Source: Bdellovibrio sp. ZAP7 (lineage in GTDB: Bacteria; Bdellovibrionota_B; Oligoflexia; Oligoflexales; RGVZ01). Taken from it: a stretch of 64,000 bases of DNA. The notes under the pieces were generated by a model that ran no database searches, had not been told where the DNA came from, and was given only the letters and a program-made list of their open reading frames with translations. Positions within the stretch are counted from its first letter, which is position 1. Each line of letters opens with the position of its first letter. The translations under genes were made by a program, and so were the position numbers. Below, piece by piece: positions 1-64,000 of the stretch. The stretch is taken from contig CAMDKS010000010.1 of assembly GCA_945900755.1 (NCBI GenBank), positions 1 through 64,000 of the forward strand. Reading direction: 5' to 3'.

Positions 1-81
1 TTATAGCTGTTTCCCCGTGTAAAAATGATTTTTTTGTAGTTGAAATGCATTCAACAATATTGCATAAAAAGCAATTTTATT

Positions 82-351
82 TCAACAGTGATCTAAGAAT
101 TTGTCGAGAAAAACTCGGTGAATTTGAATTGAATGCCGAACTAGCACTAAATAATCACTCAGAACGAGAAAGCAAGAATTGTCTCGAAGTTTTGCCAGGG
201 CTTCGCTACCGTTCGCTGCCGTAACTGCTTTAAAGCCGGACAATTGGATTTGGTCGACGAGCAAGTCGCGAATATCCTCTTCGTCATCCACAATCAAAAT
301 GAATTCGGTCAATAGTTTGTTTTTTTCATTTTTTGTAGCGTTTGAGTTCAT
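82..351 (-). pseudogene. Truncated response-regulator receiver domain
   Basis: An 89-codon frame begins like a CheY-type receiver domain. A beta strand ILIVDDEEDI carries the acidic-pocket aspartates, a GxxxxxAxxGxEAL helix follows, and VLSDY places the phospho-acceptor Asp near residue 66. Similarity then stops: the usual P-x-M-x-G loop, the Thr/Ser strand and the conserved Lys are absent, and the frame runs for about 20 unrelated residues to a stop. The remaining bases to the window edge show no continuation in any minus frame. A normal receiver is about 120 residues, so this is most likely a deleted response regulator. It faces the histidine kinase at 664 and may be the relic of its partner. 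No clear ribosome binding site precedes the ATG. Confidence 0.55.
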
Positions 352-663
352 GGGTGTTTTGGTACTCTGTCACATAGGGTTGTGGTCTGAACCACACCGG
401 TTCAACTGGAAGAATGAATCAGAAGAATTAGTCTCTACAATAATGATAGGGCTACAGGAATGAATCCCAGATAGGCAAAAACTGACTAGGCCGTCGCTAG
501 AGAATTACAACACAACGAAATTGCAAACATAATTTGTCTTTATGACAAAATTTTATAGGTGGAGTGGTCAAGTTTTCTGTGTACGAGCCGAGAAGGTGGT
601 TATAGTTTGCTGGTCAGATGTTGTTAATTGCGACATAGCTAATTGTAAGGATGAGTCTTAAAC
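352..663. other. Intergenic region between divergent receiver remnant and kinase
   Basis: No credible gene is present. The stretch is AT-rich and should hold the promoters of the two divergent genes. A small perfect hairpin (arms TTTGTC at 533-538 and GACAAA at 544-549, five-base loop) lies about 115 bases before the kinase start and could be an operator or a leader structure. No strong sigma-70 boxes could be assigned with confidence. Confidence 0.35.
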
Positions 664-1944
664 ATGGCTGACAAGATTCAAATACAGACATCTGGTGAGT
701 ATGACATCAAGGCCGATGCCATTTCCTTGCTTGGCGCGGTCGCCGTCTTGTCGGCAAACGCAAAAAATATTTCCGATTGTCTTGAACAGGGTCTAAATCT
801 TATTTGTGAGGAATTGGGTTGGCCAATTGGTCATGCCTTTCTGGTGCAACGAGACGAAATGGGGGAAGGTATTCTACGTTCCTCAGGGGTCTGGTTCCTG
901 AGAGATCCAGTAAAATTTGCTGAATTGCAGCGAGTCACCGCCATTTTTACGCCCGATATTAAGGGACTGCCGCTGGCGCCGCAGTGGCGTATAGATGTCA
1001 GAAATCACGTAGGATTTCAACGCGCTAAACTTGCGCAAGAACCTCTCAATGTCGGCGCGGCCTTCAATTTGCCAATTGTATCAGGGGGAAAATTGGTCGC
1101 CGTATTAGAATTTTTCAATGACAAATCCTGTAGCCGTGATGAATCGATTTTGAAAATTTCTGCGATGCTCGCATTGAATTTTGCTAGAGCCTTCGAAATA
1201 GATGCCCAAATGCACAGCGTGGACCTTTCTGGGTTTCAAAATTTGGAAGCGATATTAAATGATCGCATGTCGGCCATGTCCGAAATGGCGAGAGGAGTTT
1301 CCCATGAGATTAATAATCCTTTGACCATTGCATTAGGTCACCTGGCGCTTCTTCGAAGTAACTTGGTCAAGAAGAATTTTATGGATCCGATTATTGCATT
1401 AAGTCTCGACAAAATGAGTGATTCAATGGAAAGAGTTTCTTCTGTCGTGAAATCTATGCGCCTCTACTGTAAAGAGGCCTCAGATGACCCAGTCGAAAGG
1501 ATTCCAGTTGCAGAGCTTATTCAGCAATCTCTGCATCAGTGTGCCAATAGATTTCTCAGCTCAGGAGCAAAGGTTATTGTGATTCCATGTCCAGATCAGA
1601 CTCTGGAAATTGAGTCGATGGGCAGTCAAGTGTCCCAAGCCTTAGTTAACGTGATCAACAATGCCATAGATGCTGTTTCTGAATATGCGTCAAAATGGAT
1701 TGAAATTCGTACCGTCTACACAAGTAAGCGAGTCAAAATATTCATTATTGATAGTGGAACAGGAATTCCACCAAATATAAGCTCCCGAATCATGGATCCA
1801 TTCTATACGACAAAAATAGTTGGTAAGGGTTCTGGACTAGGATTAAGTTCCGCCAAAGGCGTCATAGAAGCTCACGGTGGCAAGCTATACTTTGACCAGG
1901 CGGCTCGAAACACCACGTTTGTTTTTGACTTGGCCCTGGTCTAA
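664..1944 (+). CDS. GAF-domain sensor histidine kinase
   Basis: A cytoplasmic two-component kinase of 426 residues without membrane segments. Residues about 25-180 look like a GAF ligand- or redox-sensing domain. The dimerisation helix has the H-box motif VSHEINNP, with the phospho-accepting His at residue 214. The ATPase core shows the N box (NVINNAIDAV), G1 (DSGTGIP), F box (PFYTTK) and G2 (GSGLGLS). The ligand cannot be deduced. The expected cognate regulator is missing: only a truncated receiver lies divergently at 82-351, so the kinase may act on a regulator encoded elsewhere. It converges with the large lipoprotein gene, leaving 68 bases between them. Confidence 0.9.
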   Translation: MADKIQIQTSGEYDIKADAISLLGAVAVLSANAKNISDCLEQGLNLICEELGWPIGHAFLVQRDEMGEGILRSSGVWFLRDPVKFAELQRVTAIFTPDIKGLPLAPQWRIDVRNHVGFQRAKLAQEPLNVGAAFNLPIVSGGKLVAVLEFFNDKSCSRDESILKISAMLALNFARAFEIDAQMHSVDLSGFQNLEAILNDRMSAMSEMARGVSHEINNPLTIALGHLALLRSNLVKKNFMDPIIALSLDKMSDSMERVSSVVKSMRLYCKEASDDPVERIPVAELIQQSLHQCANRFLSSGAKVIVIPCPDQTLEIESMGSQVSQALVNVINNAIDAVSEYASKWIEIRTVYTSKRVKIFIIDSGTGIPPNISSRIMDPFYTTKIVGKGSGLGLSSAKGVIEAHGGKLYFDQAARNTTFVFDLALV

Positions 1945-1997
1945 CTTTTTTCCGCAGGCGCGCACTGCAGAAGCCTTGCTCGTTCGCTTGTGACTTG

Positions 1998-2011
1998 CGG
2001 CAATATTGCCG
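1998..2011. repeat. 14-base perfect palindrome between convergent genes
   Basis: CGGCAATATTGCCG reads identically on both strands and sits between the convergent kinase and lipoprotein stops. There is no loop or T-tract, so it is not a classical terminator; it could be a protein site or chance. Confidence 0.3.
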
Positions 2012-2012
2012 A

Positions 2013-5000
2013 CTAGGGATTAACCATTTCCCCAACGCCTTGAAGGCCGTTAAGCTCATAGCTGAAAATCAATGTGCCACCCTCAGACGCTCTTCTCGCT
2101 GTGCTATAGATCATAGAACGAGCAACGTAGCTGCACTTCATGCCTGGGACAGGAAACGCTACGGGAGTGCCCACTGACGCCGCTCCCGATGCCGTCATCG
2201 TGAATTTAAGCAAACTTCCTGAGTTCAAACATACATAAGCTCGCTTGTTATTTGCTGCAAGACTTCCAGCGATTGTGAATGACTGTACTCGATTTGCTGG
2301 AAACGAAATCAGGTCTTGGATCCCGTCCGTCGCTGGAGTTGCAGTGATTTTAAACCCTATAATTCTCGAACTACGCCAATTGTTGCCAGCTAACATCCAC
2401 ATTTGACTCTCTGAATCATAAAACGCTTGAGGCAGGTTAGCACTCGAAGCATACGGGCCATTGCAATTTGTTCGCGAAGTTCCCGCTGCACAAAGCATGT
2501 TATTTTGATCAAAATCATATTGAGTCGCAACATTCATGATGTCGCCAGCATCTGGCTTTGACAAAACAGGCGTAATCATTGAAGGTATAGTTCCGGACGT
2601 TGGTAACTGATAGAGACGGCCATTCCCTACAGCGTACTTTGTGTGCAGATAATTAAATGTACCAAATAATACTTGTGAGCTATTCATCCCTAGCACTTGA
2701 GATCCGTACCCACCATGCCCTGTTTCAAACATTTTCGGCACCGACGATGACCCCGTCAATGATTCCCATTTTCCTGTTAGTCTGTTTATCTTGTAGGGAA
2801 TTTGTCCCTGGAACTTTGTCACAAGAATGTTTCCAGAATCATCTACAGCTAGGCCTGAGTTTGGAGCATCATTCCCCCATGAGAGGCTTTGTCCCTTTGC
2901 GGGAAGTGACGTCCAAGTGGTATAGACAGACTCGACATCACTAATTCCATTTCCAGCAACGGAATCTATAGCGCCATTTTCAGAAAACTCGCGAATACGC
3001 ATTGTTTGTGCATCAGAAATCACAAATTTTGGAGCACCGCTATTCTTGGGATAGATGTCAAACGCTGTCAATGCACTAAATCTCGCGTTCAGTGGATTTT
3101 TGCCGTCTCCGGCAGAACGACTTTCTCCGGCAATTGTTAGAATTTTTCCGTCATCCTGAATAACTCTAACAACATCATTGTCCATCATATAGACTCGATC
3201 ATTCGCATCCACGAAGATGGCGCTTAAATTCATTGCACACTGTGTTGCCAACGTACCATCAACACATTCACCACCGTTATCTTGTCCTGCAATGCGGTCC
3301 CAAGCTTTTGTCACTATGTTATATGACGCAGCATAGTCATTTCCCGAGCCAGCGCCATTGACCCTAGCAAATAATTTTCCTGACAATGACTGAAAATATC
3401 GAACGTAGGAACCCTCGCGAATACCCGCTGTACTATTGCCGAAGAAGTCCGCTAAAAATGGCGGCACTGAAACTGAACTGTTCAGATTAAATGTAAGACT
3501 ATTGTTTTGCCCAATGGAGGCCTTGAACGGAGCATAGTCATAATGTGTGTGAAATGGATGTATTGGTCTATTCAGCCAGCAGTCACCTGTGGCAGCGGAA
3601 TAGGTCTGGGAACTTGGCCCTATTAAAGGAAACATGGCCGTTGGCACGCCGGCAGAACTGAACGTAAACGCTGCGGACATTAACCTACAGTTCTCAAGAT
3701 TGTAATTTCCAGTCGGCCCTTGATTTGCTGACCGAAAGGTAAAGAGTGGAAACGAGCCGCTTATCGTAATTGACTCAATAGAATAGTTGCGCGCATACAC
3801 CGCTCTCCTGACTCTCAAAGGATCGGTGGCCGTTCTATTTGAATAGGATTCAGACATAAAATAGATGTCGCCATTTGGCGCTGCAAAAAATAACTGATCC
3901 GAAGATTGAGAAATCGTTAAGTCTAAGGGATTGGCAACCGTGTCTGAACTATCGGCTCCGCCACCAATAATAGTCGTAACGGTAGGCGACGGTGAGCTCA
4001 AAGCCAACTTTTTTATTCTGTTTCCATCGAACACGATAAGATCATCGGCACTATCGATCGCAATCTTTGTTGCATTTGGAAAACTCAATGCTTTTGGATG
4101 AACTTTTAGGGCACCGTCAAAAGGATCGACAACAAGCAGCCCTCGATCATCCAAAATGAATATCTGCCCAGAAGAGTGCACTGCAAGACTTTGCGTCCCT
4201 CTTGGGTTGATGATCGCTGACAAAGCAGTACTTCCAAGTCCCGCCTCCGTGTTTCCCGCAAGGAACGTGAACTTGTTTAGATGCAGGGCATTGGTTTGAC
4301 CAAAAGTAATGGCACCATCACCGTCTTCTGCGGTGATCCTAAAGCGCAAGAAATTCGAATTAATCATCGTGGTCGGAAGTGTATATTTGATGCAGCCAGC
4401 ATAATCCATCGTCGCGGAGCTATTGACTGCGGAAAGTTTGCAGGTCGAAGGCGCTCGTGCATCGGGCCTGAAGCCAGCAAACAATGCATCGTCGTAAGTT
4501 GTGTCATCCAAAGTATAGCTTAACTTCAGATCCTTGAGCCCGCGTGGATTTCTCGTGGAGACGGCCCAACGAATATAGACATCGCGGCTTCCGCTAGTAG
4601 GGGCCATTGTATTAGATGTTTTGGGAAGCTCATCGCTTACGGTGTATGTTGCGTACACATACGATAAGACAGGTGGTTTTATTGGTCTGTAGGCCACAGA
4701 TGCGAAAACTGATCTAGCTGACATATTGCCGGCGAAGTCCATGACCCAGGCAAAAACTTTGTACGTGTCAGGAAAATATGGCACGGACAATGACAAATTG
4801 GGCAATGACAGAGCCTGTGACTGATTCGCAATAGGAATATTTTTCCAACACTTATCAGAGGCAGATGGATCCGAAGGCATTGACGTTGAGGAACTTGACA
4901 CGTATCCCAAACAATATTTGTCAATTTTCGATGACGAGTCGTTAGCACTTAACTTGATTCTCAGGAAGTTGACTTTCGTTGGTTGTACAGCTAGGTAGGT

Positions 5001-6704
5001 TGGATCTTCACGTGTTGCGATCGTCACGTCAGGCGCGGCAAATACTGGCACAGCCGTATCCCAGACAATTGATCTAATAGCAGGCGCCGAAGAGTTGCCT
5101 ATAACGTCTTTAGCAACAATCCTATAGTCATAGCGGTGACCGTTGATCAAACTTGGGGTCTCCATGTCAAATGCAAAAACATTCCCAGCACCTAAGGTAA
5201 TAGCCATTTCTTGTCGCCCCGCACCGAATGATCCCGCAGTGTTTTGAAGATACGACAAGGACATTGTAGATGCATCTTGAACCGTGATGCTAATGGAAGC
5301 AATTGCAATATTCGATCCCCCGAGGGTGACTTTCCCGTTGGAAATGGCAATTCGGCTAGCGCATTTTATAGGTCCACAAGATTCGAGAAGGTCAAAAGAC
5401 ACCAATGGAATCGCTGTTGACCTGGTCCACTCAGAGTGGTTGTAATTAGAAACAACTGCTCCGGTAACGGGCCAATTTCCCGCGCCGTCGCCGCCATACG
5501 CACAGACAATCTTTCGACCATCGGTAGAGAGAAGATCAGAAATATTTGTATCAATTTTCACATCCGCCGAGTAACCAGAGGCATCTGAACAAATGGAATC
5601 TACGGCGCCGGTTGTACTTGGCAATGGCTCAATTTTATATCGATAGAAAGTAATTCCGGTTCCAATGACGTCGACATTCAACTGAGAGACGTTGCTCGGA
5701 TCCTTTGGAAGCGTATTTGGATCAAATGAGACAGCAATCGCAGATGTATTGATGGTAAACTTGTACCCGTTATTTGCTGCTGGCGTCGAATGATTGGCGA
5801 TATCCCGAGCGATTACGCAGATATAGTAGTCTGACATGTCCTGGAAGTTGATTGGAAATTTGATGGTGTTCGATGAAATCCCTTTCTCTTGCGCAACTAT
5901 ATTTTTACATGCCGGATCTGAGGTAACATCTATGTCAAATAGGGCATCTGAGCTTGATGCGCTCCATTGAAGTTCAGGGTTGAGCACTTTAGAAATACTA
6001 AATGGACGATTAATGTAGAAAGCCGATGGAGGCGTTTGGTCGACAAGGAACTTGAAACCACTGTTTGATGCGGTAGTTTTATTACCGGCCAAATCCATCG
6101 CTTCAAGGCACGCATAGTACTGACCATCGGCCAATTTTTTAATATTTATTGATTCCGCTTTTATTGCATCATAATTCTGAATTGAGTCGCTACAATCAGG
6201 GTTTGAGCCAATTCTAAAGCTGTAGGTGTCGGCATCTAGTGACTTTGACCAGATAATCTGATCTGGACTCTTGGACATAATAGACGTTAATCCTGAATGC
6301 GAAAATTCGCCTGGGGGTACCGTGTCTTTTATCCAAGCATATTGGGTCGGTGTTGATTGTGGAGCAAATCCTATTGTAGCGCCAATGACACAGATTAACT
6401 TAGACCCATCGTCGCCCAACTCATCAGTAATTGGTTTTGACGCCTCATTGAATGTAGAATATTTTACTGAGGAACAATTATTTACCTCGGAAACAAGTGC
6501 ATATTTGTAACGCCCCACATTTTCAACTTTAATGCTCAAGCTCTTTTGGTTTGAAGGGTTTCCTGGTAGGTTCTTCAGAACGGCCCCACTGCGGCCTTTC
6601 GCGTCCAATGACTCTAAATTGGCGTACTTTAAACCGATGAATTTCACATCAGAGCATCCGACGACAAAGAACGGTAAAGCGGCTAACAAAAGTAATAGAT
6701 TCAT
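2013..6704 (-). CDS. Very large surface lipoprotein with Ig/FnIII-like modules and NHL-type propeller
   Basis: This encodes 1563 residues. The start chosen is the ATG at 6704 because GGGGGA lies seven bases upstream and the product then begins with a compact lipoprotein signal, LLLLLAALPFFVVGC, giving lipidation at Cys17. The N-terminal half holds tandem beta-sandwich-like modules of about 95 residues with recurring features: a W-S-x-S segment, SDPxC or NPDC, a YYxCxxAxDxAGN-like segment and an FxVDxTPP linker. The C-terminal half has repeats of the NHL/six-bladed-propeller type, for example segments reading IAGxxxxGDG and FVDANDRVYMMD. Such proteins are exported lipoproteins used in surface adhesion or recognition; the partner is unknown. 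The codons are intact throughout. The gene stands alone. Confidence 0.85.
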   Translation of the reverse strand: MNLLLLLAALPFFVVGCSDVKFIGLKYANLESLDAKGRSGAVLKNLPGNPSNQKSLSIKVENVGRYKYALVSEVNNCSSVKYSTFNEASKPITDELGDDGSKLICVIGATIGFAPQSTPTQYAWIKDTVPPGEFSHSGLTSIMSKSPDQIIWSKSLDADTYSFRIGSNPDCSDSIQNYDAIKAESINIKKLADGQYYACLEAMDLAGNKTTASNSGFKFLVDQTPPSAFYINRPFSISKVLNPELQWSASSSDALFDIDVTSDPACKNIVAQEKGISSNTIKFPINFQDMSDYYICVIARDIANHSTPAANNGYKFTINTSAIAVSFDPNTLPKDPSNVSQLNVDVIGTGITFYRYKIEPLPSTTGAVDSICSDASGYSADVKIDTNISDLLSTDGRKIVCAYGGDGAGNWPVTGAVVSNYNHSEWTRSTAIPLVSFDLLESCGPIKCASRIAISNGKVTLGGSNIAIASISITVQDASTMSLSYLQNTAGSFGAGRQEMAITLGAGNVFAFDMETPSLINGHRYDYRIVAKDVIGNSSAPAIRSIVWDTAVPVFAAPDVTIATREDPTYLAVQPTKVNFLRIKLSANDSSSKIDKYCLGYVSSSSTSMPSDPSASDKCWKNIPIANQSQALSLPNLSLSVPYFPDTYKVFAWVMDFAGNMSARSVFASVAYRPIKPPVLSYVYATYTVSDELPKTSNTMAPTSGSRDVYIRWAVSTRNPRGLKDLKLSYTLDDTTYDDALFAGFRPDARAPSTCKLSAVNSSATMDYAGCIKYTLPTTMINSNFLRFRITAEDGDGAITFGQTNALHLNKFTFLAGNTEAGLGSTALSAIINPRGTQSLAVHSSGQIFILDDRGLLVVDPFDGALKVHPKALSFPNATKIAIDSADDLIVFDGNRIKKLALSSPSPTVTTIIGGGADSSDTVANPLDLTISQSSDQLFFAAPNGDIYFMSESYSNRTATDPLRVRRAVYARNYSIESITISGSFPLFTFRSANQGPTGNYNLENCRLMSAAFTFSSAGVPTAMFPLIGPSSQTYSAATGDCWLNRPIHPFHTHYDYAPFKASIGQNNSLTFNLNSSVSVPPFLADFFGNSTAGIREGSYVRYFQSLSGKLFARVNGAGSGNDYAASYNIVTKAWDRIAGQDNGGECVDGTLATQCAMNLSAIFVDANDRVYMMDNDVVRVIQDDGKILTIAGESRSAGDGKNPLNARFSALTAFDIYPKNSGAPKFVISDAQTMRIREFSENGAIDSVAGNGISDVESVYTTWTSLPAKGQSLSWGNDAPNSGLAVDDSGNILVTKFQGQIPYKINRLTGKWESLTGSSSVPKMFETGHGGYGSQVLGMNSSQVLFGTFNYLHTKYAVGNGRLYQLPTSGTIPSMITPVLSKPDAGDIMNVATQYDFDQNNMLCAAGTSRTNCNGPYASSANLPQAFYDSESQMWMLAGNNWRSSRIIGFKITATPATDGIQDLISFPANRVQSFTIAGSLAANNKRAYVCLNSGSLLKFTMTASGAASVGTPVAFPVPGMKCSYVARSMIYSTARRASEGGTLIFSYELNGLQGVGEMVNP

Positions 6705-6842
6705 TGTTGTATCCCCCATGTGTCGAAAATCGAAAAGACCCAACGCCATGCGACGAGCATATAAGTCCTATCGGCAACGGGCGCTGGAAGTTGAGGACTT
6801 TTTGTAACGACTTGTATTGACTGGGTATTGCTACTACAGTTA

Positions 6843-6876
6843 GCGACTCGCTGGTGCTTTCGCGCCAGCAAGTCGT
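6843..6876 (+). repeat. Dispersed palindromic element, copy A
   Basis: A 15-base-pair imperfect hairpin with a TTTC loop (core CGCTGGTGCTTTCGCGCCAG) lies between dinB's 3' end and the lipoprotein start. Its core matches 20 of 23 positions of a second hairpin at about 41506-41544 in the opposite orientation. No T-tract follows, so it is more like a REP-type repeat than a terminator. Confidence 0.5.
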
Positions 6877-6960
6877 TATTAAGCTAAATCCTCAAAACAC
6901 GCATAGTAGCCACTCGGTCCAGACTTTTTCAAGCAGGACGAGCAAGTGACCATGTTCGCT

Positions 6961-8052
6961 TCATGAGGCGAGGTTTGAGAGACAAACCCCCAGTAGCCTC
7001 ACTGGACGAGTGCTCGCGTCTGTCGACGTTAAAAGATCTCGGACGGTTGCAAAAATATGCTCGGGTCCACCGATCACCACATCAAAACTTCGCCGACGAG
7101 TCACCGTCTTAAAGTCAGAATACTTGACCTTGAGCTGAATCGTTCGCCCCGTGTACCCGGAGTCTTGAAGAGACTGGTGGACGGAGGTCGACAGGCGGTG
7201 CAACACGTGATTCATATCGGTAATTTGCGTCAAATCAACGGCAAACGTTTCCTCTTCGCCGAGACTTCTTCTTTCTGATCCTGTCTCAACAGGTGACGTA
7301 TCGATGCCGCGTGCGGCAGCATAGATCCACGGCCCACGACTCCCGATCAGGTCCGTCAGCTGTTCTTCTGTGCTGGACAATACGGACAAGCACTGAGCGA
7401 GGCCTTTTGTCAGAAGAAATTTCTCTGTCACCGGTCCCACACCTGGAATTTTTCTGAGGGGAAGTGGCGCCATAAACGAGGCCACTTGATGAGGCTGCAC
7501 CACGGTTATGCCGTTAGGTTTGTGAAAATCAGAACAGATTTTAGCGACCATTTTGTTTGGAGCTACTCCCGCCGAAGCCGTAAGCCCGGTCTCTCGGTGA
7601 ATGCACGCACGAATGGATTGGGCTATTTTGACTGCGTACTCACCGCTTGGATTATTGGTGACATCTAAATAAGCCTCATCAAGCGAAAGCGGCTCTACGA
7701 GAGCGGAATAACGCGAAAAGATTTCTCGCAATGTGCGGGAAACGGCACTGTACTTCTCAAAATTTGGAGCCATAAAAATGGCCTCGGGACAAAGTCGGTG
7801 GGCCACCGAACAAGCCATGGCCGAACGAATGCCAAATCTTCTTGCAGGGTAACTAGCCGTGCACACCACCGACCGCGAGTTCGGTGGGCCTCCGATGACG
7901 ATCGGCAAGCCTGCTAATTTTGGATTATCTCGCACTTCCACGGATGCATAAAAAGCGTCCATATCAATGTGAATGATCTTGCGAAGCAGCAAAGACGGGT
8001 GCGGATCAACAATAGCCTGTAAATTATCCATACAAATATATGGTATACGCAT
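6961..8052 (-). CDS. dinB: DNA polymerase IV (Y family, translesion)
   Basis: Low-fidelity DNA polymerase that extends primers past lesions. The catalytic palm is plain: IIHIDMDAFYASVE with the first metal-binding Asp, a second acidic cluster in PLSLDEAYLDV, and GITVV/KIPGVGP segments of the helix-hairpin-helix thumb. The C-terminal little-finger domain extends to the end. At about 356-363 residues it matches the family. The first ATG is at 8052; an alternative at 8031 gives MDNLQAI and fits the family equally well, and neither has a strong ribosome binding site. An inverted repeat lies immediately upstream (8056-8101). The C-terminal beta-clamp-binding peptide is not obvious. Confidence 0.92.
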   Translation of the reverse strand: MRIPYICMDNLQAIVDPHPSLLLRKIIHIDMDAFYASVEVRDNPKLAGLPIVIGGPPNSRSVVCTASYPARRFGIRSAMACSVAHRLCPEAIFMAPNFEKYSAVSRTLREIFSRYSALVEPLSLDEAYLDVTNNPSGEYAVKIAQSIRACIHRETGLTASAGVAPNKMVAKICSDFHKPNGITVVQPHQVASFMAPLPLRKIPGVGPVTEKFLLTKGLAQCLSVLSSTEEQLTDLIGSRGPWIYAAARGIDTSPVETGSERRSLGEEETFAVDLTQITDMNHVLHRLSTSVHQSLQDSGYTGRTIQLKVKYSDFKTVTRRRSFDVVIGGPEHIFATVRDLLTSTDASTRPVRLLGVCLSNLAS

Positions 8053-8055
8053 ACA

Positions 8056-8101
8056 TCAAGAAACGCAAGGCTCGTTAATCAGCGGTCCTTGCGTTCCTTG
8101 A
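8056..8101. repeat. 15-bp inverted repeat directly upstream of dinB
   Basis: Arms TCAAGAAACGCAAGG (8056-8070) and CCTTGCGTTCCTTGA (8087-8101) pair over 15 positions with one mismatch around a 16-base loop. It lies between the OmpA-like gene's stop and the dinB start on the same strand. There is no T-run after it, so it may stall or attenuate read-through, or control dinB translation. Confidence 0.5.
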
Positions 8102-8112
8102 CATGCGGGGCC

Positions 8113-8925
8113 TTATTGAACCATTGGTACAACCTTGAGCACTATGCGTCTAGATCGGTCCGCATTACCAGGAAGTATAACATCAGAGATAGCCTCTGTT
8201 TCGCCCAAGCCAATAGCGGTTACTCTAGCTTCGTCAAATCCGAGTTCATCGATCATCAACTGTCTAACCGTCAAAGCTCGTTGATAGCTTTCAATTTGAT
8301 TCTGCTCGGCGGTCCCTTTTGAATCTGTGTGTCCTTCAATCATTAACATTCCTGCCTTCATGTTTGCAAATTCTGCCAGAATTTTCTTGAGCTCAGCTCG
8401 ACCGCCCGGCGTAAACTCGTAGGACGAAGGTTGAGATTTGGGATCATCGAAGATTGCACTAAATTTTATGATGGTCTCTGGTGCTAAAAGTTTTGCCGCA
8501 GTAATTGTAATCCGCTGGGCTAGGGCCAAATCTCCAGCCATCACGTCAGAATAAGCTCCAAAAATAGCCTCGCTTTCAGCAGTACCTTGCTGAATCACTT
8601 CGGCAATCGATTCGCTTTCATGAACGGCCACGACTTTGAGCAATCCTGTTTCTACAGGTGAGCTGACGCCACCGCGTGCGGGTCGAATCGCACGGAAGAT
8701 CTCGCCGGAGGTGACTCCTGACGTTCGTCCAGCTTCAATCACAACTTGTTTGGCATCCGACCCGGCTGCAAGGTAGCCCCTAATTTTGAAGGCTCCCGCA
8801 CCAGCGTGTGCTTGGCTAGGGACCAGAATGGAGATCATCGACAGGACGATCACGGGCGGTAATGGGACGATGGCTGCCAATTTTTTAGTACAACTATTTG
8901 AGAGTGTTTTCATCCATGTAATCAT
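8113..8925 (-). CDS. OmpA-family cell-wall-binding outer-membrane protein
   Basis: An exported protein of 270 residues. The ATG at 8925 is chosen because AGGAGGT lies five bases upstream. A Sec signal peptide ends at about residue 41 (...PSQAHA). Residues about 50-130 form a small domain of unknown role that includes KQVVIEAGRTSGV and resembles FlgT-like or beta-sandwich segments. Residues about 140-270 are an OmpA C-terminal domain that binds peptidoglycan (EGHTDSKG; a final N-x-DRSRRI arginine motif). It lacks an obvious beta-barrel of its own, so it probably links periplasmic or membrane components to the cell wall. It is upstream of dinB on the same strand with 60 bases between them, but probably transcribed separately. 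Confidence 0.85.
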   Translation of the reverse strand: MITWMKTLSNSCTKKLAAIVPLPPVIVLSMISILVPSQAHAGAGAFKIRGYLAAGSDAKQVVIEAGRTSGVTSGEIFRAIRPARGGVSSPVETGLLKVVAVHESESIAEVIQQGTAESEAIFGAYSDVMAGDLALAQRITITAAKLLAPETIIKFSAIFDDPKSQPSSYEFTPGGRAELKKILAEFANMKAGMLMIEGHTDSKGTAEQNQIESYQRALTVRQLMIDELGFDEARVTAIGLGETEAISDVILPGNADRSRRIVLKVVPMVQ

Positions 8926-9224
8926 AAAGCACCTCCTAATGAACAAGTTCGAATTTACAAAAAATTAAAGATCGATTGAAATTCAATTGAGTCACCACTA
9001 CGTGTTCTGTCTTTACTTTCTATAGAATTCCTATCGACACAATTTCGAAACAGTTAAATCTGAAGACTCAAGCCCCTGATATTTAAGCTTACTAGTGGTG
9101 ATTTGGGGACTAGGCAAAAATTTCCTAGACCGCCCTTTGCCCTGATTTCAATTGCCTCAGTGCTTGAGTAGCAGCGGCCACTGCGGTATATAGAAACCAC
9201 TGTTTTCAAAAAGGGGTAATATTT
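8926..9224. other. Divergent promoter region between OmpA-like gene and purM
   Basis: No gene. Two distant complementary blocks, TCACCACTA (8992-9000) and TAGTGGTGA (9093-9101), could pair in a purM leader. No recognised purine, ZTP or other riboswitch consensus was found. Confidence 0.3.
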
Positions 9225-10265
9225 ATGGCCGATCATTCCGAAAATAGCCCGACTGACCACTACAAAAATGCTGGTGTCGACACGGTTGCCGGCGACGAAC
9301 TTGTCGACTGGTTACAAGCCAAAAAGAGTGCCTTCATTCATCCGAAAGGCTTCGGCCGAGTGGCGGATGGCATCGGAGGTTTTGCCGGATTATTTTCTAT
9401 TGATCTCGCTCGTTTTAAAAATCCAACGCTCGTCGCATCAACAGATGGAGTGGGGACCAAATTATTACTGGGCCTAGAGCATAAAATGTGTGGTGATTTG
9501 GGACAAGACCTGGTCGCCATGTGTGTCAATGATCTCTATACCGTTGGTGCAGTGCCCCTGTTTTTTTTGGACTACTACGCGAGCGGTGCCTTGAATAAAG
9601 ACCAGTTTAAAGAAGTGCTGACCTCCATACAAAGCTCCTGTAAAACTTGCGACATGGCACTTCTTGGCGGCGAGACCGCAGAAATGCCTGGGCTCTATGA
9701 AAAAGGACATTTCGATTTAGCCGGTTTTGTCGTAGGTGCCGTGGATGGCAATCACCGCCTTGGGCCTCACCGCGTGCAAGTTGGCGACAAACTCATCGCG
9801 TTTGAAGCCAGTGGTTTTCATTCGAACGGGTATTCACTAGTCAGAAAATGGATGGCAAAAAAACCGCGCCCGGAGCTGACCAAATTATTAATGCAACCCA
9901 CAAAACTCTATTCGACGGTTCCAGACTTATTTGCAAAATATCCAGACGCCTTTCACTCGTTGGCCAATATCACCGGTGGCGGAATATCTGGAAATTTACC
10001 ACGAGTGCTGGCCGCAGGGCAGTCGGCCGAAATTAAATTTGCACAACTACCGACACCCCCATGGATGACCGAATTTATTGCGTCAAACGGCGTCACCAGT
10101 CGGGCTGTGGAAGAGGTTTTTAACCTCGGCACTGGAATGATTGCTGCGGTGGACCGTGCCTCCTACCTCCCTTTTGTCGAGGACGCCAAATTATTGGGCC
10201 TTGCACCTCACCTCGTCGGCGAAGTAAGGGCCTGTAGCGGGCCGGCCGTCGTGACTTATATTTGA
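9225..10265 (+). CDS. purM: Phosphoribosylformylglycinamidine cyclo-ligase (AIR synthetase)
   Basis: Fifth step of purine synthesis: ATP-dependent closure of FGAM to aminoimidazole ribonucleotide in the cytoplasm. The family hallmarks are present: the YKNAGVD start, the DGVGTK loop that binds ATP phosphate, VNDLYTVGA/PLFFLDY, LLGGETAEMPG, and HSNGYSLVR. The length of 346 residues is standard. AAGGGG eight bases before the ATG supports the start. It precedes the pyrimidine gene pyrB by 88 bases on the same strand; the pair may be co-transcribed as a nucleotide unit, but no other purine genes are nearby. Confidence 0.96.
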   Translation: MADHSENSPTDHYKNAGVDTVAGDELVDWLQAKKSAFIHPKGFGRVADGIGGFAGLFSIDLARFKNPTLVASTDGVGTKLLLGLEHKMCGDLGQDLVAMCVNDLYTVGAVPLFFLDYYASGALNKDQFKEVLTSIQSSCKTCDMALLGGETAEMPGLYEKGHFDLAGFVVGAVDGNHRLGPHRVQVGDKLIAFEASGFHSNGYSLVRKWMAKKPRPELTKLLMQPTKLYSTVPDLFAKYPDAFHSLANITGGGISGNLPRVLAAGQSAEIKFAQLPTPPWMTEFIASNGVTSRAVEEVFNLGTGMIAAVDRASYLPFVEDAKLLGLAPHLVGEVRACSGPAVVTYI

Positions 10266-10353
10266 TTGGGTGGCAGGACCATTATTTATCTGTTTTTAGC
10301 CCGATATATGTAACAATACTGGAAATGATTTCGTTATCTAAAGGGGCACCCAC

Positions 10354-11343
10354 ATGGCCGCACACCGTCACATCCTCAATGCCTCACAGTTTGATCGCCC
10401 GTTTCTGGACCGCCTGTGTCGACTGACCAATAAAATTCGTCAATTCGACAAAAGTAAGGAAGGGCTCATTTACCTGCAAAGTTTGTTGGCTCACAAACGA
10501 GCCATGCTTTATTTTACTCAGCCTTCCACCCGCACCTATCTTTCCTTTCAGAGTGCTTGCCATATTTTGGGAATAAAAAATTCTGAAATTCGCGACCCCT
10601 CGACTAGCTCTGAGCGAAAGGGAGAATCCATTGAAGATTCCCTACAAACATTTAGCTCCTACGTCGATTTAATTATTATGCGTTCACCCGTTGGCGGCCT
10701 TTGCGACCGAATCGCCACAATGCTCGACAGAAGTGATCGGCCCATTCCACTTATAAACGCAGGCAGCGGCCCTGACGAGCATCCGACCCAAGCCCTATTA
10801 GATATCTACACGCTTGAACGTAGCTTTAAAAATCTTGGCGGAATCGAAGGCAAGACTATTTGCATGGTTGGGGACTTAAAGCGAGGACGCACCGTCCGCA
10901 GTCTCGCAAAACTCGTTACACTCTACCCACGAGCCAAGATCATTTTTGCTTCGCCTAAAGAATTTAAAATTGAGGCTGATCTACGAAACACCTTGAAAGG
11001 CAGTGCGACAGAGTTCTTAGAAACGGAAGATTTTATCGACGCCATCTCTCAAAGTGACGCTGTCTATATGACAAGGATTCAAGACGAATATGACGTAGCC
11101 GGCGGCGACTCTTCAAAAGTAGATTCCTCGAAATTTTGCCTCTTGGCCGAACACCTTAAAATCATGAAAGAAACGGCTGTCATTATGCATCCGCTCCCGA
11201 GAAGAAATGAACTTGATCCGGCCATCGATCACGATCCTCGGGCCAAGTACTGGCGTCAGGAACGTAACGGCATGTGGACAAGAGTTGCTTTGATGACGAC
11301 CCTGTTGGGAGTTGACGAGCACATCCTTCTTCCCGAATTGTAG
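10354..11343 (+). CDS. pyrB: Aspartate carbamoyltransferase catalytic subunit
   Basis: Forms N-carbamoyl-aspartate from carbamoyl phosphate and aspartate, the first committed step of pyrimidine synthesis. The carbamoyl-phosphate loop STRT with its flanking Arg, the HPTQALLDIYT motif and the late HPLPRR aspartate-binding loop identify a carbamoyltransferase, and the loop sequences favour aspartate over ornithine. The protein is 329 residues, slightly longer than the 311 of E. coli. No regulatory subunit (pyrI) or dihydroorotase lies next to it. The start has AAAGGGG upstream. Confidence 0.93.
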   Translation: MAAHRHILNASQFDRPFLDRLCRLTNKIRQFDKSKEGLIYLQSLLAHKRAMLYFTQPSTRTYLSFQSACHILGIKNSEIRDPSTSSERKGESIEDSLQTFSSYVDLIIMRSPVGGLCDRIATMLDRSDRPIPLINAGSGPDEHPTQALLDIYTLERSFKNLGGIEGKTICMVGDLKRGRTVRSLAKLVTLYPRAKIIFASPKEFKIEADLRNTLKGSATEFLETEDFIDAISQSDAVYMTRIQDEYDVAGGDSSKVDSSKFCLLAEHLKIMKETAVIMHPLPRRNELDPAIDHDPRAKYWRQERNGMWTRVALMTTLLGVDEHILLPEL

Positions 11344-11380
11344 AATTTTAATTTAAACATCCTGTGCCAGTGAGGTTGAA

Positions 11381-12220
11381 ATGTCGTCCCTAGAAAAGAT
11401 TTCGGTCAGTGTTGTTAGTGTCACCGCTACGTCCAACAAAAAGGCGAACCTTGAAAATGTTTTCGCTCGTGCCGAACAGGCCGTTCAAGAAGGGGCGGCG
11501 TGGATCGCTCTCCCCGAAATGTTCGCCTTTCACGGCCCTTACACCGAGCTGTGGGAAAATGCTGAATTTGAACGAGGCCCCCTCAATGAACGCCTTGCCG
11601 AGTTCGCAAGCCGGCACAAAATAGTTTTATTTGCCGGCAGCGTGGCGGAACGTCCTGAAGGCAGCACCAGCGGCAAGGTCTACAATACTCAGTACGTATT
11701 TGGTCGCACAGGGGAGTCCTTGGCCAAGTACCGCAAAACACATTTGTTCAATCTAAAAGACAGTTCTGGCAAACCTCTTTACTGTGAAAGTGACGGCTAC
11801 CTCGCGGGAGATACGTTTGTGAGTGTCCTCGTGGACGGCTGGCGTGTAGGGCTCGCTACTTGTTACGACTTGCGATTTACCGGTGTTTTTTCGACCCTTT
11901 CAAAGGCCCAGCCCTTGGACTGCCTCATGATCCCGTCAGCCTTCACCTATCAAACCGGCATGTATCATTGGGAACTTCTACTGCGGGCGAGAGCGGTCGA
12001 AAATTTATGTTACGTCGTGGCAGCCAATCAAGTGGGCCTTCACAGTCCTGGCAAACAAAGCTTCGGTCACGCCATGATCGTGGACCCGTGGGGCACCAAA
12101 ATCGCTGATACAGGGCACCTGCAAGGTTCCAGCATGGCGTCCATGACGTTGGCACGAATGGCCGCGAGCCGTGAGCAGTTGCCGGCCCTGAATAATCTGC
12201 GTTCAGATCTTTATAAGTAG
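11381..12220 (+). CDS. Carbon-nitrogen hydrolase (Nit1-like, probable deaminated-glutathione amidase)
   Basis: A nitrilase-superfamily amidase of 279 residues. The Glu-Lys-Cys catalytic triad is readable: Glu in ALPEMFAF, Lys in YRKTHLFN and Cys in ATCYDLRF. A conserved second Glu (HWELLLRARAVEN) is present. The GYLAGD and CYDLRF surroundings place it with Nit1/YbeM enzymes, which repair deaminated glutathione, rather than with nitrile hydrolases; the exact substrate is an inference. It follows pyrB by 37 bases with its own TGAGGT ribosome binding site, so it could be translated from the same transcript. Confidence 0.82.
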   Translation: MSSLEKISVSVVSVTATSNKKANLENVFARAEQAVQEGAAWIALPEMFAFHGPYTELWENAEFERGPLNERLAEFASRHKIVLFAGSVAERPEGSTSGKVYNTQYVFGRTGESLAKYRKTHLFNLKDSSGKPLYCESDGYLAGDTFVSVLVDGWRVGLATCYDLRFTGVFSTLSKAQPLDCLMIPSAFTYQTGMYHWELLLRARAVENLCYVVAANQVGLHSPGKQSFGHAMIVDPWGTKIADTGHLQGSSMASMTLARMAASREQLPALNNLRSDLYK

Positions 12221-12384
12221 GGCTTGTTCGGAATTCCCAGACCGCCTTGCCCTACCAAATCGGTGCCGACAGAGCCTCAAAACCCTTGTGCAAAACAAAC
12301 AAGGTAGTTTAGGGACTGCCACTGAAAATAGAACTTTTAAAGGTTTCCCTATAAGACTTTCGTTAGTTATGGCCGAGGTGCTGC

Positions 12385-12449
12385 CCTCTATTGTGACCCG
12401 AGATTTAACTTGGGCTGAATTGCTCCGACCAATTAGACAATAGAAGAGG
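12385..12449 (+). ncRNA. Candidate structured RNA with a three-way junction
   Basis: The 293-base gap after the amidase contains three nested helices: a closing stem CCTCTATTGT (12385-12394) with ACAATAGAAGAGG (12437-12449, two-base bulge); an inner hairpin CCCGAG/CTTGGG (12397-12402 and 12409-12414); and a second inner hairpin AATTG/CAATT (12418-12422 and 12430-12434). Together they form a compact three-way junction about 65 bases before the start of the next gene. It could be a leader element of that gene or an independent small RNA. No known riboswitch or 6S, SRP or RNase P signature was recognised. The helices were found by eye only. Confidence 0.35.
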
Positions 12450-12513
12450 TTTTCAGGGAGCTAGCCTTCCCCCCTCACGAGGACAACCCACCACACGGCA
12501 CCGGAGTGAACAA

Positions 12514-12789
12514 ATGAGCGTTAAGGTCGACCAACTAGAACGGACTATTTTGGAATTGGGATCAGAGATCTTCAGAGTGAAGCACCGCATGGACGAAGTG
12601 GAAAAGTCCAACAACACCTACAAACAAGTTTTCATCAGCCTCAAACTCATGCTCGATGATAAGGGAATTATCTCCGCCGATGATTTTGACGAGGCGATCG
12701 CTCTTGACCGAATACTAAACCTACAAAACTCCAGTCAAAATGACTTGCTGTCTTCACTTAGTGATGACCTCAAGAAAGTCGTCAATTAG
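12514..12789 (+). CDS. Small coiled-coil protein of unknown function
   Basis: 91 residues, acidic and soluble. Residues about 4-45 are predicted by heptad-like spacing of Leu/Ile/Val to be coiled coil (for example LERTILELGSEIF), and the tail is rich in Ser, Asp and Leu. The start is supported by GGAGTG six bases upstream. It is not a recognisable member of a named family; the size and coiled coil recall ZapA-like or flagellar-accessory proteins, but no specific motif confirms that. It ends only 11 bases from the convergent sigma-54 activator gene. Confidence 0.65.
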   Translation: MSVKVDQLERTILELGSEIFRVKHRMDEVEKSNNTYKQVFISLKLMLDDKGIISADDFDEAIALDRILNLQNSSQNDLLSSLSDDLKKVVN

Positions 12790-12800
12790 ATTCTGCTGAA

Positions 12801-14360
12801 TCAAGTTCCCGTTTTGTCCAATCCGTATTTGGAGATCTTTGAGATGAGACTTGCGCGACTCATGCCAAGATCTTTCGCAAGACGAGAGCGATTAAACCTG
12901 TGTTTAACCAAACCCTCGGTGATCATCTGGCGTTCGACCTCTTCCATTGTCCCTTTTAGACTACCAGTATATTTAACCCCTGCATGTCCAGCCTTAACTA
13001 GGCTGGTAATTCTTGGAGAAATATATTCTGCCGTTATGTTTTTGTCGTCCCCGTTTAGAACACAGAGTCGCTCAATTTCATTCTCAAGCTCTCGCACGTT
13101 GCCCGGCCAATCGTAATTCATCAAGACTTCCATGCAGTCGGCGGCCACCGTTTTTATCGGTTTCGATGACGACTTGGCATTCGTTGCCAAAAAGGCATCG
13201 ACTAAAAGTTTGATATCATCTTTACGGTCGCGCAAGGGCGGGACTGTCAGGTTAATAACATTCAACCGGTAAAAAAGATCTTCTCGGAAAGTTCCTTTTT
13301 TGACCATGTCTGTAAGGTCTCGGTTGGTGGCGGCAACCACTCTGACATTTGATTTTCTCACTTGCGTACTGCCTACGGGCGAAAACGTACCGTCTTGAAG
13401 CACCCGAAGTAGCTTTACTTGCATCGCCATACTTGTTTCGCCAAGTTCGTCCAAAAATAGTGTTCCCCCGTCGGCCTCCTCGAATAGTCCTTTTTTATCT
13501 TTTGCGGCACCCGTAAACGACCCTTTGACGTGGCCGAAGAGCTCGCTTTCCAGGAGATTCTCATTGAAGGCTCCGCAGTTGACTGGGATCATACGATTCT
13601 TTTTGCGGGGGCTGTTATAATGCAGTGCTTTCGCGATGAGTTCTTTACCCGTACCATTTTCCCCTTGCACTAAAATCGTCGCGTCACTAGAGGCGACTCG
13701 CTCTAGGAGCCGGTAAAGATTTTGCATCGGCGCCGATTTGCCGATCATATTATGGAAGCCGTAGCGATTGGACAATTGGCTACGCAGTTCATTCACGGTG
13801 TCTTCTTGCTCGTTAATCGTCTTGTGAGTCATGACGATCTCATCCACGACTAGATTTACGAGTTCGGTCAAATAATCCAAATCTTTTGCTGATAGTGCTG
13901 GCAATTCACTAATCCAAGTCGGAATCTCTGCATGCTTGTCGGGGAAGGCGCGTTCCATGTATTGCTTGATTGCGATTTTTTGCTGCGCCGCCGTCTCCTC
14001 TAATACAAAGCCGTCACCAAAGACTGTTCCCACAAACTGGCCATTCACTCGAATGGGCACAGACACCGTCGAAAATCCCGCATGGCAACTCGAGATTTTA
14101 ACCTCTTTAGAATTCGTCAGAGCGGCGGTGGTAGTCCTCGCAGTCCCTCGACAGCCGTCAAAGCCCTTGCCATTTTCGGTAATGGACTTACAAACGGAGT
14201 TGAGGGGAGTGAAAAATTTACCCTCTGGAACGCCCCGAAGAAGGCCTTTTTGATCGGTGAAATTTAACTGAATTTTCCACCATCGTCCGACGATTTCTCG
14301 AAGTTTACGAATGACGTGAATTTTGTCAAATTCTTCCCATCTAACATACGGATCGGCCAT
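12801..14360 (-). CDS. Sigma-54-dependent transcription activator with PocR sensor domain
   Basis: A 519-residue enhancer-binding protein. The start at 14360 (MADPYVRW) has GGGAG seven bases upstream. Residues about 15-190 look like a PocR ligand-binding domain with several conserved Cys (VCKSI, GCRGTA, SCHAGF). A short coiled linker leads to an AAA+ domain: Walker A GENGTGKE, Walker B GTLFLDEL, and a sigma-54 contact loop reading GSFTGA instead of the usual GAFTGA. The C-terminus is a Fis-type helix-turn-helix ([14 protein letters not shown]). There is no receiver domain, so it is controlled by a ligand or redox state rather than phosphorylation. RNA polymerase sigma-54 is encoded in this window at 56554. 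Confidence 0.9.
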
Positions 14361-14578
14361 GGTATCGCTCCCTAAATAGTTTGCACGATTACATCTTTGT
14401 ACGAATTTACCTGTGCGCAAATCAAAAACTGTCTGACAATTCGACAGACTGTTTGAGTATCGGCATAATTGACTAAAACTTAACAGGCGCCTGTAAAAAA
14501 TATAGTGGAAATGAAATCAGAGGCTTATCCGAGCGGGGACCTCGAAATCGTGAAACCGTCAATTTTTTGACAGGGGCA

Positions 14579-15244
14579 TTAGAATCCGTCTACGATCTGC
14601 ACTCCGTCGGGAATTGAAAAAGACTTTGCATCAATTTTGCCAGCAATAGGATTTGAGAACTGAACCTCTGAACTATTTTTATTTTGGAAATTCATATTTA
14701 CAGCCACGACAAAAGAATCTTTTGCATCGACTTTAATCACAAGGTTAGACACCTGATTGGGAGCCTTTGGCGTCAATTTTAAAGTAATGAATTGACCAGA
14801 TCTAACGGCATTCTCTAAATTATAGCGCTTCAAGAGAGCATCAAAATCGAGAACAAAATCAATAATTTCCTTTATCTCCTTAGCACGCCCACCCTCAGCC
14901 TTATATCGACTCGCCGATTTCTCACCTGGCTTATGGCTAAAAATACTAACGCCATCAAAAATCAACATCTCAGCCTGAGGCTTAGCAATCACCCACCGAA
15001 ATTTAGCAGGCTTAGCAAAAATAGCGTCGCCACTTGAAACGGAAGGGCGGTTTGGTCTGAGGGCACTCGTCCTAATTTGAACAAAATTAACGGCCAAACT
15101 AGTTCTTCGATTCAACTTACCCTGCAATTCTCGCAGCTCTTCGGTGCTTAAAGCCTCGTCCAAAATAGCTATGGGCGCCGCCTTTGCGTGGTGACTGATT
15201 CCCGTGCACAGCACAAGAAAAACTAGTAGTTTAGATATAATCAT
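14579..15244 (-). CDS. LolA-like periplasmic outer-membrane lipoprotein carrier
   Basis: 221 residues from the ATG at 15244, where AGGGAGA precedes by six bases. A signal peptide ends at about residue 22 (HHAKA). The rest is an all-beta LolA/LolB-like fold, visible in the segments AKPAKFRWVIAKPQAEMLIFDG and SASRYK, where LolA proteins read PxxFRWxxxxP then LxxDG. Such carriers ferry lipoproteins from the LolCDE transporter across the periplasm. This could be the main LolA or a paralogue for a special client. No Lol transporter genes are adjacent. A promoter shared with the divergent fadD is likely. Confidence 0.75.
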   Translation of the reverse strand: MIISKLLVFLVLCTGISHHAKAAPIAILDEALSTEELRELQGKLNRRTSLAVNFVQIRTSALRPNRPSVSSGDAIFAKPAKFRWVIAKPQAEMLIFDGVSIFSHKPGEKSASRYKAEGGRAKEIKEIIDFVLDFDALLKRYNLENAVRSGQFITLKLTPKAPNQVSNLVIKVDAKDSFVVAVNMNFQNKNSSEVQFSNPIAGKIDAKSFSIPDGVQIVDGF

Positions 15245-15351
15245 TGGCCGTCTCCCTAAAATCCCATCCACTATTTTCGTGCACTAGGATGATATCTTAG
15301 CACGGATACGGTAAACTTACATCTCACGTTTGCTACGAGGATACATATTAT

Positions 15352-17028
15352 ATGGAACGAATTTGGTTACGAAGCTACTCAAAAGATGTGCCGGCTGACA
15401 TCTCATTTGGAGATCTAACGTCCATTACAGATTGCCTCGAACGAGCCTTCCAACGCTTCGACCGCAGGCCTGCCATTTCGTGTATGGACGCTATGGTTAC
15501 TTACGGCGAATTGCAAATGGCAGTCAATCGATTCGCTAGCTTTCTTCAAAATACTCTAGGGATTAAAAAGGGCGACCGCATCGCCATCATGCTTCCAAAT
15601 GTTATGCAGTTTGCAATCTCCGAACTAGCGGCTCTAAAAATTGGGGCCATTTGCGTCAATACTAACCCGCTGTATACCCCCCGCGAAATGCGTCACCAGT
15701 TTATTGATAGCGGCGTCCAGACCATTGTCATCATGGATTTATTCGTGAGCAAACTTGAGGAAATTATTTCTGACACCAAAATCTCCAATGTCATAATCAC
15801 GTCTATTGGTGACCAACTGCCCGCATGGAAGGGCCTTATACTAAAAACGGCCATGCACTTAAAAAAACAAGTTCCTGCTTATTCACTAAAGGGATGGTCC
15901 TTTAAGGAAGCCCTCACGACGGCTCAATCTAAAGCGTTGGTGGTTCCAAGCCTTAAGCTCGATGACATCGCCATCTTGCAGTACACAGGTGGAACCACCG
16001 GAGTGTCCAAAGGGGCTATGCTCTCTCACAGAAATATTTTGGCAAACATGCTCCAAATTCAAGCAATCACCAAAGGATGCCTAGAACAAGGCAATGAAAC
16101 CGTTTTAACGGTATTGCCGCTTTATCATGTGTTTGCTCTGAGTGTTAATTTTCTAACTTTTCTGGCTGATGGTCAGCATCTTATTTTGGTGCCCAAGCCG
16201 ACTCCGATTGAAAACACCACAAAGCTTTTTAGTCAATATCGCATCACGGTCATGACGGGCGTCAACACGTTATTTAACACTCTGAATAATAGCGCCAGTT
16301 TTAAAACGATCGCGCCGACCTCACTGAAAGTAGTGGTCGCCGGAGGCATGGCGCTCCAAGACAACGTCAACAAAACATTTCAAAGCATCACAGGCGTTCC
16401 TATCACCGAGGGTTTTGGACTCACCGAATGCTCGCCCGTAACACACGTTAACCCCGTCCATGGCGCCAATCCCGTTGGCTCCATTGGCTTGCCGCTGCCC
16501 TCGACGTTTGCGAAAATCGTAGGAGATGATGGTCGCTCGCTTCTTCCCGGCGAAACCGGAGAGTTGGCGGTAAAGGGACCGCAGGTCATGGCCGGCTACT
16601 GGAATCGCGATGACGAGACTCGCACCATGATAAAGGACGGATGGCTTTGGACTGGCGACGTAGCAAGGATGGATGAACGAGGGTATTTCTATATCGTCGA
16701 TCGCAAAAAAGACATGATCCTAGTCAGTGGCTTCAACGTCTATCCAAGTGAGGTAGAGGAGGTGTTGTGCAGTCATCCTCAGGTGCTGGAGGCCGCCGTT
16801 ATTGGCGTGCCTGACAAGTCCAGTGGCGAGGCGGTGAAGGCGTTTATTGTTCTAAAAAATCCGGGCTCTATCGAAGTCGGCCTAACTGATTCGATCACTC
16901 TAGACTTGCGACGACATTGTAAAGAGGCTTTGACGGGATACAAGTGCCCTCGCCAATATGAGTTTAGGGAGGCTTTGCCAAAGTCAAACGTCGGCAAAAT
17001 TCTTAGGCGAGAACTGCGGGTTACCTAA
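15352..17028 (+). CDS. fadD: Long-chain fatty-acid-CoA ligase
   Basis: AMP-forming enzyme that activates fatty acids to acyl-CoA in two steps, probably at the inner membrane. The ANL-superfamily core is intact over 558 residues: P-loop YTGGTTGVSKGAM, the FGLTE motif, the hinge GWLWTGDVARMDERGY, the FACS segment DRKKDMILVSGFNVYP, and the catalytic Lys near the end in PKSNVGKILRREL. The N-terminal ERIWLRSYSKDVP is typical of FadD. GAGGAT upstream supports the start. Divergent from the LolA-like gene. The symbol follows the closest family; the chain-length preference cannot be read from sequence. Confidence 0.9.
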   Translation: MERIWLRSYSKDVPADISFGDLTSITDCLERAFQRFDRRPAISCMDAMVTYGELQMAVNRFASFLQNTLGIKKGDRIAIMLPNVMQFAISELAALKIGAICVNTNPLYTPREMRHQFIDSGVQTIVIMDLFVSKLEEIISDTKISNVIITSIGDQLPAWKGLILKTAMHLKKQVPAYSLKGWSFKEALTTAQSKALVVPSLKLDDIAILQYTGGTTGVSKGAMLSHRNILANMLQIQAITKGCLEQGNETVLTVLPLYHVFALSVNFLTFLADGQHLILVPKPTPIENTTKLFSQYRITVMTGVNTLFNTLNNSASFKTIAPTSLKVVVAGGMALQDNVNKTFQSITGVPITEGFGLTECSPVTHVNPVHGANPVGSIGLPLPSTFAKIVGDDGRSLLPGETGELAVKGPQVMAGYWNRDDETRTMIKDGWLWTGDVARMDERGYFYIVDRKKDMILVSGFNVYPSEVEEVLCSHPQVLEAAVIGVPDKSSGEAVKAFIVLKNPGSIEVGLTDSITLDLRRHCKEALTGYKCPRQYEFREALPKSNVGKILRRELRVT

Positions 17029-17165
17029 TATCTCCGTCGACCCGTTCTAAAGTATTTTTAGGATGCGCCGACTACTATTATCTATAGAGTCGTTTTGTAT
17101 ATGATGGCACGGCATTGAGCCGTACGTCATAAAAAGTACGAATTAGAATCTATCTTGGAGTTTTG

Positions 17166-18239
17166 ATGGCTGAAGATCCTACATCATTTGAGAGGAAAAC
17201 GTGCGCTACCTGCAAGCGCCTTTTTGCGTCTGAGACAGATTTTTTGACGGGAACAAATCGCTGGCGAATTTGTGACCGAAAAAATTTGTGGTTTAACTGC
17301 AATTGCGGCAGCACCATGATGATTGTACGCGGTAAATTTAATTGGTATGCCCCAGAGAAAACCATGAGTACTGGTGCGGCGGGTCTTTTCAATAAAATTG
17401 GAGGACTCAAAGAGTTGCCCCACGTGTCCACCTCCGTGATGGAAATACAAGAAGCCCTTCAGGCCGTGGAACTCGATATTCCATTAGTGGCCAAGAAGCT
17501 AAAGGGCGACCCACTACTTGCCGCCATGTTGCTAGAGACGGCAAACAATATTAAAAATTCTCGGGAACCTGGTGACAAAAAGAAAATCGAAGGGCTTGAA
17601 CACGCCATCATGTATGTTGGCAAAAAAGCTTGTGGTGAATTGGTGATGACGATTTCTCTTAAAGCCTTTAAGACTACGACGACGGTATTCAATCCCATAG
17701 AATTCTGGAAAGACGCCTTCATAACGTCTGATCTCGCTGAATTGATTGCCCAGAAATGGGGGCACAACATCAATCGCGACGAAGTCTTTATTAGCGCAGC
17801 CTTGTGCAACATTGGCAAGATTGTTGGAGCTATTGCACTGCCACAAAATGTGGACAAAATCGAGGCCATGGTCAATAACCCCAAGACCCTGTGCACCTGG
17901 CCACAGGCCGAGGCCAGCTTGAAGCTACCCAATCACGCCCTCCTCGGAGAAATTGGGGCAGCCCTGTGGGGACTACCGAAATATGTGCTGGAATCGGTCG
18001 GCACACACCATGCTCCAGTCCAATCAAACGCCGGCATACCGGTCTCCAGACCCGCCCCGAAACTAACCATCAGCGAGTGCGTCGGGCTTGCAAATCAGCT
18101 GTCTCACTGGATATTGCTACGCCCAAGTCGAATTGACCAACCAACGATCGATAAAATATGTTCGGTTGCCATCATCAAAACGCATGAACTAGACGCATTT
18201 GCGGAGCAGCACTCCGGCCTTGCAAAGCGTGCCGCCTAA
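17166..18239 (+). CDS. HDOD-domain signalling protein with N-terminal Cys motif
   Basis: 357 residues; the ATG at 17166 is used because GGAG lies five bases before it. Residues 13-50 carry Cys pairs (CATC, CNCG) that could bind a metal. Residues about 75-280 form an HDOD domain, an HD-like helical fold without catalytic function: LPHVSTSVMEIQEAL, ALCNIGKIVGAIAL and GEIGAALWGLP are characteristic. HDOD proteins act in signalling and stress regulation, often with c-di-GMP or motility circuits, but no target is visible. Stands between fadD and the exported-protein cluster. Confidence 0.85.
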   Translation: MAEDPTSFERKTCATCKRLFASETDFLTGTNRWRICDRKNLWFNCNCGSTMMIVRGKFNWYAPEKTMSTGAAGLFNKIGGLKELPHVSTSVMEIQEALQAVELDIPLVAKKLKGDPLLAAMLLETANNIKNSREPGDKKKIEGLEHAIMYVGKKACGELVMTISLKAFKTTTTVFNPIEFWKDAFITSDLAELIAQKWGHNINRDEVFISAALCNIGKIVGAIALPQNVDKIEAMVNNPKTLCTWPQAEASLKLPNHALLGEIGAALWGLPKYVLESVGTHHAPVQSNAGIPVSRPAPKLTISECVGLANQLSHWILLRPSRIDQPTIDKICSVAIIKTHELDAFAEQHSGLAKRAA

Positions 18240-18328
18240 AATCAAATAAAATTTAGTAAATCATGTTAGAATGGACGACGGATCCCCAAATTTTACTGCG
18301 TCTAGTCCTTACTGCTATTGAGATTACC

Positions 18329-18895
18329 ATGTCAAAGCGACAACCTCTTATTTCATCGTGCGTAGCCGTGGCATGCCTTTGCCTCGCACCCACTGGCCGT
18401 GCCGCCGCCCTGCGTCCCACCGTCGTTTCTGGTGTGATGCAGCAGCCTACGTCCCAATATTATCATTTAACCTACGGTGCACAATTGGACCTGGCCCGAA
18501 AAGACGATGCGGCCCTCATGCGACTTCAATACCTTGAACGTCCCGGATTTCATAAGGCAGGCTATGTGGATCAGGATTTTTCGGGTGCCTTTTTCTTTGG
18601 TGCAAGCGTCCTCAAAGGCGGCTCCCTTGGAATTAATGCGTTGCTTGGCGGTGGGTATGCGTGGGGCTACATAAAAGAAGAGAACGTCGACTCTCCACGC
18701 CACGAGAGCTATAAGTTACCGGGTGTTGCCACGGGCTTGGAGGCGCGCTGGACCACAAGCTTCGTCGACGTCAGGCTTACGCATCAAATGATGATCTGCC
18801 AAAGCTCCAAGGTACAACTCGAGGCTTACGTGGCGTGGCCGTTTACCTGGACGCTGTTATCGGTGTCGACTCCCATCAACTTTTGGGGAGGCTAA
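18329..18895 (+). CDS. Exported, probable outer-membrane beta-barrel protein
   Basis: 188 residues from the ATG at 18329; a longer reading from 18263 adds a hydrophilic stretch with no ribosome site. A signal peptide with cleavage near GRAAA is followed by short alternating strands rich in Gly, Tyr and Phe (FSGAFFFGASVL, LLGGGYAWGY), typical of small outer-membrane barrels. It is not assigned to a named family. The next gene encodes a similarly organised product three bases after this one ends, and a metalloprotease gene follows, so the three are probably one operon. Confidence 0.7.
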   Translation: MSKRQPLISSCVAVACLCLAPTGRAAALRPTVVSGVMQQPTSQYYHLTYGAQLDLARKDDAALMRLQYLERPGFHKAGYVDQDFSGAFFFGASVLKGGSLGINALLGGGYAWGYIKEENVDSPRHESYKLPGVATGLEARWTTSFVDVRLTHQMMICQSSKVQLEAYVAWPFTWTLLSVSTPINFWGG

Positions 18896-18898
18896 CGG

Positions 18899-19438
18899 AT
18901 GCTAAATTTCGCAACCTACTTACTTGGCCATATTGGAATTTATTTGTCGGCTACACTGTGGAGCCTCTGTTTTCTAGAGTCCGCCAGTTTTGGTGAATCG
19001 TCGGGATCCGCGAATACCACGAATCATGCGATTTCGGTTCATGCCTTAGCCCTTGCCCCGAACGCCGGCGGGCAGAAGGCTTACCGACTCGAGTGGTATC
19101 ATAGTCATCACGCACTGAGTGTCTTCGACAACAAGGCGCTACTTGTCGGAGGTACGACCTTGAAGGGACTTGGGTATAGTTACCGTTTGCCGGTTTGTGA
19201 TGCGGATTGTTTTTGGCAATTTTTTTCTCAGGTTGGGGGCGGTCTTTCCAATGCGGGAGCCTACGGAGAAATATCTTGGGGGATGATTATTCCCTTGCTT
19301 CCGATTTGGTTACCGACCACTGCACCAAGGTACATTCCCGCATTTCGAATTGACGTCGCATCGCAATTTTATTTTGGTCGCCAACGCATTATTTCTTGGA
19401 GCTATCCCTTATGGGCAGGAATGACGGTTTCTTTTTAA
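18899..19438 (+). CDS. Exported, probable outer-membrane protein, paired with the preceding one
   Basis: 179 residues with an N-terminal signal (LLGHIGIYLSATLWSLCF...) and a body of alternating strands that ends in Phe, the usual last residue of outer-membrane barrels. Segments such as LVGGTTLKGLGYSYRL and GGGLSNAGAYGEISWGM parallel the layout of the neighbour at 18329, suggesting a related or interacting pair. The last 28 bases overlap the start of the protease gene in another frame. Function unknown. Confidence 0.68.
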   Translation: MLNFATYLLGHIGIYLSATLWSLCFLESASFGESSGSANTTNHAISVHALALAPNAGGQKAYRLEWYHSHHALSVFDNKALLVGGTTLKGLGYSYRLPVCDADCFWQFFSQVGGGLSNAGAYGEISWGMIIPLLPIWLPTTAPRYIPAFRIDVASQFYFGRQRIISWSYPLWAGMTVSF

Positions 19439-20139
19439 TTCTAAGGGTGAGTGCCCTCTTAGGCTCCCTTGGCTTTTGGGGCATGGCTATGGCATATCCA
19501 ACACCAATTGATGTCGACGGCTCGTTGCATGTTTGGCCGATTACGGCGGAGGCGCCTACTGTTTATTATGAAATTGTGGTCACCGACGAGGCCCTTAGAC
19601 CGGCCATTACTATTATTACCACCGCATCAGCCAAACTTTGGACCGACGTACACCATTCTGCCCTTACGCTTGCCCCAGCCCCAGAAGGCACCGTCCCACA
19701 AATTACTCTATACTTCGATAATTCGATCGATGGTGGAGATATGGCGGCTGGCTATACCCTCTTTGATCAGGTGGAAAATGATAAACCGGTGCACTGTAGT
19801 ATACATATTGCTGCAAACTCCAACTCGATTGGAAACCTCGATAAAACAACACTTCATGAATTGGGCCACAGCATAGGGCTCGGCCATAGTCTAATTCCTA
19901 GGTCAATTATGAGCTATGAATTGGGGGTCAATGAATTTGCTCTGTCCATTGACGATGAAGCGGCGATTTCTAGGTTATATCCCACGGATTCGAATCATTC
20001 CGAATTAGCCCCTGGCTGCTCCATAAACGGCACCTCGCAGCACCCAGGTAACCGGTTATTATGGCTACTATTTCTATTTGCCCCGTGGCCCCTCTCTTTT
20101 TTGAGAATAGCCTTGCAGAACGACACACGGATCGTATAA
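19411..20139 (+). CDS. Matrixin-like secreted zinc metalloprotease with C-terminal sorting-type tail
   Basis: 242 residues. ATG at 19411 with GGAG nine bases before; a TTG five codons upstream is also possible. The first 35 residues are a signal peptide (...GMAMA). The catalytic zinc motif HELGHSIGLGH (HExxHxxGxxH) is followed by the Met-turn SIMSYE, placing it in the M10/metzincin group. Unusually, the end reads APGCSING, then a polar spacer, a hydrophobic helix LLWLLFLFAP and a few polar residues, resembling the Cys plus transmembrane sorting tails (MYXO-CTERM/GlyGly-CTERM style) of surface proteins in related bacteria. The enzyme is probably held on the cell surface. Substrate unknown. Confidence 0.8.
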   Translation: MGRNDGFFLILRVSALLGSLGFWGMAMAYPTPIDVDGSLHVWPITAEAPTVYYEIVVTDEALRPAITIITTASAKLWTDVHHSALTLAPAPEGTVPQITLYFDNSIDGGDMAAGYTLFDQVENDKPVHCSIHIAANSNSIGNLDKTTLHELGHSIGLGHSLIPRSIMSYELGVNEFALSIDDEAAISRLYPTDSNHSELAPGCSINGTSQHPGNRLLWLLFLFAPWPLSFLRIALQNDTRIV

Positions 20140-20233
20140 AAGGAGCTTGGGTGGACGTTCATAGGATGTCTAGAATTTAAGTGAATATTCGATATTTTTT
20201 TATAGCCCTTTTTCAATAAGGCAACAAACCTCA

Positions 20234-21328
20234 ATGCAATCTGCTCAAGTGCCGCTTCCGCCGCACATTGCCAACCTAACTGATCTTGAGGCTCACGCAG
20301 TTGTGACTAGCGCTAAAGCCAAGCTTGGCTCGAGTGTTGTGGTCTTAGGTCATCACTACCAACAAGACGACGTTATTGCTCATGCCGATTTCACGGGTGA
20401 CAGTTTAAAGCTGGCTAGAATCGCAAGGGATTCCACGGCCGAAAATATCATTTTTTGTGGCGTGCATTTTATGGCCGAAGCCGCCGATATGTTAACGGGT
20501 GGCAAGCGTTTTGTGTCCCTGCCTGATCTAGGGGCTGGCTGTGATATGGCTGACATGGCCGAAGTTCGCGACGTCCAAGACAGCTGGAATGATGCGCTCA
20601 AGGCCGGAGCCCAAGACATTATTCCGGTCACCTATATTAATTCCTCGGCAGCCCTGAAAGCTTTTGTTGGTAAAAACGGCGGCATTATTTGCACGTCGTC
20701 CAACGCTAAAGCGGTGATCCAGTGGGCCCTAGAAAATGGCAGCCATGTTTTTTTCTTTCCCGACCAGCATCTTGGTAGAAACGTGGCGAAGGGCATGGGC
20801 CTGGACGTTTCAAGTGACATGCTTTTGTGGGATCCGAAAAAACCACTTGGCGGGAACGATAAAGCCACTCTTCTTGCCAAGAAAATTTGGTTGTGGAAGG
20901 GGCACTGTCCAGTACACGCACTTTTTTCGGTGCATCAAGTTAAGAAAATCCGCGAAGCCGCGCCGGAAACAACCATTATCGTACATCCGGAATGTGCCAT
21001 GGAAATCGTCGACATTTCTGACATGTGGGGCTCAACCGATTTTATTATCAAAACCATTGAAGCCGCGGCCGCTGGTAGTAAATGGGCCGTTGGCACCGAA
21101 AAGAGGTTAGTCGAACGCCTAGCCAAACAACATCCCGACAAAACCATCACGAGCCTTAATCCGTTTACTTGTCTGTGCAGCACCATGAACCGCATTAGTC
21201 TGCACAATTTGGCCTGGGTTTTAGAAGGATTGGCTGAACGGGGCGAACGCTATAATCAAATTAGCGTGGATCAGGTTACGGCTCAAAACTCAAATCTCGC
21301 CTTGGGACGAATGTTTGATCTGAGCTAA
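20234..21328 (+). CDS. nadA: Quinolinate synthase
   Basis: Condenses iminoaspartate with dihydroxyacetone phosphate to quinolinate, the second step of de novo NAD synthesis, using one [4Fe-4S] cluster. Characteristic segments: GHHYQQDDV, CGVHFMAEAADML, a central HPECAME and NPFTCLCSTMNR; the Cys in these three regions are the likely cluster ligands. At 364 residues it is slightly longer than the E. coli protein (347). The gene pairs with a cysteine desulfurase 18 bases downstream. nadB and nadC are not in the window. The ribosome site is weak (AAGG 13 bases upstream). Confidence 0.93.
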   Translation: MQSAQVPLPPHIANLTDLEAHAVVTSAKAKLGSSVVVLGHHYQQDDVIAHADFTGDSLKLARIARDSTAENIIFCGVHFMAEAADMLTGGKRFVSLPDLGAGCDMADMAEVRDVQDSWNDALKAGAQDIIPVTYINSSAALKAFVGKNGGIICTSSNAKAVIQWALENGSHVFFFPDQHLGRNVAKGMGLDVSSDMLLWDPKKPLGGNDKATLLAKKIWLWKGHCPVHALFSVHQVKKIREAAPETTIIVHPECAMEIVDISDMWGSTDFIIKTIEAAAAGSKWAVGTEKRLVERLAKQHPDKTITSLNPFTCLCSTMNRISLHNLAWVLEGLAERGERYNQISVDQVTAQNSNLALGRMFDLS

Positions 21329-21346
21329 TAGAATAGGGGCCCTGAT

Positions 21347-22507
21347 ATGTATTACTTGGATCATTGCGGCTCTACACCTTTAGCTACCGAGGTCAAGGAG
21401 TCGATCCTTGCGTTTCTCAATGCGGATGGGTTTGGTAATCCGTCTGCCGTGCATCACGAAGTCGGACAAAAGGCCGGCCTTGCCGTAGCAGAAGCGCGCG
21501 ACTCTATAGCAAAAGCCTTGGGCGCAAATCCCACTGAAATAATTTTCACGTCTGGCGCCACCGAAGCGAATAATTTACTCCTTTGGGGCTTCGCACTTAG
21601 ATACCGCGCTCAAGGGTGCCACATTATTTTCGGAGCAACCGAACACAAAAGTATTTACGACACGGCCCTGGCCCTATCAGAGCTTGAGGGGGTCTCGGTT
21701 TTCGAGGCGCCCGTGGACCAGTCAGGCGTTTTAAACCTAGAGCATCTGAAAAAGCAACTGATCGACCTAGAGGGCAAGCCGACTCTCGTGGCTGTCATGC
21801 ACATGAATAATGAAATTCCTGCTCGGCACCCCGTAGAAGACATTTCGCGATTATGCGTGCAGTACGGTGCTTTTTTTCACTGCGACGGAGTTCAAGGGTA
21901 TGTTCGAGAAAAAATAGATTTCTCCCTCGGTATATATGGCAGCTACGTTATCAGCACGCATAAAATATATGGGCCTAAGGGAATGGGGATTTTAGTCCTT
22001 GGTCGCGGCCCGTTGTCAGCTCGCGTATTACCGCCGTATCACGGGGGCCAACAAGAGTTCGGCTTGAGGCCTGGCACCTTAAACACGTTGGCTATCGTCG
22101 CGGGGGCTGCCTGCATTTCGCTGCACGAACAAGCGAGAGAAAAGCGCACGCGGCACATGAATGAGTGTGCGCGCGTATTTGTAGAGACTTTGTCCGCTCT
22201 GTCCTCTTTGTTTCAATTAACAATCCCCATGAATGAAAAAGTCCCAGGCCTTGTTAATTTTTATTTTGATGGAGTAGATGCCCCCACGTTACTGACGTTT
22301 CTCGGAGATGTTTGCATTAACCGCGGGGCGTCGTGTACGGGTAGCGGCGGTGAAAAATTTAGTCACGTACCACGAGCCCTAGGACTACCTATAGAAGTCC
22401 AAGCCAACGTATTGCGAGCAAGCTTCGGCGACGGAGTGACGGTACAAGAGTCCATAAAGGCCGCTCAAATAATCGCCCGCAGATGTCGAGAAATCCTTGA
22501 GAAGTGA
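21347..22507 (+). CDS. Cysteine desulfurase (NifS/IscS family), likely for NadA cluster assembly
   Basis: A PLP enzyme of 386 residues that takes sulfur from cysteine. Seen: SGATEANN (substrate site), a His that stacks on PLP, the PLP-Lys in STHKIYGPKG, and the catalytic Cys loop RGASCTGSGG. The arrangement is class II NifS/IscS. Because it directly follows nadA, and nadA-associated desulfurases are known to load the NadA cluster, that role is the best guess; it could also serve general Fe-S or tRNA-thiolation needs. A strong terminator for the facing flagellin lies just past its stop. Confidence 0.9.
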   Translation: MYYLDHCGSTPLATEVKESILAFLNADGFGNPSAVHHEVGQKAGLAVAEARDSIAKALGANPTEIIFTSGATEANNLLLWGFALRYRAQGCHIIFGATEHKSIYDTALALSELEGVSVFEAPVDQSGVLNLEHLKKQLIDLEGKPTLVAVMHMNNEIPARHPVEDISRLCVQYGAFFHCDGVQGYVREKIDFSLGIYGSYVISTHKIYGPKGMGILVLGRGPLSARVLPPYHGGQQEFGLRPGTLNTLAIVAGAACISLHEQAREKRTRHMNECARVFVETLSALSSLFQLTIPMNEKVPGLVNFYFDGVDAPTLLTFLGDVCINRGASCTGSGGEKFSHVPRALGLPIEVQANVLRASFGDGVTVQESIKAAQIIARRCREILEK

Positions 22508-22510
22508 AAG

Positions 22511-22536
22511 AAAAAGGCCCCCAAGAAGGGGGCCCC
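22511..22536 (-). terminator. Intrinsic terminator of the downstream flagellin gene
   Basis: Reading the minus strand, a perfect seven-base-pair G/C stem (GGGGGCC pairing with GGCCCCC, five-base loop) is followed by TTTTTC. It lies just beyond the flagellin stop at 22542 and is the clearest terminator in the window. It may also help end the cysteine-desulfurase transcript. Confidence 0.85.
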
Positions 22537-22541
22537 TCTAC

Positions 22542-23465
22542 TTAGCCGCGTAGCAACTGCAATGCAAAATCGCTGTTTGCGTTCGCCTGAGTCAAGACGG
22601 AAACACCGGCTTGAGTCAAGATGCGGTTGGTTGCAAGCTTAGAAGTCTCCGACGCGTAGTCAACGTCACGAATACGGCTCTGAGCGGCCTGTAAGTTTTC
22701 GTTGGTTACGTCGATGTTGGTGATACTGGAGTTCAGTCGAGACTGAACCGATCCAAGTACGGCTCTGTAAGAGGCCATGGAGTCGAGAGCTGAATCCAAA
22801 CGATTGAAGATATCGTTGGTTCCGTCAGGACCCAGGTCGGCCGCACCGCCATCAGAATCACTAGGTAAGATGCTAAGATTTTCATCCAACACCATCGCCA
22901 TGGAATCCCTAAAGGTAGCAAGATCCTTTAGATCGATCGTCAAAATATCTGGATCGGAATCTGGAGTGATGTCTGGAGCGTTTCCTTCTTCATCATTTCC
23001 ACGGTTACTTGCGCCTACGAAAATGCGCATTGGCTTTTGATCATCAACTTTGAGAACTTTTGCTCCGTTGAACTCAGTTGAGTCCATGATACGGCCCACT
23101 TCTTGACGAAGCTGAGTAAATTCCTTGTTTAAGAAGCCACGTTCACGGTTACCGATGGTATCCGATGCTGATTGAGCGGCAAGCTCTCTCATCCTGACGA
23201 CGATGTTTGTTGTCTCGTTGAGACCACCTTCCGCAACCTGAATGTAAGAGATACCGTCGTTGGCGTTACGCTTAGCAACGTCGAGGCTTCGCGTTTTAGC
23301 GCGAATACGCTCACTCACCGCTAATCCCGCGGCATCATCCGCAGATTTGTTAACTCGCTGGCCGCTGGCCAATTTTTCGTATGAATCTCCGAGAGCTTTT
23401 CGGCTTTCACTAACTCGGCGTTGTGCGACTAGAGACTCGATGTTCGTTTTAATTCTAATACCCAT
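22542..23465 (-). CDS. fliC: Flagellin
   Basis: Filament subunit, exported by the flagellar type III system. The conserved D0/D1 helices are at both ends: MGIRIKTNIESL with ADDAAGLAVSERIRAK, and NGISYIQVAEGGLNE at the N side, and RDVDYASE, VLTQAGVSVLTQANA and a final LLRG at the C side. The variable centre is short, typical of slim filaments. 307 residues, with AGGAGG nine bases before the ATG. A second flagellin lies immediately upstream in the same direction, so this may be the distal gene of the pair, separated by a 158-base gap carrying tandem repeats. Confidence 0.95.
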   Translation of the reverse strand: MGIRIKTNIESLVAQRRVSESRKALGDSYEKLASGQRVNKSADDAAGLAVSERIRAKTRSLDVAKRNANDGISYIQVAEGGLNETTNIVVRMRELAAQSASDTIGNRERGFLNKEFTQLRQEVGRIMDSTEFNGAKVLKVDDQKPMRIFVGASNRGNDEEGNAPDITPDSDPDILTIDLKDLATFRDSMAMVLDENLSILPSDSDGGAADLGPDGTNDIFNRLDSALDSMASYRAVLGSVQSRLNSSITNIDVTNENLQAAQSRIRDVDYASETSKLATNRILTQAGVSVLTQANANSDFALQLLRG

Positions 23466-23519
23466 GACTTCAATCCTCCTTGGTGTTGTGTCAGACTAGC
23501 CACCATGGCCGGTCCGTTA

Positions 23520-23591
23520 AAAAACAGTTGAAAAACAGTTGAAAAACAGCTGAAACATTCTAGGTAAAGCAGTGGCTAGAGCAGTGGCTAA
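23520..23591. repeat. Two sets of short tandem repeats between the flagellin genes
   Basis: Three copies of an 11-base unit (AAAAACAGTTG, AAAAACAGTTG, AAAAACAGCTG; 23520-23552) and, further on, two copies of a 12-base unit (AGCAGTGGCTAG, AGCAGTGGCTAA; 23568-23591). On the minus strand they form the leader of the downstream flagellin. The 11-base period is about one DNA turn, suiting repeated protein contacts, but the sets could also be unstable slippage repeats. Confidence 0.7.
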
Positions 23592-23623
23592 ATCCACTAT
23601 CCGTACGAATTTCATAGTCCTAA

Positions 23624-24499
23624 CTAGCGAAGCAACTGAAGCGCTTGCTCTGGCATCGCATTCGCCTGCTGCAACACTGCGGTTGTAGACGAGGTAAGAA
23701 TGCGGTTTTGAGCCAATTCAGCGGTTTCCGAAGCAAAGTCGACATCTTTGATGCGGCTTTTTGCTGTTTCCATGTTTTCTACGTTAACCGAAAGGTTTGA
23801 CAACGCGCTTCCCAGACGACTTTGAACAGAGCCCAATGTGGCTCGCTCGCTAGCGATTTTCGTAAGGGCTTCGTCTAGGACGTTGAGCTTGCCAGAAATG
23901 TCTTCTATGGATGGAGCTGCCTCCTCGGCGGTAGGTCCGATTTCGTTAAGTTTTCCAAGACCTAGATCTTCAGTATTAAATTTCAGGCCAGCCAAATTAA
24001 TGGAGATTGTGTCGGTATTGTCTTCTGGCTTAGTACCATTGGTACCAACTTGAATGACAAACTGCTCACGTTTTTGTTCTTTGTCGAAGATCTTGATTCC
24101 GTTGAACTCCGTAGAGTTACCGATCCGGTCAAGTTCGTCGCCAAGCTGGGTGTACTCTCTATTGAGGTAACCTCGCTCTTTGTCGCCAAGCGTATCCGTT
24201 GCCGATTGAACGGTTAATTCCCGAAGCCGAATCAAGATGTTAGTCATCTCGTTCATGCTACCTTCTGCTACCTGAACCATAGAGACCGCGTCGTTCGCAT
24301 TACGTTTAGCAACGTTGAGACCGCGGATTTTGCCCCTAAGGCTTTCCGAAATCGCCAACCCTGCCGCATCGTCTGCAGACTTGTTGATCCTATAACCAGA
24401 TGACAATCTTTCGAGATTTTTGCTCATTGCGTCACGGTTATCAGCCATGAATCGTTGAGCGGTGATTGCAGACACGTTTGTTCTAATTCGCATTCCCAT
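23624..24499 (-). CDS. fliC: Flagellin, second copy
   Basis: A paralogue of the flagellin at 22542: 291 residues with the same terminal helices (MGMRIRTNVSAI; KSADDAAGLAISESL; KDVDFASETAELAQNRIL; ending LQLLR). The terminal helices are closely similar while the middle differs, as expected of tandem flagellins that co-assemble or mark filament zones. AAGGAGG precedes the ATG by eight bases. A sigma-28-like promoter sits about 80-105 bases upstream (24579-24605), so this is the promoter-proximal copy. Confidence 0.95.
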   Translation of the reverse strand: MGMRIRTNVSAITAQRFMADNRDAMSKNLERLSSGYRINKSADDAAGLAISESLRGKIRGLNVAKRNANDAVSMVQVAEGSMNEMTNILIRLRELTVQSATDTLGDKERGYLNREYTQLGDELDRIGNSTEFNGIKIFDKEQKREQFVIQVGTNGTKPEDNTDTISINLAGLKFNTEDLGLGKLNEIGPTAEEAAPSIEDISGKLNVLDEALTKIASERATLGSVQSRLGSALSNLSVNVENMETAKSRIKDVDFASETAELAQNRILTSSTTAVLQQANAMPEQALQLLR

Positions 24500-24578
24500 G
24501 ATAAATCCTCCTTGAATTCATTTACATTACTGGGCACTCTGTCCCAGCGCACGTTCCACCCTGGAACTTGCAAGAGAG

Positions 24579-24605
24579 GTGTCGCCAATTTGGTTAAAAA
24601 CTTTA
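24579..24605 (-). promoter_or_regulatory. Sigma-28-type flagellar promoter
   Basis: On the minus strand TAAAGTTT (24598-24605), an 11-base spacer and GGCGACAC (24579-24586) match the sigma-28 (FliA) consensus TAAAGTTT-N11-GCCGATAA at all eight -35 positions and five of eight -10 positions, with exact spacing. It lies upstream of the first flagellin start at 24499. Confidence 0.7.
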
Positions 24606-24659
24606 ATTTTATTTTAGCAATCGACAAGTTAGACCGGCTTGTCCAAGAAGGTTCGGTAC

Positions 24660-25637
24660 TTGGCTACTTATTCGAATAATTTCGCTGGTTTATGGTCTTT
24701 AACGGGACACAAAATTTCTCACTTTTGTTTGGAAAATCAGAGGCTTGCCCTTGGCGTGTCGGGAGGTGCTGATTCTATTGGCCTTTTTCACACTTTTTGC
24801 TCATTACTCAAACAAAAAAAAATATTTCATTTGGTCGTTTTCCATATTAATTTTGGTCTCCGTGGGGCCGAATCCGACGGCGATGAATCCTTTGTTCGCG
24901 ATCTTTGTGCCTCCAAAAACATCCCTTTTGAGGTTTTTGGGCCAAAAACACCTATTTTGACTGGAATTCAAGAATCCGCCCGAAATTTTCGATTAGACGT
25001 GCAAAAGATTTATCTTGAGCAAGGATATAAAATTGCACTCGCACATAATTGTGACGACATTGCAGAAAATGTTTTGTTGAGACTCGCCCGCGGAAGTTCT
25101 ATCGAAAGTGCTGCAGGCATGCATTATTATGATGGTGAAATTTTTCGCCCCTGGTTATCAATCACGCGTGCAAAAATTCGATTGTACCTCACTGAAGAAA
25201 ATATTCTTTGGAGAGAAGACTCTTCTAACGAGACGGTGCGCTACTCACGAAATAAAATTCGACACGAGGTCATGCCTGTTCTTGAGGGACTCTTTCCTGG
25301 GGCGGCGTCGCGAATCACACAGTCATTTTTAGCCCAAGCTCCCAGTAGCGCTACGCCCTCTGAAAATACCCCAAGTGAACCGGCGCTACCGAATGGTCCT
25401 ATCCTAATGAGCACGTTCGCGGCGGCAGCCAGCCACACCATTAATAGAATGGTGCATCGGTTTTTAGAAGACCACTACGACGGCCGCTCACCGGTCAACC
25501 GAGATGTCATCGGCCAAATCTCGACTGCCATCCACAGGATGTCCACAGGCCTAGACGGCGTCCCTCGGCAGTTTTCCCTACCAAACGGCAAGCTTTTGCG
25601 GCTAAATGTCGGTGAAGTGTCGCTTGAAACGCCATAA
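24660..25637 (+). CDS. tilS: tRNA(Ile)-lysidine synthetase
   Basis: Modifies the wobble cytidine of tRNA-Ile(CAU) so it reads AUA. The PP-loop SGGADS at residues 34-39, HINFGLRG, AHNCDDIAEN and RYSRNKIRHEVMP are all present. There is no ATG start: an in-frame stop at 24630 excludes longer forms, and TTG at 24660 is chosen because AAGAAGG lies eight bases upstream; TTG at 24639 is the alternative. At 325 residues the C-terminal tRNA-binding part is shorter than in E. coli (432). Divergent from the flagellins and followed by ftsH. Confidence 0.88.
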   Translation: MATYSNNFAGLWSLTGHKISHFCLENQRLALGVSGGADSIGLFHTFCSLLKQKKIFHLVVFHINFGLRGAESDGDESFVRDLCASKNIPFEVFGPKTPILTGIQESARNFRLDVQKIYLEQGYKIALAHNCDDIAENVLLRLARGSSIESAAGMHYYDGEIFRPWLSITRAKIRLYLTEENILWREDSSNETVRYSRNKIRHEVMPVLEGLFPGAASRITQSFLAQAPSSATPSENTPSEPALPNGPILMSTFAAAASHTINRMVHRFLEDHYDGRSPVNRDVIGQISTAIHRMSTGLDGVPRQFSLPNGKLLRLNVGEVSLETP

Positions 25638-25705
25638 ATCACAGACAACTTACTAATTTTAGAGAATTATTTGGCCAAAATAGCAAATTCAGTGGTAATT
25701 TTAGG

Positions 25706-25735
25706 GTCAATTCCCGAATTAATTCGGGAATTGAC
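25706..25735. repeat. 30-bp perfect palindrome upstream of ftsH
   Basis: GTCAATTCCCGAATT is followed directly by its exact complement, giving an uninterrupted 30-base-pair dyad in the 208-base gap between tilS and ftsH. With no loop and no T-tract it is a poor terminator; an operator for a dimeric regulator is more likely. Confidence 0.85.
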
Positions 25736-25845
25736 GTGAGAGTTAATTGTGATCTAGGCATTCTTTACACTTTGGCGCACGAAATAATTTGTGGGACAAT
25801 TAAGACAATAGACGACCGCTAGAAACGTTATTAGGAGATTTTTTT

Positions 25846-27822
25846 ATGGCCAAGCTCCCGAGTAAGCAACCCAATCAAACTAAAATGACACTTTTAATTG
25901 GAGCGTTGCTCCTAGGATTTTTACTTCTTCACTTGTTGGTCAAGCCAACCGAGGAACAAAAGTCCGTTAAGTTTTCAGAATTCTTGACCGCCGTTAAGCT
26001 TCCTGCTGGCGATCAAAACAAAGTCGTAGAGGTGACCTTTCGCGAAAATACGATCACGGCTATTCGCACAGATAAGAGCACGTTTCAAACATTCGGACCA
26101 GTCGATGCAGATCTACGCAAAGAATTGCAAGCGGCAGGCGTAAGCGTAAACTATGAGGCTGCCGAAGAGGCAAGCTGGTGGAAATCACTGCTCATCAACA
26201 GCCTGCCCATGCTTCTATTGTTATTTTTGTTTTTGTTTTTTATGCGTCAGGTTCAAGCCGGCGGAGGCAAGGCCATGAGCTTCGGCAAAAGCCGCGCTAA
26301 GATGCTCACCGATAGCACTCCAAAATTAACCTTTAAAGATATTTGTGGAATCGACGAGGCCAAACAAGAGCTCGAAGAAATTATCGACTTCTTGAAAGAT
26401 CCCAAAAAATTTACAAAGCTTGGCGGCCGTATTCCTAAGGGCGTCCTTTTAATTGGCTCCCCGGGCACCGGGAAAACGATCCTTGCTAAAGCCATTGCCG
26501 GCGAGGCTGGTGTACCGTTTTTTAGCATCTCAGGCTCCGAATTCGTAGAGATGTTTGTGGGCGTGGGAGCGAGCCGAGTTCGAGATTTGTTCGAGCAAGC
26601 AAAACGCCATGCTCCCTGCATTGTGTTCATCGATGAAATTGATGCTGTGGGTCGCCACCGCGGAGCCGGCCTTGGCGGCGGCCATGACGAGCGTGAACAA
26701 ACTCTTAACCAATTACTGGTCGAAATGGACGGGTTTGAGGGCAATGACGGGGTCATTATTATTGCCGCCACTAACCGCCCAGACGTACTAGATCCCGCAC
26801 TTCTTCGTCCAGGCCGCTTTGATCGACGCGTTGTAGTGCCGAAGCCTGATGTTCGAGGACGCGAGGGCGTATTGACCGTACACTGTAAAAAAGTACCGCT
26901 CGCGACAGATGTTCGTTTGGCCGTTATCGCTCAAGGCACGCCGGGATTTTCCGGAGCTGATCTAGAAAATTTGGTGAACGAGGCCGCGTTGATTGCTGCT
27001 CGTGGCGACTGCAAAGAAGTGACCATGAATCATTTTGAATTAGCAAAAGACAAAATTTTGATGGGGCCTGAGCGCCGAAGTTTAATCATGAATGAAGACG
27101 AAAAGAAAAATACGGCGTACCACGAAGCCGGGCATGCGTTAGTTGGCATGTTAGTAGGGCACGTTGATCCCGTACATAAAATGAGTATTATTCCTCGCGG
27201 TCAAGCGTTAGGCGTCACCATCATGCTTCCTGATGAAGACCGTTTAACCATCTCGAAAGAATATGCGGAAGGCATGATCGCCTATGCCATGGGCGGACGA
27301 GCTGCCGAAGAACTCGTGTTTAATCGGCAGACTACAGGTGCCGGTGACGACATCAATAAGGCGACAGACATCGCTCGAAAAATGGTTTGTCACTGGGGCA
27401 TGAGCGAGAAAATGGGGCCCCTAGCCTTTGGCAAAAAAGAGGGTGGGGAAGTGTTCCTTGGACGCGAGATGACTCAAGCCCGAGGCTACTCCGAGCGTGT
27501 TGCTGAAGAGATCGACGGCGAAATCCACCGTCTCGTCTCCGCAGGCGCTAAGCAAGCCTTTAAAATTCTGAAAGATAACGCCGAGAAACTGGAAATTTTG
27601 GCCGAAGCTCTTTTGATCAAAGAGACCATCGACGGTAGTGAAATCCGCAGAGTTCTAAACGGCGAACAACTCTTGACCGACGCCGATCGCGCCCAGTATG
27701 AAGACACTCGCCGCAAAGCCAAAGAGTCTCGTGCCCAAAGAGCCTCAGAATTAGCACGACCAGTTCGTGCTGCGGATGCCGATACGGCCATAACTCCGAT
27801 GACTCCTGAACTTGCGACTTAA
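25846..27822 (+). CDS. ftsH: Membrane ATP-dependent zinc protease FtsH
   Basis: Degrades unassembled membrane and certain regulatory proteins. Two transmembrane helices (about 13-30 and 112-132) flank a small periplasmic domain. The AAA+ module has Walker A GSPGTGKT at 204-211, Walker B and the second region of homology ([20 protein letters not shown]). The protease site HEAGH is at 426-430. Length 658 residues, normal for the family. The gene lies between tilS and folP in an order often seen in bacteria. A perfect palindrome sits in the upstream gap and may regulate it. Confidence 0.97.
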
Positions 27823-27860
27823 AGTCCAAATAACCGGTGCCAGACCGAAGTAATGTAGTT

Positions 27861-28688
27861 ATGGATAAAGGCGAGTCCAAGGTGATTAAAAAGTTTCAAA
27901 TTCTCGGAATTTTGAACTTAACCCCAGACTCGTTTTCCGACGGCGGGCTACTTTGTAGCCCCCAGGCAGCCCTTGAGCGGTTGCTCGCTCTCCTTGCCGA
28001 GGGTGCGGACTATGTGGACATAGGTGCAGAGTCCACTCGCCCAGGCTCACTGGCGGTATCTGAAGCGGAGGAGTGGGAACGTCTTAGGCCAGCACTGGAA
28101 TTAATTGAACGAGAAGGATTAATCAAAAAAGTAAGTGTAGATACCAGTAAGTATATTCTCATGAGGCGAGCTGCGGAAATGAAAGTATCATTTATAAACT
28201 GCGTAGGTCCACTGCCTGAACAAGACGAGCTTGGGTATTTATTTCGTGAAAATCCAAACTTAGGGTTCATCGCCACCCACATCCACGGAAGCCCTGAGAC
28301 GATGCAGAGAAATCCTCTTGCCCCTCGGTCAGCGCGGCGGCGTGTCTCTGCTTTTTTTGATTGCTCCAAAGACGAACTCTTAACCGCTGGATGCCAGAGC
28401 GCCCATATTTATCTAGACCCGGGCATTGGATTTGGAAAAACTGATGCCGCCAACTGGGCTCTCCTATTGGATACCCCCGTTTTTGCGCGTGATTATAATG
28501 TCGCAATCGGTGTGTCGCGAAAGGGCTTTATCGGACGCGCTCTTGGCGGGGATCTGCCTGCCGACCGAGACGGGGCCTCGAAATTGATCGAAGGCACAGC
28601 CATTGTGGCGGGCGCAAAAATTATTCGCACGCATCGTGTTGAGCCCCTAGTTAAGCTTGCTGCCATTTTAAGTGAGGCACAGGCATGA
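27861..28688 (+). CDS. folP: Dihydropteroate synthase
   Basis: Joins p-aminobenzoate and pterin pyrophosphate in folate synthesis; the sulfonamide target. LNLTPDSFSDGG near the N-terminus, DIGAESTRPG and the late GVSRKGFIG loop are diagnostic. 275 residues from the ATG at 27861; a GTG at 27837 would add eight residues and cannot be excluded. The stop overlaps cdaA's ATG (ATGA), so the two are translationally coupled. Confidence 0.93.
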   Translation: MDKGESKVIKKFQILGILNLTPDSFSDGGLLCSPQAALERLLALLAEGADYVDIGAESTRPGSLAVSEAEEWERLRPALELIEREGLIKKVSVDTSKYILMRRAAEMKVSFINCVGPLPEQDELGYLFRENPNLGFIATHIHGSPETMQRNPLAPRSARRRVSAFFDCSKDELLTAGCQSAHIYLDPGIGFGKTDAANWALLLDTPVFARDYNVAIGVSRKGFIGRALGGDLPADRDGASKLIEGTAIVAGAKIIRTHRVEPLVKLAAILSEAQA

Positions 28689-29521
28689 GCGACATATTCG
28701 CACAATTTACCGCATGGTCTGCCTTAGATGTGGCGTTGCTCGCGGTGATTATTTATCAAATTTTGTTGCTTATCCGTGGCACTAGGGCTGCGCAAATTTT
28801 AATTGGAGTATTGTTGGTCGTAGGTCTTTATGTTTTGTCCAACATCTTTCCACTGACCACGGTCAACTGGATGATGAATAGATTCTACAGCTCTTTTATT
28901 ATTATTCTTATCATCATTTTTCAAGACGACATCCGCTACGTTCTCAGTTCAATGGGCAAACGCAATATCTTCGTCGATCAGGACGTCTCGGAAAGCATGT
29001 TGATTATTGACGAAATCACTCGGGCAGCCGTTTCCTTGTCTGCCAAACGAATTGGAGCCTTAATTGTGCTAGAGCGCGGCATTCTATTACGGAAATATAT
29101 CGACGCTGGAGTACAATTAGACGCCCGCGTGTCCAAGGAGATTTTACTATCCATTTTTCACCCGAGTTCTCCCATTCACGACGGGGCTGTCATTTTGAAG
29201 CACGGAAAAATTGCCGCCGCTGGGTGTTTTTTGCCGTTAACTACAGACGAAAAAGTTGATGCCAATTTGGGAACTCGTCACCGGGCAGCCCTTGGCATTA
29301 GCGAGGAGACCGATGCTCTAGTCATCATCGTTAGCGAGGAAGGGGCCAGTATGGCCCTTGTCGATAACGGCAAAATAGTTCGCAAGCCCGATGGTAAAGC
29401 ACTGCGAGACGCCTTAGCTCAACACCTTCTCAGCGAAGATTCCATGACCAAGAGTCGCCAGACTTTAACGACGCGACTAAAGACGTATTACGCTCAATTT
29501 TTTAGCCGGATGGGGGAGTGA
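28685..29521 (+). CDS. cdaA: Diadenylate cyclase (c-di-AMP synthase)
   Basis: Makes cyclic di-AMP from two ATP. Three N-terminal transmembrane helices (about residues 12-80) anchor a cytoplasmic DisA_N cyclase domain (about 95-250) with both active-site motifs, HDGAVIL (DGA) and GTRHRAALG (RHR). 278 residues. The usual operon is cdaA-ybbR-glmM, in which YbbR regulates the cyclase and GlmM binds it. Here ybbR overlaps the stop, but glmM lies 6.7 kb away in inverted orientation. The c-di-AMP pathway is best known in Gram-positives, but CdaA-type cyclases also occur in some diderms such as Bdellovibrionota. Confidence 0.93.
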   Translation: MSDIFAQFTAWSALDVALLAVIIYQILLLIRGTRAAQILIGVLLVVGLYVLSNIFPLTTVNWMMNRFYSSFIIILIIIFQDDIRYVLSSMGKRNIFVDQDVSESMLIIDEITRAAVSLSAKRIGALIVLERGILLRKYIDAGVQLDARVSKEILLSIFHPSSPIHDGAVILKHGKIAAAGCFLPLTTDEKVDANLGTRHRAALGISEETDALVIIVSEEGASMALVDNGKIVRKPDGKALRDALAQHLLSEDSMTKSRQTLTTRLKTYYAQFFSRMGE

Positions 29522-30459
29522 AAGTGTCCAAGCCTTTACTATTAAAACGTACACTTTCTAATTACGGCTACAAACTAACGGCCTTGGCTTTGTCACTGCT
29601 AATCTGGTATGTGGTACAAAGTGAAGAGATTTTGGAAGTGAACGCCAAATTGGACGTGGTCATCGAAGTCGCGAATTCGTCCGCAGTTCGCGATAGTGAA
29701 GTCTTGACTCGCGACATAACGTTGCGCGGCCCTCGGCTTTTGGTGGGGGCACAGCAGGGTAAATCTCTGGTTGCCGTCATTCGCGTCCCGGCATCTAAAA
29801 TTGGAAGCCTTCGTTACAGACTAGACAAAGAATTTATTCCCAATTTTGATAGCCGAGTACGATTGACCATTCATGATCCCTATGTTGTGTTTGTCGTCGA
29901 GGAAAAAATGACCAAAAGCCTCATCGTCAAACCATTGATACTCGGTGAAGTCAAAGGTGACCTTGCTCTTGAGAGCTCTCTTGCAGAACCGGCCTCCATT
30001 GAAGTTTCTGGAGCTCGTTCAGAGGTCGCTAAGCTTACACAGTTGGTGACCGACCCCATCGACGTATCCGCTTTAACTGAATCAAAGGTGGTGACGCTAG
30101 GAATCTCTAGAGCGAACCTTCCTTCCGTCTTGCTAAATGCCAACCAAGTTAAAGTTTCTCTTGTCGTCGGCCCCAAAAAATCAATTAAGACGATCTCTTT
30201 TGTTCCGGTGAGCGTGGAAGGTGCCGACCTATCGTCGTCCGTTCGTCCACTATCTATAAGTCTACTAGTTCGGGCTCCTGACGCCATGATTCCCGATTTA
30301 AGTGTCGATGATTTTAAGGCGACTGTCACCGCGAAAGATCTCGTCCCTGGCCGTTATGATTTAGACATTAAAGTAAAAGGCCCTGACGGGACCATCATCC
30401 AAGAAATCAATCCCCAAAAGGCATCGGTCGTAATTTTTAACCATAAAAAACGCGAATAG
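29518..30459 (+). CDS. ybbR: YbbR/CdaR regulator of the diadenylate cyclase
   Basis: 313 residues: one N-terminal transmembrane helix (about 16-32) followed by YbbR beta-domains facing the periplasm, with repeated strands such as LIVKPLILGEVKGDLAL and VSVEGADLSSSVRPL. It binds CdaA's membrane part and modulates c-di-AMP production. It begins with GTG inside cdaA's stop (GTGA overlap). The end of this gene is where the usual operon order breaks: glmM is not next; a lipase-like gene on the other strand is. Confidence 0.88.
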   Translation: MKVSKPLLLKRTLSNYGYKLTALALSLLIWYVVQSEEILEVNAKLDVVIEVANSSAVRDSEVLTRDITLRGPRLLVGAQQGKSLVAVIRVPASKIGSLRYRLDKEFIPNFDSRVRLTIHDPYVVFVVEEKMTKSLIVKPLILGEVKGDLALESSLAEPASIEVSGARSEVAKLTQLVTDPIDVSALTESKVVTLGISRANLPSVLLNANQVKVSLVVGPKKSIKTISFVPVSVEGADLSSSVRPLSISLLVRAPDAMIPDLSVDDFKATVTAKDLVPGRYDLDIKVKGPDGTIIQEINPQKASVVIFNHKKRE

Positions 30460-30511
30460 CGGCCTTGGGATCGATGGTCCGTTAGGATCTCGGCGAGTGA
30501 CCACGAGCGTT

Positions 30512-31378
30512 TTATATACCCAACAATGAGGCTTCGTGGTCAATGAGATGTTTGATTCTTTCAGTAAATGGCCCAAGCGACGTTAGCAGATAATTGAATC
30601 CGTGAGCCTCTTTTACCCATTTTGTAATATCACGTTGAGGCAACGAGTTCGACGGACACCCGAATTGTCCGAGTGCGGGGCCTTTTTTTGCAAGCCAGTA
30701 GATAGAACTTAAAATCAGATCTAATTTTGAATACCAAAGCATAGATTGAGCGTTCTGATCATTTCGATAAAGATCTGCAACGAGTTCGTATTCCCCTCCC
30801 TTCATTAGCGAGCTTCTGACTAGAGCGGGTTGCATGGACCACCAAACGCCTGGATTTTTGAACGCGCTTGAATTTATCAAAGCTAAATTAATCACTTCAG
30901 CCCACACTAAGCTGCCCATGCTATGAGTAATAACAATAGGCCCTGGTTTGTCTCCAAATAGCCAACTTTTTGCAAACGTATAGAGACTCTGAGAGGAGTG
31001 TTTCGCCCTTTGTTCAATTTCTTTCAGCCTTGACCCACAAACCGGTATGTGTTTCAGCAGAAATTTGAGTATGTAAAAATGGGACGAGCCGAAGGATTCG
31101 TTGATTTTTTTATCTTTTAAAATTAAGCCATTCCAAAAAAATAAATAGATCTTGCGATCAAGAATTTTATTGGGCCCCATTGCTGAGAGTATTGGAACCA
31201 CCAGTTCTCGAATAGCCTCGCTTGGACTTGAGTATTCAAGTCCGTGAATAAATAGTATAGGAGGCCTGTTTTCACTAGTTTGATCCGCGCAGTCAACCTG
31301 AGCAAATCGGCCGTCTTGAAAACACTGCCACATTGTGTTTTCAAGTGGATCTGGTTGTAAGTGGCCATTTAGCTTCAT
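30512..31378 (-). CDS. Alpha/beta-hydrolase (lipase/esterase-like)
   Basis: 288 residues, AGGAGG upstream of the ATG. The alpha/beta-hydrolase core shows ILFIHGLE (oxyanion region) and VITHSMGSL, where the nucleophile Ser sits in a H-S-M-G elbow, resembling PGAP1-like and lipase-type esterases rather than classic peptidases. A candidate catalytic His lies near the C-terminus. Substrate unknown; no partner genes nearby. It is the first gene of the accessory stretch that breaks the cdaA-ybbR-glmM order and has lower G+C than ybbR by eye. Confidence 0.65.
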   Translation of the reverse strand: MKLNGHLQPDPLENTMWQCFQDGRFAQVDCADQTSENRPPILFIHGLEYSSPSEAIRELVVPILSAMGPNKILDRKIYLFFWNGLILKDKKINESFGSSHFYILKFLLKHIPVCGSRLKEIEQRAKHSSQSLYTFAKSWLFGDKPGPIVITHSMGSLVWAEVINLALINSSAFKNPGVWWSMQPALVRSSLMKGGEYELVADLYRNDQNAQSMLWYSKLDLILSSIYWLAKKGPALGQFGCPSNSLPQRDITKWVKEAHGFNYLLTSLGPFTERIKHLIDHEASLLGI

Positions 31379-31689
31379 AAATACCTCCTCGTTTTTGTCA
31401 TAAAAATAAAGGAAATAAAGGCGCCATAATCAGAGTGAGCTTCGCCCGTCATCGAGCTTGATTTCTACTACCAATTTAAATAGCTCGCATATATTTAAGA
31501 CAAAGATTGGATAAAGTTTGAGTTAAGTCGCCTGAGATCGTCGTAGCAATACTCATTATTCGCATTCGGCAAAAAAACGTCGTTCACGAGTACGAACGAC
31601 ATCTTCAACCAAGAATACTCGCGAAAAATTGACAATGTGTTGTACTAGACGCATGAATTTGCTAGCGTTGGCGCGAGGATGGTTCAGAG
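31379..31689. other. Divergent intergenic region with a minus-strand terminator
   Basis: No gene. Contains a good rho-independent terminator read on the minus strand (see 31571) and a possible -35 element TTGACA at 31629-31634 for the rightward monooxygenase, whose -10 box is weak. Confidence 0.35.
31571..31600 (-). terminator. Orphan minus-strand terminator or leader attenuator
   Basis: GTCGTTC and GAACGAC form a perfect seven-base-pair stem (31579-31600, eight-base loop), followed on the minus strand by G and seven T. The only minus-strand gene nearby starts downstream of it, at 31378. It therefore either attenuates a leader transcript of the hydrolase, ends a small RNA, or is left over from a rearrangement. 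Confidence 0.6.
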
Positions 31690-32901
31690 ATGATGCACGA
31701 CTTACCTGCCGCAAATAATATAGCCGCCACCAAGGTCGTGATCGTCGGAGGAGGACCTGCTGGAATGGTGCTTGGCCTGCTACTAGCCCGCGCGGGATTG
31801 CAGGTTACCGTTTTGGAACGAAATCCTGATTTTGAACGTGAGTTTCGCGGGGAAATTCTGCAGCCACGATTTATGCGTGTTGCCGACCAAGCCGATATTC
31901 TTGACATCATTCGTGCGATTCCCCACGAAACATTTTCAGAAATGCGCTTGTTTCTAGGCCCCCTCCGAACAGCCGCCATTCAAGTAAAGAAAATCGACAA
32001 GCGGTTTCCATTTGTTACATGGATGACGCAGCCCATGATGCTTAAAGGACTCCATGAGGCGGCTCGAACGTTTCCAAATTTCAAAATGGTTTTTGATGCC
32101 AACGTACAACAGATCATGTGGGATCAAGGAGTGTGTACTGGCGTTGAATACGACCTCCTTGATCAGCATCATAAAATTGACGCCCACTTAGTGGTGGGTG
32201 CGGATGGCCGATTTTCAAAAATGCGCCGACTTGGTGCTTTTGAACTCGAATATGCCCATCATGAATTGGATGTTATTTGGTTTGAGACAAATCGGCCGAA
32301 GAGCTATACACACGGCGCCGATTTCTTTTTGTCCGCTGATTTTCCGATTGTTCTTTTGCCTAAAGCCCCTGAAAAAATTCAGTGCGGAATTCTCGTAGAT
32401 CCGGGTGCGGCCAGATCTCTCCTAAAACTTGGGGCAGAGTCGTTGGCCCGCAAACTAAATGAAACCCATCCGATGTTCGAAGAATTTTCAAAGTCACTCG
32501 TCGATTTGCACGCATTCACAGTGTTAGACGGCAAAATTGAGTTCGTGAAAGAGTGGGCCAAAAACGGTCTTCTCCTCATTGGCGACGCAGCCCACACGTG
32601 CTCACCGGCTGGGGCTATCGGTGTCACCATTGCGACTGAAACGGCGGTGGTAGCAGCGCGAGAGATTATCCGCTGCGCAAGGTTGCAGACGTTTTCACGG
32701 GCCGATCTTGCCCCCATTCAAGCGAGCAGGTCACAGGAAATTCGCACCATACACCGATTCCAGCGGGGATTTGTAAATAATATTCGCAAATCTAAAGGCA
32801 TGAGCCGCACTCTGCTTACGTCCCTACTTTTTCTCATGATAAAAACTGGCATAGCCCCTCGACTCATGCGAACCATCCTCACTCGCTCTACGCCACTTTA
32901 G
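31690..32901 (+). CDS. FAD-dependent monooxygenase
   Basis: 403 residues. The Rossmann FAD motif VVIVGGGPAGMVLGLLLA is at the start and the second flavin motif IGDAAHTCSPAGAIG lies at about residue 297, together typical of PheA/TfdB-like or UbiH-like aromatic-ring hydroxylases. A middle segment GADGRFSKMR is the DG motif. The substrate is unknown: it could be a phenolic or an isoprenoid-quinone precursor. No ubiquinone genes or aromatic-degradation genes are adjacent. It stands alone between two accessory features. Confidence 0.8.
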   Translation: MMHDLPAANNIAATKVVIVGGGPAGMVLGLLLARAGLQVTVLERNPDFEREFRGEILQPRFMRVADQADILDIIRAIPHETFSEMRLFLGPLRTAAIQVKKIDKRFPFVTWMTQPMMLKGLHEAARTFPNFKMVFDANVQQIMWDQGVCTGVEYDLLDQHHKIDAHLVVGADGRFSKMRRLGAFELEYAHHELDVIWFETNRPKSYTHGADFFLSADFPIVLLPKAPEKIQCGILVDPGAARSLLKLGAESLARKLNETHPMFEEFSKSLVDLHAFTVLDGKIEFVKEWAKNGLLLIGDAAHTCSPAGAIGVTIATETAVVAAREIIRCARLQTFSRADLAPIQASRSQEIRTIHRFQRGFVNNIRKSKGMSRTLLTSLLFLMIKTGIAPRLMRTILTRSTPL

Positions 32902-33254
32902 TTTAATAGCAGACGCGGTCGTTAACTTGTGGACTTGTGATTGATCTTAAAGAAGACGAAACCGCCATGCGATGCGTATGCATCGAGCTCTTTCCCATCG
33001 ACCAACGCCTTCATCATGTAAGGGGTGGGCAGTGTTGGATGCTTTTTGAACACGATAATGTCGGACGTCGTTCCTTAAACGTTAGGACTCATTTTCCAAG
33101 CCTGTGCTGCCGCAAGTCCATAATCCATGGTTTAGCAGATTGTAGTGCAATTACTGTTGGTTTCAGTCGGCCGCTAACAGCACAATAAAGAGGCAGTACA
33201 CCGTGCAAAATGTGTTGGTTGGACGCACGGCACCGTAGGCGACACTGCTGCTGC
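32902..33254. other. Gene-free gap with one broken small ORF
   Basis: 353 bases without an intact gene. A minus-strand frame interrupted by an in-frame stop is described separately (32922-33128). An 83-codon plus-strand frame at 32937-33188 has an unnatural composition and overlaps it; I do not call it. Confidence 0.3.
32922..33128 (-). pseudogene. Small gene interrupted by an in-frame stop
   Basis: A 68-codon frame begins MDYGLAAAQAWKMSPNV, meets TAA at codon 18, and continues in the same frame as GTTSDIIVFKKHPTLP through HGGFVFFKI to a stop. The part after the TAA has natural composition and secondary-structure-like patterning. One substitution (CAA to TAA) would explain it. No family recognised and no ribosome site seen, so this may also be chance. 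Confidence 0.35.
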
Positions 33255-34121
33255 TTATTCGTGGATGGCAACAAGTGTTTTAAGGAAATTAAAGACTGTG
33301 GGAGATGGGTTTACTTGTCCTCGCTTTAGGTTACTTAAATGCACAGGGGATACCCCTAACAGTTTGGCGATATTTTTGTCTTTTAAATGTGCTTTCATCT
33401 TCAATGTCATCATGCTTTCATAAATTTCCTTAACCATGATTTTTTTGAATGCCTTCATAGCACGGCGGTGTTCATGTTCGGCGATTGCATCACACGCCAA
33501 ACATTGAAGTAATTGTATACCTGAGAGCGCCTCCAGATTAAACGGGCGAAATCCGCGGATTTCACCTAATGGTATCTGTCTCGTACGCCCTCCGCAGTCA
33601 GCGCAGACTCTCTTCTTTAGATGGCTATTCCAATTTCGAACGCGAGTGAGATTTTCTGAAATTTTTAGAACCGGTACCTTGTCAATTTTTGGGATTCTAA
33701 AGCCGAGTTCTAAAAACTCGGGATCAATTTTTGCGATTGAAGAAGTCAACTTGCTTAATTGCGTGTACAGTCCACCGAATACTTCATTTCCATTAATATC
33801 TAAAAAATGGGACTTAATTTTTACGGCCATTTGCCCAGAAATAAACCCAGTTTTTTTTAATACGACATACGAGAACGCAAGCTGTTTAAGTGAGGTTGGA
33901 TCTTTGTTTGCGAGCATTGTATCTAGCAATTTTTCAAATTGAAACGAATCAAAGAAAGTCGAATATCTGTCTAGAATAGCAATGACGCTGCCAGGTATAA
34001 TCGGGTGCTCCAAACTTTCAGCCAAAGCGTCCATAACAATTTTCTCAGGTAACTTATTAGAAAAGATCATTGGTGAGTTAAACCAACCACCAATGGAATT
34101 GAGTTCAGAGAGTATACTCAT
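33255..34121 (-). CDS. MqsA/YgiT-like zinc-pair and helix-turn-helix protein with long N-terminal extension
   Basis: 288 residues. Residues 1-165 are helical with no recognised family. A Cys pair CADC (173-176) and a second pair CLAC (207-210) bracket a segment ending in L-x-GIQLLQC, the spacing and look of the zinc ribbon of MqsA/YgiT antitoxins. Residues about 244-282 are an XRE-type helix-turn-helix (IAKLLGVSPVHLSNLKRG). The start overlaps the preceding gene's stop by ATGA, so the pair is translationally coupled. It resembles an antitoxin/repressor with an extra domain; what the N-terminal part does is unknown. The gene order (putative enzyme first, antitoxin-like second) fits a toxin-antitoxin cassette. 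Confidence 0.65.
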   Translation of the reverse strand: MSILSELNSIGGWFNSPMIFSNKLPEKIVMDALAESLEHPIIPGSVIAILDRYSTFFDSFQFEKLLDTMLANKDPTSLKQLAFSYVVLKKTGFISGQMAVKIKSHFLDINGNEVFGGLYTQLSKLTSSIAKIDPEFLELGFRIPKIDKVPVLKISENLTRVRNWNSHLKKRVCADCGGRTRQIPLGEIRGFRPFNLEALSGIQLLQCLACDAIAEHEHRRAMKAFKKIMVKEIYESMMTLKMKAHLKDKNIAKLLGVSPVHLSNLKRGQVNPSPTVFNFLKTLVAIHE

Positions 34122-34666
34122 TTAAAATAACTCCTTATATTTGCCTCAATTTCCATTTTTTCTCTTGCCCAACGCCCTCCCTTTAGCATTGAAAAAAGAT
34201 CGTCTGTACATCCCAACAATTCTTCTTGAGAAGCTTTCATATGGGTTGAAAGCGCTTTTATATCCTTCATAATTTCCCAACTTCCGCGGGAAAATACCGC
34301 AAAAAGCTTCGTTAGGATCAAGTCTCGACGTTCCAATGGGAGCAGGGAAATGTGCTTTCCGCTAAAGACGGGCACCTGTTTAAGTGCACGCTTACGCCAA
34401 CCCTTGGGCAACAGAGTGTCGAAATCGAAAAACTCAGAGGCATGATCATTGAACCATTCATGATTGACTTCGGAACTGGCGGCTACCTTTGCTACGAGGT
34501 CCTTCAATGTGTCCTGTAGGCGATCGACAGAATCAATGTCCATGGATGCATCACCCGAGTAGCAAGTATGTATCACGAGCCCGCCGCAAATGATGACTTT
34601 GTATTTTCCTGAAAGCTCTGAATCCAGGGCTTCTAATAATTTTTGACTATCGATTGTTGGCCGCAT
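34118..34666 (-). CDS. Nucleotidyltransferase-fold protein (DUF6036/AbiEii-like), candidate toxin
   Basis: 182 residues, AGGA eight bases before the ATG. A GG loop (28-29) and a D-x-D pair (Asp43, Asp45, in SMDIDSVD) recall the metal-binding motif of the minimal nucleotidyltransferase fold; HEWFNDHASEFF and LPLERRDLILTKLFAVFSRG follow the DUF6036/AbiEii-type layout. Such proteins serve as toxins in type IV and related systems by adding nucleotides to tRNA or other targets. Coupled by a four-base overlap to the MqsA-like gene. An AT-rich 150-base stretch upstream probably holds the promoter. The DxD motif is present but the rest of the family signature was judged by eye. Confidence 0.6.
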   Translation of the reverse strand: MRPTIDSQKLLEALDSELSGKYKVIICGGLVIHTCYSGDASMDIDSVDRLQDTLKDLVAKVAASSEVNHEWFNDHASEFFDFDTLLPKGWRKRALKQVPVFSGKHISLLPLERRDLILTKLFAVFSRGSWEIMKDIKALSTHMKASQEELLGCTDDLFSMLKGGRWAREKMEIEANIRSYFK

Positions 34667-34894
34667 ATTTTGATTCCTACATGCCTATATTACCAATTAT
34701 ATCGGTATTTTAATATAAAAACTTAATGTCAGTTTATTAAAAATAGTTAAATCACCGTAATTATTTCACTAAATACAATATTTTGCCCTAAAATACTTGG
34801 GGGGACATTCATGGGAACCAACCTTGTTTCATCAATTTTACTGAGGTAGGATAAAAACAGAATAGTGCGCCGTGCGCCAAACCAGGACAATATC

Positions 34895-34948
34895 TGTAGT
34901 GCCGCACTAATCAATACTTATGATTTCATTGATTATTGCGGCACTACA
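34895..34948. repeat. 21-bp inverted repeat between tsaE and the NTase cassette
   Basis: Arms TGTAGTGCCGCA... and ...TGCGGCACTACA pair over 21 positions with one mismatch around a 12-base loop. It lies in the 299-base gene-free gap upstream of the NTase gene and downstream of the tsaE stop. A T-rich stretch (34961-34968) follows on the plus side after 12 bases. The outer arm resembles a hairpin at 63830-63861. Confidence 0.7.
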
Positions 34949-34965
34949 GCCTTAAAACTATTTTT

Positions 34966-35418
34966 TTATTTATAAAATTCTATTTGCCGGCGTTCATCGT
35001 CACCTAAAATGGCAAAATGCAGGACAAAGGTTTTTTCAATCAACGAAGAATGCCGTGCTCGCTCGGGCCACTCGATAATGAGGCCCCTGAAGACTCTTCC
35101 AGAAAGCAGCATTTCAACTGAATCGGTATCCCCGTCGACAAGCCGGTAGAGATCCATGTGCGCTAAAAGGCCGTTGGTAGACTCATATTCGGTCATGTAA
35201 GTGTAGGTGGGAGAAAGAACGGGGACATTTCGCGGCACGCCCAGGGCGTAAAGTAAGTCTTTGGCGAACGTCGTTTTCCCTGCTCCTAAATCTCCAGAAA
35301 GCCACAGCACGAAGGGCTCAGCTTTGGCCTTTAATAAATGTTCCGCAACCTCCCGTGATATCTTAGCGAGATCGTCTAGACCTGCCGTCCAGCTAGTTAT
35401 CACGTTTTGACGAATCAC
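34966..35418 (-). CDS. tsaE: tRNA threonylcarbamoyladenosine biosynthesis ATPase TsaE
   Basis: 150 residues, the P-loop partner of TsaD/TsaB in making t6A37 of ANN-reading tRNAs. Walker A is SGDLGAGKTTFAK, with SPTYTYMTEY (switch) and HMDLYRL after it, diagnostic of the family. It starts with GTG that overlaps the pdxJ stop (GTGA). tsaB and tsaD are not here. Last gene of the inverted glmM-pdxJ-tsaE block. Confidence 0.93.
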   Translation of the reverse strand: MIRQNVITSWTAGLDDLAKISREVAEHLLKAKAEPFVLWLSGDLGAGKTTFAKDLLYALGVPRNVPVLSPTYTYMTEYESTNGLLAHMDLYRLVDGDTDSVEMLLSGRVFRGLIIEWPERARHSSLIEKTFVLHFAILGDDERRQIEFYK

Positions 35419-36182
35419 TTTAGTCGACCATTAGGAAGTGGATTTAAATGCGCATCGTTCAAAAGGAAACGCATGTCTCGAACCGCTTTTTCCAGTCCAC
35501 AAAAAATCGCTCGGCCAATGATGGCATGTCCAATGTTTGCTTCCTCAGCAAACGGCACCACCTGCAACCAGGATGCGTTCGCATAATGAAGCCCGTGACC
35601 AAAGTGACTTTGGATCCCACATTCGTGGGCCCGCACGCTCGCCAGCCCTAACGAGTCGTGAACAAGCCGTATTTTTTCACTGGTACTCGTGAGCCGGTCT
35701 ATTTTGTGACAGAAATGCCCTGTATGAAATTCAACGGCCTTCGCGCCAATTTTTGCCGACAGCTCTACAGCTGCAACGGTGGGCTCGATAAAGAGAGACA
35801 CGAGAATGCCGAGGTCTTGAAGCTCTTGGGTGGCTTTGGTCAACGCTTTGAGATTATTTTTGAGGGCTAGACCACCTTCGGTCGTGCGTTCCTCTCGTTT
35901 TTCGGGCACAAGCGTGACGGCGTGCGGCTTTAATTTTTTAGCGATCGCAAGCATCTCTTTGGTACAAGCCATCTCAAAATTAAGTGGAATTTTAATGGTG
36001 TCTTTTAGGGCCCACACATCACGGTCTTGAATATGGCGACGATCTTCGCGCAAATGGCAGGTGATATTGTCAGCTCCGCCAAGCTCAGCAAAAACCGCTG
36101 CCTGCACAGGGTCTGGATACAACTCCCCTCGAGCCTGTCTCACCGTTGCAACGTGATCTATATTGACACCAAGCCTAATCAT
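35415..36182 (-). CDS. pdxJ: Pyridoxine 5'-phosphate synthase
   Basis: Closes the pyridoxine ring from 1-deoxyxylulose 5-phosphate and aminoacetone phosphate. 255 residues; GVNIDHVATVRQARG at the N-terminus and ITCHLREDRRHI, EFHTGHF and HECGIQSHFGHGLHY are the conserved phosphate and substrate regions. AGAAGGA precedes the ATG. It lies 53 bases downstream of glmM and overlaps tsaE. Confidence 0.95.
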   Translation of the reverse strand: MIRLGVNIDHVATVRQARGELYPDPVQAAVFAELGGADNITCHLREDRRHIQDRDVWALKDTIKIPLNFEMACTKEMLAIAKKLKPHAVTLVPEKREERTTEGGLALKNNLKALTKATQELQDLGILVSLFIEPTVAAVELSAKIGAKAVEFHTGHFCHKIDRLTSTSEKIRLVHDSLGLASVRAHECGIQSHFGHGLHYANASWLQVVPFAEEANIGHAIIGRAIFCGLEKAVRDMRFLLNDAHLNPLPNGRLK

Positions 36183-36235
36183 TCGTTTTTCCTTCTCGTC
36201 CCTTAGCCGTCGTCGCTAAATACTGTAATGTGAAA

Positions 36236-37597
36236 TTATGCGGTAAATGCGTCGATCGATGTCATCAGTTCTCTGCAAAGAGTCTCAGCATGCTTTTCTA
36301 TATCGTCGCGATTTTGGCCCTCGACCATAATCCTTGCTAGACTTTCGGTGCCAGAATAACGAACCAGCACTCGGCCGTTACTTGCAAGCTTTGCTTCCGA
36401 GTCTTTTAACGCCAATTGAAATCCTTTAAGATTTTCCAATGGGATTTTTTCTTTAACGCGTACATTTTTAACAATTTGTGGGAAGCGCTCCATCGTCTGA
36501 CGAAGGTCTGAGGCCTTAACGCCACTTTCGAGCATGATTTCCAAAAACTTTAGGCCGGCCAATATGCCGTCACCAGTGGTCGATGAGTCTCTAAAAATAA
36601 GGTGGCCAGACTGCTCACCTCCAAGCATGTACTGACCGCTACGCATGGCTTCCATGACATACCGGTCTCCAACCTTCGAACGCACAAGTTTGCCCCCGTG
36701 CTTGGCTAGTGCCACTTCAAGCCCCATGTTGCTCATCACAGTTGAGACCACTGTGTTATTTACTAATTTTCCTTTTTTGAGTAACGAGACACCAACAGCT
36801 GCCAGCATTTCGTCGCCGTCGATTATTTCGCCCTTCTCATCGACAGCCACAATTCGGTCGGCATCACCGTCAAGTGCAATGCCCAAGTCTGCTTTATAAA
36901 GTAAGACTTTCTCGCGAAGAGTCTGTGGATAAAGGGCCCCACAGTGCTCGTTAATATTCAAACCATTGGGCTCATCTCCGACCACAAAAATTTCTGCGCC
37001 AAGTTCTTCGAAAACTTTAGGGGCGACTCGGTACCCAGCACCATTGGCGCAATCGATGACGATTCTTAGGCCATCAAGCCGAAGTTGTTTTGGAAACTGC
37101 TCTTTCAAGAAAACCGAATACTGTCCAATGGCATCGTCAATTCTTCTTGCGGTACCGATGCCTGCGCCCGTAGGCACATTTTCGGCCAAGGCGGGATCTT
37201 GAACAAGGCGTTCTAGTTCGTCCTCAACCTCGTCTGCGAGTTTATAGCCGTCGGCAGAAAATATTTTAATGCCGTTGTCATGAAATGGATTGTGAGAGGC
37301 TGAAATCACGATGCCGGCACTAGCTCGCATGCCTCGCGTCAGGTAAGCAATACCTGGGGTCGGCAAGGGGCCAAGAACATAAGCGTCTACGCCAACACTA
37401 CAAATGCCAGAACACAAAGCTTGTTCTAGCATGTAGCCACTTCTACGCGTATCTTTGCCAATTAGAATTCGTGCGTTATTTTGCCGAGTCCCAAAATAAA
37501 TTCCTATGGCTTGTCCAAGCCTAAGGATCATGTCTGGCGACATGGGATACACATTTGCTAATCCACGAACACCGTCGGTTCCAAATAATCGAGCCAT
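36236..37597 (-). CDS. glmM: Phosphoglucosamine mutase
   Basis: Interconverts glucosamine 6- and 1-phosphate for UDP-GlcNAc, needed for peptidoglycan and LPS. 453 residues; the ATG at 37597 (MARLFGTDG) is preferred over a GTG five codons upstream because the family begins here. The catalytic phosphoserine is in ISASHNP, the metal loop is DGDADR and the sugar loop is GEQSGH; RYSGTE binds phosphate. In most genomes this follows cdaA-ybbR; here it is inverted and separated by an accessory island. Confidence 0.96.
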   Translation of the reverse strand: MARLFGTDGVRGLANVYPMSPDMILRLGQAIGIYFGTRQNNARILIGKDTRRSGYMLEQALCSGICSVGVDAYVLGPLPTPGIAYLTRGMRASAGIVISASHNPFHDNGIKIFSADGYKLADEVEDELERLVQDPALAENVPTGAGIGTARRIDDAIGQYSVFLKEQFPKQLRLDGLRIVIDCANGAGYRVAPKVFEELGAEIFVVGDEPNGLNINEHCGALYPQTLREKVLLYKADLGIALDGDADRIVAVDEKGEIIDGDEMLAAVGVSLLKKGKLVNNTVVSTVMSNMGLEVALAKHGGKLVRSKVGDRYVMEAMRSGQYMLGGEQSGHLIFRDSSTTGDGILAGLKFLEIMLESGVKASDLRQTMERFPQIVKNVRVKEKIPLENLKGFQLALKDSEAKLASNGRVLVRYSGTESLARIMVEGQNRDDIEKHAETLCRELMTSIDAFTA

Positions 37598-37679
37598 GTC
37601 TCCCCCTATCACAATTCACTGCAGCTATTCTAGATGGTTTTGGTTGGCTCGGCAATTGGCATTGCCTAGCGCCCAATTA

Positions 37680-38633
37680 TCAGCCTAATGAAACGGGCTG
37701 TGGGTTAGATTCTAGATTTACTAGATTTACCAGATTTCTTAGACCTTTATTTTGCTTCGGATTAAGCGGCTTCCACATGGGTGACATGCCGTTAAACTGG
37801 GAGTGTTGAGCCATCCGGCGCTGGAGGGCTAGAGAGTCGTAGTTCTCCGCATCAAACGGCAATTGTTTATCGGACCTTTGCCAACGCTCATACCACCGCT
37901 CAGATAGTGGTTGGTTTAACGTGTTGAGGTGCGTGGACGCATGGGTTGTTTCTACTTTTAAGCCTGTTGGCAGTCCGTAACCAACATAAAACCCTGCAAG
38001 GAACATCGCCGCTCGAATGGGCGTGGCGATAGAATAGGTAAATAGATCGGTAGCCTCTTGGCCTTCAGCAGCGGCGCACCGAAGTCGAAGTTTGGTAAAG
38101 CAGCTGAGTGTCCACATATCTTCATTGACCGAGGGCGAGTAGGGGTCAAAGTACACTATTTCAGGATAACTAGTTTCCTGGTCGATGAGATCTAGGAAGT
38201 CTCCTGCCCTGAGATCCCAGACGATACGGCCGCAAGGACTAGTCCAGTGATGATCCCGCAAAATCGCCTCTAAGGCCTCACTGTAGCCCGTTAAGTGAGA
38301 AAACTCGTGGGCGTTGAGGAGCGTAAATTCTAGGAGTGCTAGATTGTTTTCAAAGCTTATAATGTGAAGGCGCCGGCCAGCTTGTCCTAGGGTCAAGGCA
38401 CAATGGATCGAGGCTACGGCATTCGAGGCTGCCCCTAGGCCAATATCGTAGATGACCAGGTCGTTTGTGCGGCCATTTTGCAACCTGAGACGAAGTCCCG
38501 ACTGCTCGACATAGAGGGCGTTGGCCTCTTGCCACGGCCCAATTGGGTTATGCATGATTTCATTGACGATTTTATTACGAATCGAGGTCGCGCCGGTGGT
38601 GGTTTGGACTATTTCAAAATCAGAAAGACTCAC
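37680..38633 (-). CDS. MnmC-like (DUF752) tRNA-modifying methyltransferase domain
   Basis: 317 residues from a GTG start. A SAM-binding fold is suggested by VIYDIGLGAASN (glycine-rich loop), and FDPYSPSVNEDMWT matches the D-x-F-x-P-x-x-N-P-x-M-W pattern of the MnmC N-terminal methyltransferase that finishes mnm5s2U34 in tRNA. The FAD oxidase half of the two-domain enzyme is absent, so this is a stand-alone methyltransferase domain; the tail carries a short repetitive NLVNLVNL segment. Three tRNA genes lie directly upstream, which may be coincidental. Confidence 0.7.
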   Translation of the reverse strand: MSLSDFEIVQTTTGATSIRNKIVNEIMHNPIGPWQEANALYVEQSGLRLRLQNGRTNDLVIYDIGLGAASNAVASIHCALTLGQAGRRLHIISFENNLALLEFTLLNAHEFSHLTGYSEALEAILRDHHWTSPCGRIVWDLRAGDFLDLIDQETSYPEIVYFDPYSPSVNEDMWTLSCFTKLRLRCAAAEGQEATDLFTYSIATPIRAAMFLAGFYVGYGLPTGLKVETTHASTHLNTLNQPLSERWYERWQRSDKQLPFDAENYDSLALQRRMAQHSQFNGMSPMWKPLNPKQNKGLRNLVNLVNLESNPQPVSLG

Positions 38634-38659
38634 AATTATCGGTCTTTCAGTAGAGGAAA

Positions 38660-38736
38660 TGGCGCACCCGGAAGGATTCGAACCTCCGACCCCCAGATTC
38701 GTAGTCTGATATTCTATCCAGCTGAACTACGGGTGC
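38660..38736 (-). tRNA. tRNA-Arg (ACG)
   Basis: 77 bases with encoded CCA. The acceptor stem is GCACCCG/CGGGTGC, the T-loop GGTTCGAATCC is present, and the anticodon loop CTACGAA gives ACG, which reads CGU and, after A34-to-I editing, CGC and CGA. Confidence 0.95.
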
Positions 38737-38824
38737 GTATCGATATGATGGTGCCCTATATACAAACCCTAGCTTTGGTTTGCAACAAAATTCCAGCTTA
38801 TTTATAGGAATTTGCAAAAAAAGG

Positions 38825-38914
38825 TGGCGGAAAGACGGGGATTCGAACCCCGGATAGGGTTACCCCTATGCATCCTTAGCAAGGATGTGCCTTCAGCCAC
38901 TCGGCCATCTTTCC
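38825..38914 (-). tRNA. tRNA-Ser (GCT)
   Basis: 90 bases with encoded CCA. Acceptor GGAAAGA/TCTTTCC, a long variable arm typical of serine tRNA, and an anticodon loop CTTGCTAAG region giving GCT, which reads AGC and AGU. Confidence 0.95.
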
Positions 38915-38985
38915 ATTCTTCACCTGTCTTAATGTCATCAGAGGCTTAAGTCTGCTGACATTCTTGGTGTGATACAAAACCACAA

Positions 38986-39073
38986 CGGAGAGAGAGGGAT
39001 TCGAACCCCCGGTGAGATGCAATCCCACAACAGTTTTCAAGACTGCCGCCATAAACCACTCGGCCATCTCTCC
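38986..39073 (-). tRNA. tRNA-Ser (TGA)
   Basis: 88 bases. Acceptor GGAGAGA/TCTCTCC, long variable arm, anticodon TGA reading UCA and other UCN codons. Unlike its two neighbours, the 3' CCA is not encoded (TTG follows the discriminator), so it must be added by a CCA-adding enzyme. Confidence 0.94.
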
Positions 39074-39264
39074 AAACAACTTGTGGTTTCTGCCTGAAGG
39101 CTCTCCCACTAGTATTTCCAAGAAATGCGAATATACATAGGAAGTCCCCAACGCTCAAGCAAAACAAACATCAATGAGAGTCGTGTGCAAAGATTATTTG
39201 CGGGTTCTGCCTATTTTTTAACCTAAATTCTGCCCGCGTGGCCATTTCGACCGTGACATCAGCC

Positions 39265-41235
39265 CTAGGCGGCCTGCTTAAATTCAAGACTAAATGTTGT
39301 GCCGTGATCCTTTGGAAATTTTTCCTTCTCTTTTGAGGTAACGGAAATGGATCCTTCGTAGAGGGTCATGTAAGCCTTGCAAATAGGCAAACCAAAGCCA
39401 GTTCCCTTTTCGCCGCCCGTACCCGTGCGTGAGGTTTGCTCCCCATCGCTAAATATTTTTGTGACAAGCTCCTTGGGCATACCGATTCCACTGTCTACAA
39501 CTTGAATGACGACAGATCCTACAATATTCGAGTGAACGACGACCTTGATCGTACCGTTGGCATGACTAAATTTGATTGCATTACTAATCAAGTTACAAAT
39601 CACGCTATGAAATAGAGTCTTGCGGTGCGCCCACACTTTAATGTTCTTAGCGTCTTGAATCTCAAGGTGGAGATTTTTTGTAGCAAGCCGAGTTTCAAAA
39701 GTCGCCATCAAGTCTTGGAGCATTGTATTGATATCCACAACCTCCAAGTTCATTTCAGCTTTTCCATCTTCGACGGCCTTTAGCTCTTTGATGCTGTCTA
39801 ATACTTCCTTTTGTTGATCGATCGCTTTCTTTGCCCGTTCAACAGAGCGCACCTTCACCTCTTCCGTCGTATTTGGCCGAGCAAGAATCATAAGACTGCC
39901 GTCAATGGTCGTAATATAATTGGATAGATCATGGGTGAGAACTCGAACAAACATCGACATCCTTTCCCCATAGTGGACGGTTGCCCGCTCTTTGGCGGTG
40001 ACCACTAGACCACGACGAACATTCATCATAACCGCAATCGAAAATACTACGTTTTGCAAAAGCTGATAGCCAAACACGGAATAACATGAATACCACGAGG
40101 AAGGATTCTCCATCGTAAACTGCATGGTCCAAAGATTGGCGCCAAATAAGTAAAGGCTAAATCCAAACATGTAGGTCACAGCAAACGTCGTAGCCTTGCG
40201 CCATGCCGCATAGATTGCTATGCCTAAGCTTCCAATGCTGACAATTTTGATGAACAGGTCTTGCACATTTGCCGCACCACTTTCATTAATTCCGAGTATC
40301 GCCGCCGTAAACATCAGTACACAACAGGCAAAACTGAAGTCGAAAAAATACCCTGCAAGACGACTCCACTTATCGGTTTCGAGAAATTTCTTTGAAAAGA
40401 GCGAAAACACAGCCATCAAAAAGGGTACCGCCGAGGCATCAATTTTTTCGCCTGGGAGGATCCAGCTCGCTGGCATCAAAAAATGAAAAAATCCATTGCT
40501 GAAAAAGGCCACAAGACCTGCCGCGACAACAAAGCTCGAATAGTAGTAGCTCAGTCGGTCTTTGACGACAAAGCCTGCCAAAAAATGGGTTAGGGCTACG
40601 AAGAATAGCATGCCGAGATAGAAACCAAAAAAGCTCATGTGACCTAGCTCAAATCTCAGAAGACTTTTGTCGGAGCGAACATGATAGAACAAATTTCGAG
40701 AATTGGATGACTGGATTCCAAAATAAGCGGTAAGTACCTCCTCGCTTTGGAAATCCATAGGCAACACCAGCAAATGTGACGCGACTGGACGAGCTGACCT
40801 AGGAAGAGCGGTGCCTGTGACGAGCTCCGTTGCGGAGTGATCGGCTCGCACAGTCTTAAGTTTCACGACGTTGCTTAACACGCCGTCCAAAGACATGAAC
40901 GAGTACCTCGTCGAGGTCCCCAGGTCATTTTGAAAACGCATGCGGTACCACACGATTCTTTCGCCCCCGTTGACATTGGGAGCCTTGTTTGTCCTAATCC
41001 AACGCTCACTAGGAATGGTGAGCGGGTCCTCGTCATTTGACTCTGCCTCCACCCAATCTAGTTGGTGGGTGCCGTCAAAAATAATGTCCTCGCCGTTTAA
41101 TGAGATGATCTTGGTTGGACTACTGTCCGCATGCGCCACACCTAACTGCGGCTCTGCGGCGAGTCCCGTTAGTGACGCTGCGGCGCAAAAAAGGACTACG
41201 GTGAGTCTCGTTATTTTTTTAAATAATTCCATCAT
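39265..41235 (-). CDS. 7TM-DISM membrane sensor histidine kinase
   Basis: 656 residues from the ATG at 41235 (TTG at 41256 is an alternative). A signal-anchor is followed by a periplasmic 7TMR-DISMED2-type sugar-binding-like domain (about 35-195), seven transmembrane helices (about 205-400), then a kinase. The His box is VRVLTHDLSNYI, the N box NLISNAIKFSH, G1 VVDSGIGMP, and G2 GTGFGLPICKAYM. The His box reads HDLSN, so phosphorylation on His is kept. DISM kinases sense periplasmic ligands, often carbohydrates. No response regulator is adjacent. Divergent neighbours: three tRNA genes and htpX. Confidence 0.9.
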   Translation of the reverse strand: MMELFKKITRLTVVLFCAAASLTGLAAEPQLGVAHADSSPTKIISLNGEDIIFDGTHQLDWVEAESNDEDPLTIPSERWIRTNKAPNVNGGERIVWYRMRFQNDLGTSTRYSFMSLDGVLSNVVKLKTVRADHSATELVTGTALPRSARPVASHLLVLPMDFQSEEVLTAYFGIQSSNSRNLFYHVRSDKSLLRFELGHMSFFGFYLGMLFFVALTHFLAGFVVKDRLSYYYSSFVVAAGLVAFFSNGFFHFLMPASWILPGEKIDASAVPFLMAVFSLFSKKFLETDKWSRLAGYFFDFSFACCVLMFTAAILGINESGAANVQDLFIKIVSIGSLGIAIYAAWRKATTFAVTYMFGFSLYLFGANLWTMQFTMENPSSWYSCYSVFGYQLLQNVVFSIAVMMNVRRGLVVTAKERATVHYGERMSMFVRVLTHDLSNYITTIDGSLMILARPNTTEEVKVRSVERAKKAIDQQKEVLDSIKELKAVEDGKAEMNLEVVDINTMLQDLMATFETRLATKNLHLEIQDAKNIKVWAHRKTLFHSVICNLISNAIKFSHANGTIKVVVHSNIVGSVVIQVVDSGIGMPKELVTKIFSDGEQTSRTGTGGEKGTGFGLPICKAYMTLYEGSISVTSKEKEKFPKDHGTTFSLEFKQAA

Positions 41236-41556
41236 ATCTATTCTAAAATTCTCCAAAAAAATTTCAGACCCTCACACAAGAGACACAAGCCCAAAAGCAC
41301 ACCTTCTAAAATTACGCCAAGTGCGAATTATTGCCTACTGTATCGGTCGATGGACTCATAACTTGAGAGCCCTCGCCTCCTAAACCTAGACATGCGTCGT
41401 TTTTTGAATACCCAATAAACGGGTAACCTGTGCTCATTGCGGTTTAAACGAGCTTGATTTGCTGATATTCCAATTGGCTAAGTGCCATCACGCCCATCTC
41501 GCGCTAGCAACTAGCTAGCGCGAAAGCGCCAGCGACTAGCTAAGAATTCGAAGACT
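41236..41556. other. Intergenic region between DISM kinase and htpX
   Basis: 321 bases without a gene. Near the htpX end is copy B of the dispersed palindromic element; no other signal is evident. Confidence 0.35.
41506..41544 (-). repeat. Dispersed palindromic element, copy B
   Basis: Read on the minus strand, TCGCTGGCGCTTTCGCGCTAGC matches copy A at 6843 in 20 of 23 core positions, including the TTTC loop, and the flanks again form an imperfect hairpin. Both copies lie just downstream of a minus-strand gene end. Confidence 0.5.
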
Positions 41557-42498
41557 TTAAGCTCGCTGTTGGGAATGAATGCCTTTGAACTGCGAGGATT
41601 GCAGGGCCAAAATTCTTTTGTCTAGGTCTGGGTGGGTTGAAAAAAGGGAAAGCCATCCGCTCCTGCGAGACGAAATTTTGAAGGCTGCAATCGCTTTTTG
41701 ATTTGCAGGCTCGGCCTCTGGACCATAATTATGAAGAGATTTGAGCGCTTCCAGAGCGCCAATCATTTTGGGGTAGCCCGCTATTTTTGCCCCGCCTTCA
41801 TCGGCCCGAAATTCACGCCAGCGACTAAACCAAGCAACCACGATACTCCCAAGAATACTTAAAGCTATTTCAAGACCCATGGTCACTAGAGTTTGCATCA
41901 TATAGCTTGGCCGTTCGTCATCATCTGAACGTGAACCACTGGTGATGGCGTAACTAATCACTCGCGCCAGGAACATCACAAAGGCGTTGATCACACCTTG
42001 CAGCAAAGTCATCGTCACCATGTCACCATTGGCGACGTGTGCAATCTCGTGACCGATGACGCCCTCCAATTCTTCTTTGTTCATACGATCAAGAAGTCCA
42101 GAGGAAACGGCCACAAGGGCCCGAGCTTTCGTGGGGCCGGTGGCAAAGGCGTTCACTTCACTGCTATTGTAGTACCCGACCTCTGGCCTTGCTGGGAGTC
42201 CTGCTTGTTCGGACAAACGATAAACCATTTGCACCAATTCGCGAAGTCTTGGCTCTTGGGCACTTTCATCCACTAACTGAACTCCCATCATCCACTTCGC
42301 CATTTTTCGCGACATGGCAAGAGATATGAAAGCACCGCTCATACCCCAAATCAAACAAAACGCCATCAATTGGCCGTAATCAATGCCGGCAGAGGTCATA
42401 TAGCCGGTTAGGCCAAGCATGTTTGTGACAAACGAAATAGTGGTCATGACCAGAATGTTGACCAGCATAAATAGAAAAATTCGCTTAAAGAAAGCCAT
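41557..42498 (-). CDS. htpX: HtpX membrane zinc metalloprotease
   Basis: Inner-membrane protease of the M48 family that helps degrade misfolded membrane proteins, complementing FtsH. 313 residues with transmembrane helices at both ends and the zinc motif HEIAHVANGD, plus a downstream Glu in EFRADEGGAK. The middle has two further helices. GGGGG eight bases before the ATG. Downstream of mdh on the same strand, 130 bases apart. Confidence 0.95.
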   Translation of the reverse strand: MAFFKRIFLFMLVNILVMTTISFVTNMLGLTGYMTSAGIDYGQLMAFCLIWGMSGAFISLAMSRKMAKWMMGVQLVDESAQEPRLRELVQMVYRLSEQAGLPARPEVGYYNSSEVNAFATGPTKARALVAVSSGLLDRMNKEELEGVIGHEIAHVANGDMVTMTLLQGVINAFVMFLARVISYAITSGSRSDDDERPSYMMQTLVTMGLEIALSILGSIVVAWFSRWREFRADEGGAKIAGYPKMIGALEALKSLHNYGPEAEPANQKAIAAFKISSRRSGWLSLFSTHPDLDKRILALQSSQFKGIHSQQRA

Positions 42499-42523
42499 GC
42501 ATCGATCCCCCTCAAAACAGTTA

Positions 42524-42561
42524 AAGGCGCCTTCTGACTAATTTACGGTCGAAGACGCCTT
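42524..42561 (-). terminator. Hairpin downstream of malate dehydrogenase gene
   Basis: On the minus strand AAGGCGTCTTC and GAAGGCGCCTT form an 11-base-pair stem with one G-T pair and a 16-base loop. A TGTTTT stretch follows five bases later, so this is a plausible but weak mdh terminator. It lies between the mdh stop and the htpX start. Confidence 0.5.
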
Positions 42562-42628
42562 AATTTATAAGACTGGTTCCCCTATTGTCAAGGGGCGAAA
42601 ATCCCCCCAAATCTCAAGGGCATTCCAT

Positions 42629-43618
42629 TTATTTGACCAACAGCTCTTTGACCACTTCGCGCTCTGCCAAAAGCTCTTTGGTCGTAGCTTCGATTTTCTT
42701 TTGGCTGTAGTCGGAAAGCGGTAGATCTTTAACGATTTCGTACTTGCCATCACCAAGTGAGCGAGTAGGGAATGAAAAGATAAGGCCTGCTGGGACGCCG
42801 TAAGAATTGCCATCACTTGGAACGGCGCAAGAAAAATATTTCCCCTTTGGGGTGGTCTCAAGTAGACGCCAAACATGGTCGATACAAGCCGATGCTGCGG
42901 ATGCCGCTGAAGATTTACCGCGAGCTTCGATGATGGCAGCTCCTCGTTGTTGAACTGTTTTCATGAAATCACCTTCAAGCCAAGCGCGGTCGGTGATGAC
43001 ATCCGTAATTCTTTTGCCGGCGATCGTGCCGTTTTCAAAGTCTGGGAACATCGTAGAGCTGTGGTTACCCCAGATTGCGATATTGATGTCGCCGACGTTA
43101 CAGCCAGCTTTCTTTGCAAGCTGTGCTTTAGCGCGGTTTTCATCAAGCATCGTCATGGCGCTGAAACGGGTAGCTGGTATGTCGCGGCAGTTGTGCTGTG
43201 CAATGAGTGCGTTGGTGTTACATGGGTTTCCTACGGTCACGATACGCACATCTTTAGCTGCGCGAGAAAGGGCTTTGCCTTGGGAGATAAAGATTGGGCC
43301 ATTGTCGCGAATAAGATCGTTTCGCTCCATGCCAGGGCCACGCGGTTTTGAGCCGACAAATAAGGCCCAGTTAATTCCAGAGAAGGCTGTTTCTGCTGAG
43401 TCAGATATGTTGATTCCTGCAAGTGTAGGAAAGCCGCAATCTTCAATCTCCATGGCGGTACCTTCTGCTGCTTTCATAGCGGGAGGAAGCTCCAGAAGGC
43501 TCAGTTGAACTTGTGTGTCTCTTCCAAACACTTCGCCAGACGCGAGGCGAAAAAGAAGACTATAACCGATTTGTCCTGCAGCACCCGTGATGGCAACTTT
43601 AACGATAGGCTTTGACAT
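42629..43618 (-). CDS. mdh: Malate dehydrogenase (type 2)
   Basis: NAD-dependent oxidation of malate to oxaloacetate in the citric-acid cycle. 329 residues, the cytosolic/bacterial type 2 form. The NAD loop [10 protein letters not shown], substrate Arg in PRGPGMER, the catalytic His in GNHSST and the LIRDNGPIF segment are conserved. GGAG nine bases before the ATG. The gene stands between a membrane zinc-ribbon protein gene and htpX, all on the minus strand, but with long gaps. Confidence 0.95.
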
Positions 43619-43728
43619 AATTTATTGCTCCAATTTAGTAATTCATTTTCTTAGGTACTATTGTATCTTATTTTGCCTTGTTTTCGCAGACCATTTCTCT
43701 CTGAAGTTTAATAATTTGCAGGCCTTGC

Positions 43729-44472
43729 TTATTCTGGCTCCCGCGAAATCAACCTTGAATCCTTGCTGTACGCTATTCTTAGTCGAGATGTTGGTGGCCC
43801 AGCCACGACGACGTCGCGGTTGATCTCCCAGTACTCTGGGGAAGGCGTCCAAGTCTTCGCGACAGACCAGTGAACTTGTTTGCCTTCTTCCGTAAAAAAC
43901 AGAACGCGGGCCTTTCTGGTGCTTAGCAGCTTTTCGCGACAGTAGTGACAGGCCGTAACATCTTTGGTGTTGTCTTCAAGTTTCACCTTAACTTTGCTGA
44001 AACTGTTGGCCTCAAAGGGTTTTGAGCAAAAATGACAGCCAATAAAAAAGTTAGCTTCCGAGGGGCCCAAATTTGAAAATTGATGGGGCTTGCCGCGGCG
44101 CCCTTTTTCCATGGCCGCCTCTATTTTGGCAAGTCGAGCGTTGATATCGCCGACAAGAAAGATGGGCGCCTGCAAAACATCAGGCTCAAGTCCGTGACTC
44201 CTTATTTTTTTGACGGCAAGCATCAGTGTTTCGATTCTTTTGAGGGCAGAGTGATAGTGGTCGAGCAACACCGTGCCTTTGGTGACGGCGGCCAGGGACT
44301 CAAGCCTATTAGCCCGGTTGACCAATTTTTCTAAGTCTTGCATCAATCGAGCAAATTGATTGCGATACCCGTTCGCTCGTCCCCGCGCTCCGGAGTCATG
44401 CAATAAAAATAGTCCTAGGAGTGCCGATAGAATGGCCACCGCAAATAGAAAAGTAAGGGTCCAATGGTGCAT
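43729..44472 (-). CDS. Membrane-anchored coiled-coil protein with a zinc ribbon, unknown function
   Basis: 247 residues, AAGGA upstream. One N-terminal transmembrane helix (about 5-24), then a helical coiled-coil region (about 35-120), then two Cys pairs (CHFC and CHYC, about 35 residues apart) that should form a zinc ribbon, followed by a conserved-looking segment KVLFFT-like and WEINRDVVV. No named family recognised. The topology would place the zinc ribbon in the cytoplasm. Neighbours give no clue. Confidence 0.72.
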   Translation of the reverse strand: MHHWTLTFLFAVAILSALLGLFLLHDSGARGRANGYRNQFARLMQDLEKLVNRANRLESLAAVTKGTVLLDHYHSALKRIETLMLAVKKIRSHGLEPDVLQAPIFLVGDINARLAKIEAAMEKGRRGKPHQFSNLGPSEANFFIGCHFCSKPFEANSFSKVKVKLEDNTKDVTACHYCREKLLSTRKARVLFFTEEGKQVHWSVAKTWTPSPEYWEINRDVVVAGPPTSRLRIAYSKDSRLISREPE

Positions 44473-44732
44473 GACTTGTCCTTGGGGTTGATTTTTTCAA
44501 TCCACAGCTAGAATATCACCTTCTATAGCGGCAGAAAAATTTTGCAATAATCGGTAGTTATTGGAAAAGTCTTAATTTGCCTTGGGTTTTGCCGATATTT
44601 CACGGGGGTAGAGCCTCTATCTTTTTGGAGCGTGAACGCCGAAAAAAAATAATCTTAAAGATTTCATTCCATAAGCCGATTGTATTAGTAGACGCGTTAT
44701 CTTTTGGTTATATTAAAAATAGTGGGGTCGCT

Positions 44733-44927
44733 ATGAGTGGTACTTATGATAATAAACGAGTAGCCTTTGCTATTATTGAAAAAAAGTACAAGGACTACAT
44801 CGCACTCTATAGAATGGTTAATAATGGCAGCCTGCAGGGATTAACCCCCTTTGATGACTTTTACTGGCACTATACCTATTATCACAAGTACGTCACTGGG
44901 AAGATTTCCGATAATCGTGGCTACTGA
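44733..44927 (+). CDS. Small hypothetical protein
   Basis: 64 residues from the ATG at 44733 (GTGGGG upstream); a longer reading from 44577 adds 52 residues of unlikely composition. It is rich in Tyr, Lys and Asp (RVAFAIIEKKYKDYIALYRM, DDFYWHYTYYHKY). No family or motif recognised. It could be a small regulatory or binding protein. It lies alone between two facing intergenic gaps. Confidence 0.45.
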   Translation: MSGTYDNKRVAFAIIEKKYKDYIALYRMVNNGSLQGLTPFDDFYWHYTYYHKYVTGKISDNRGY

Positions 44928-45045
44928 TACATCTGTCCCATTATTGTTCATGTCTTTACTTGACCTAACAGCCTAATTACACCTAAGCTAAAATTAGGTT
45001 GTTATAGTTTTGTCAATTTTACCAAAATTTAATGGTGGTTAGGCG

Positions 45046-46044
45046 ATGTCTAAGGAGTTACTCAAGTTAAAATCAACAGGAGATGGACTGCATATAGCAG
45101 ATTCTATTTTGTGGCTTGATTCCCAACTTTCGGGCGACTTGTCTTTTCTATCCTCTGCCGCCGCACTTTCACAATCAAAAGTTCCGCAAGTAATCGCAAC
45201 AGAAGAAACTGTAAAAATTCTAGAAGCTTGTCGTAAAAAACCACACGCACTTGTCTGCCAATACAACAGCCCATTTACAATCGGCCGAATGAAAATAGAA
45301 CTTCTCCCCTCGGGAAGCATTCTCGGTGGGGCAAGTTTATTTATTGAAACCGACAAAGGTCGCTCGCTCTATGCGCCGTGCCTTCAACCAAATTCGATCG
45401 CCACTGTGCGTAAAATGCAAATAAAAAAAGCGGGCGTATTGATCATGGGCGCCAATCATCCTGATCCTACGCAGTCCATGCCGAATCGACGTAAGGAGCG
45501 CGAGCGCCTCATTACCACGGTGCGTGATCACTTATCCGAGGGACGTAGTCCTGTTATACTTTGTAATCCGATTGCGGCGGGCCAAGAAATCACCAAACTA
45601 CTTTGTGATGCTAATATCGATGTAGCCGTCCACTCCAATATTTTCCGCATTAATCGGGTTTACGAATCCTTTGGCTCTGCCCTCGGCAAGTTTACCCTCC
45701 TAGATAAAAAGCCACACGGACCGCGGGTTTTACTCCTGCCAAAATCTAGAAAAACAAATTCCATGCCTCCCGTCAAAAACTTCAGCGGCCCCTTCCTGAC
45801 CGTAGAGGAAACGTTACCGCAGTTTCGCAGAGACACCACCGATGCCTTTGTGACGAAAATTGAAGACACCTTTTATTTGTCAAGTTATGGCGATGGACCT
45901 GAGTTGAGTGCCATTATTCAGTTGGTCGCTCCCAAGGAACTCTATTTCTTTGGCCCCTACGCAAAGCGATATGTTCAAGAGATGAAAGATGCGGCTCCAA
46001 AAGTCCGACCACTCTACGTAAATGATCAACCAACACTATTTTAG
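45046..46044 (+). CDS. Degenerate metallo-beta-lactamase/beta-CASP-fold nuclease homologue
   Basis: 332 residues. The order of segments (LHIADSILWLDSQ; VIATEETVKIL; LLPSGSILGGASLFIET; VLIMGANHPDP) follows RNA/DNA exonucleases of the MBL/beta-CASP group. The zinc-binding HxHxDH motif is missing, and the family's A-G-H-x-x-G-S motif appears as SGSILGGA, so both catalytic metal sites are lost. It is therefore probably a non-enzymatic or binding paralogue. It sits 112 bases upstream of ftsK. I cannot say what it binds. Confidence 0.6.
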   Translation: MSKELLKLKSTGDGLHIADSILWLDSQLSGDLSFLSSAAALSQSKVPQVIATEETVKILEACRKKPHALVCQYNSPFTIGRMKIELLPSGSILGGASLFIETDKGRSLYAPCLQPNSIATVRKMQIKKAGVLIMGANHPDPTQSMPNRRKERERLITTVRDHLSEGRSPVILCNPIAAGQEITKLLCDANIDVAVHSNIFRINRVYESFGSALGKFTLLDKKPHGPRVLLLPKSRKTNSMPPVKNFSGPFLTVEETLPQFRRDTTDAFVTKIEDTFYLSSYGDGPELSAIIQLVAPKELYFFGPYAKRYVQEMKDAAPKVRPLYVNDQPTLF

Positions 46045-46156
46045 TGGCCTAGAAACTTAAGCCTGAAGATTTTAAGGCCTCAATTTTTGGCGTCACCCAA
46101 AAGTCAGGTTATAATTGTCATAGATCGTCTCTCTTAATTGCATAGGAGCATACTCC

Positions 46157-48457
46157 ATGACTGAACTCGCCCGAATTGCGACCGGTGCCACGAATACCCT
46201 CGGCAGGTTGTTGAACTTTGATTCCCGCAAACAATTTGAACGTGATGCTGCGTTTGTGCTTGCTCTTGGCTTGTGCTGTTTTCTAAGCGTGGCCTTAGTC
46301 ACATTTCATCCTTTTGAATCGTGGATGTACAGCTCTGCCAGTATCGCCGGCAAATCTTTGAACTTTGCTGGCCCGACAGGGAATACGTTGGCTGGCGCTT
46401 TACTATTCTATATGGGGCTTGGCGCCTGCACCCTGCCTGTGCTCCTACTTCAACTTTCTTGGCAAATGCGCTCCGGAGTTCTGCGGCAAGCGGCCCTTCC
46501 CGTTATTACTGGATGGCTCACACTCTTGTTCTCCCTTATGCCACTACTTTGCCTCCTACAACCAACCTTACCAATAGCTGGCATCCGTTTCGCTAGTGGT
46601 GGAGCCATTGGTTCCGTTTTCAGTAATCATCTTCGCGAATCAACGGGCATCACTGGCACACATATTATTCTTTGGAGCGCACTCATTGCGTCACTTATTT
46701 TGATCAGTCGCATCGAAATCACCGCTCTATGGTCCATGTTTGACCGTGAGGACGTGGCAGGCGCAATATCTTCCGGACTAAACACCACTGAAAGTTGCGC
46801 GAGCGCGGACGCAGAGTTTGATAGAACCTCCGCTGCGGTTGTCACTAAATCAACCAATGTCCCAAGCTTATTCGGCGTCTTCGATGCTTTTGGTCATGGC
46901 CTATCGGCTGATCTTCCTCCTGTCGAGTCCTCGTTTTGCGATGACGAATCTTCTATGAACTCCCCGGACGACTTTGCTCCTAAACGTCCCTACTGCCCAC
47001 CGCCCATTGAAACATTTAAACGAGCCGATGAACGCACAGCCCCGTCCCTAAGCCTTAAAGAGCTTGAAGCCACGGGCGCTGTATTAACAAAAACGTTGTC
47101 GGAGTTTGGAGTCGAAGGAAAAATTATTGGTTGGCTGCCGGGCCCCGTCGTCACCGTGTACGAATACCAACCAGAGGCAGGCATCAAACAGTCTAAGATA
47201 TTATCCTTAATGGATGATCTCGCTCTTTCTTTGAAAGTCGACAGTATTTTTATTCTCCCTGTCCCAGGGAAAAGAGCCTTAGGGATTCAGGTTCCAAATC
47301 AACGCCGAGAAATTGTTTACCTTGGAGATATTATCGCCAGCGAGGCGTTTCAAAAAAGTCCTTCACCACTTACGTTTGCCATGGGGAAGACCATTAGCGG
47401 TCAGCCATATACGGCTGATCTAACCACGATGCCCCACCTCCTTGCCGCTGGAGCAACGGGTACCGGAAAATCTGTCGGCATCAACAGCCTCCTATGCAGC
47501 ATCATCATGAAATCTTCGCCTGAAGATGTGCGCATGATCTTGGTCGATCCAAAAATGCTTGAGTTAAGTGTCTACGATGGAATTCCACATTTGCTTATGC
47601 CTGTTATCACAGAGCCCGATCGTGCCTCCTCGGCCTTGAAGTGGGCCGCTAACGAAATGGAACGCCGATACAAAATAATGCAGCACGCACAGGTGAGAAA
47701 TATTGCCGGGTTTAATGCCTTCTGGGAAGGTGCTGGCGAAACTCGCAAGGAGACGATTCGCGGGCTCATGAATGACCCACAGATCTCGCGTTTGCCCTAT
47801 ATTTTGCTCGTGATTGATGAGCTTGCAGACCTCATGCTTACTGCGCCCAAAGACGTTGAGGGAAGCATACAAAGGCTCGCACAAAAGGCGCGAGCCTCGG
47901 GTATTCATATGGTTTTGGCCACACAGCGTCCTTCTGTTGACGTCATCACCGGAGTGATCAAAGCCAACCTACCATGCCGCCTCTCCTTTCAAGTGGTCAG
48001 CAAGCACGATAGTCGCACGATTTTGGATCAAATGGGTGCCGAAAAACTCCTAGGTCGCGGAGATGTATTGTTGCAACGCCCTGGAGTCGGGCGGCTTGAG
48101 CGCCTTCAAGGAGCCCTCGTTTCTGACGAAGAGGTGCTGGCCTTAGTCGCAGCGACCAAGAAAAACTACAACATGTCTTACGATGAACGCGCCATGGGCT
48201 GGATTGACGAAGAGGTGACGAAAAATATCGGTGGAGATGACTCCGAAGACGGCTCTGGTGGCCAAGCAAACAATGATCCAAAGTGGGACGAGGCCTTAAA
48301 TATCGGTCGCACTCACGGCATAGTCAGTGCCAGTTTCCTGCAGCGTCATTTGCAAATTGGCTATAACCGAGCGGCGAGAATGGTGGATGGCATGGAGGCA
48401 AAGGGCTTGGTGGCAAAGGCTGATGGCTCAAAACCAAGAAAATGGCTTGGGGGCTGA
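46157..48457 (+). CDS. ftsK: DNA translocase FtsK/SpoIIIE
   Basis: Pumps chromosomal DNA at the division septum and activates XerCD/dif resolution. 766 residues. Four transmembrane helices occupy about residues 35-190; a shortened linker (about 190-300) leads to the motor: Walker A GATGTGKS at 432-439, Walker B LLVIDELADLM, then a C-terminal winged-helix gamma domain (YNRAARMVDGMEAKGLV) that reads KOPS-like sites. The linker is much shorter than in E. coli (1329 residues), like SpoIIIE. AGGAG precedes the ATG. It faces the glycosyltransferase gene with 9 bases between. Confidence 0.96.
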   Translation: MTELARIATGATNTLGRLLNFDSRKQFERDAAFVLALGLCCFLSVALVTFHPFESWMYSSASIAGKSLNFAGPTGNTLAGALLFYMGLGACTLPVLLLQLSWQMRSGVLRQAALPVITGWLTLLFSLMPLLCLLQPTLPIAGIRFASGGAIGSVFSNHLRESTGITGTHIILWSALIASLILISRIEITALWSMFDREDVAGAISSGLNTTESCASADAEFDRTSAAVVTKSTNVPSLFGVFDAFGHGLSADLPPVESSFCDDESSMNSPDDFAPKRPYCPPPIETFKRADERTAPSLSLKELEATGAVLTKTLSEFGVEGKIIGWLPGPVVTVYEYQPEAGIKQSKILSLMDDLALSLKVDSIFILPVPGKRALGIQVPNQRREIVYLGDIIASEAFQKSPSPLTFAMGKTISGQPYTADLTTMPHLLAAGATGTGKSVGINSLLCSIIMKSSPEDVRMILVDPKMLELSVYDGIPHLLMPVITEPDRASSALKWAANEMERRYKIMQHAQVRNIAGFNAFWEGAGETRKETIRGLMNDPQISRLPYILLVIDELADLMLTAPKDVEGSIQRLAQKARASGIHMVLATQRPSVDVITGVIKANLPCRLSFQVVSKHDSRTILDQMGAEKLLGRGDVLLQRPGVGRLERLQGALVSDEEVLALVAATKKNYNMSYDERAMGWIDEEVTKNIGGDDSEDGSGGQANNDPKWDEALNIGRTHGIVSASFLQRHLQIGYNRAARMVDGMEAKGLVAKADGSKPRKWLGG

Positions 48458-48466
48458 CGTTTGGGC

Positions 48467-49591
48467 CTAGGGGACTTGCTCCATTGCTTTTCCTAATATT
48501 TCACAGAGCTGTTGCTGCATCTTTAAAATTGAGAAATGCTTTCGCGCCTCCTCACTTCGCGCACGTCTGGCCGTCACGTTTTCAAGGTGCGAGTGGCGCA
48601 ATATATCATAGATCATAACCGCTGCTTTTTGATGTTCCTCTTGGTTATTTGCATCACCTTGCTGTGTTTGCCCGTCAGCGGGGCCATAACATCCGCCAAA
48701 CGTTTCGTTCACAAACAGCTCCGGCAACGAGCCTACGCCTGTGGTGACCACGGGCGTGCCGCACAGCAAGAACTCTTCGGCTACGCGACAAATCACCTCG
48801 CTGCCAAGACTAGAAACCACACCTAGACTGACCCGCGACATAACTTCTGCGACGTTAGCCACTCGCTCACACTGGATTTCGTAATCGTCTTCACTGATCT
48901 TTAGGGTCCGCGCCGCCTCGATAATGTGACGCACGGAAAGGTTTGCCGGCAGACCTACGATGCGAAGTTTAGGACGGGGGTGACTTTTTGCTTCTGACAA
49001 GTTGAGAAGTCCTTTAAAGATCGAAAAAAATTCTCGGTGGCCTTTCACTGGATCAAGCCTTCCAAAAATAAGGAGTTCCGGTCGAGGCAATCTTTCGTTT
49101 TCGATCAAATGAAAGATCTCCGTATCACAGCCTAGAGTTACGACATTTACGGCCATCGAAAAAATTTCTCGTAATCCCTCAGCCACAAAATTGGATGGCA
49201 CAATAACGGTATCCACATGAAAATGACCCAGTCTTTTGGTCACCGCTTGCAGCAACGAACCGTCATCACTTTTATAGCCGTGAAAACGTACGAGCTTAGA
49301 TTTTCCTTTGAGAAACATGGCGGCCGTGGTCTCTGGGCCACCGTAGGTGATGATGACGTCTGGCAAAAAATGGCCATTTATGGTGGACAATTTTCCGTAC
49401 TTCGCCGGCCCAAAGTGATCAACGCTTGCGACCTTAAAGTTTGCATCTTGAAATCTCCCTGCGACGGGCCCTTCTTTGAGGGGGGTCACCAATATTTCGT
49501 GCCCAAGATTTTGCGTGGCCTTTGCCATGCTAACGGCATACTCGCTAATGGCGCTATTCCAGCGATTTGAAATGAGGTGCCAAATTTTCAT
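48467..49591 (-). CDS. Glycosyltransferase, GT4-like
   Basis: 374 residues with a GT-B fold. The C-terminal nucleotide-sugar domain has the GRLDPVKGHREFF start and the catalytic E-x7-E motif near GSEVICRVAEEFLLCGTP. The N-terminal part ends with a typical VSNFVAEGL-like segment. It likely adds a sugar to LPS core or another envelope glycan. The ATG overlaps the stop of the GT2 gene, so both are made from the same transcript. The precise donor and acceptor are unknown. Confidence 0.85.
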   Translation of the reverse strand: MKIWHLISNRWNSAISEYAVSMAKATQNLGHEILVTPLKEGPVAGRFQDANFKVASVDHFGPAKYGKLSTINGHFLPDVIITYGGPETTAAMFLKGKSKLVRFHGYKSDDGSLLQAVTKRLGHFHVDTVIVPSNFVAEGLREIFSMAVNVVTLGCDTEIFHLIENERLPRPELLIFGRLDPVKGHREFFSIFKGLLNLSEAKSHPRPKLRIVGLPANLSVRHIIEAARTLKISEDDYEIQCERVANVAEVMSRVSLGVVSSLGSEVICRVAEEFLLCGTPVVTTGVGSLPELFVNETFGGCYGPADGQTQQGDANNQEEHQKAAVMIYDILRHSHLENVTARRARSEEARKHFSILKMQQQLCEILGKAMEQVP

Positions 49592-50400
49592 TTGTTTGAG
49601 GGCCCTTGGCGTTCAAGTTCTACCAGTTTTGCATACTTAACAAATCCATAGAAACTGCCAAACAAAGCCCAAAGAAATCCCTGCCACCCGTCAAGAAATC
49701 CAAGCTTCACGACATACCTGACCAGGAAATCTGCGGGCAATCTCAAGGCTAGAATGAGTGGGTGAGGGGAATGAATACCTCTCTTCCTTCGGGCTGCTGC
49801 CATGAGCGTGGTGTAGCGATTAAAGCGCGCAAAATAGTCGTCTAAATTATCATAGCTATAGTGCCAAAGAATGCCGGGCAAAGCTTGTATCGGGTCCTCA
49901 TTTTGAACCTGTAAGGTTTCGTGAATTTCATTGGTATAGGCCGCAAAAGTCGGCCTAAAAAGCCTCGTTAATTGGTCTTTGGTTCGACCGTACTTCATGT
50001 TGCGGCCAAGAAAAACCAGCTGCCTTGACAGGTCATAAGCTCGCGCTTCAGGCGAGTTTTCGAAAACGGCCCCTAACACACTCTGCCAAAGTTCTTGGTT
50101 CGGACGCTCGTCGGCATCAAGGCACAGAACCCAGTTTGTCTTCGCTAGTGAAATGGCGTAATTTTTCTGAGCCGCATAATTGTCAAAGGACCGTGACTTA
50201 ATGGTTGCACCAAAGGACTCGGCGATCTCTACCGTCTTATCCGTTGAGCCGCTGTCGACTACAATTAACTGAGCCCCCTTAGGAATATCCTTAAGGAGGC
50301 TCGGTAAATTATTTTCTTCATTTAAAGTAATGACAACAACAGAAAGACCGTCCCTTAGGGACGGTGAATTTAATGTTGGGTTGGAAACGCTGCTGCCCAT
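49588..50400 (-). CDS. Glycosyltransferase, GT2 (WaaE/KdtX-like)
   Basis: 270 residues. VVVITLNEENNLPSLL, VVDSGSTDKT, LCLDADERP (the DxD metal site) and a RLFRPTFAAYTNEIHE segment are typical of the inverting GT2 transferases that add beta-sugars to LPS inner core (WaaE family). A C-terminal hydrophobic stretch suggests membrane association. It is flanked by a GT4 gene (4-base overlap) and an exported protein gene (31-base overlap), forming a three-gene operon. Confidence 0.88.
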   Translation of the reverse strand: MGSSVSNPTLNSPSLRDGLSVVVITLNEENNLPSLLKDIPKGAQLIVVDSGSTDKTVEIAESFGATIKSRSFDNYAAQKNYAISLAKTNWVLCLDADERPNQELWQSVLGAVFENSPEARAYDLSRQLVFLGRNMKYGRTKDQLTRLFRPTFAAYTNEIHETLQVQNEDPIQALPGILWHYSYDNLDDYFARFNRYTTLMAAARRKRGIHSPHPLILALRLPADFLVRYVVKLGFLDGWQGFLWALFGSFYGFVKYAKLVELERQGPSNK

Positions 50401-50762
50401 TGAAGACTACTTGAGCGACTGTCTTTGTTAACGATAACTGGGTACCCTTTGCGAACGGTTTGGCTCGCATCGATTACAGATATGACGGCGAAATTTCCTT
50501 TTATCTTAATGATTCGGCCACCCGCGATCGGGCGAGCTTTCTCATCAAGGATTCGCACCTGATCTCCAATCGTCCCACTTTCGAGGCGGACCACACAGCG
50601 CTCGCCGTTGCCCGCACAGCTATAAATACTAGCCGCTTCGCTGTAGCCTGCCAACATTAATCCAGCCAGTGCCATAAGACTCAACACTTCTCGTGTCATA
50701 ATCCTACGAAACCACTTACTGAGGTTGTCTTTTTTTATACCAATGTTCATATTGTTTCTCAC
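50370..50762 (-). CDS. Small exported protein, unknown function
   Basis: 130 residues from GTG at 50762 (GGAG six bases before); ATG at 50750 or 50699 are possible. A long basic N-region is followed by a hydrophobic core and cleavage near YSEA. The mature part has two Cys (SCAGNGERC) that could pair and beta-rich segments (GDQVRILDEKARPIAGGRI) resembling small beta-barrel or SH3-like folds. The 3' end overlaps the GT2 gene by 31 bases. Function is not recognisable. Confidence 0.65.
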   Translation of the reverse strand: MRNNMNIGIKKDNLSKWFRRIMTREVLSLMALAGLMLAGYSEAASIYSCAGNGERCVVRLESGTIGDQVRILDEKARPIAGGRIIKIKGNFAVISVIDASQTVRKGYPVIVNKDSRSSSLQWAAAFPTQH

Positions 50763-51068
50763 AGTTCACTCCAAGGGATCATTTCAACATTAAGTCCAAC
50801 AGTAGCACGACAGTCTTCTCAAAGAGGGCCCATACAAAAAGTGTAGGAGCTTCACTGCCAATCAAGCAAGGTATGTGCCATGTTTTCAGGTCTGTATTAA
50901 CAGCCTGTTAGACGGCCCCCCCCTGTCAGGCAACCAGGCAAACTGTACGGTTCTGTGACACCTTGTCACTATCCTAGACAACGCTTCCACCCTTTATTGA
51001 CAGTCCGCCCTAAGTCCCTTAAAGTTCAGTGTAGCTTTTTGCTCCTATTTTTTAGAGGTGTCTTCGTC
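50763..51068. other. Divergent gap upstream of gcvT
   Basis: 306 bases with no gene. I looked for a glycine riboswitch, expected before gcv genes, but the tandem aptamer consensus is absent. The region includes a C-run (50913-50925) of unknown significance. Confidence 0.4.
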
Positions 51069-52190
51069 ATGAACCCAGAAAAACCGCTTAAAACCCCACT
51101 ATATGAGGCCCACGTGGCTCGAAAAGCACGAATGGTACCGTTCGGCGGCTGGCTTATGCCGGTTAGTTACGAGAGTGTTTTGGTCGAGCATAAAACAGTC
51201 CGCGAGACGTGCGGAATTTTCGACGTCAGTCACATGGGTGAGGTGCGAGTTAAGGGGCAAGATGCCGAGAAATTTCTGCAGTCGATTACCATTAATGATC
51301 TGACAAGATTGCAAACAGGCGGAGGTCAGTATACGGCCATGCTCAACGAACGCGGCGGGATGATCGACGATCTCATCGTTTATAAATTAGGTGCTGACGA
51401 ATTTTTCATTTGTATGAATGCAGGAAATCGGACCAAAGATTTTTCGTGGATTGAATCGTCCTGTAAAAAATCAAACCTCAACGTCACCGTTACCAACGAG
51501 TCTGATGTTTGGGCCCAAATTGCGGTGCAAGGGCCCAATTCTACGCCCGTAACGGCCTCCTTGTTATCGCCAAAAGAGGCCGAATTATTGCGAGCCCTTC
51601 CCTATACCAACATAATGCCTGTGACTCTTTACGGGAAACCGGCTCTCGTGGCTCGAACCGGTTACACGGGCGAGCATGGCTACGAAATTTACCTTCCCGT
51701 CTCCCTTGCAGAGAAAACTTGGATGGCCCTCCTTGAGCTCTCTGGCGAGCATGGCGTTCGTCCTATTGGACTTGGGGCTAGGGACACCCTTCGCCTTGAA
51801 GCGGGCTACTTACTTTACGGCAATGACATGAACGACGACGTCTCTCCACTAGAGGCGGGCATTGCTTGGGCGACCAAAATTGATAAGGGTCCGTTCATCG
51901 GTAGAGACGCTCTTATAGCCCAAAAAACAAAGGGTCTAAGTCGACGCATGGTCATGTTTAAAATGCTTGACGAGGGCATTCCTCGCCACGGGATGGCTGT
52001 GTTTGCAGGAGGCTCCAGTGCTGGAGAGGTGACCAGTGGTGGCGTTTTTCCAACCGTTGGCGGCGCTGGCGGCATGGCTCTTGTTTCTTCGAGCCTAAAG
52101 GAAGGAGACGAGTTTTATGTCGATATACGCGGCACCCAAAAGAGAGCCAAAATCGTAAAAAGGCCAATTTATTCGGCAAAAACCAAGTAG
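51069..52190 (+). CDS. gcvT: Glycine-cleavage T-protein (aminomethyltransferase)
   Basis: Transfers the methylene group of glycine, carried on lipoyl-GcvH, to tetrahydrofolate. 373 residues; the start at 51069 (GAGGTG eight bases before) is used rather than the upstream in-frame ATG at 50955, whose extra 38 residues are unconserved. FDVSHMGEVRVKGQDA, GYTGEHGYEIY and RLEAGYLLYGNDM are conserved. Followed by gcvH. Confidence 0.95.
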   Translation: MNPEKPLKTPLYEAHVARKARMVPFGGWLMPVSYESVLVEHKTVRETCGIFDVSHMGEVRVKGQDAEKFLQSITINDLTRLQTGGGQYTAMLNERGGMIDDLIVYKLGADEFFICMNAGNRTKDFSWIESSCKKSNLNVTVTNESDVWAQIAVQGPNSTPVTASLLSPKEAELLRALPYTNIMPVTLYGKPALVARTGYTGEHGYEIYLPVSLAEKTWMALLELSGEHGVRPIGLGARDTLRLEAGYLLYGNDMNDDVSPLEAGIAWATKIDKGPFIGRDALIAQKTKGLSRRMVMFKMLDEGIPRHGMAVFAGGSSAGEVTSGGVFPTVGGAGGMALVSSSLKEGDEFYVDIRGTQKRAKIVKRPIYSAKTK

Positions 52191-52317
52191 TGGGCTTTTG
52201 AACAGAAATTTAAACAGAAATTTGTATCGGTAACGGGCCAATCGGATTATTCTAGTGTTTATTGTTCGTTCGAATGACGATCAAGCGATCTCATACTCTT
52301 AAAGGAATACGACCATC

Positions 52318-52698
52318 ATGGACTCTCAAAAAAATTTGAAATTTACTAAAGACCACGAATGGGTCGACGCCAATGGAACCACGGGCACGATCGGTGTAAC
52401 CGCTTATGCCATCGAACAACTCGGCGACATCGTGCACATTGACCTCCCAGAGGCTGGTAAAACATACAAAACTGGAGAATCGTTTGGCACCATTGAATCC
52501 ACGAAAACCGTCAGTGATTTGTATATGCCGGTTGCTGGTAAAATCACGGCCGTAAATGCTGCCGTCAAAAAGTCTCCGGAAAGTCTACAAACAGATGCCT
52601 ACAAAAATGGTTGGCTCGTTAAAATTGAGATCTCAAATCCAAACGAGGTCGCGGCTCTACTTGACGCCAAAGGTTACGACTCTTTTATCAAAGAGTAG
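52318..52698 (+). CDS. gcvH: Glycine-cleavage H-protein
   Basis: 126 residues, the lipoyl carrier that shuttles the aminomethyl group between GcvP and GcvT. The lipoylated Lys is in STKTVSD, and HEWV and GDIVHIDLP are standard. Transcribed with gcvT (127-base gap). gcvP faces it on the opposite strand, 45 bases away. Confidence 0.95.
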   Translation: MDSQKNLKFTKDHEWVDANGTTGTIGVTAYAIEQLGDIVHIDLPEAGKTYKTGESFGTIESTKTVSDLYMPVAGKITAVNAAVKKSPESLQTDAYKNGWLVKIEISNPNEVAALLDAKGYDSFIKE

Positions 52699-52734
52699 AC
52701 CTTTTCTTTTTGTCTCAGTAATGCCTCTAATACC

Positions 52735-52754
52735 GCTACGGCCTCAACCGTAGC
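52735..52754. repeat. Hairpin straddling the gcvP stop, between convergent gcvH and gcvP
   Basis: GCTACGG (52735-52741) and CCGTAGC (52748-52754) form a perfect seven-base-pair stem with a six-base loop. The gcvP stop codon is inside the loop region. No T-tract follows on either strand, so it may be a weak bidirectional terminator. Confidence 0.45.
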
Positions 52755-55611
52755 TTGCCGTTTCTGGACATGAACACACTAGATTGCGGTCGCCAAAAGC
52801 ATTATCAATGCGCGCAACCGAAGGCCAAAATTTACGTTCCTTCGTCCAAGGGGCGGGAAATCCTGCCTCCTCTCGTGAATAGGGGCGGTCCCAGGCCGAA
52901 GCCGTCACGAGGCTTTGGGTATGTGGTGCGTGTTTTAGTGGATTATTTGTCTTGTCCCATACGCCACTTGCAATTTTATCAATCTCTTTTTTAATTGAAA
53001 TCATTGCGTCACAAAACCGGTCTAACTCGGCCATGCTTTCACTTTCTGTGGGCTCAATCATCAGAGTTCCACCCACCGGAAAAGAAACCGTGGGGGCGTG
53101 AAATCCATAGTCCATCAGTCGTTTAGCAACGTCTTCCACCTCTACACCGGTGGACGCTTTGAAGCCTCGCACATCCACAATACACTCGTGGGCGACGAGT
53201 CCGCTTTGGCCTTTATACAAAACTGGAAAATGGGAGTCCAAACGTTTTGCGACGTAGTTCGCATTTAAAATCGCCGTTTCCGTTGCAAGCTTTAAGCCGT
53301 CAGCGCCCATCATGCGGATATACATCCAAGAAATGGGAAGAATGCTGGCACTTCCCCAAGGTGCGGCCGAAACGGCCGAGGTCGAATGGGTGCCGCCCAT
53401 TTTTACGAGCGGATGCCCTGGAAGATGCGGGACCAAGTGTTTAGCAACACCGATTGGACCCATGCCCGGACCCCCGCCGCCGTGCGGGATACAGAAGGTT
53501 TTATGTAAATTTAAATGGCAAACATCCGCCCCAATGTCTCCAGGTCGGCACAGCCCAACTTGTGCATTCATATTGGCACCGTCCATATAAACTTGGCCGC
53601 CGTGGCTATGAATGATCGCACAAACTTCGCGAATACCCTCCTCAAACACACCGTGAGTCGACGGATACGTCACCATGAAACAAGCTAACTCTTTCGAGTG
53701 CTCGGCCGCCTTTTTTTGGAGATCAACAATGTCGATGTTCCCAGAATCATCACAAGCGACGATGACAATTTTCATTCCCGCCAATGCCGCACTCGCAGGA
53801 TTAGTGCCGTGAGCAGACTGCGGGATGAGACATGTTTTCCGGTGCCCCTCACCCTTTGCTTTTAAGTACGCGCGAATGGCCAACAAGCCGGCATACTCAC
53901 CTTGAGCCCCACTATTAGGTTGGAGGCTGACTGCGGCAAAGCCTGTGATCTCACTAAGCCACGCTTCCAGTTCCGCAAATACTTCTGCGTACCCTTGGGC
54001 CTGATCTTGGGGAACAAATGGATGTATCGCCCCGAACTCTGGCCAGCTAACAGGATACAGCTCCGCAGCCGCATTCAATTTCATGGTGCAAGAGCCGAGA
54101 GGAATCATGCTCGTCGTCAGTGACAAATCTTTGGCCTCAAGGCTCCGAATGTACCGCATCACATCGGTCTCGCTTTTAAGCCGGCTAAACACTGCATTAG
54201 GCAAAGCCTTGGTCGTACGAACAAGACTTTGGGGAATGGCTTTTTTTGCGCTGGCGGCGAAAGAGTCTAGACTTCCCTTAGCGCCAAACACTTCAAGCAA
54301 ATCTTGAAGATCGCGCTCACTGACGGTCTCGTCAAAAGAAACCGACAGCGCGCCGTCCAAATCAACTCTAAGATTAATTTCTTTCGTTCGAGCCGCTTTA
54401 ATAAACTGCTCTTTTTGGGCGTTACTTACGACGATACTTACCGTATCAAAGAATGAGTCGCTCACTAGCGTTAGCCCTGCACCCTTAACTCCGGCAGCAA
54501 AGATCGAAGCCCCAGCATGCACACGCTCTGCAATTTCTAGAATTCCTGCGGGCCCGTGATAACAAGCATACATACTCGCCATGATGGCGAGAAGTGCTTG
54601 CGCCGTACAGATGTTACTCGTCGCCTTCTCGCGCCGAATATGTTGCTCGCGCGTTTGAAGAGCCAGGCGGATGGCACTTCGTCCTTCTTTGTCCTTCGAC
54701 ACGCCTACGATGCGGCCGGGGAGGCGACGTTTTTGATCGTCGGTGGTGGCCATAAATCCTGCATGGGGACCACCGTAACCAAGAGGCACACCAAACCTTT
54801 GTGAATTTCCAACCGCAATATCTGCGCCGAGCGTTCCTGGAGATTCCAGCATGACGAGTGCTAAAATATCACACGACAACGTCACGAGTAGTTCTTTTTC
54901 TTTACACTTTTTAATAACCGTTTTGTAGTCGATCAGAGCTCCGTTGGTGCACGGGTACTGATAAAGAGCTCCGAAGTATTCTTCTGTTGGCTGAAATTTT
55001 TCGGCCTCACCAACCACGACATTTATGCCAAACGGCTCGGCTCTAGTTTTTACTAACTCTACAACTTGAGGGTGACAAGAATTGGCGACAAAATATTTCA
55101 TCGTAGCATCATTTTTTTTGGCCGAATAACACATCATCATGGCTTCGGCTGCCGCGGTGGCCTCGTCCAAAAGACTAGAGTTTGCGACAGGAAGGCCCGT
55201 CAAATCTGAAACCATTGTTTGGAAATTCAAAAGGGCTTCTAGTCGGCCTTGGCTAATTTCTGCTTGGTATGGCGTATACTGCGTATACCAGCCTGGGTTT
55301 TCAAATATATTTCGTTGAATGGCCGGCGGCACAATGGTGCCGTTATATCCGGTACCAATGTAGCTCCTCCATACTTTGTTTTTACGAGCCATGGCACGAA
55401 GCTCGGTAACAGCCTCTTGCTCAGTCGCTGCCTTTGGTAAATTAAGCGGTTTGCTTACGCGAATACCCTTTGGCACAGCGCGGTCAGCTAACGCGACAAC
55501 AGAATCCACGCCCAAGTATTTTGTAATTTTTGCATTTTCATCTGGCGTAGACCCCAAATGGCGGTCGACAAATTTTCTGTGTTGACCAAATTTCAATAGC
55601 ATTTGATTCAT
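52744..55611 (-). CDS. gcvP: Glycine decarboxylase, P-protein
   Basis: PLP-dependent decarboxylation of glycine, passing the aminomethyl group to GcvH. A single 955-residue chain combines the P1 and P2 halves that are separate in many bacteria. The PLP-binding Lys is in [32 protein letters not shown] and [13 protein letters not shown] are other family landmarks. The start at 55611 has GGGGA eight bases upstream; an ATG three codons on is also possible. Unusually, it is convergent with gcvT-gcvH instead of following them. Confidence 0.95.
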
Positions 55612-55678
55612 GTCCTAATTCCCCGTTTCTTGAAAGGCCTAGGCAAGAATAATAGCGTTTTTTAAACTTTTTAAAAGG

Positions 55679-56554
55679 CTAAAGATCTCTATGGACGACG
55701 GTTACCTGAATGCCTTCCACCGGCCTTTCGGCGAGCTCTCTGGCAAGACGTTCAACCATAGAGACACTGCGGTGCTGGCCGCCAGTGCAGCCTATAGCCA
55801 CACGAATGAAGTGCCGGCCTTCTGCAAAATAACTGGGCAGCGAGAACCGGTGCCAGTCTGCAATTTTTTGATACGTTTGTTCCGCAAGTTCCGTTGCAAA
55901 TACAAACTGTTGGACGTCGCGGTCGCGACCATTTTTCTCTTTTAGCTGACGATCAAAATACGGATTTGGCAAGAAACGAACATCGTGAATGCCCTCCACC
56001 GGCCACATCGGTGAATGTTTAAACCCAAAACTGATCAAGACTAGTTGCAGGGACCTCAGAGGTCGGCCCTTGCCGCTATACCGGCCTTCGAGCACTTGCC
56101 GCAATTGCTGCGCTTGCAAATGAGTGGAGTCTAGAATGGCGTCTGCGGCTAGGGCCACGGGCTCTAGAAGTCGGTCTTCTTGCTGGATTTGTTCTTTTAA
56201 GCTGAGCTTTTGGGACCAAAGAGGATGCCTTCGCCGTGCCGTTCCAAATCTTTCTTCGAGAACCTGGTAGTCCGCGCGGACGAACAAAACATCAAGGTCT
56301 ACTCGACTGGCGAGTTCTTTTTTAAGTTTAGGAAAGTTCGCCGCGAAATGTGCATTGCGAATATCCATTCCAAACGCATAGCCAGCTTCTGCGAAAATAT
56401 CGCCCGCCTCGATCAAGCCTATCGTGTCCCAAAGCAATTCGATGGGAAGGTTGTCCACACAGTAGAAACCATTGTCTTGGAGTGTATGAATCGCCGTCGA
56501 GAGCCCTGCGCCAGATAGGCCTGTGACTATGACGACCTTTGGTCTACTGGGCAT
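55679..56554 (-). CDS. rapZ: RapZ/YvcJ nucleotide-binding protein with altered P-loop
   Basis: 291 residues. In E. coli, RapZ binds small RNAs and steers RNase E to control glucosamine-6-phosphate synthase; related proteins bind ATP/GTP. The N-terminal kinase-like half has a P-loop reading GLSGAGLS where GxSGAGKS is expected: the phosphate-binding Lys is Leu18. The C-terminal half keeps GCTGGQHRSV. Starts within the rpoN stop (TGATG, one-base overlap) at the ATG at 56554. The rpoN-rapZ linkage is widespread. Confidence 0.9.
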   Translation of the reverse strand: MPSRPKVVIVTGLSGAGLSTAIHTLQDNGFYCVDNLPIELLWDTIGLIEAGDIFAEAGYAFGMDIRNAHFAANFPKLKKELASRVDLDVLFVRADYQVLEERFGTARRRHPLWSQKLSLKEQIQQEDRLLEPVALAADAILDSTHLQAQQLRQVLEGRYSGKGRPLRSLQLVLISFGFKHSPMWPVEGIHDVRFLPNPYFDRQLKEKNGRDRDVQQFVFATELAEQTYQKIADWHRFSLPSYFAEGRHFIRVAIGCTGGQHRSVSMVERLARELAERPVEGIQVTVVHRDL

Positions 56555-58053
56555 CAAAATGGCTTTCGTCGTTTGCTGCTAGGTAAAATACCTAGTTGTT
56601 CACGGTATTTTGCAATGGTTCGTCGACTAATGTCGACGTTCTCTTTAAGAAGCACATCTAAAAGCTGTTGGTCTGAATAGGGCTTAATTGGATCTTCCGT
56701 TTTAATGATTTCGGCCATTCTACTTTTAACAGCCTCATTAGCCACCGATTCACCGTCGCTTTTGCTAATGGCGCTGTTGAAAAAATACTTTAACTCAAAA
56801 ATACCGCGCGGAGTGTGAACGTATTTATTGGTGGTCACACGGCTAATGGTGGATTCATGAAGTTCCAGAGCGTCGGCGATATCCCTCAACACCATGGGCT
56901 TTAGATACTGAATGCCGTACTCAAAAAAATCTTTTTGGCGTTCTAACACTTTTTCTGTGACCCGCAAAATGGTGCGCTGACGCTGCTCCATGCTTTTGAT
57001 AATCCATCTTGCGCTCTTTATTTTTTCGTCAAGATAGTTTTTGCCTTCGTCGGCCTTGCCAGGTACAGCCTTGCCAGGTACAGCCTTTTTATCCCGCAGC
57101 ATATCTTTGTAGAAAGGGCTTACCTTTAAACGTGGCAAACCATCTTCGTTCATACTGACGACCCACTCCGTCCCCATCTTGAAAACATAGACGTCCGGAA
57201 TAATGTACTGAGTGGCTTCGGGACCAAACTGCCTGCCGGGGATGGGGTCCAAGCCGATAATGACCGCAACATTGGTGTAGACTTGGTCTAAAGTAATGCC
57301 AAGTGCTTTGGCAACAAGCGAATAATTTCTACTCTCTAGGGCGGCTAAGTGACTGCCGATAATTTTTTCAACGATTCCATTTCTAAGCTTAAAATGCCTA
57401 ATCTGGATGAGTAAACATTCTTTAAGATCTCTGGCGGCTATTCCAGGTGGGTCAAAATGCTGAATGGTATCAAGCACACCTTCCGCTATCTCCTTGTCAA
57501 AGCCTTCTTTCGCACAAAGGTCGTCCAAAGAAACGGAAAGATATCCTCGGTCGTCAATATTGCCGGCAATCTGTTCGGCGACCTTAAACTCCTCGGCTGA
57601 AAAATCAACCTCCCGCACTAGCTCCAGCAGATGCTCTTGCAGAGTGTTCGCCTTAGTCACCATGTTTTCATAATTAGCTGTGTCGTCGTCAAACCCATTT
57701 TTTGAGCCTGCGGTCGATGCCTGAGATCTAGATTCTTCGTAATTGGAAAGACGCTCCCAATCAACTTCAGTGTCTTTATCTTTACCAATAGAATCGACGA
57801 TGCCCGCCGCCTCTTCCATGCGGCCACTGACGGCCTCCGCTTCCGTAAATTCTTTTTCAATGGGCGAGAATTCGTCTAATCCTTCATTGGGCACTTCTTC
57901 AAGGACTGGATTTTCTGCCATCTGAGTTTCAACAAATTGCTCTAATTCTAAACGTGACAATTGCAAAAGTTTAATGGCTTGCTGAAGGGCAGGGGTCATG
58001 GCTAAGCCTTGACCTAGTCCGATGCCAAGTGAATGTCCCATTTTAATTGCCAT
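56554..58053 (-). CDS. rpoN: RNA polymerase sigma-54 factor
   Basis: 499 residues. The N-terminal activator-contact region is rich in Gln and Leu (LTPALQQAIKLLQLSRLE), and the C-terminal RpoN box RRTIAKYREQLG recognises the -24 element. A central insertion KAVPGKAVPGKADEGK contains two copies of AVPGK encoded by a 15-base tandem repeat (about 57053-57087). It serves enhancer-dependent promoters, for which at least one activator (12801) is encoded here. Position between lptB and rapZ is the classical one. Confidence 0.96.
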   Translation of the reverse strand: MAIKMGHSLGIGLGQGLAMTPALQQAIKLLQLSRLELEQFVETQMAENPVLEEVPNEGLDEFSPIEKEFTEAEAVSGRMEEAAGIVDSIGKDKDTEVDWERLSNYEESRSQASTAGSKNGFDDDTANYENMVTKANTLQEHLLELVREVDFSAEEFKVAEQIAGNIDDRGYLSVSLDDLCAKEGFDKEIAEGVLDTIQHFDPPGIAARDLKECLLIQIRHFKLRNGIVEKIIGSHLAALESRNYSLVAKALGITLDQVYTNVAVIIGLDPIPGRQFGPEATQYIIPDVYVFKMGTEWVVSMNEDGLPRLKVSPFYKDMLRDKKAVPGKAVPGKADEGKNYLDEKIKSARWIIKSMEQRQRTILRVTEKVLERQKDFFEYGIQYLKPMVLRDIADALELHESTISRVTTNKYVHTPRGIFELKYFFNSAISKSDGESVANEAVKSRMAEIIKTEDPIKPYSDQQLLDVLLKENVDISRRTIAKYREQLGILPSSKRRKPF

Positions 58054-58150
58054 TATTCCCCCCTCAACTGCTTCACTGCAAAGTATACCACCTCTGCACC
58101 TTATAACAACAAATGCCCCATCAAATACTGCGAATTTGGGCTTTTTTGCT

Positions 58151-58900
58151 TTAAAACTTGAAATTTTCTCCCAAATAGCTTTCGCGAACCGCTTTATTGT
58201 TAGCGACCTCGTCGGGTAGGCCGTGGGCTATAATTTGGCCGCTAGCAAGGATGTAGGCTCGGTCACAACTTCCTAAAGTTTCGCGCACATTGTGATCTGT
58301 AATCAAAACACCAAGGCCGTCATTTTTAAGGGACAAGATAATTTGTTGGATTTCGTGAACGGTCACAGGATCAATTCCAGCAAAAGGCTCATCTAATAGC
58401 AAAAATCTTGGCTCAATGATGAGGGCCCTTGCGATCTCCACTCGACGTCGTTCACCGCCGGAAAGTGTCGCCCCCATTGATTTTCGAATGTGCCCCACCT
58501 GAAATTTTTTGAGCAGCTCTTCAAGCCTATCTTGTCTTTGAATGCGTGGAACACCGGAAATCTCCATAACGGCTAGAAGATTATCTTCGACCGTCATGCG
58601 GCGAAAAATACTCATGTTTTGTGGCAAATAGGAAATGCCTTTTTTCGCACGAAGGTGCATGGGAAGATCGGTTATATCCAAGTCGTTCATCATTATTTTT
58701 CCCGACTGTGGTTGGAGTAGGCCTACGACCATGTAAAAACTAGTCGTTTTTCCTGCTCCATTCGGCCCAAGAAGTCCTACGACCTCACCCGTACGCACAC
58801 GAAAACTAACGGAGTTTACAACCTGCCTAGTTTTAAATGATTTGCAAAGTTGGTCGGCTACGAGCTCTGCTCGATCCATTGGATTAGCTTCCATTTTCAT
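58151..58900 (-). CDS. lptB: LPS export ATP-binding protein LptB
   Basis: Cytoplasmic ATPase of the LptB2FGC transporter that extracts LPS from the inner membrane. 249 residues: Walker A GPNGAGKTT, signature LSGGERRRVEIARAL, Walker B LLLDEPFAGIDP, H-loop TDHNV. Its ATG overlaps the lptA stop (ATGA). An alternative ATG is two codons further. rpoN follows after 97 bases. Confidence 0.96.
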   Translation of the reverse strand: MKMEANPMDRAELVADQLCKSFKTRQVVNSVSFRVRTGEVVGLLGPNGAGKTTSFYMVVGLLQPQSGKIMMNDLDITDLPMHLRAKKGISYLPQNMSIFRRMTVEDNLLAVMEISGVPRIQRQDRLEELLKKFQVGHIRKSMGATLSGGERRRVEIARALIIEPRFLLLDEPFAGIDPVTVHEIQQIILSLKNDGLGVLITDHNVRETLGSCDRAYILASGQIIAHGLPDEVANNKAVRESYLGENFKF

Positions 58901-59655
58901 TTTTGGGCCGCCTTCTTGTCGTCGGGCTGAACGACACCCTCAACTCGGTCCGCCTTCACCCAGCCGTTGGTGAGGTCATACTGGATTACTTTGCCGCGAA
59001 CCGTGTCTGTTCCTCTATGCAAAATAGGGTCGCCCTTCATTATAACGATTCTTTTAGAGTTGTTGAAAAAGGCCTCTTGGCCCTCTGCCAAAATCGGCTG
59101 CCCCGTTTCTGGATCAATACGAGAAAATTTCACCGAGCCGATGGCATGAACTTCCGTCACCTCGTGGCCCTCTTTTTCAAAAAAAATCGTGGCCTTATCG
59201 GCCTCAATGCGGATGTCATTTTGAGTGACTACGACGTCTTGCTCCAGCATGAGAGACCCTTGCTCACGAAATCCTGACAGGCTCTTTCCCCAAAATTTGA
59301 CGACACCGTTAGCCGCTGTCTTCGATGCATTTTTTGGGCGTGTTTTGTTTTTTGTTTGGCCCGCGTCTTTCGGGCTGGCGTCTTTGGGCGCGGTCTCTTT
59401 AGTGCCCGAATCCTTTTCTCCCGCACTTTTTTTGCTTCCGCTACTAGGGGTTTTACTTTGGGATTTTTCCTCATCCGTTTGTTGCAATGATGGCTTGGCG
59501 CCCGACTTAGTGGCCGCCGGAGAATCTTTTTCCTCGTCGTCATCGACTAGTTCTGCTCGGGCAATAGATGGCAAAAGAAGTTGGCTGAGGATAGGGGAGG
59601 TAAACGGTACGAACGTTGACATCAGAGTTACTATTTTGCGGCTAAATACATTCAT
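58897..59655 (-). CDS. lptA: LptA-like periplasmic LPS transport protein
   Basis: 252 residues: signal peptide (to about residue 34), a long low-complexity linker rich in Lys, Ser, Ala and Asp (about 38-112), then an OstA-type beta-jellyroll (about 113-240) with segments such as FREQGSLMLEQDVVVTQNDIRI and AIGSVKF. In typical LptA the signal peptide is followed directly by the jellyroll, so the linker is unusual. Overlaps lptB by four bases and starts in the lptC stop. It could alternatively be named LptA/OstA-domain protein. Confidence 0.85.
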   Translation of the reverse strand: MNVFSRKIVTLMSTFVPFTSPILSQLLLPSIARAELVDDDEEKDSPAATKSGAKPSLQQTDEEKSQSKTPSSGSKKSAGEKDSGTKETAPKDASPKDAGQTKNKTRPKNASKTAANGVVKFWGKSLSGFREQGSLMLEQDVVVTQNDIRIEADKATIFFEKEGHEVTEVHAIGSVKFSRIDPETGQPILAEGQEAFFNNSKRIVIMKGDPILHRGTDTVRGKVIQYDLTNGWVKADRVEGVVQPDDKKAAQK

Positions 59656-60260
59656 TTCTTTTTCTTACCCTTCATACCGGACTCAACGGCCTCTGGCCTT
59701 ATGGAGCCAAAAACTCCACCGCGTAAACGCAGTGATTCCTCTTGCATATTGTACGTCATACCGCCCTCGGCAGCAACGAACTCCTCCTTGGAGAGTATTT
59801 TAACGGCCTTGTCTGTGAATGCTTCTGCGGTTTTTTCCGTGTAAAGCAACCACTCCGTTTGAAAGCGGCTTTCGCCCTTGAGTAACTCGACCGCCCCCGT
59901 CAATTCAATGCTTACGATGGCACTTTTTTGCTGGGCTAACGCCGTATCATTAAGAAGTTGCACGACGGCCGAATCTGCCTCTAACTCTTCGCGTGTGTCG
60001 CCTCGCATACGCGACGCCCGCACCTTTTTATCAAAGACAAGCCTGCCATTCTCCATCAGCGTCGCCTTGTCGCTTGCCAATCGAGAAATCCATTCATCAT
60101 CACGATACCGATTCATTTCAAAGCCGATCAACTGGGCCTTAATCGGAGAATTTACAATCACATGCGCAAGGTGAGTGTCACGCTGGTTGATATAAATCCA
60201 TAGGGCCGTCGCCGTTAGTGACAGTGCCAACACCAAAAAAATTATTTTACCTACATTCAT
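59652..60260 (-). CDS. lptC: LPS export protein LptC
   Basis: 202 residues: one N-terminal transmembrane helix (about 5-23) and a periplasmic beta-jellyroll with segments such as LEADSAVVQLLNDTA and SRFQTEWLLYTEKTAEAFTDK. It receives LPS from LptFG and passes it to LptA. Family members vary in sequence, so the call rests on size, topology and position between kdsD and lptA. lptF and lptG are not here. Confidence 0.85.
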   Translation of the reverse strand: MNVGKIIFLVLALSLTATALWIYINQRDTHLAHVIVNSPIKAQLIGFEMNRYRDDEWISRLASDKATLMENGRLVFDKKVRASRMRGDTREELEADSAVVQLLNDTALAQQKSAIVSIELTGAVELLKGESRFQTEWLLYTEKTAEAFTDKAVKILSKEEFVAAEGGMTYNMQEESLRLRGGVFGSIRPEAVESGMKGKKKK

Positions 60261-60293
60261 AATTACCCATAGCCTTTTACTTGCTAGGTAATA

Positions 60294-62935
<2,642 letters not shown>

Positions 62936-63039
62936 TTATGAGACGTGTTAAAAGGCAAGATCTTCACGACCCGAACAACTAAAATTCTAGTCGTTGGAAA
63001 GATATCCTATAGAAGGCCACCTCGTATGGTCAAGCAAAA

Positions 63040-63717
63040 CTAGACAATATTTGGCAACAAAAATGTCGCCAAAAGCTGCATAACGCCGATGTAGTAATTA
63101 GTTAGGTGACTTATCCAGGTCAAGCCTCCCGAAAAGGCCAAAAATAGAAAGATAAAGAACCCGTAAGGCCCCACAATCGCCTCATACCGGTCCCAAAGGT
63201 CTCGGTTTACAAAAGCTCGCATAATCGTAGCGCCATCCAAGGGGGGCAGGGGAATGAGATTTAAAAAGGCGAGCATACCATTCATATAGATCATCGCTGC
63301 TGCAAGCTTTATGATGGGCGCAAACAGCGTCCCAGGCTCGAATATACTCCATTGATATCGGTTGTTTAGGAGTACAAAGAGCATACAAAAAAATCCCAAC
63401 ACAAGGTTTGAAATCGGGCCCGCACTGGCCGTTAACATGGCGTCTCGAACTGGATATTTAAAATTCCGTTCGTCATACGGGACAGGCTTTGCCCAACCAA
63501 AAAACGGCATCCCGAACAATGAGCAGGCGAGAGGCAAGATTATAGTTCCCATTAGATCAATATGAACCGCTGGATTGAGGCTAAGCCGGCCTTGGGCCTT
63601 GGCTGTATTGTCGCCGAGCAAATGGGACGCAAAGGCGTGAGCAGACTCATGAAACGTAAGTGCAAAAAGTATGGCTAAAAAATAGGTTAGCCCTTGAGCG
63701 ATGCTATTTACTGACAT
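63040..63717 (-). CDS. Membrane-embedded M50-family zinc metalloprotease
   Basis: 225 residues, with the ATG at 63717 supported by AGGG six bases before; a longer reading from 63741 is less likely. Four to five transmembrane helices. The catalytic HExxH is in the first helix (TFHESAHAF), and the second zinc-ligand region NLIPLPPLDGATI is near the C-terminus. This is the small SpoIVFB/site-2-protease type. Substrate unknown; in many bacteria this gene precedes trpS and the condensin genes, which are not visible here. Confidence 0.88.
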   Translation of the reverse strand: MSVNSIAQGLTYFLAILFALTFHESAHAFASHLLGDNTAKAQGRLSLNPAVHIDLMGTIILPLACSLFGMPFFGWAKPVPYDERNFKYPVRDAMLTASAGPISNLVLGFFCMLFVLLNNRYQWSIFEPGTLFAPIIKLAAAMIYMNGMLAFLNLIPLPPLDGATIMRAFVNRDLWDRYEAIVGPYGFFIFLFLAFSGGLTWISHLTNYYIGVMQLLATFLLPNIV

Positions 63718-63829
63718 GAAAAGCCCTACCTCCGCCGGCACTGGCGTTGCTCTGGTGGATTTTTATATAAAACCAATGGATCCTAGGCCAAATATTATCC
63801 GTCTCGCCAAAGATTTGATAGAATAAAGT

Positions 63830-63861
63830 TGTAGCCGCCCGATAAATCTTGCGGCGCTACA
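63830..63861. repeat. Hairpin resembling the 34.9-kb palindrome
   Basis: On the minus strand TGTAGCGCCGCAA..., then GCGGCTACA, pair with a two-base bulge. The opening TGTAGYGCCGCAA is shared with the inverted repeat at 34895-34948, and both follow the stop of a minus-strand gene. Confidence 0.4.
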
Positions 63862-63884
63862 GGATCCGAAAAACGTAATCAGCA

Positions 63885-64000
63885 CTATTGCCCAACTTCT
63901 CTGAGTGTGGCAGTAGGATCTTCGCTCTCCAAACACCGTACCAGAAATCTTCCAAATAATGGTAACGCATAATCATAAGCACCCCGACGCACTTTGTAGA
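63885..64000 (-). CDS. 3' end of an unidentified gene (partial)
   Basis: A minus-strand frame enters from the window edge and ends in TAG at 63885-63887. The last 37 residues include RRGAYDYALPLFGRF and end SEDPTATLREVGQ, a natural-looking C-terminus with amphipathic helices. The family is not recognisable from this fragment. The 5' part lies outside the window. Confidence 0.45.
   Translation of the reverse strand, partial: YKVRRGAYDYALPLFGRFLVRCLESEDPTATLREVGQ

Follow-up and report, generated by a model that had tools for sequence, protein, structure and literature searches.

A pair of overlapping genes in a 64,000-nucleotide stretch of DNA from Bdellovibrio sp. ZAP7 (the window) probably encodes a nucleotidyltransferase (NTase) toxin and its antitoxin, in which the N-terminal domain predicted to neutralise the toxin has been kept and the DNA-binding half has been exchanged for one that resembles MqsA. 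A preliminary description of this DNA had proposed a nucleotidyltransferase paired with an antitoxin-like protein that carries a zinc site and a helix-turn-helix (HTH), and that proposal is supported by the score of the first protein against DUF6036, by its motifs, and by the MqsA-type cysteines and HTH of the second. The features discussed here are the following, numbered by window position:

30460 to 34965, no strand assigned: 4.5-kb accessory insertion between ybbR and tsaE, from comparison with the congeners L086, L087 and L088
34118 to 34666, minus strand: DUF6036-family NTase gene, 182 aa, predicted toxin
33255 to 34121, minus strand: partner gene, 288 aa, predicted antitoxin and autorepressor
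34532 to 34585, minus strand: NTase motifs I and II, GG28-29 - x13 - D43-I-D45, metal/nucleotide site, from the alignment
34262 to 34309, minus strand: NTase motifs III and IV, K120-L-F-A-V-F-S-R127 ... D135, from the alignment
33612 to 34121, minus strand: N-terminal helical domain of the partner (N-domain), residues 1–170, with well-supported homology to the N-terminal domain of DUF6036-NTase partners
33492 to 33605, minus strand: zinc-binding knuckles of the partner, C173-x2-C176 - x30 - C207-x2-C210, MqsA spacing
33273 to 33404, minus strand: XRE-type HTH of the partner, about residues 240–283, from HTH_3 and PDB profile matches
34691 to 34707, 5′ of the NTase start: TACC-N9-GGTA, an imperfect palindrome and candidate operator, read from the sequence and speculative

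Both open reading frames are present on the minus strand, the NTase gene first and the zinc-HTH partner gene second, and the four-base overlap first reported for them can be read directly from the DNA: the NTase stop and the partner start share ATGA at 34118–34121, and AAGGAG lies just 5′ of the partner start. Their low G+C content, also reported earlier, is 39.6–42.0% versus about 47–48% around the pair. The palindrome lies just downstream of a promoter-like −10 (34712–34717) and is a candidate, no more, for the operator of the NTase–partner operon; promoter and terminator scans gave results near chance, with the promoter scan not above it.

The suspicion that these are accessory genes is borne out by comparison with three congeneric genomes. 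In L086, L087 and L088, tsaE and ybbR are convergent neighbours that overlap or lie no more than 7 bases apart, whereas in the window they are separated by the 4.5-kb insertion, which those genomes lack and in which the NTase pair is accompanied by a hydrolase-like ORF and a gene for an FAD-binding protein. Flanking repeats marking the ends of the insertion were not evident. The hydrolase-like ORF (30512–31378) has a lipase-like pattern (FIHGLEYSS, HSMGS) and no Pfam match, and the FAD-binding protein (31690–32901) is monooxygenase-like. Just past the end of tsaE, at 34894–34949, there is an inverted repeat whose 22-nt arms are 95% complementary and enclose a 12-nt loop (CTGTAGTGCCGCACTAATCAAT), which to judge from its sequence is probably a terminator.

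The NTase passes the Pfam model for DUF6036 (PF19502) over residues 19–127, with 25.4 bits against a gathering cut-off of 23.6, and it contains the family motif GG-x9-13-DhD with a 13-residue spacer. In an alignment of 33 diverse sequences (the window NTase and 32 homologues), G28, D43, D45 and K120 are invariant and G29, T/S41, W71, N73 and D135 nearly so, D135 being conserved in at least 90%; the GG...D-x-D pattern originally picked out in the single sequence is thus present, and both of its aspartates, Asp43 and Asp45, are invariant. The D-x-D motif lies in a fold that AlphaFold2 models with confidence (pLDDT 90.5, pTM 0.84) and that has nucleotidyltransferases among its weak structural matches. 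The top Foldseek matches include JHP933, MenT1 and ANT(2'')-Ia, with MntA also among the weak matches, and all have E values of at least 0.2. Because none of these is significant by itself, our fold assignment rests mainly on family and motif.

Relatives of the NTase occur in the same order, in the same phylum and in other phylum-level groups. The window NTase lies on a very long branch (2.05) with weakly supported placement (90/49), and the five nearest sequences in the tree, by path, all have a downstream partner with the N-domain. Neither tblastn searches of plasmids with the NTase and the partner protein nor searches of viral contigs for both proteins gave any match; the sole match in the genome_contigs set (L001) was rejected, since it rests on the letters DINGNEVF, shared by chance with a protein that is not related. 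A second DUF6036-like NTase, very divergent, is also encoded in the window's genome (G000:C53:14205-14435, L031, listed alongside L026 of G003), with a small partner of some 100 aa upstream of it. It is very improbable that the NTase simply does housekeeping work alongside a transcription regulator, for example in RNA or small-molecule modification, and has no role in toxicity or defence: ANT(2'')-Ia does appear among the weak fold matches, but the patchy distribution, the insertion into a conserved locus, the several copies of DUF6036 NTase in the genomes G189 and G462, the overlapping genes and the rapid divergence all speak against it.

The active site can be compared residue by residue with that of MenT1, whose catalytic residues are T39, D41, K137 and D152 (PMC10435456): the counterparts in the NTase are S41, D43, K120 and D135. 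S41 sits two residues before D43, and both this spacing and the fifteen residues between K120 and D135 equal those of MenT1. Motifs I–IV of AbiEii have also been described, with KLxAaxxR as the form that motif III takes in COG4849 (PMC3985639). K120–R127 of the NTase (KLFAVFSR) comes close to that form, whereas the second Asp in motif IV of AbiEii (+DxxD) is absent from the NTase. The window NTase does not match the Pfam AbiEii profile (PF08843), and its relative L009 scores 19.9 bits against a cut-off of 22.5.

The only cysteines in the partner protein are residues 173, 176, 207 and 210, and their 3/31/3 spacing is identical to that of the zinc ligands of E. coli MqsA, Cys3, Cys6, Cys37 and Cys40 (PMC2791442); in the alignment they are kept in L003 and L004. 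Residues 168–283 share 34% identity with an MqsA-like protein from the same order (E 9.5e-13), and the PDB profile matches of the HTH are XRE repressors and MqsA, so that the CxxC...CxxC and XRE HTH in MqsA style, as initially described, are indeed there. The profile scores are 20.1 bits for HTH_3 (cut-off 23), 13.0 for PF15731 (MqsA; cut-off 30) and 18.4 for TIGR03830 (cut-off 61.8), and because the two MqsA scores fall far below the curated cut-offs we refer to the C-terminal half as MqsA-like and not as a formal MqsA member. There is no MqsR gene beside the partner gene, whose neighbours are the NTase gene and, past a gap, the FAD-binding protein gene. An ORF adjoining L003 was considered as a possible MqsR and not confirmed.

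The 165-residue N-terminal helical domain reported for the second protein is likewise present. The preliminary description had suggested that the pairing of the two genes with this extension could be new; the extension stands but is not itself the novelty, since a match to the profile of one set of partners (class A) identifies it as a divergent copy of the conserved partner domain of DUF6036 NTases. The exchanged, new part of the protein is the MqsA-like end. In hhalign, residues 3–174 align collinearly with the class A profile with P 9.8e-5, and a further comparison gave P 3.7e-4; the alignment stops at residue 174, where the zinc module begins. The class A score of 33.0 compares with maxima of 27.3 in 300 shuffles and 23.3 among unrelated ORFs, and every sequence that scores higher against class A is itself an NTase partner. 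A single pairwise comparison over the same N-terminal stretch matched L080 (27% identity, E 0.003). Class A was the only class to show homology, whereas classes B, E and F, each taken by itself, did not; a comparison with four partners gave P 0.029, and against a mixed profile of 25 partners the N-domain scored no better than two unrelated ORFs. Because these smaller or mixed profiles gave no clear result, we regard the homology to the class A N-domain, which is read from sequence profiles, as well supported, though short of overwhelming. For the partner, the AlphaFold2 model can be used only over residues 1–70 and, in outline, for the HTH; beyond residue 70 it is poor (pLDDT 59).

Co-occurrence of homologues of the two genes, which the preliminary description had left to a search of neighbourhoods, proved to be consistent. 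In 49 of 71 non-redundant NTase loci, profile searches detect an adjacent partner that shares the N-terminal domain; all but two of these 49 partners (47) lie directly downstream on the same strand, mostly overlapping the NTase gene or within a few bases of it, and they occur in several phylum-level groups. They recurrently consist of a helical domain at the N-terminus with an ArsR-like winged helix after it, and homology links subclasses A, B, E and F to one another (A–B, P 1.8e-19; B–F, 3.9e-22; B–E, 1.2e-9). A PDB search with A4 returned winged-helix matches only, the L010 partner consists of the N-terminal domain alone, and no model in Pfam, NCBIfam or PADLOC matched the N-terminal domain of these partners. 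Our literature search found no paper that mentions DUF6036 or this partner. Another 15 of the 71 loci have a different, XRE-type partner, mostly upstream. Upstream XRE-type proteins of ~185 aa (L029, L019, L032, L020, L021, L069, L074, L075 and L078) share a conserved C-terminal FRRNNIFVL..FL.R motif and seemingly form an unrelated partner family.

No MqsA-like module was found among the other sampled NTase neighbours, and in a census of CxxC motifs in NTase neighbours the hits outside the window were limited to a MetRS and two partners whose extra tail is zinc-ribbon-like. The latter two (L036:1961-3244 and L061:234-1568), which come closest to the window's arrangement, are class B partners to which a C-terminal tail with CxxC pairs has been added. 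Searches with the partner protein for a second copy of the N-domain plus zinc-HTH architecture yielded only plain MqsA-like proteins and a short weak match (L084); because only one instance was found, the architecture could be a recent or non-functional fusion.

These distributions bear on which part of the partner would act on the toxin. It might be the zinc domain that neutralises, as that of MqsA does for MqsR, with the N-domain serving some other purpose: MqsA binds its toxin through the zinc domain (PMC2791442), and in the larger PanA antitoxins it is zinc domains of the MqsA type that neutralise MqsR (PMC10440598). We consider this most improbable here, as the neighbour is an NTase and not MqsR, no sampled NTase relative has an MqsA-like partner, and what those partners have in common with the window is the N-domain. 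Type IV behaviour, in which the partner would protect the target of the NTase and repress the operon without binding the NTase, also appears unlikely. AbiE, an NTase toxin with an HTH-containing antitoxin, has been reported as such a non-interacting system (PMC3985639), and the window NTase shares motifs I–III with AbiEii. The winged HTH (wHTH) of AbiEi, however, is N-terminal, whereas the window partner has no match to AbiEi in Pfam and carries its HTH at the C-terminus, and the association of the N-domain with the NTase alongside an exchangeable DNA-binding module is a better fit to protein–protein contact.

In at least three relatives (L016, L023 and L044) the NTase is broken while the partner next to it is intact: the L016 and L044 NTases have an internal stop and that of L023 is truncated. 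Some caution is due with draft genomes, where such breaks may be sequencing errors. The pattern fits an NTase that is the costly half of the pair. The opposite assignment, with the helical partner as toxin and the NTase as its antitoxin or modifier, would follow HEPN-MNT (type VII), where a nucleotidyltransferase AMPylates the toxin. NTase antitoxins exist (PMC11586414), and MntA is among the weak Foldseek matches, yet we find this assignment very unlikely: by eye, the partner lacks the HEPN RxxxxH motif, and it carries its own DNA-binding module; motifs III and IV of the NTase are of the AbiEii/MenT kind; and broken partners beside intact NTases, the reverse of what we observe, were not clearly seen.

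The mechanism that we favour has the DUF6036 NTase as the toxin of a two-gene module. MenT toxins stop translation by extending tRNA with nucleotides at its 3′ acceptor end, and because the active-site residues of the NTase resemble those of MenT, its target is, by analogy, probably also tRNA 3′ ends, to which it would add nucleotides and so stop translation. The helical domain of the partner (residues 1–170) would bind and block the NTase, and the C-terminal MqsA-like zinc-HTH module would dimerise on the operon promoter and repress it. We assign neutralisation to the N-domain and operator binding to the C-terminal half because the former is constant among the partners and the DNA-binding part is variable. 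The antitoxin appears to have arisen by exchange of its DNA-binding half, since the N-domain of its relatives carries an ArsR-like winged helix.

More broadly, we are slightly more inclined than not to see in DUF6036 NTases and their helical partners a widespread, unnamed class of toxin–antitoxin systems, of which the window would represent a natural domain swap onto an MqsA-type zinc-HTH. If this is true, a new domain for toxin neutralisation would define the class and set it apart from MenAT and AbiE. The window would then amount to a natural experiment, in which the toxin family is the same and the DNA-binding half of the antitoxin has been exchanged; the N-domain, as the part unchanged across exchanged antitoxins, is likely to be the neutralising one. 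A common NTase–partner couplet for which Pfam, NCBIfam and PADLOC have no partner model is in any case a testable candidate for such a class.

Among known systems and families, the pair is most directly comparable to the other DUF6036 couplets, with which it shares the NTase family, the gene order, the short overlap and the N-domain; their partners have at the C-terminal end an ArsR-like winged helix (with a further tail in a few), which in the window partner is replaced by the MqsA-like zinc-HTH module. With MenAT and AbiE (DUF1814/AbiEii) it shares GG..DxD, the K and D of the active site with MenT1 spacing, the pairing of an NTase with a small partner gene and a similar predicted outcome, but the window has the NTase gene first and no N-terminal wHTH of the AbiEi type. 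JHP933, an H. pylori NTase (PDB 4o8s/4ok0), gives the best nucleotidyltransferase structural matches to our NTase model, although at only about 12% identity and E 0.2–0.6. The resemblance to MqsRA lies in the C-terminal half of the partner, where zinc knuckles with 3/31/3 cysteine spacing are followed by an XRE HTH; unlike MqsRA, the window has no MqsR gene and its partner has an extra 170-residue N-terminal domain. Modular antitoxins are known from the Panacea (PanAT) systems, in which PanA combines an MqsA-type zinc-HTH with another domain (PMC10440598). The likeness is that a neutralising domain is recombined with exchangeable modules, the MqsA-type zinc-HTH among them (PMC10440598); the difference is that no Panacea domain was detected in the window partner, whose added domain is instead N-terminal and belongs to the NTase-partner family.
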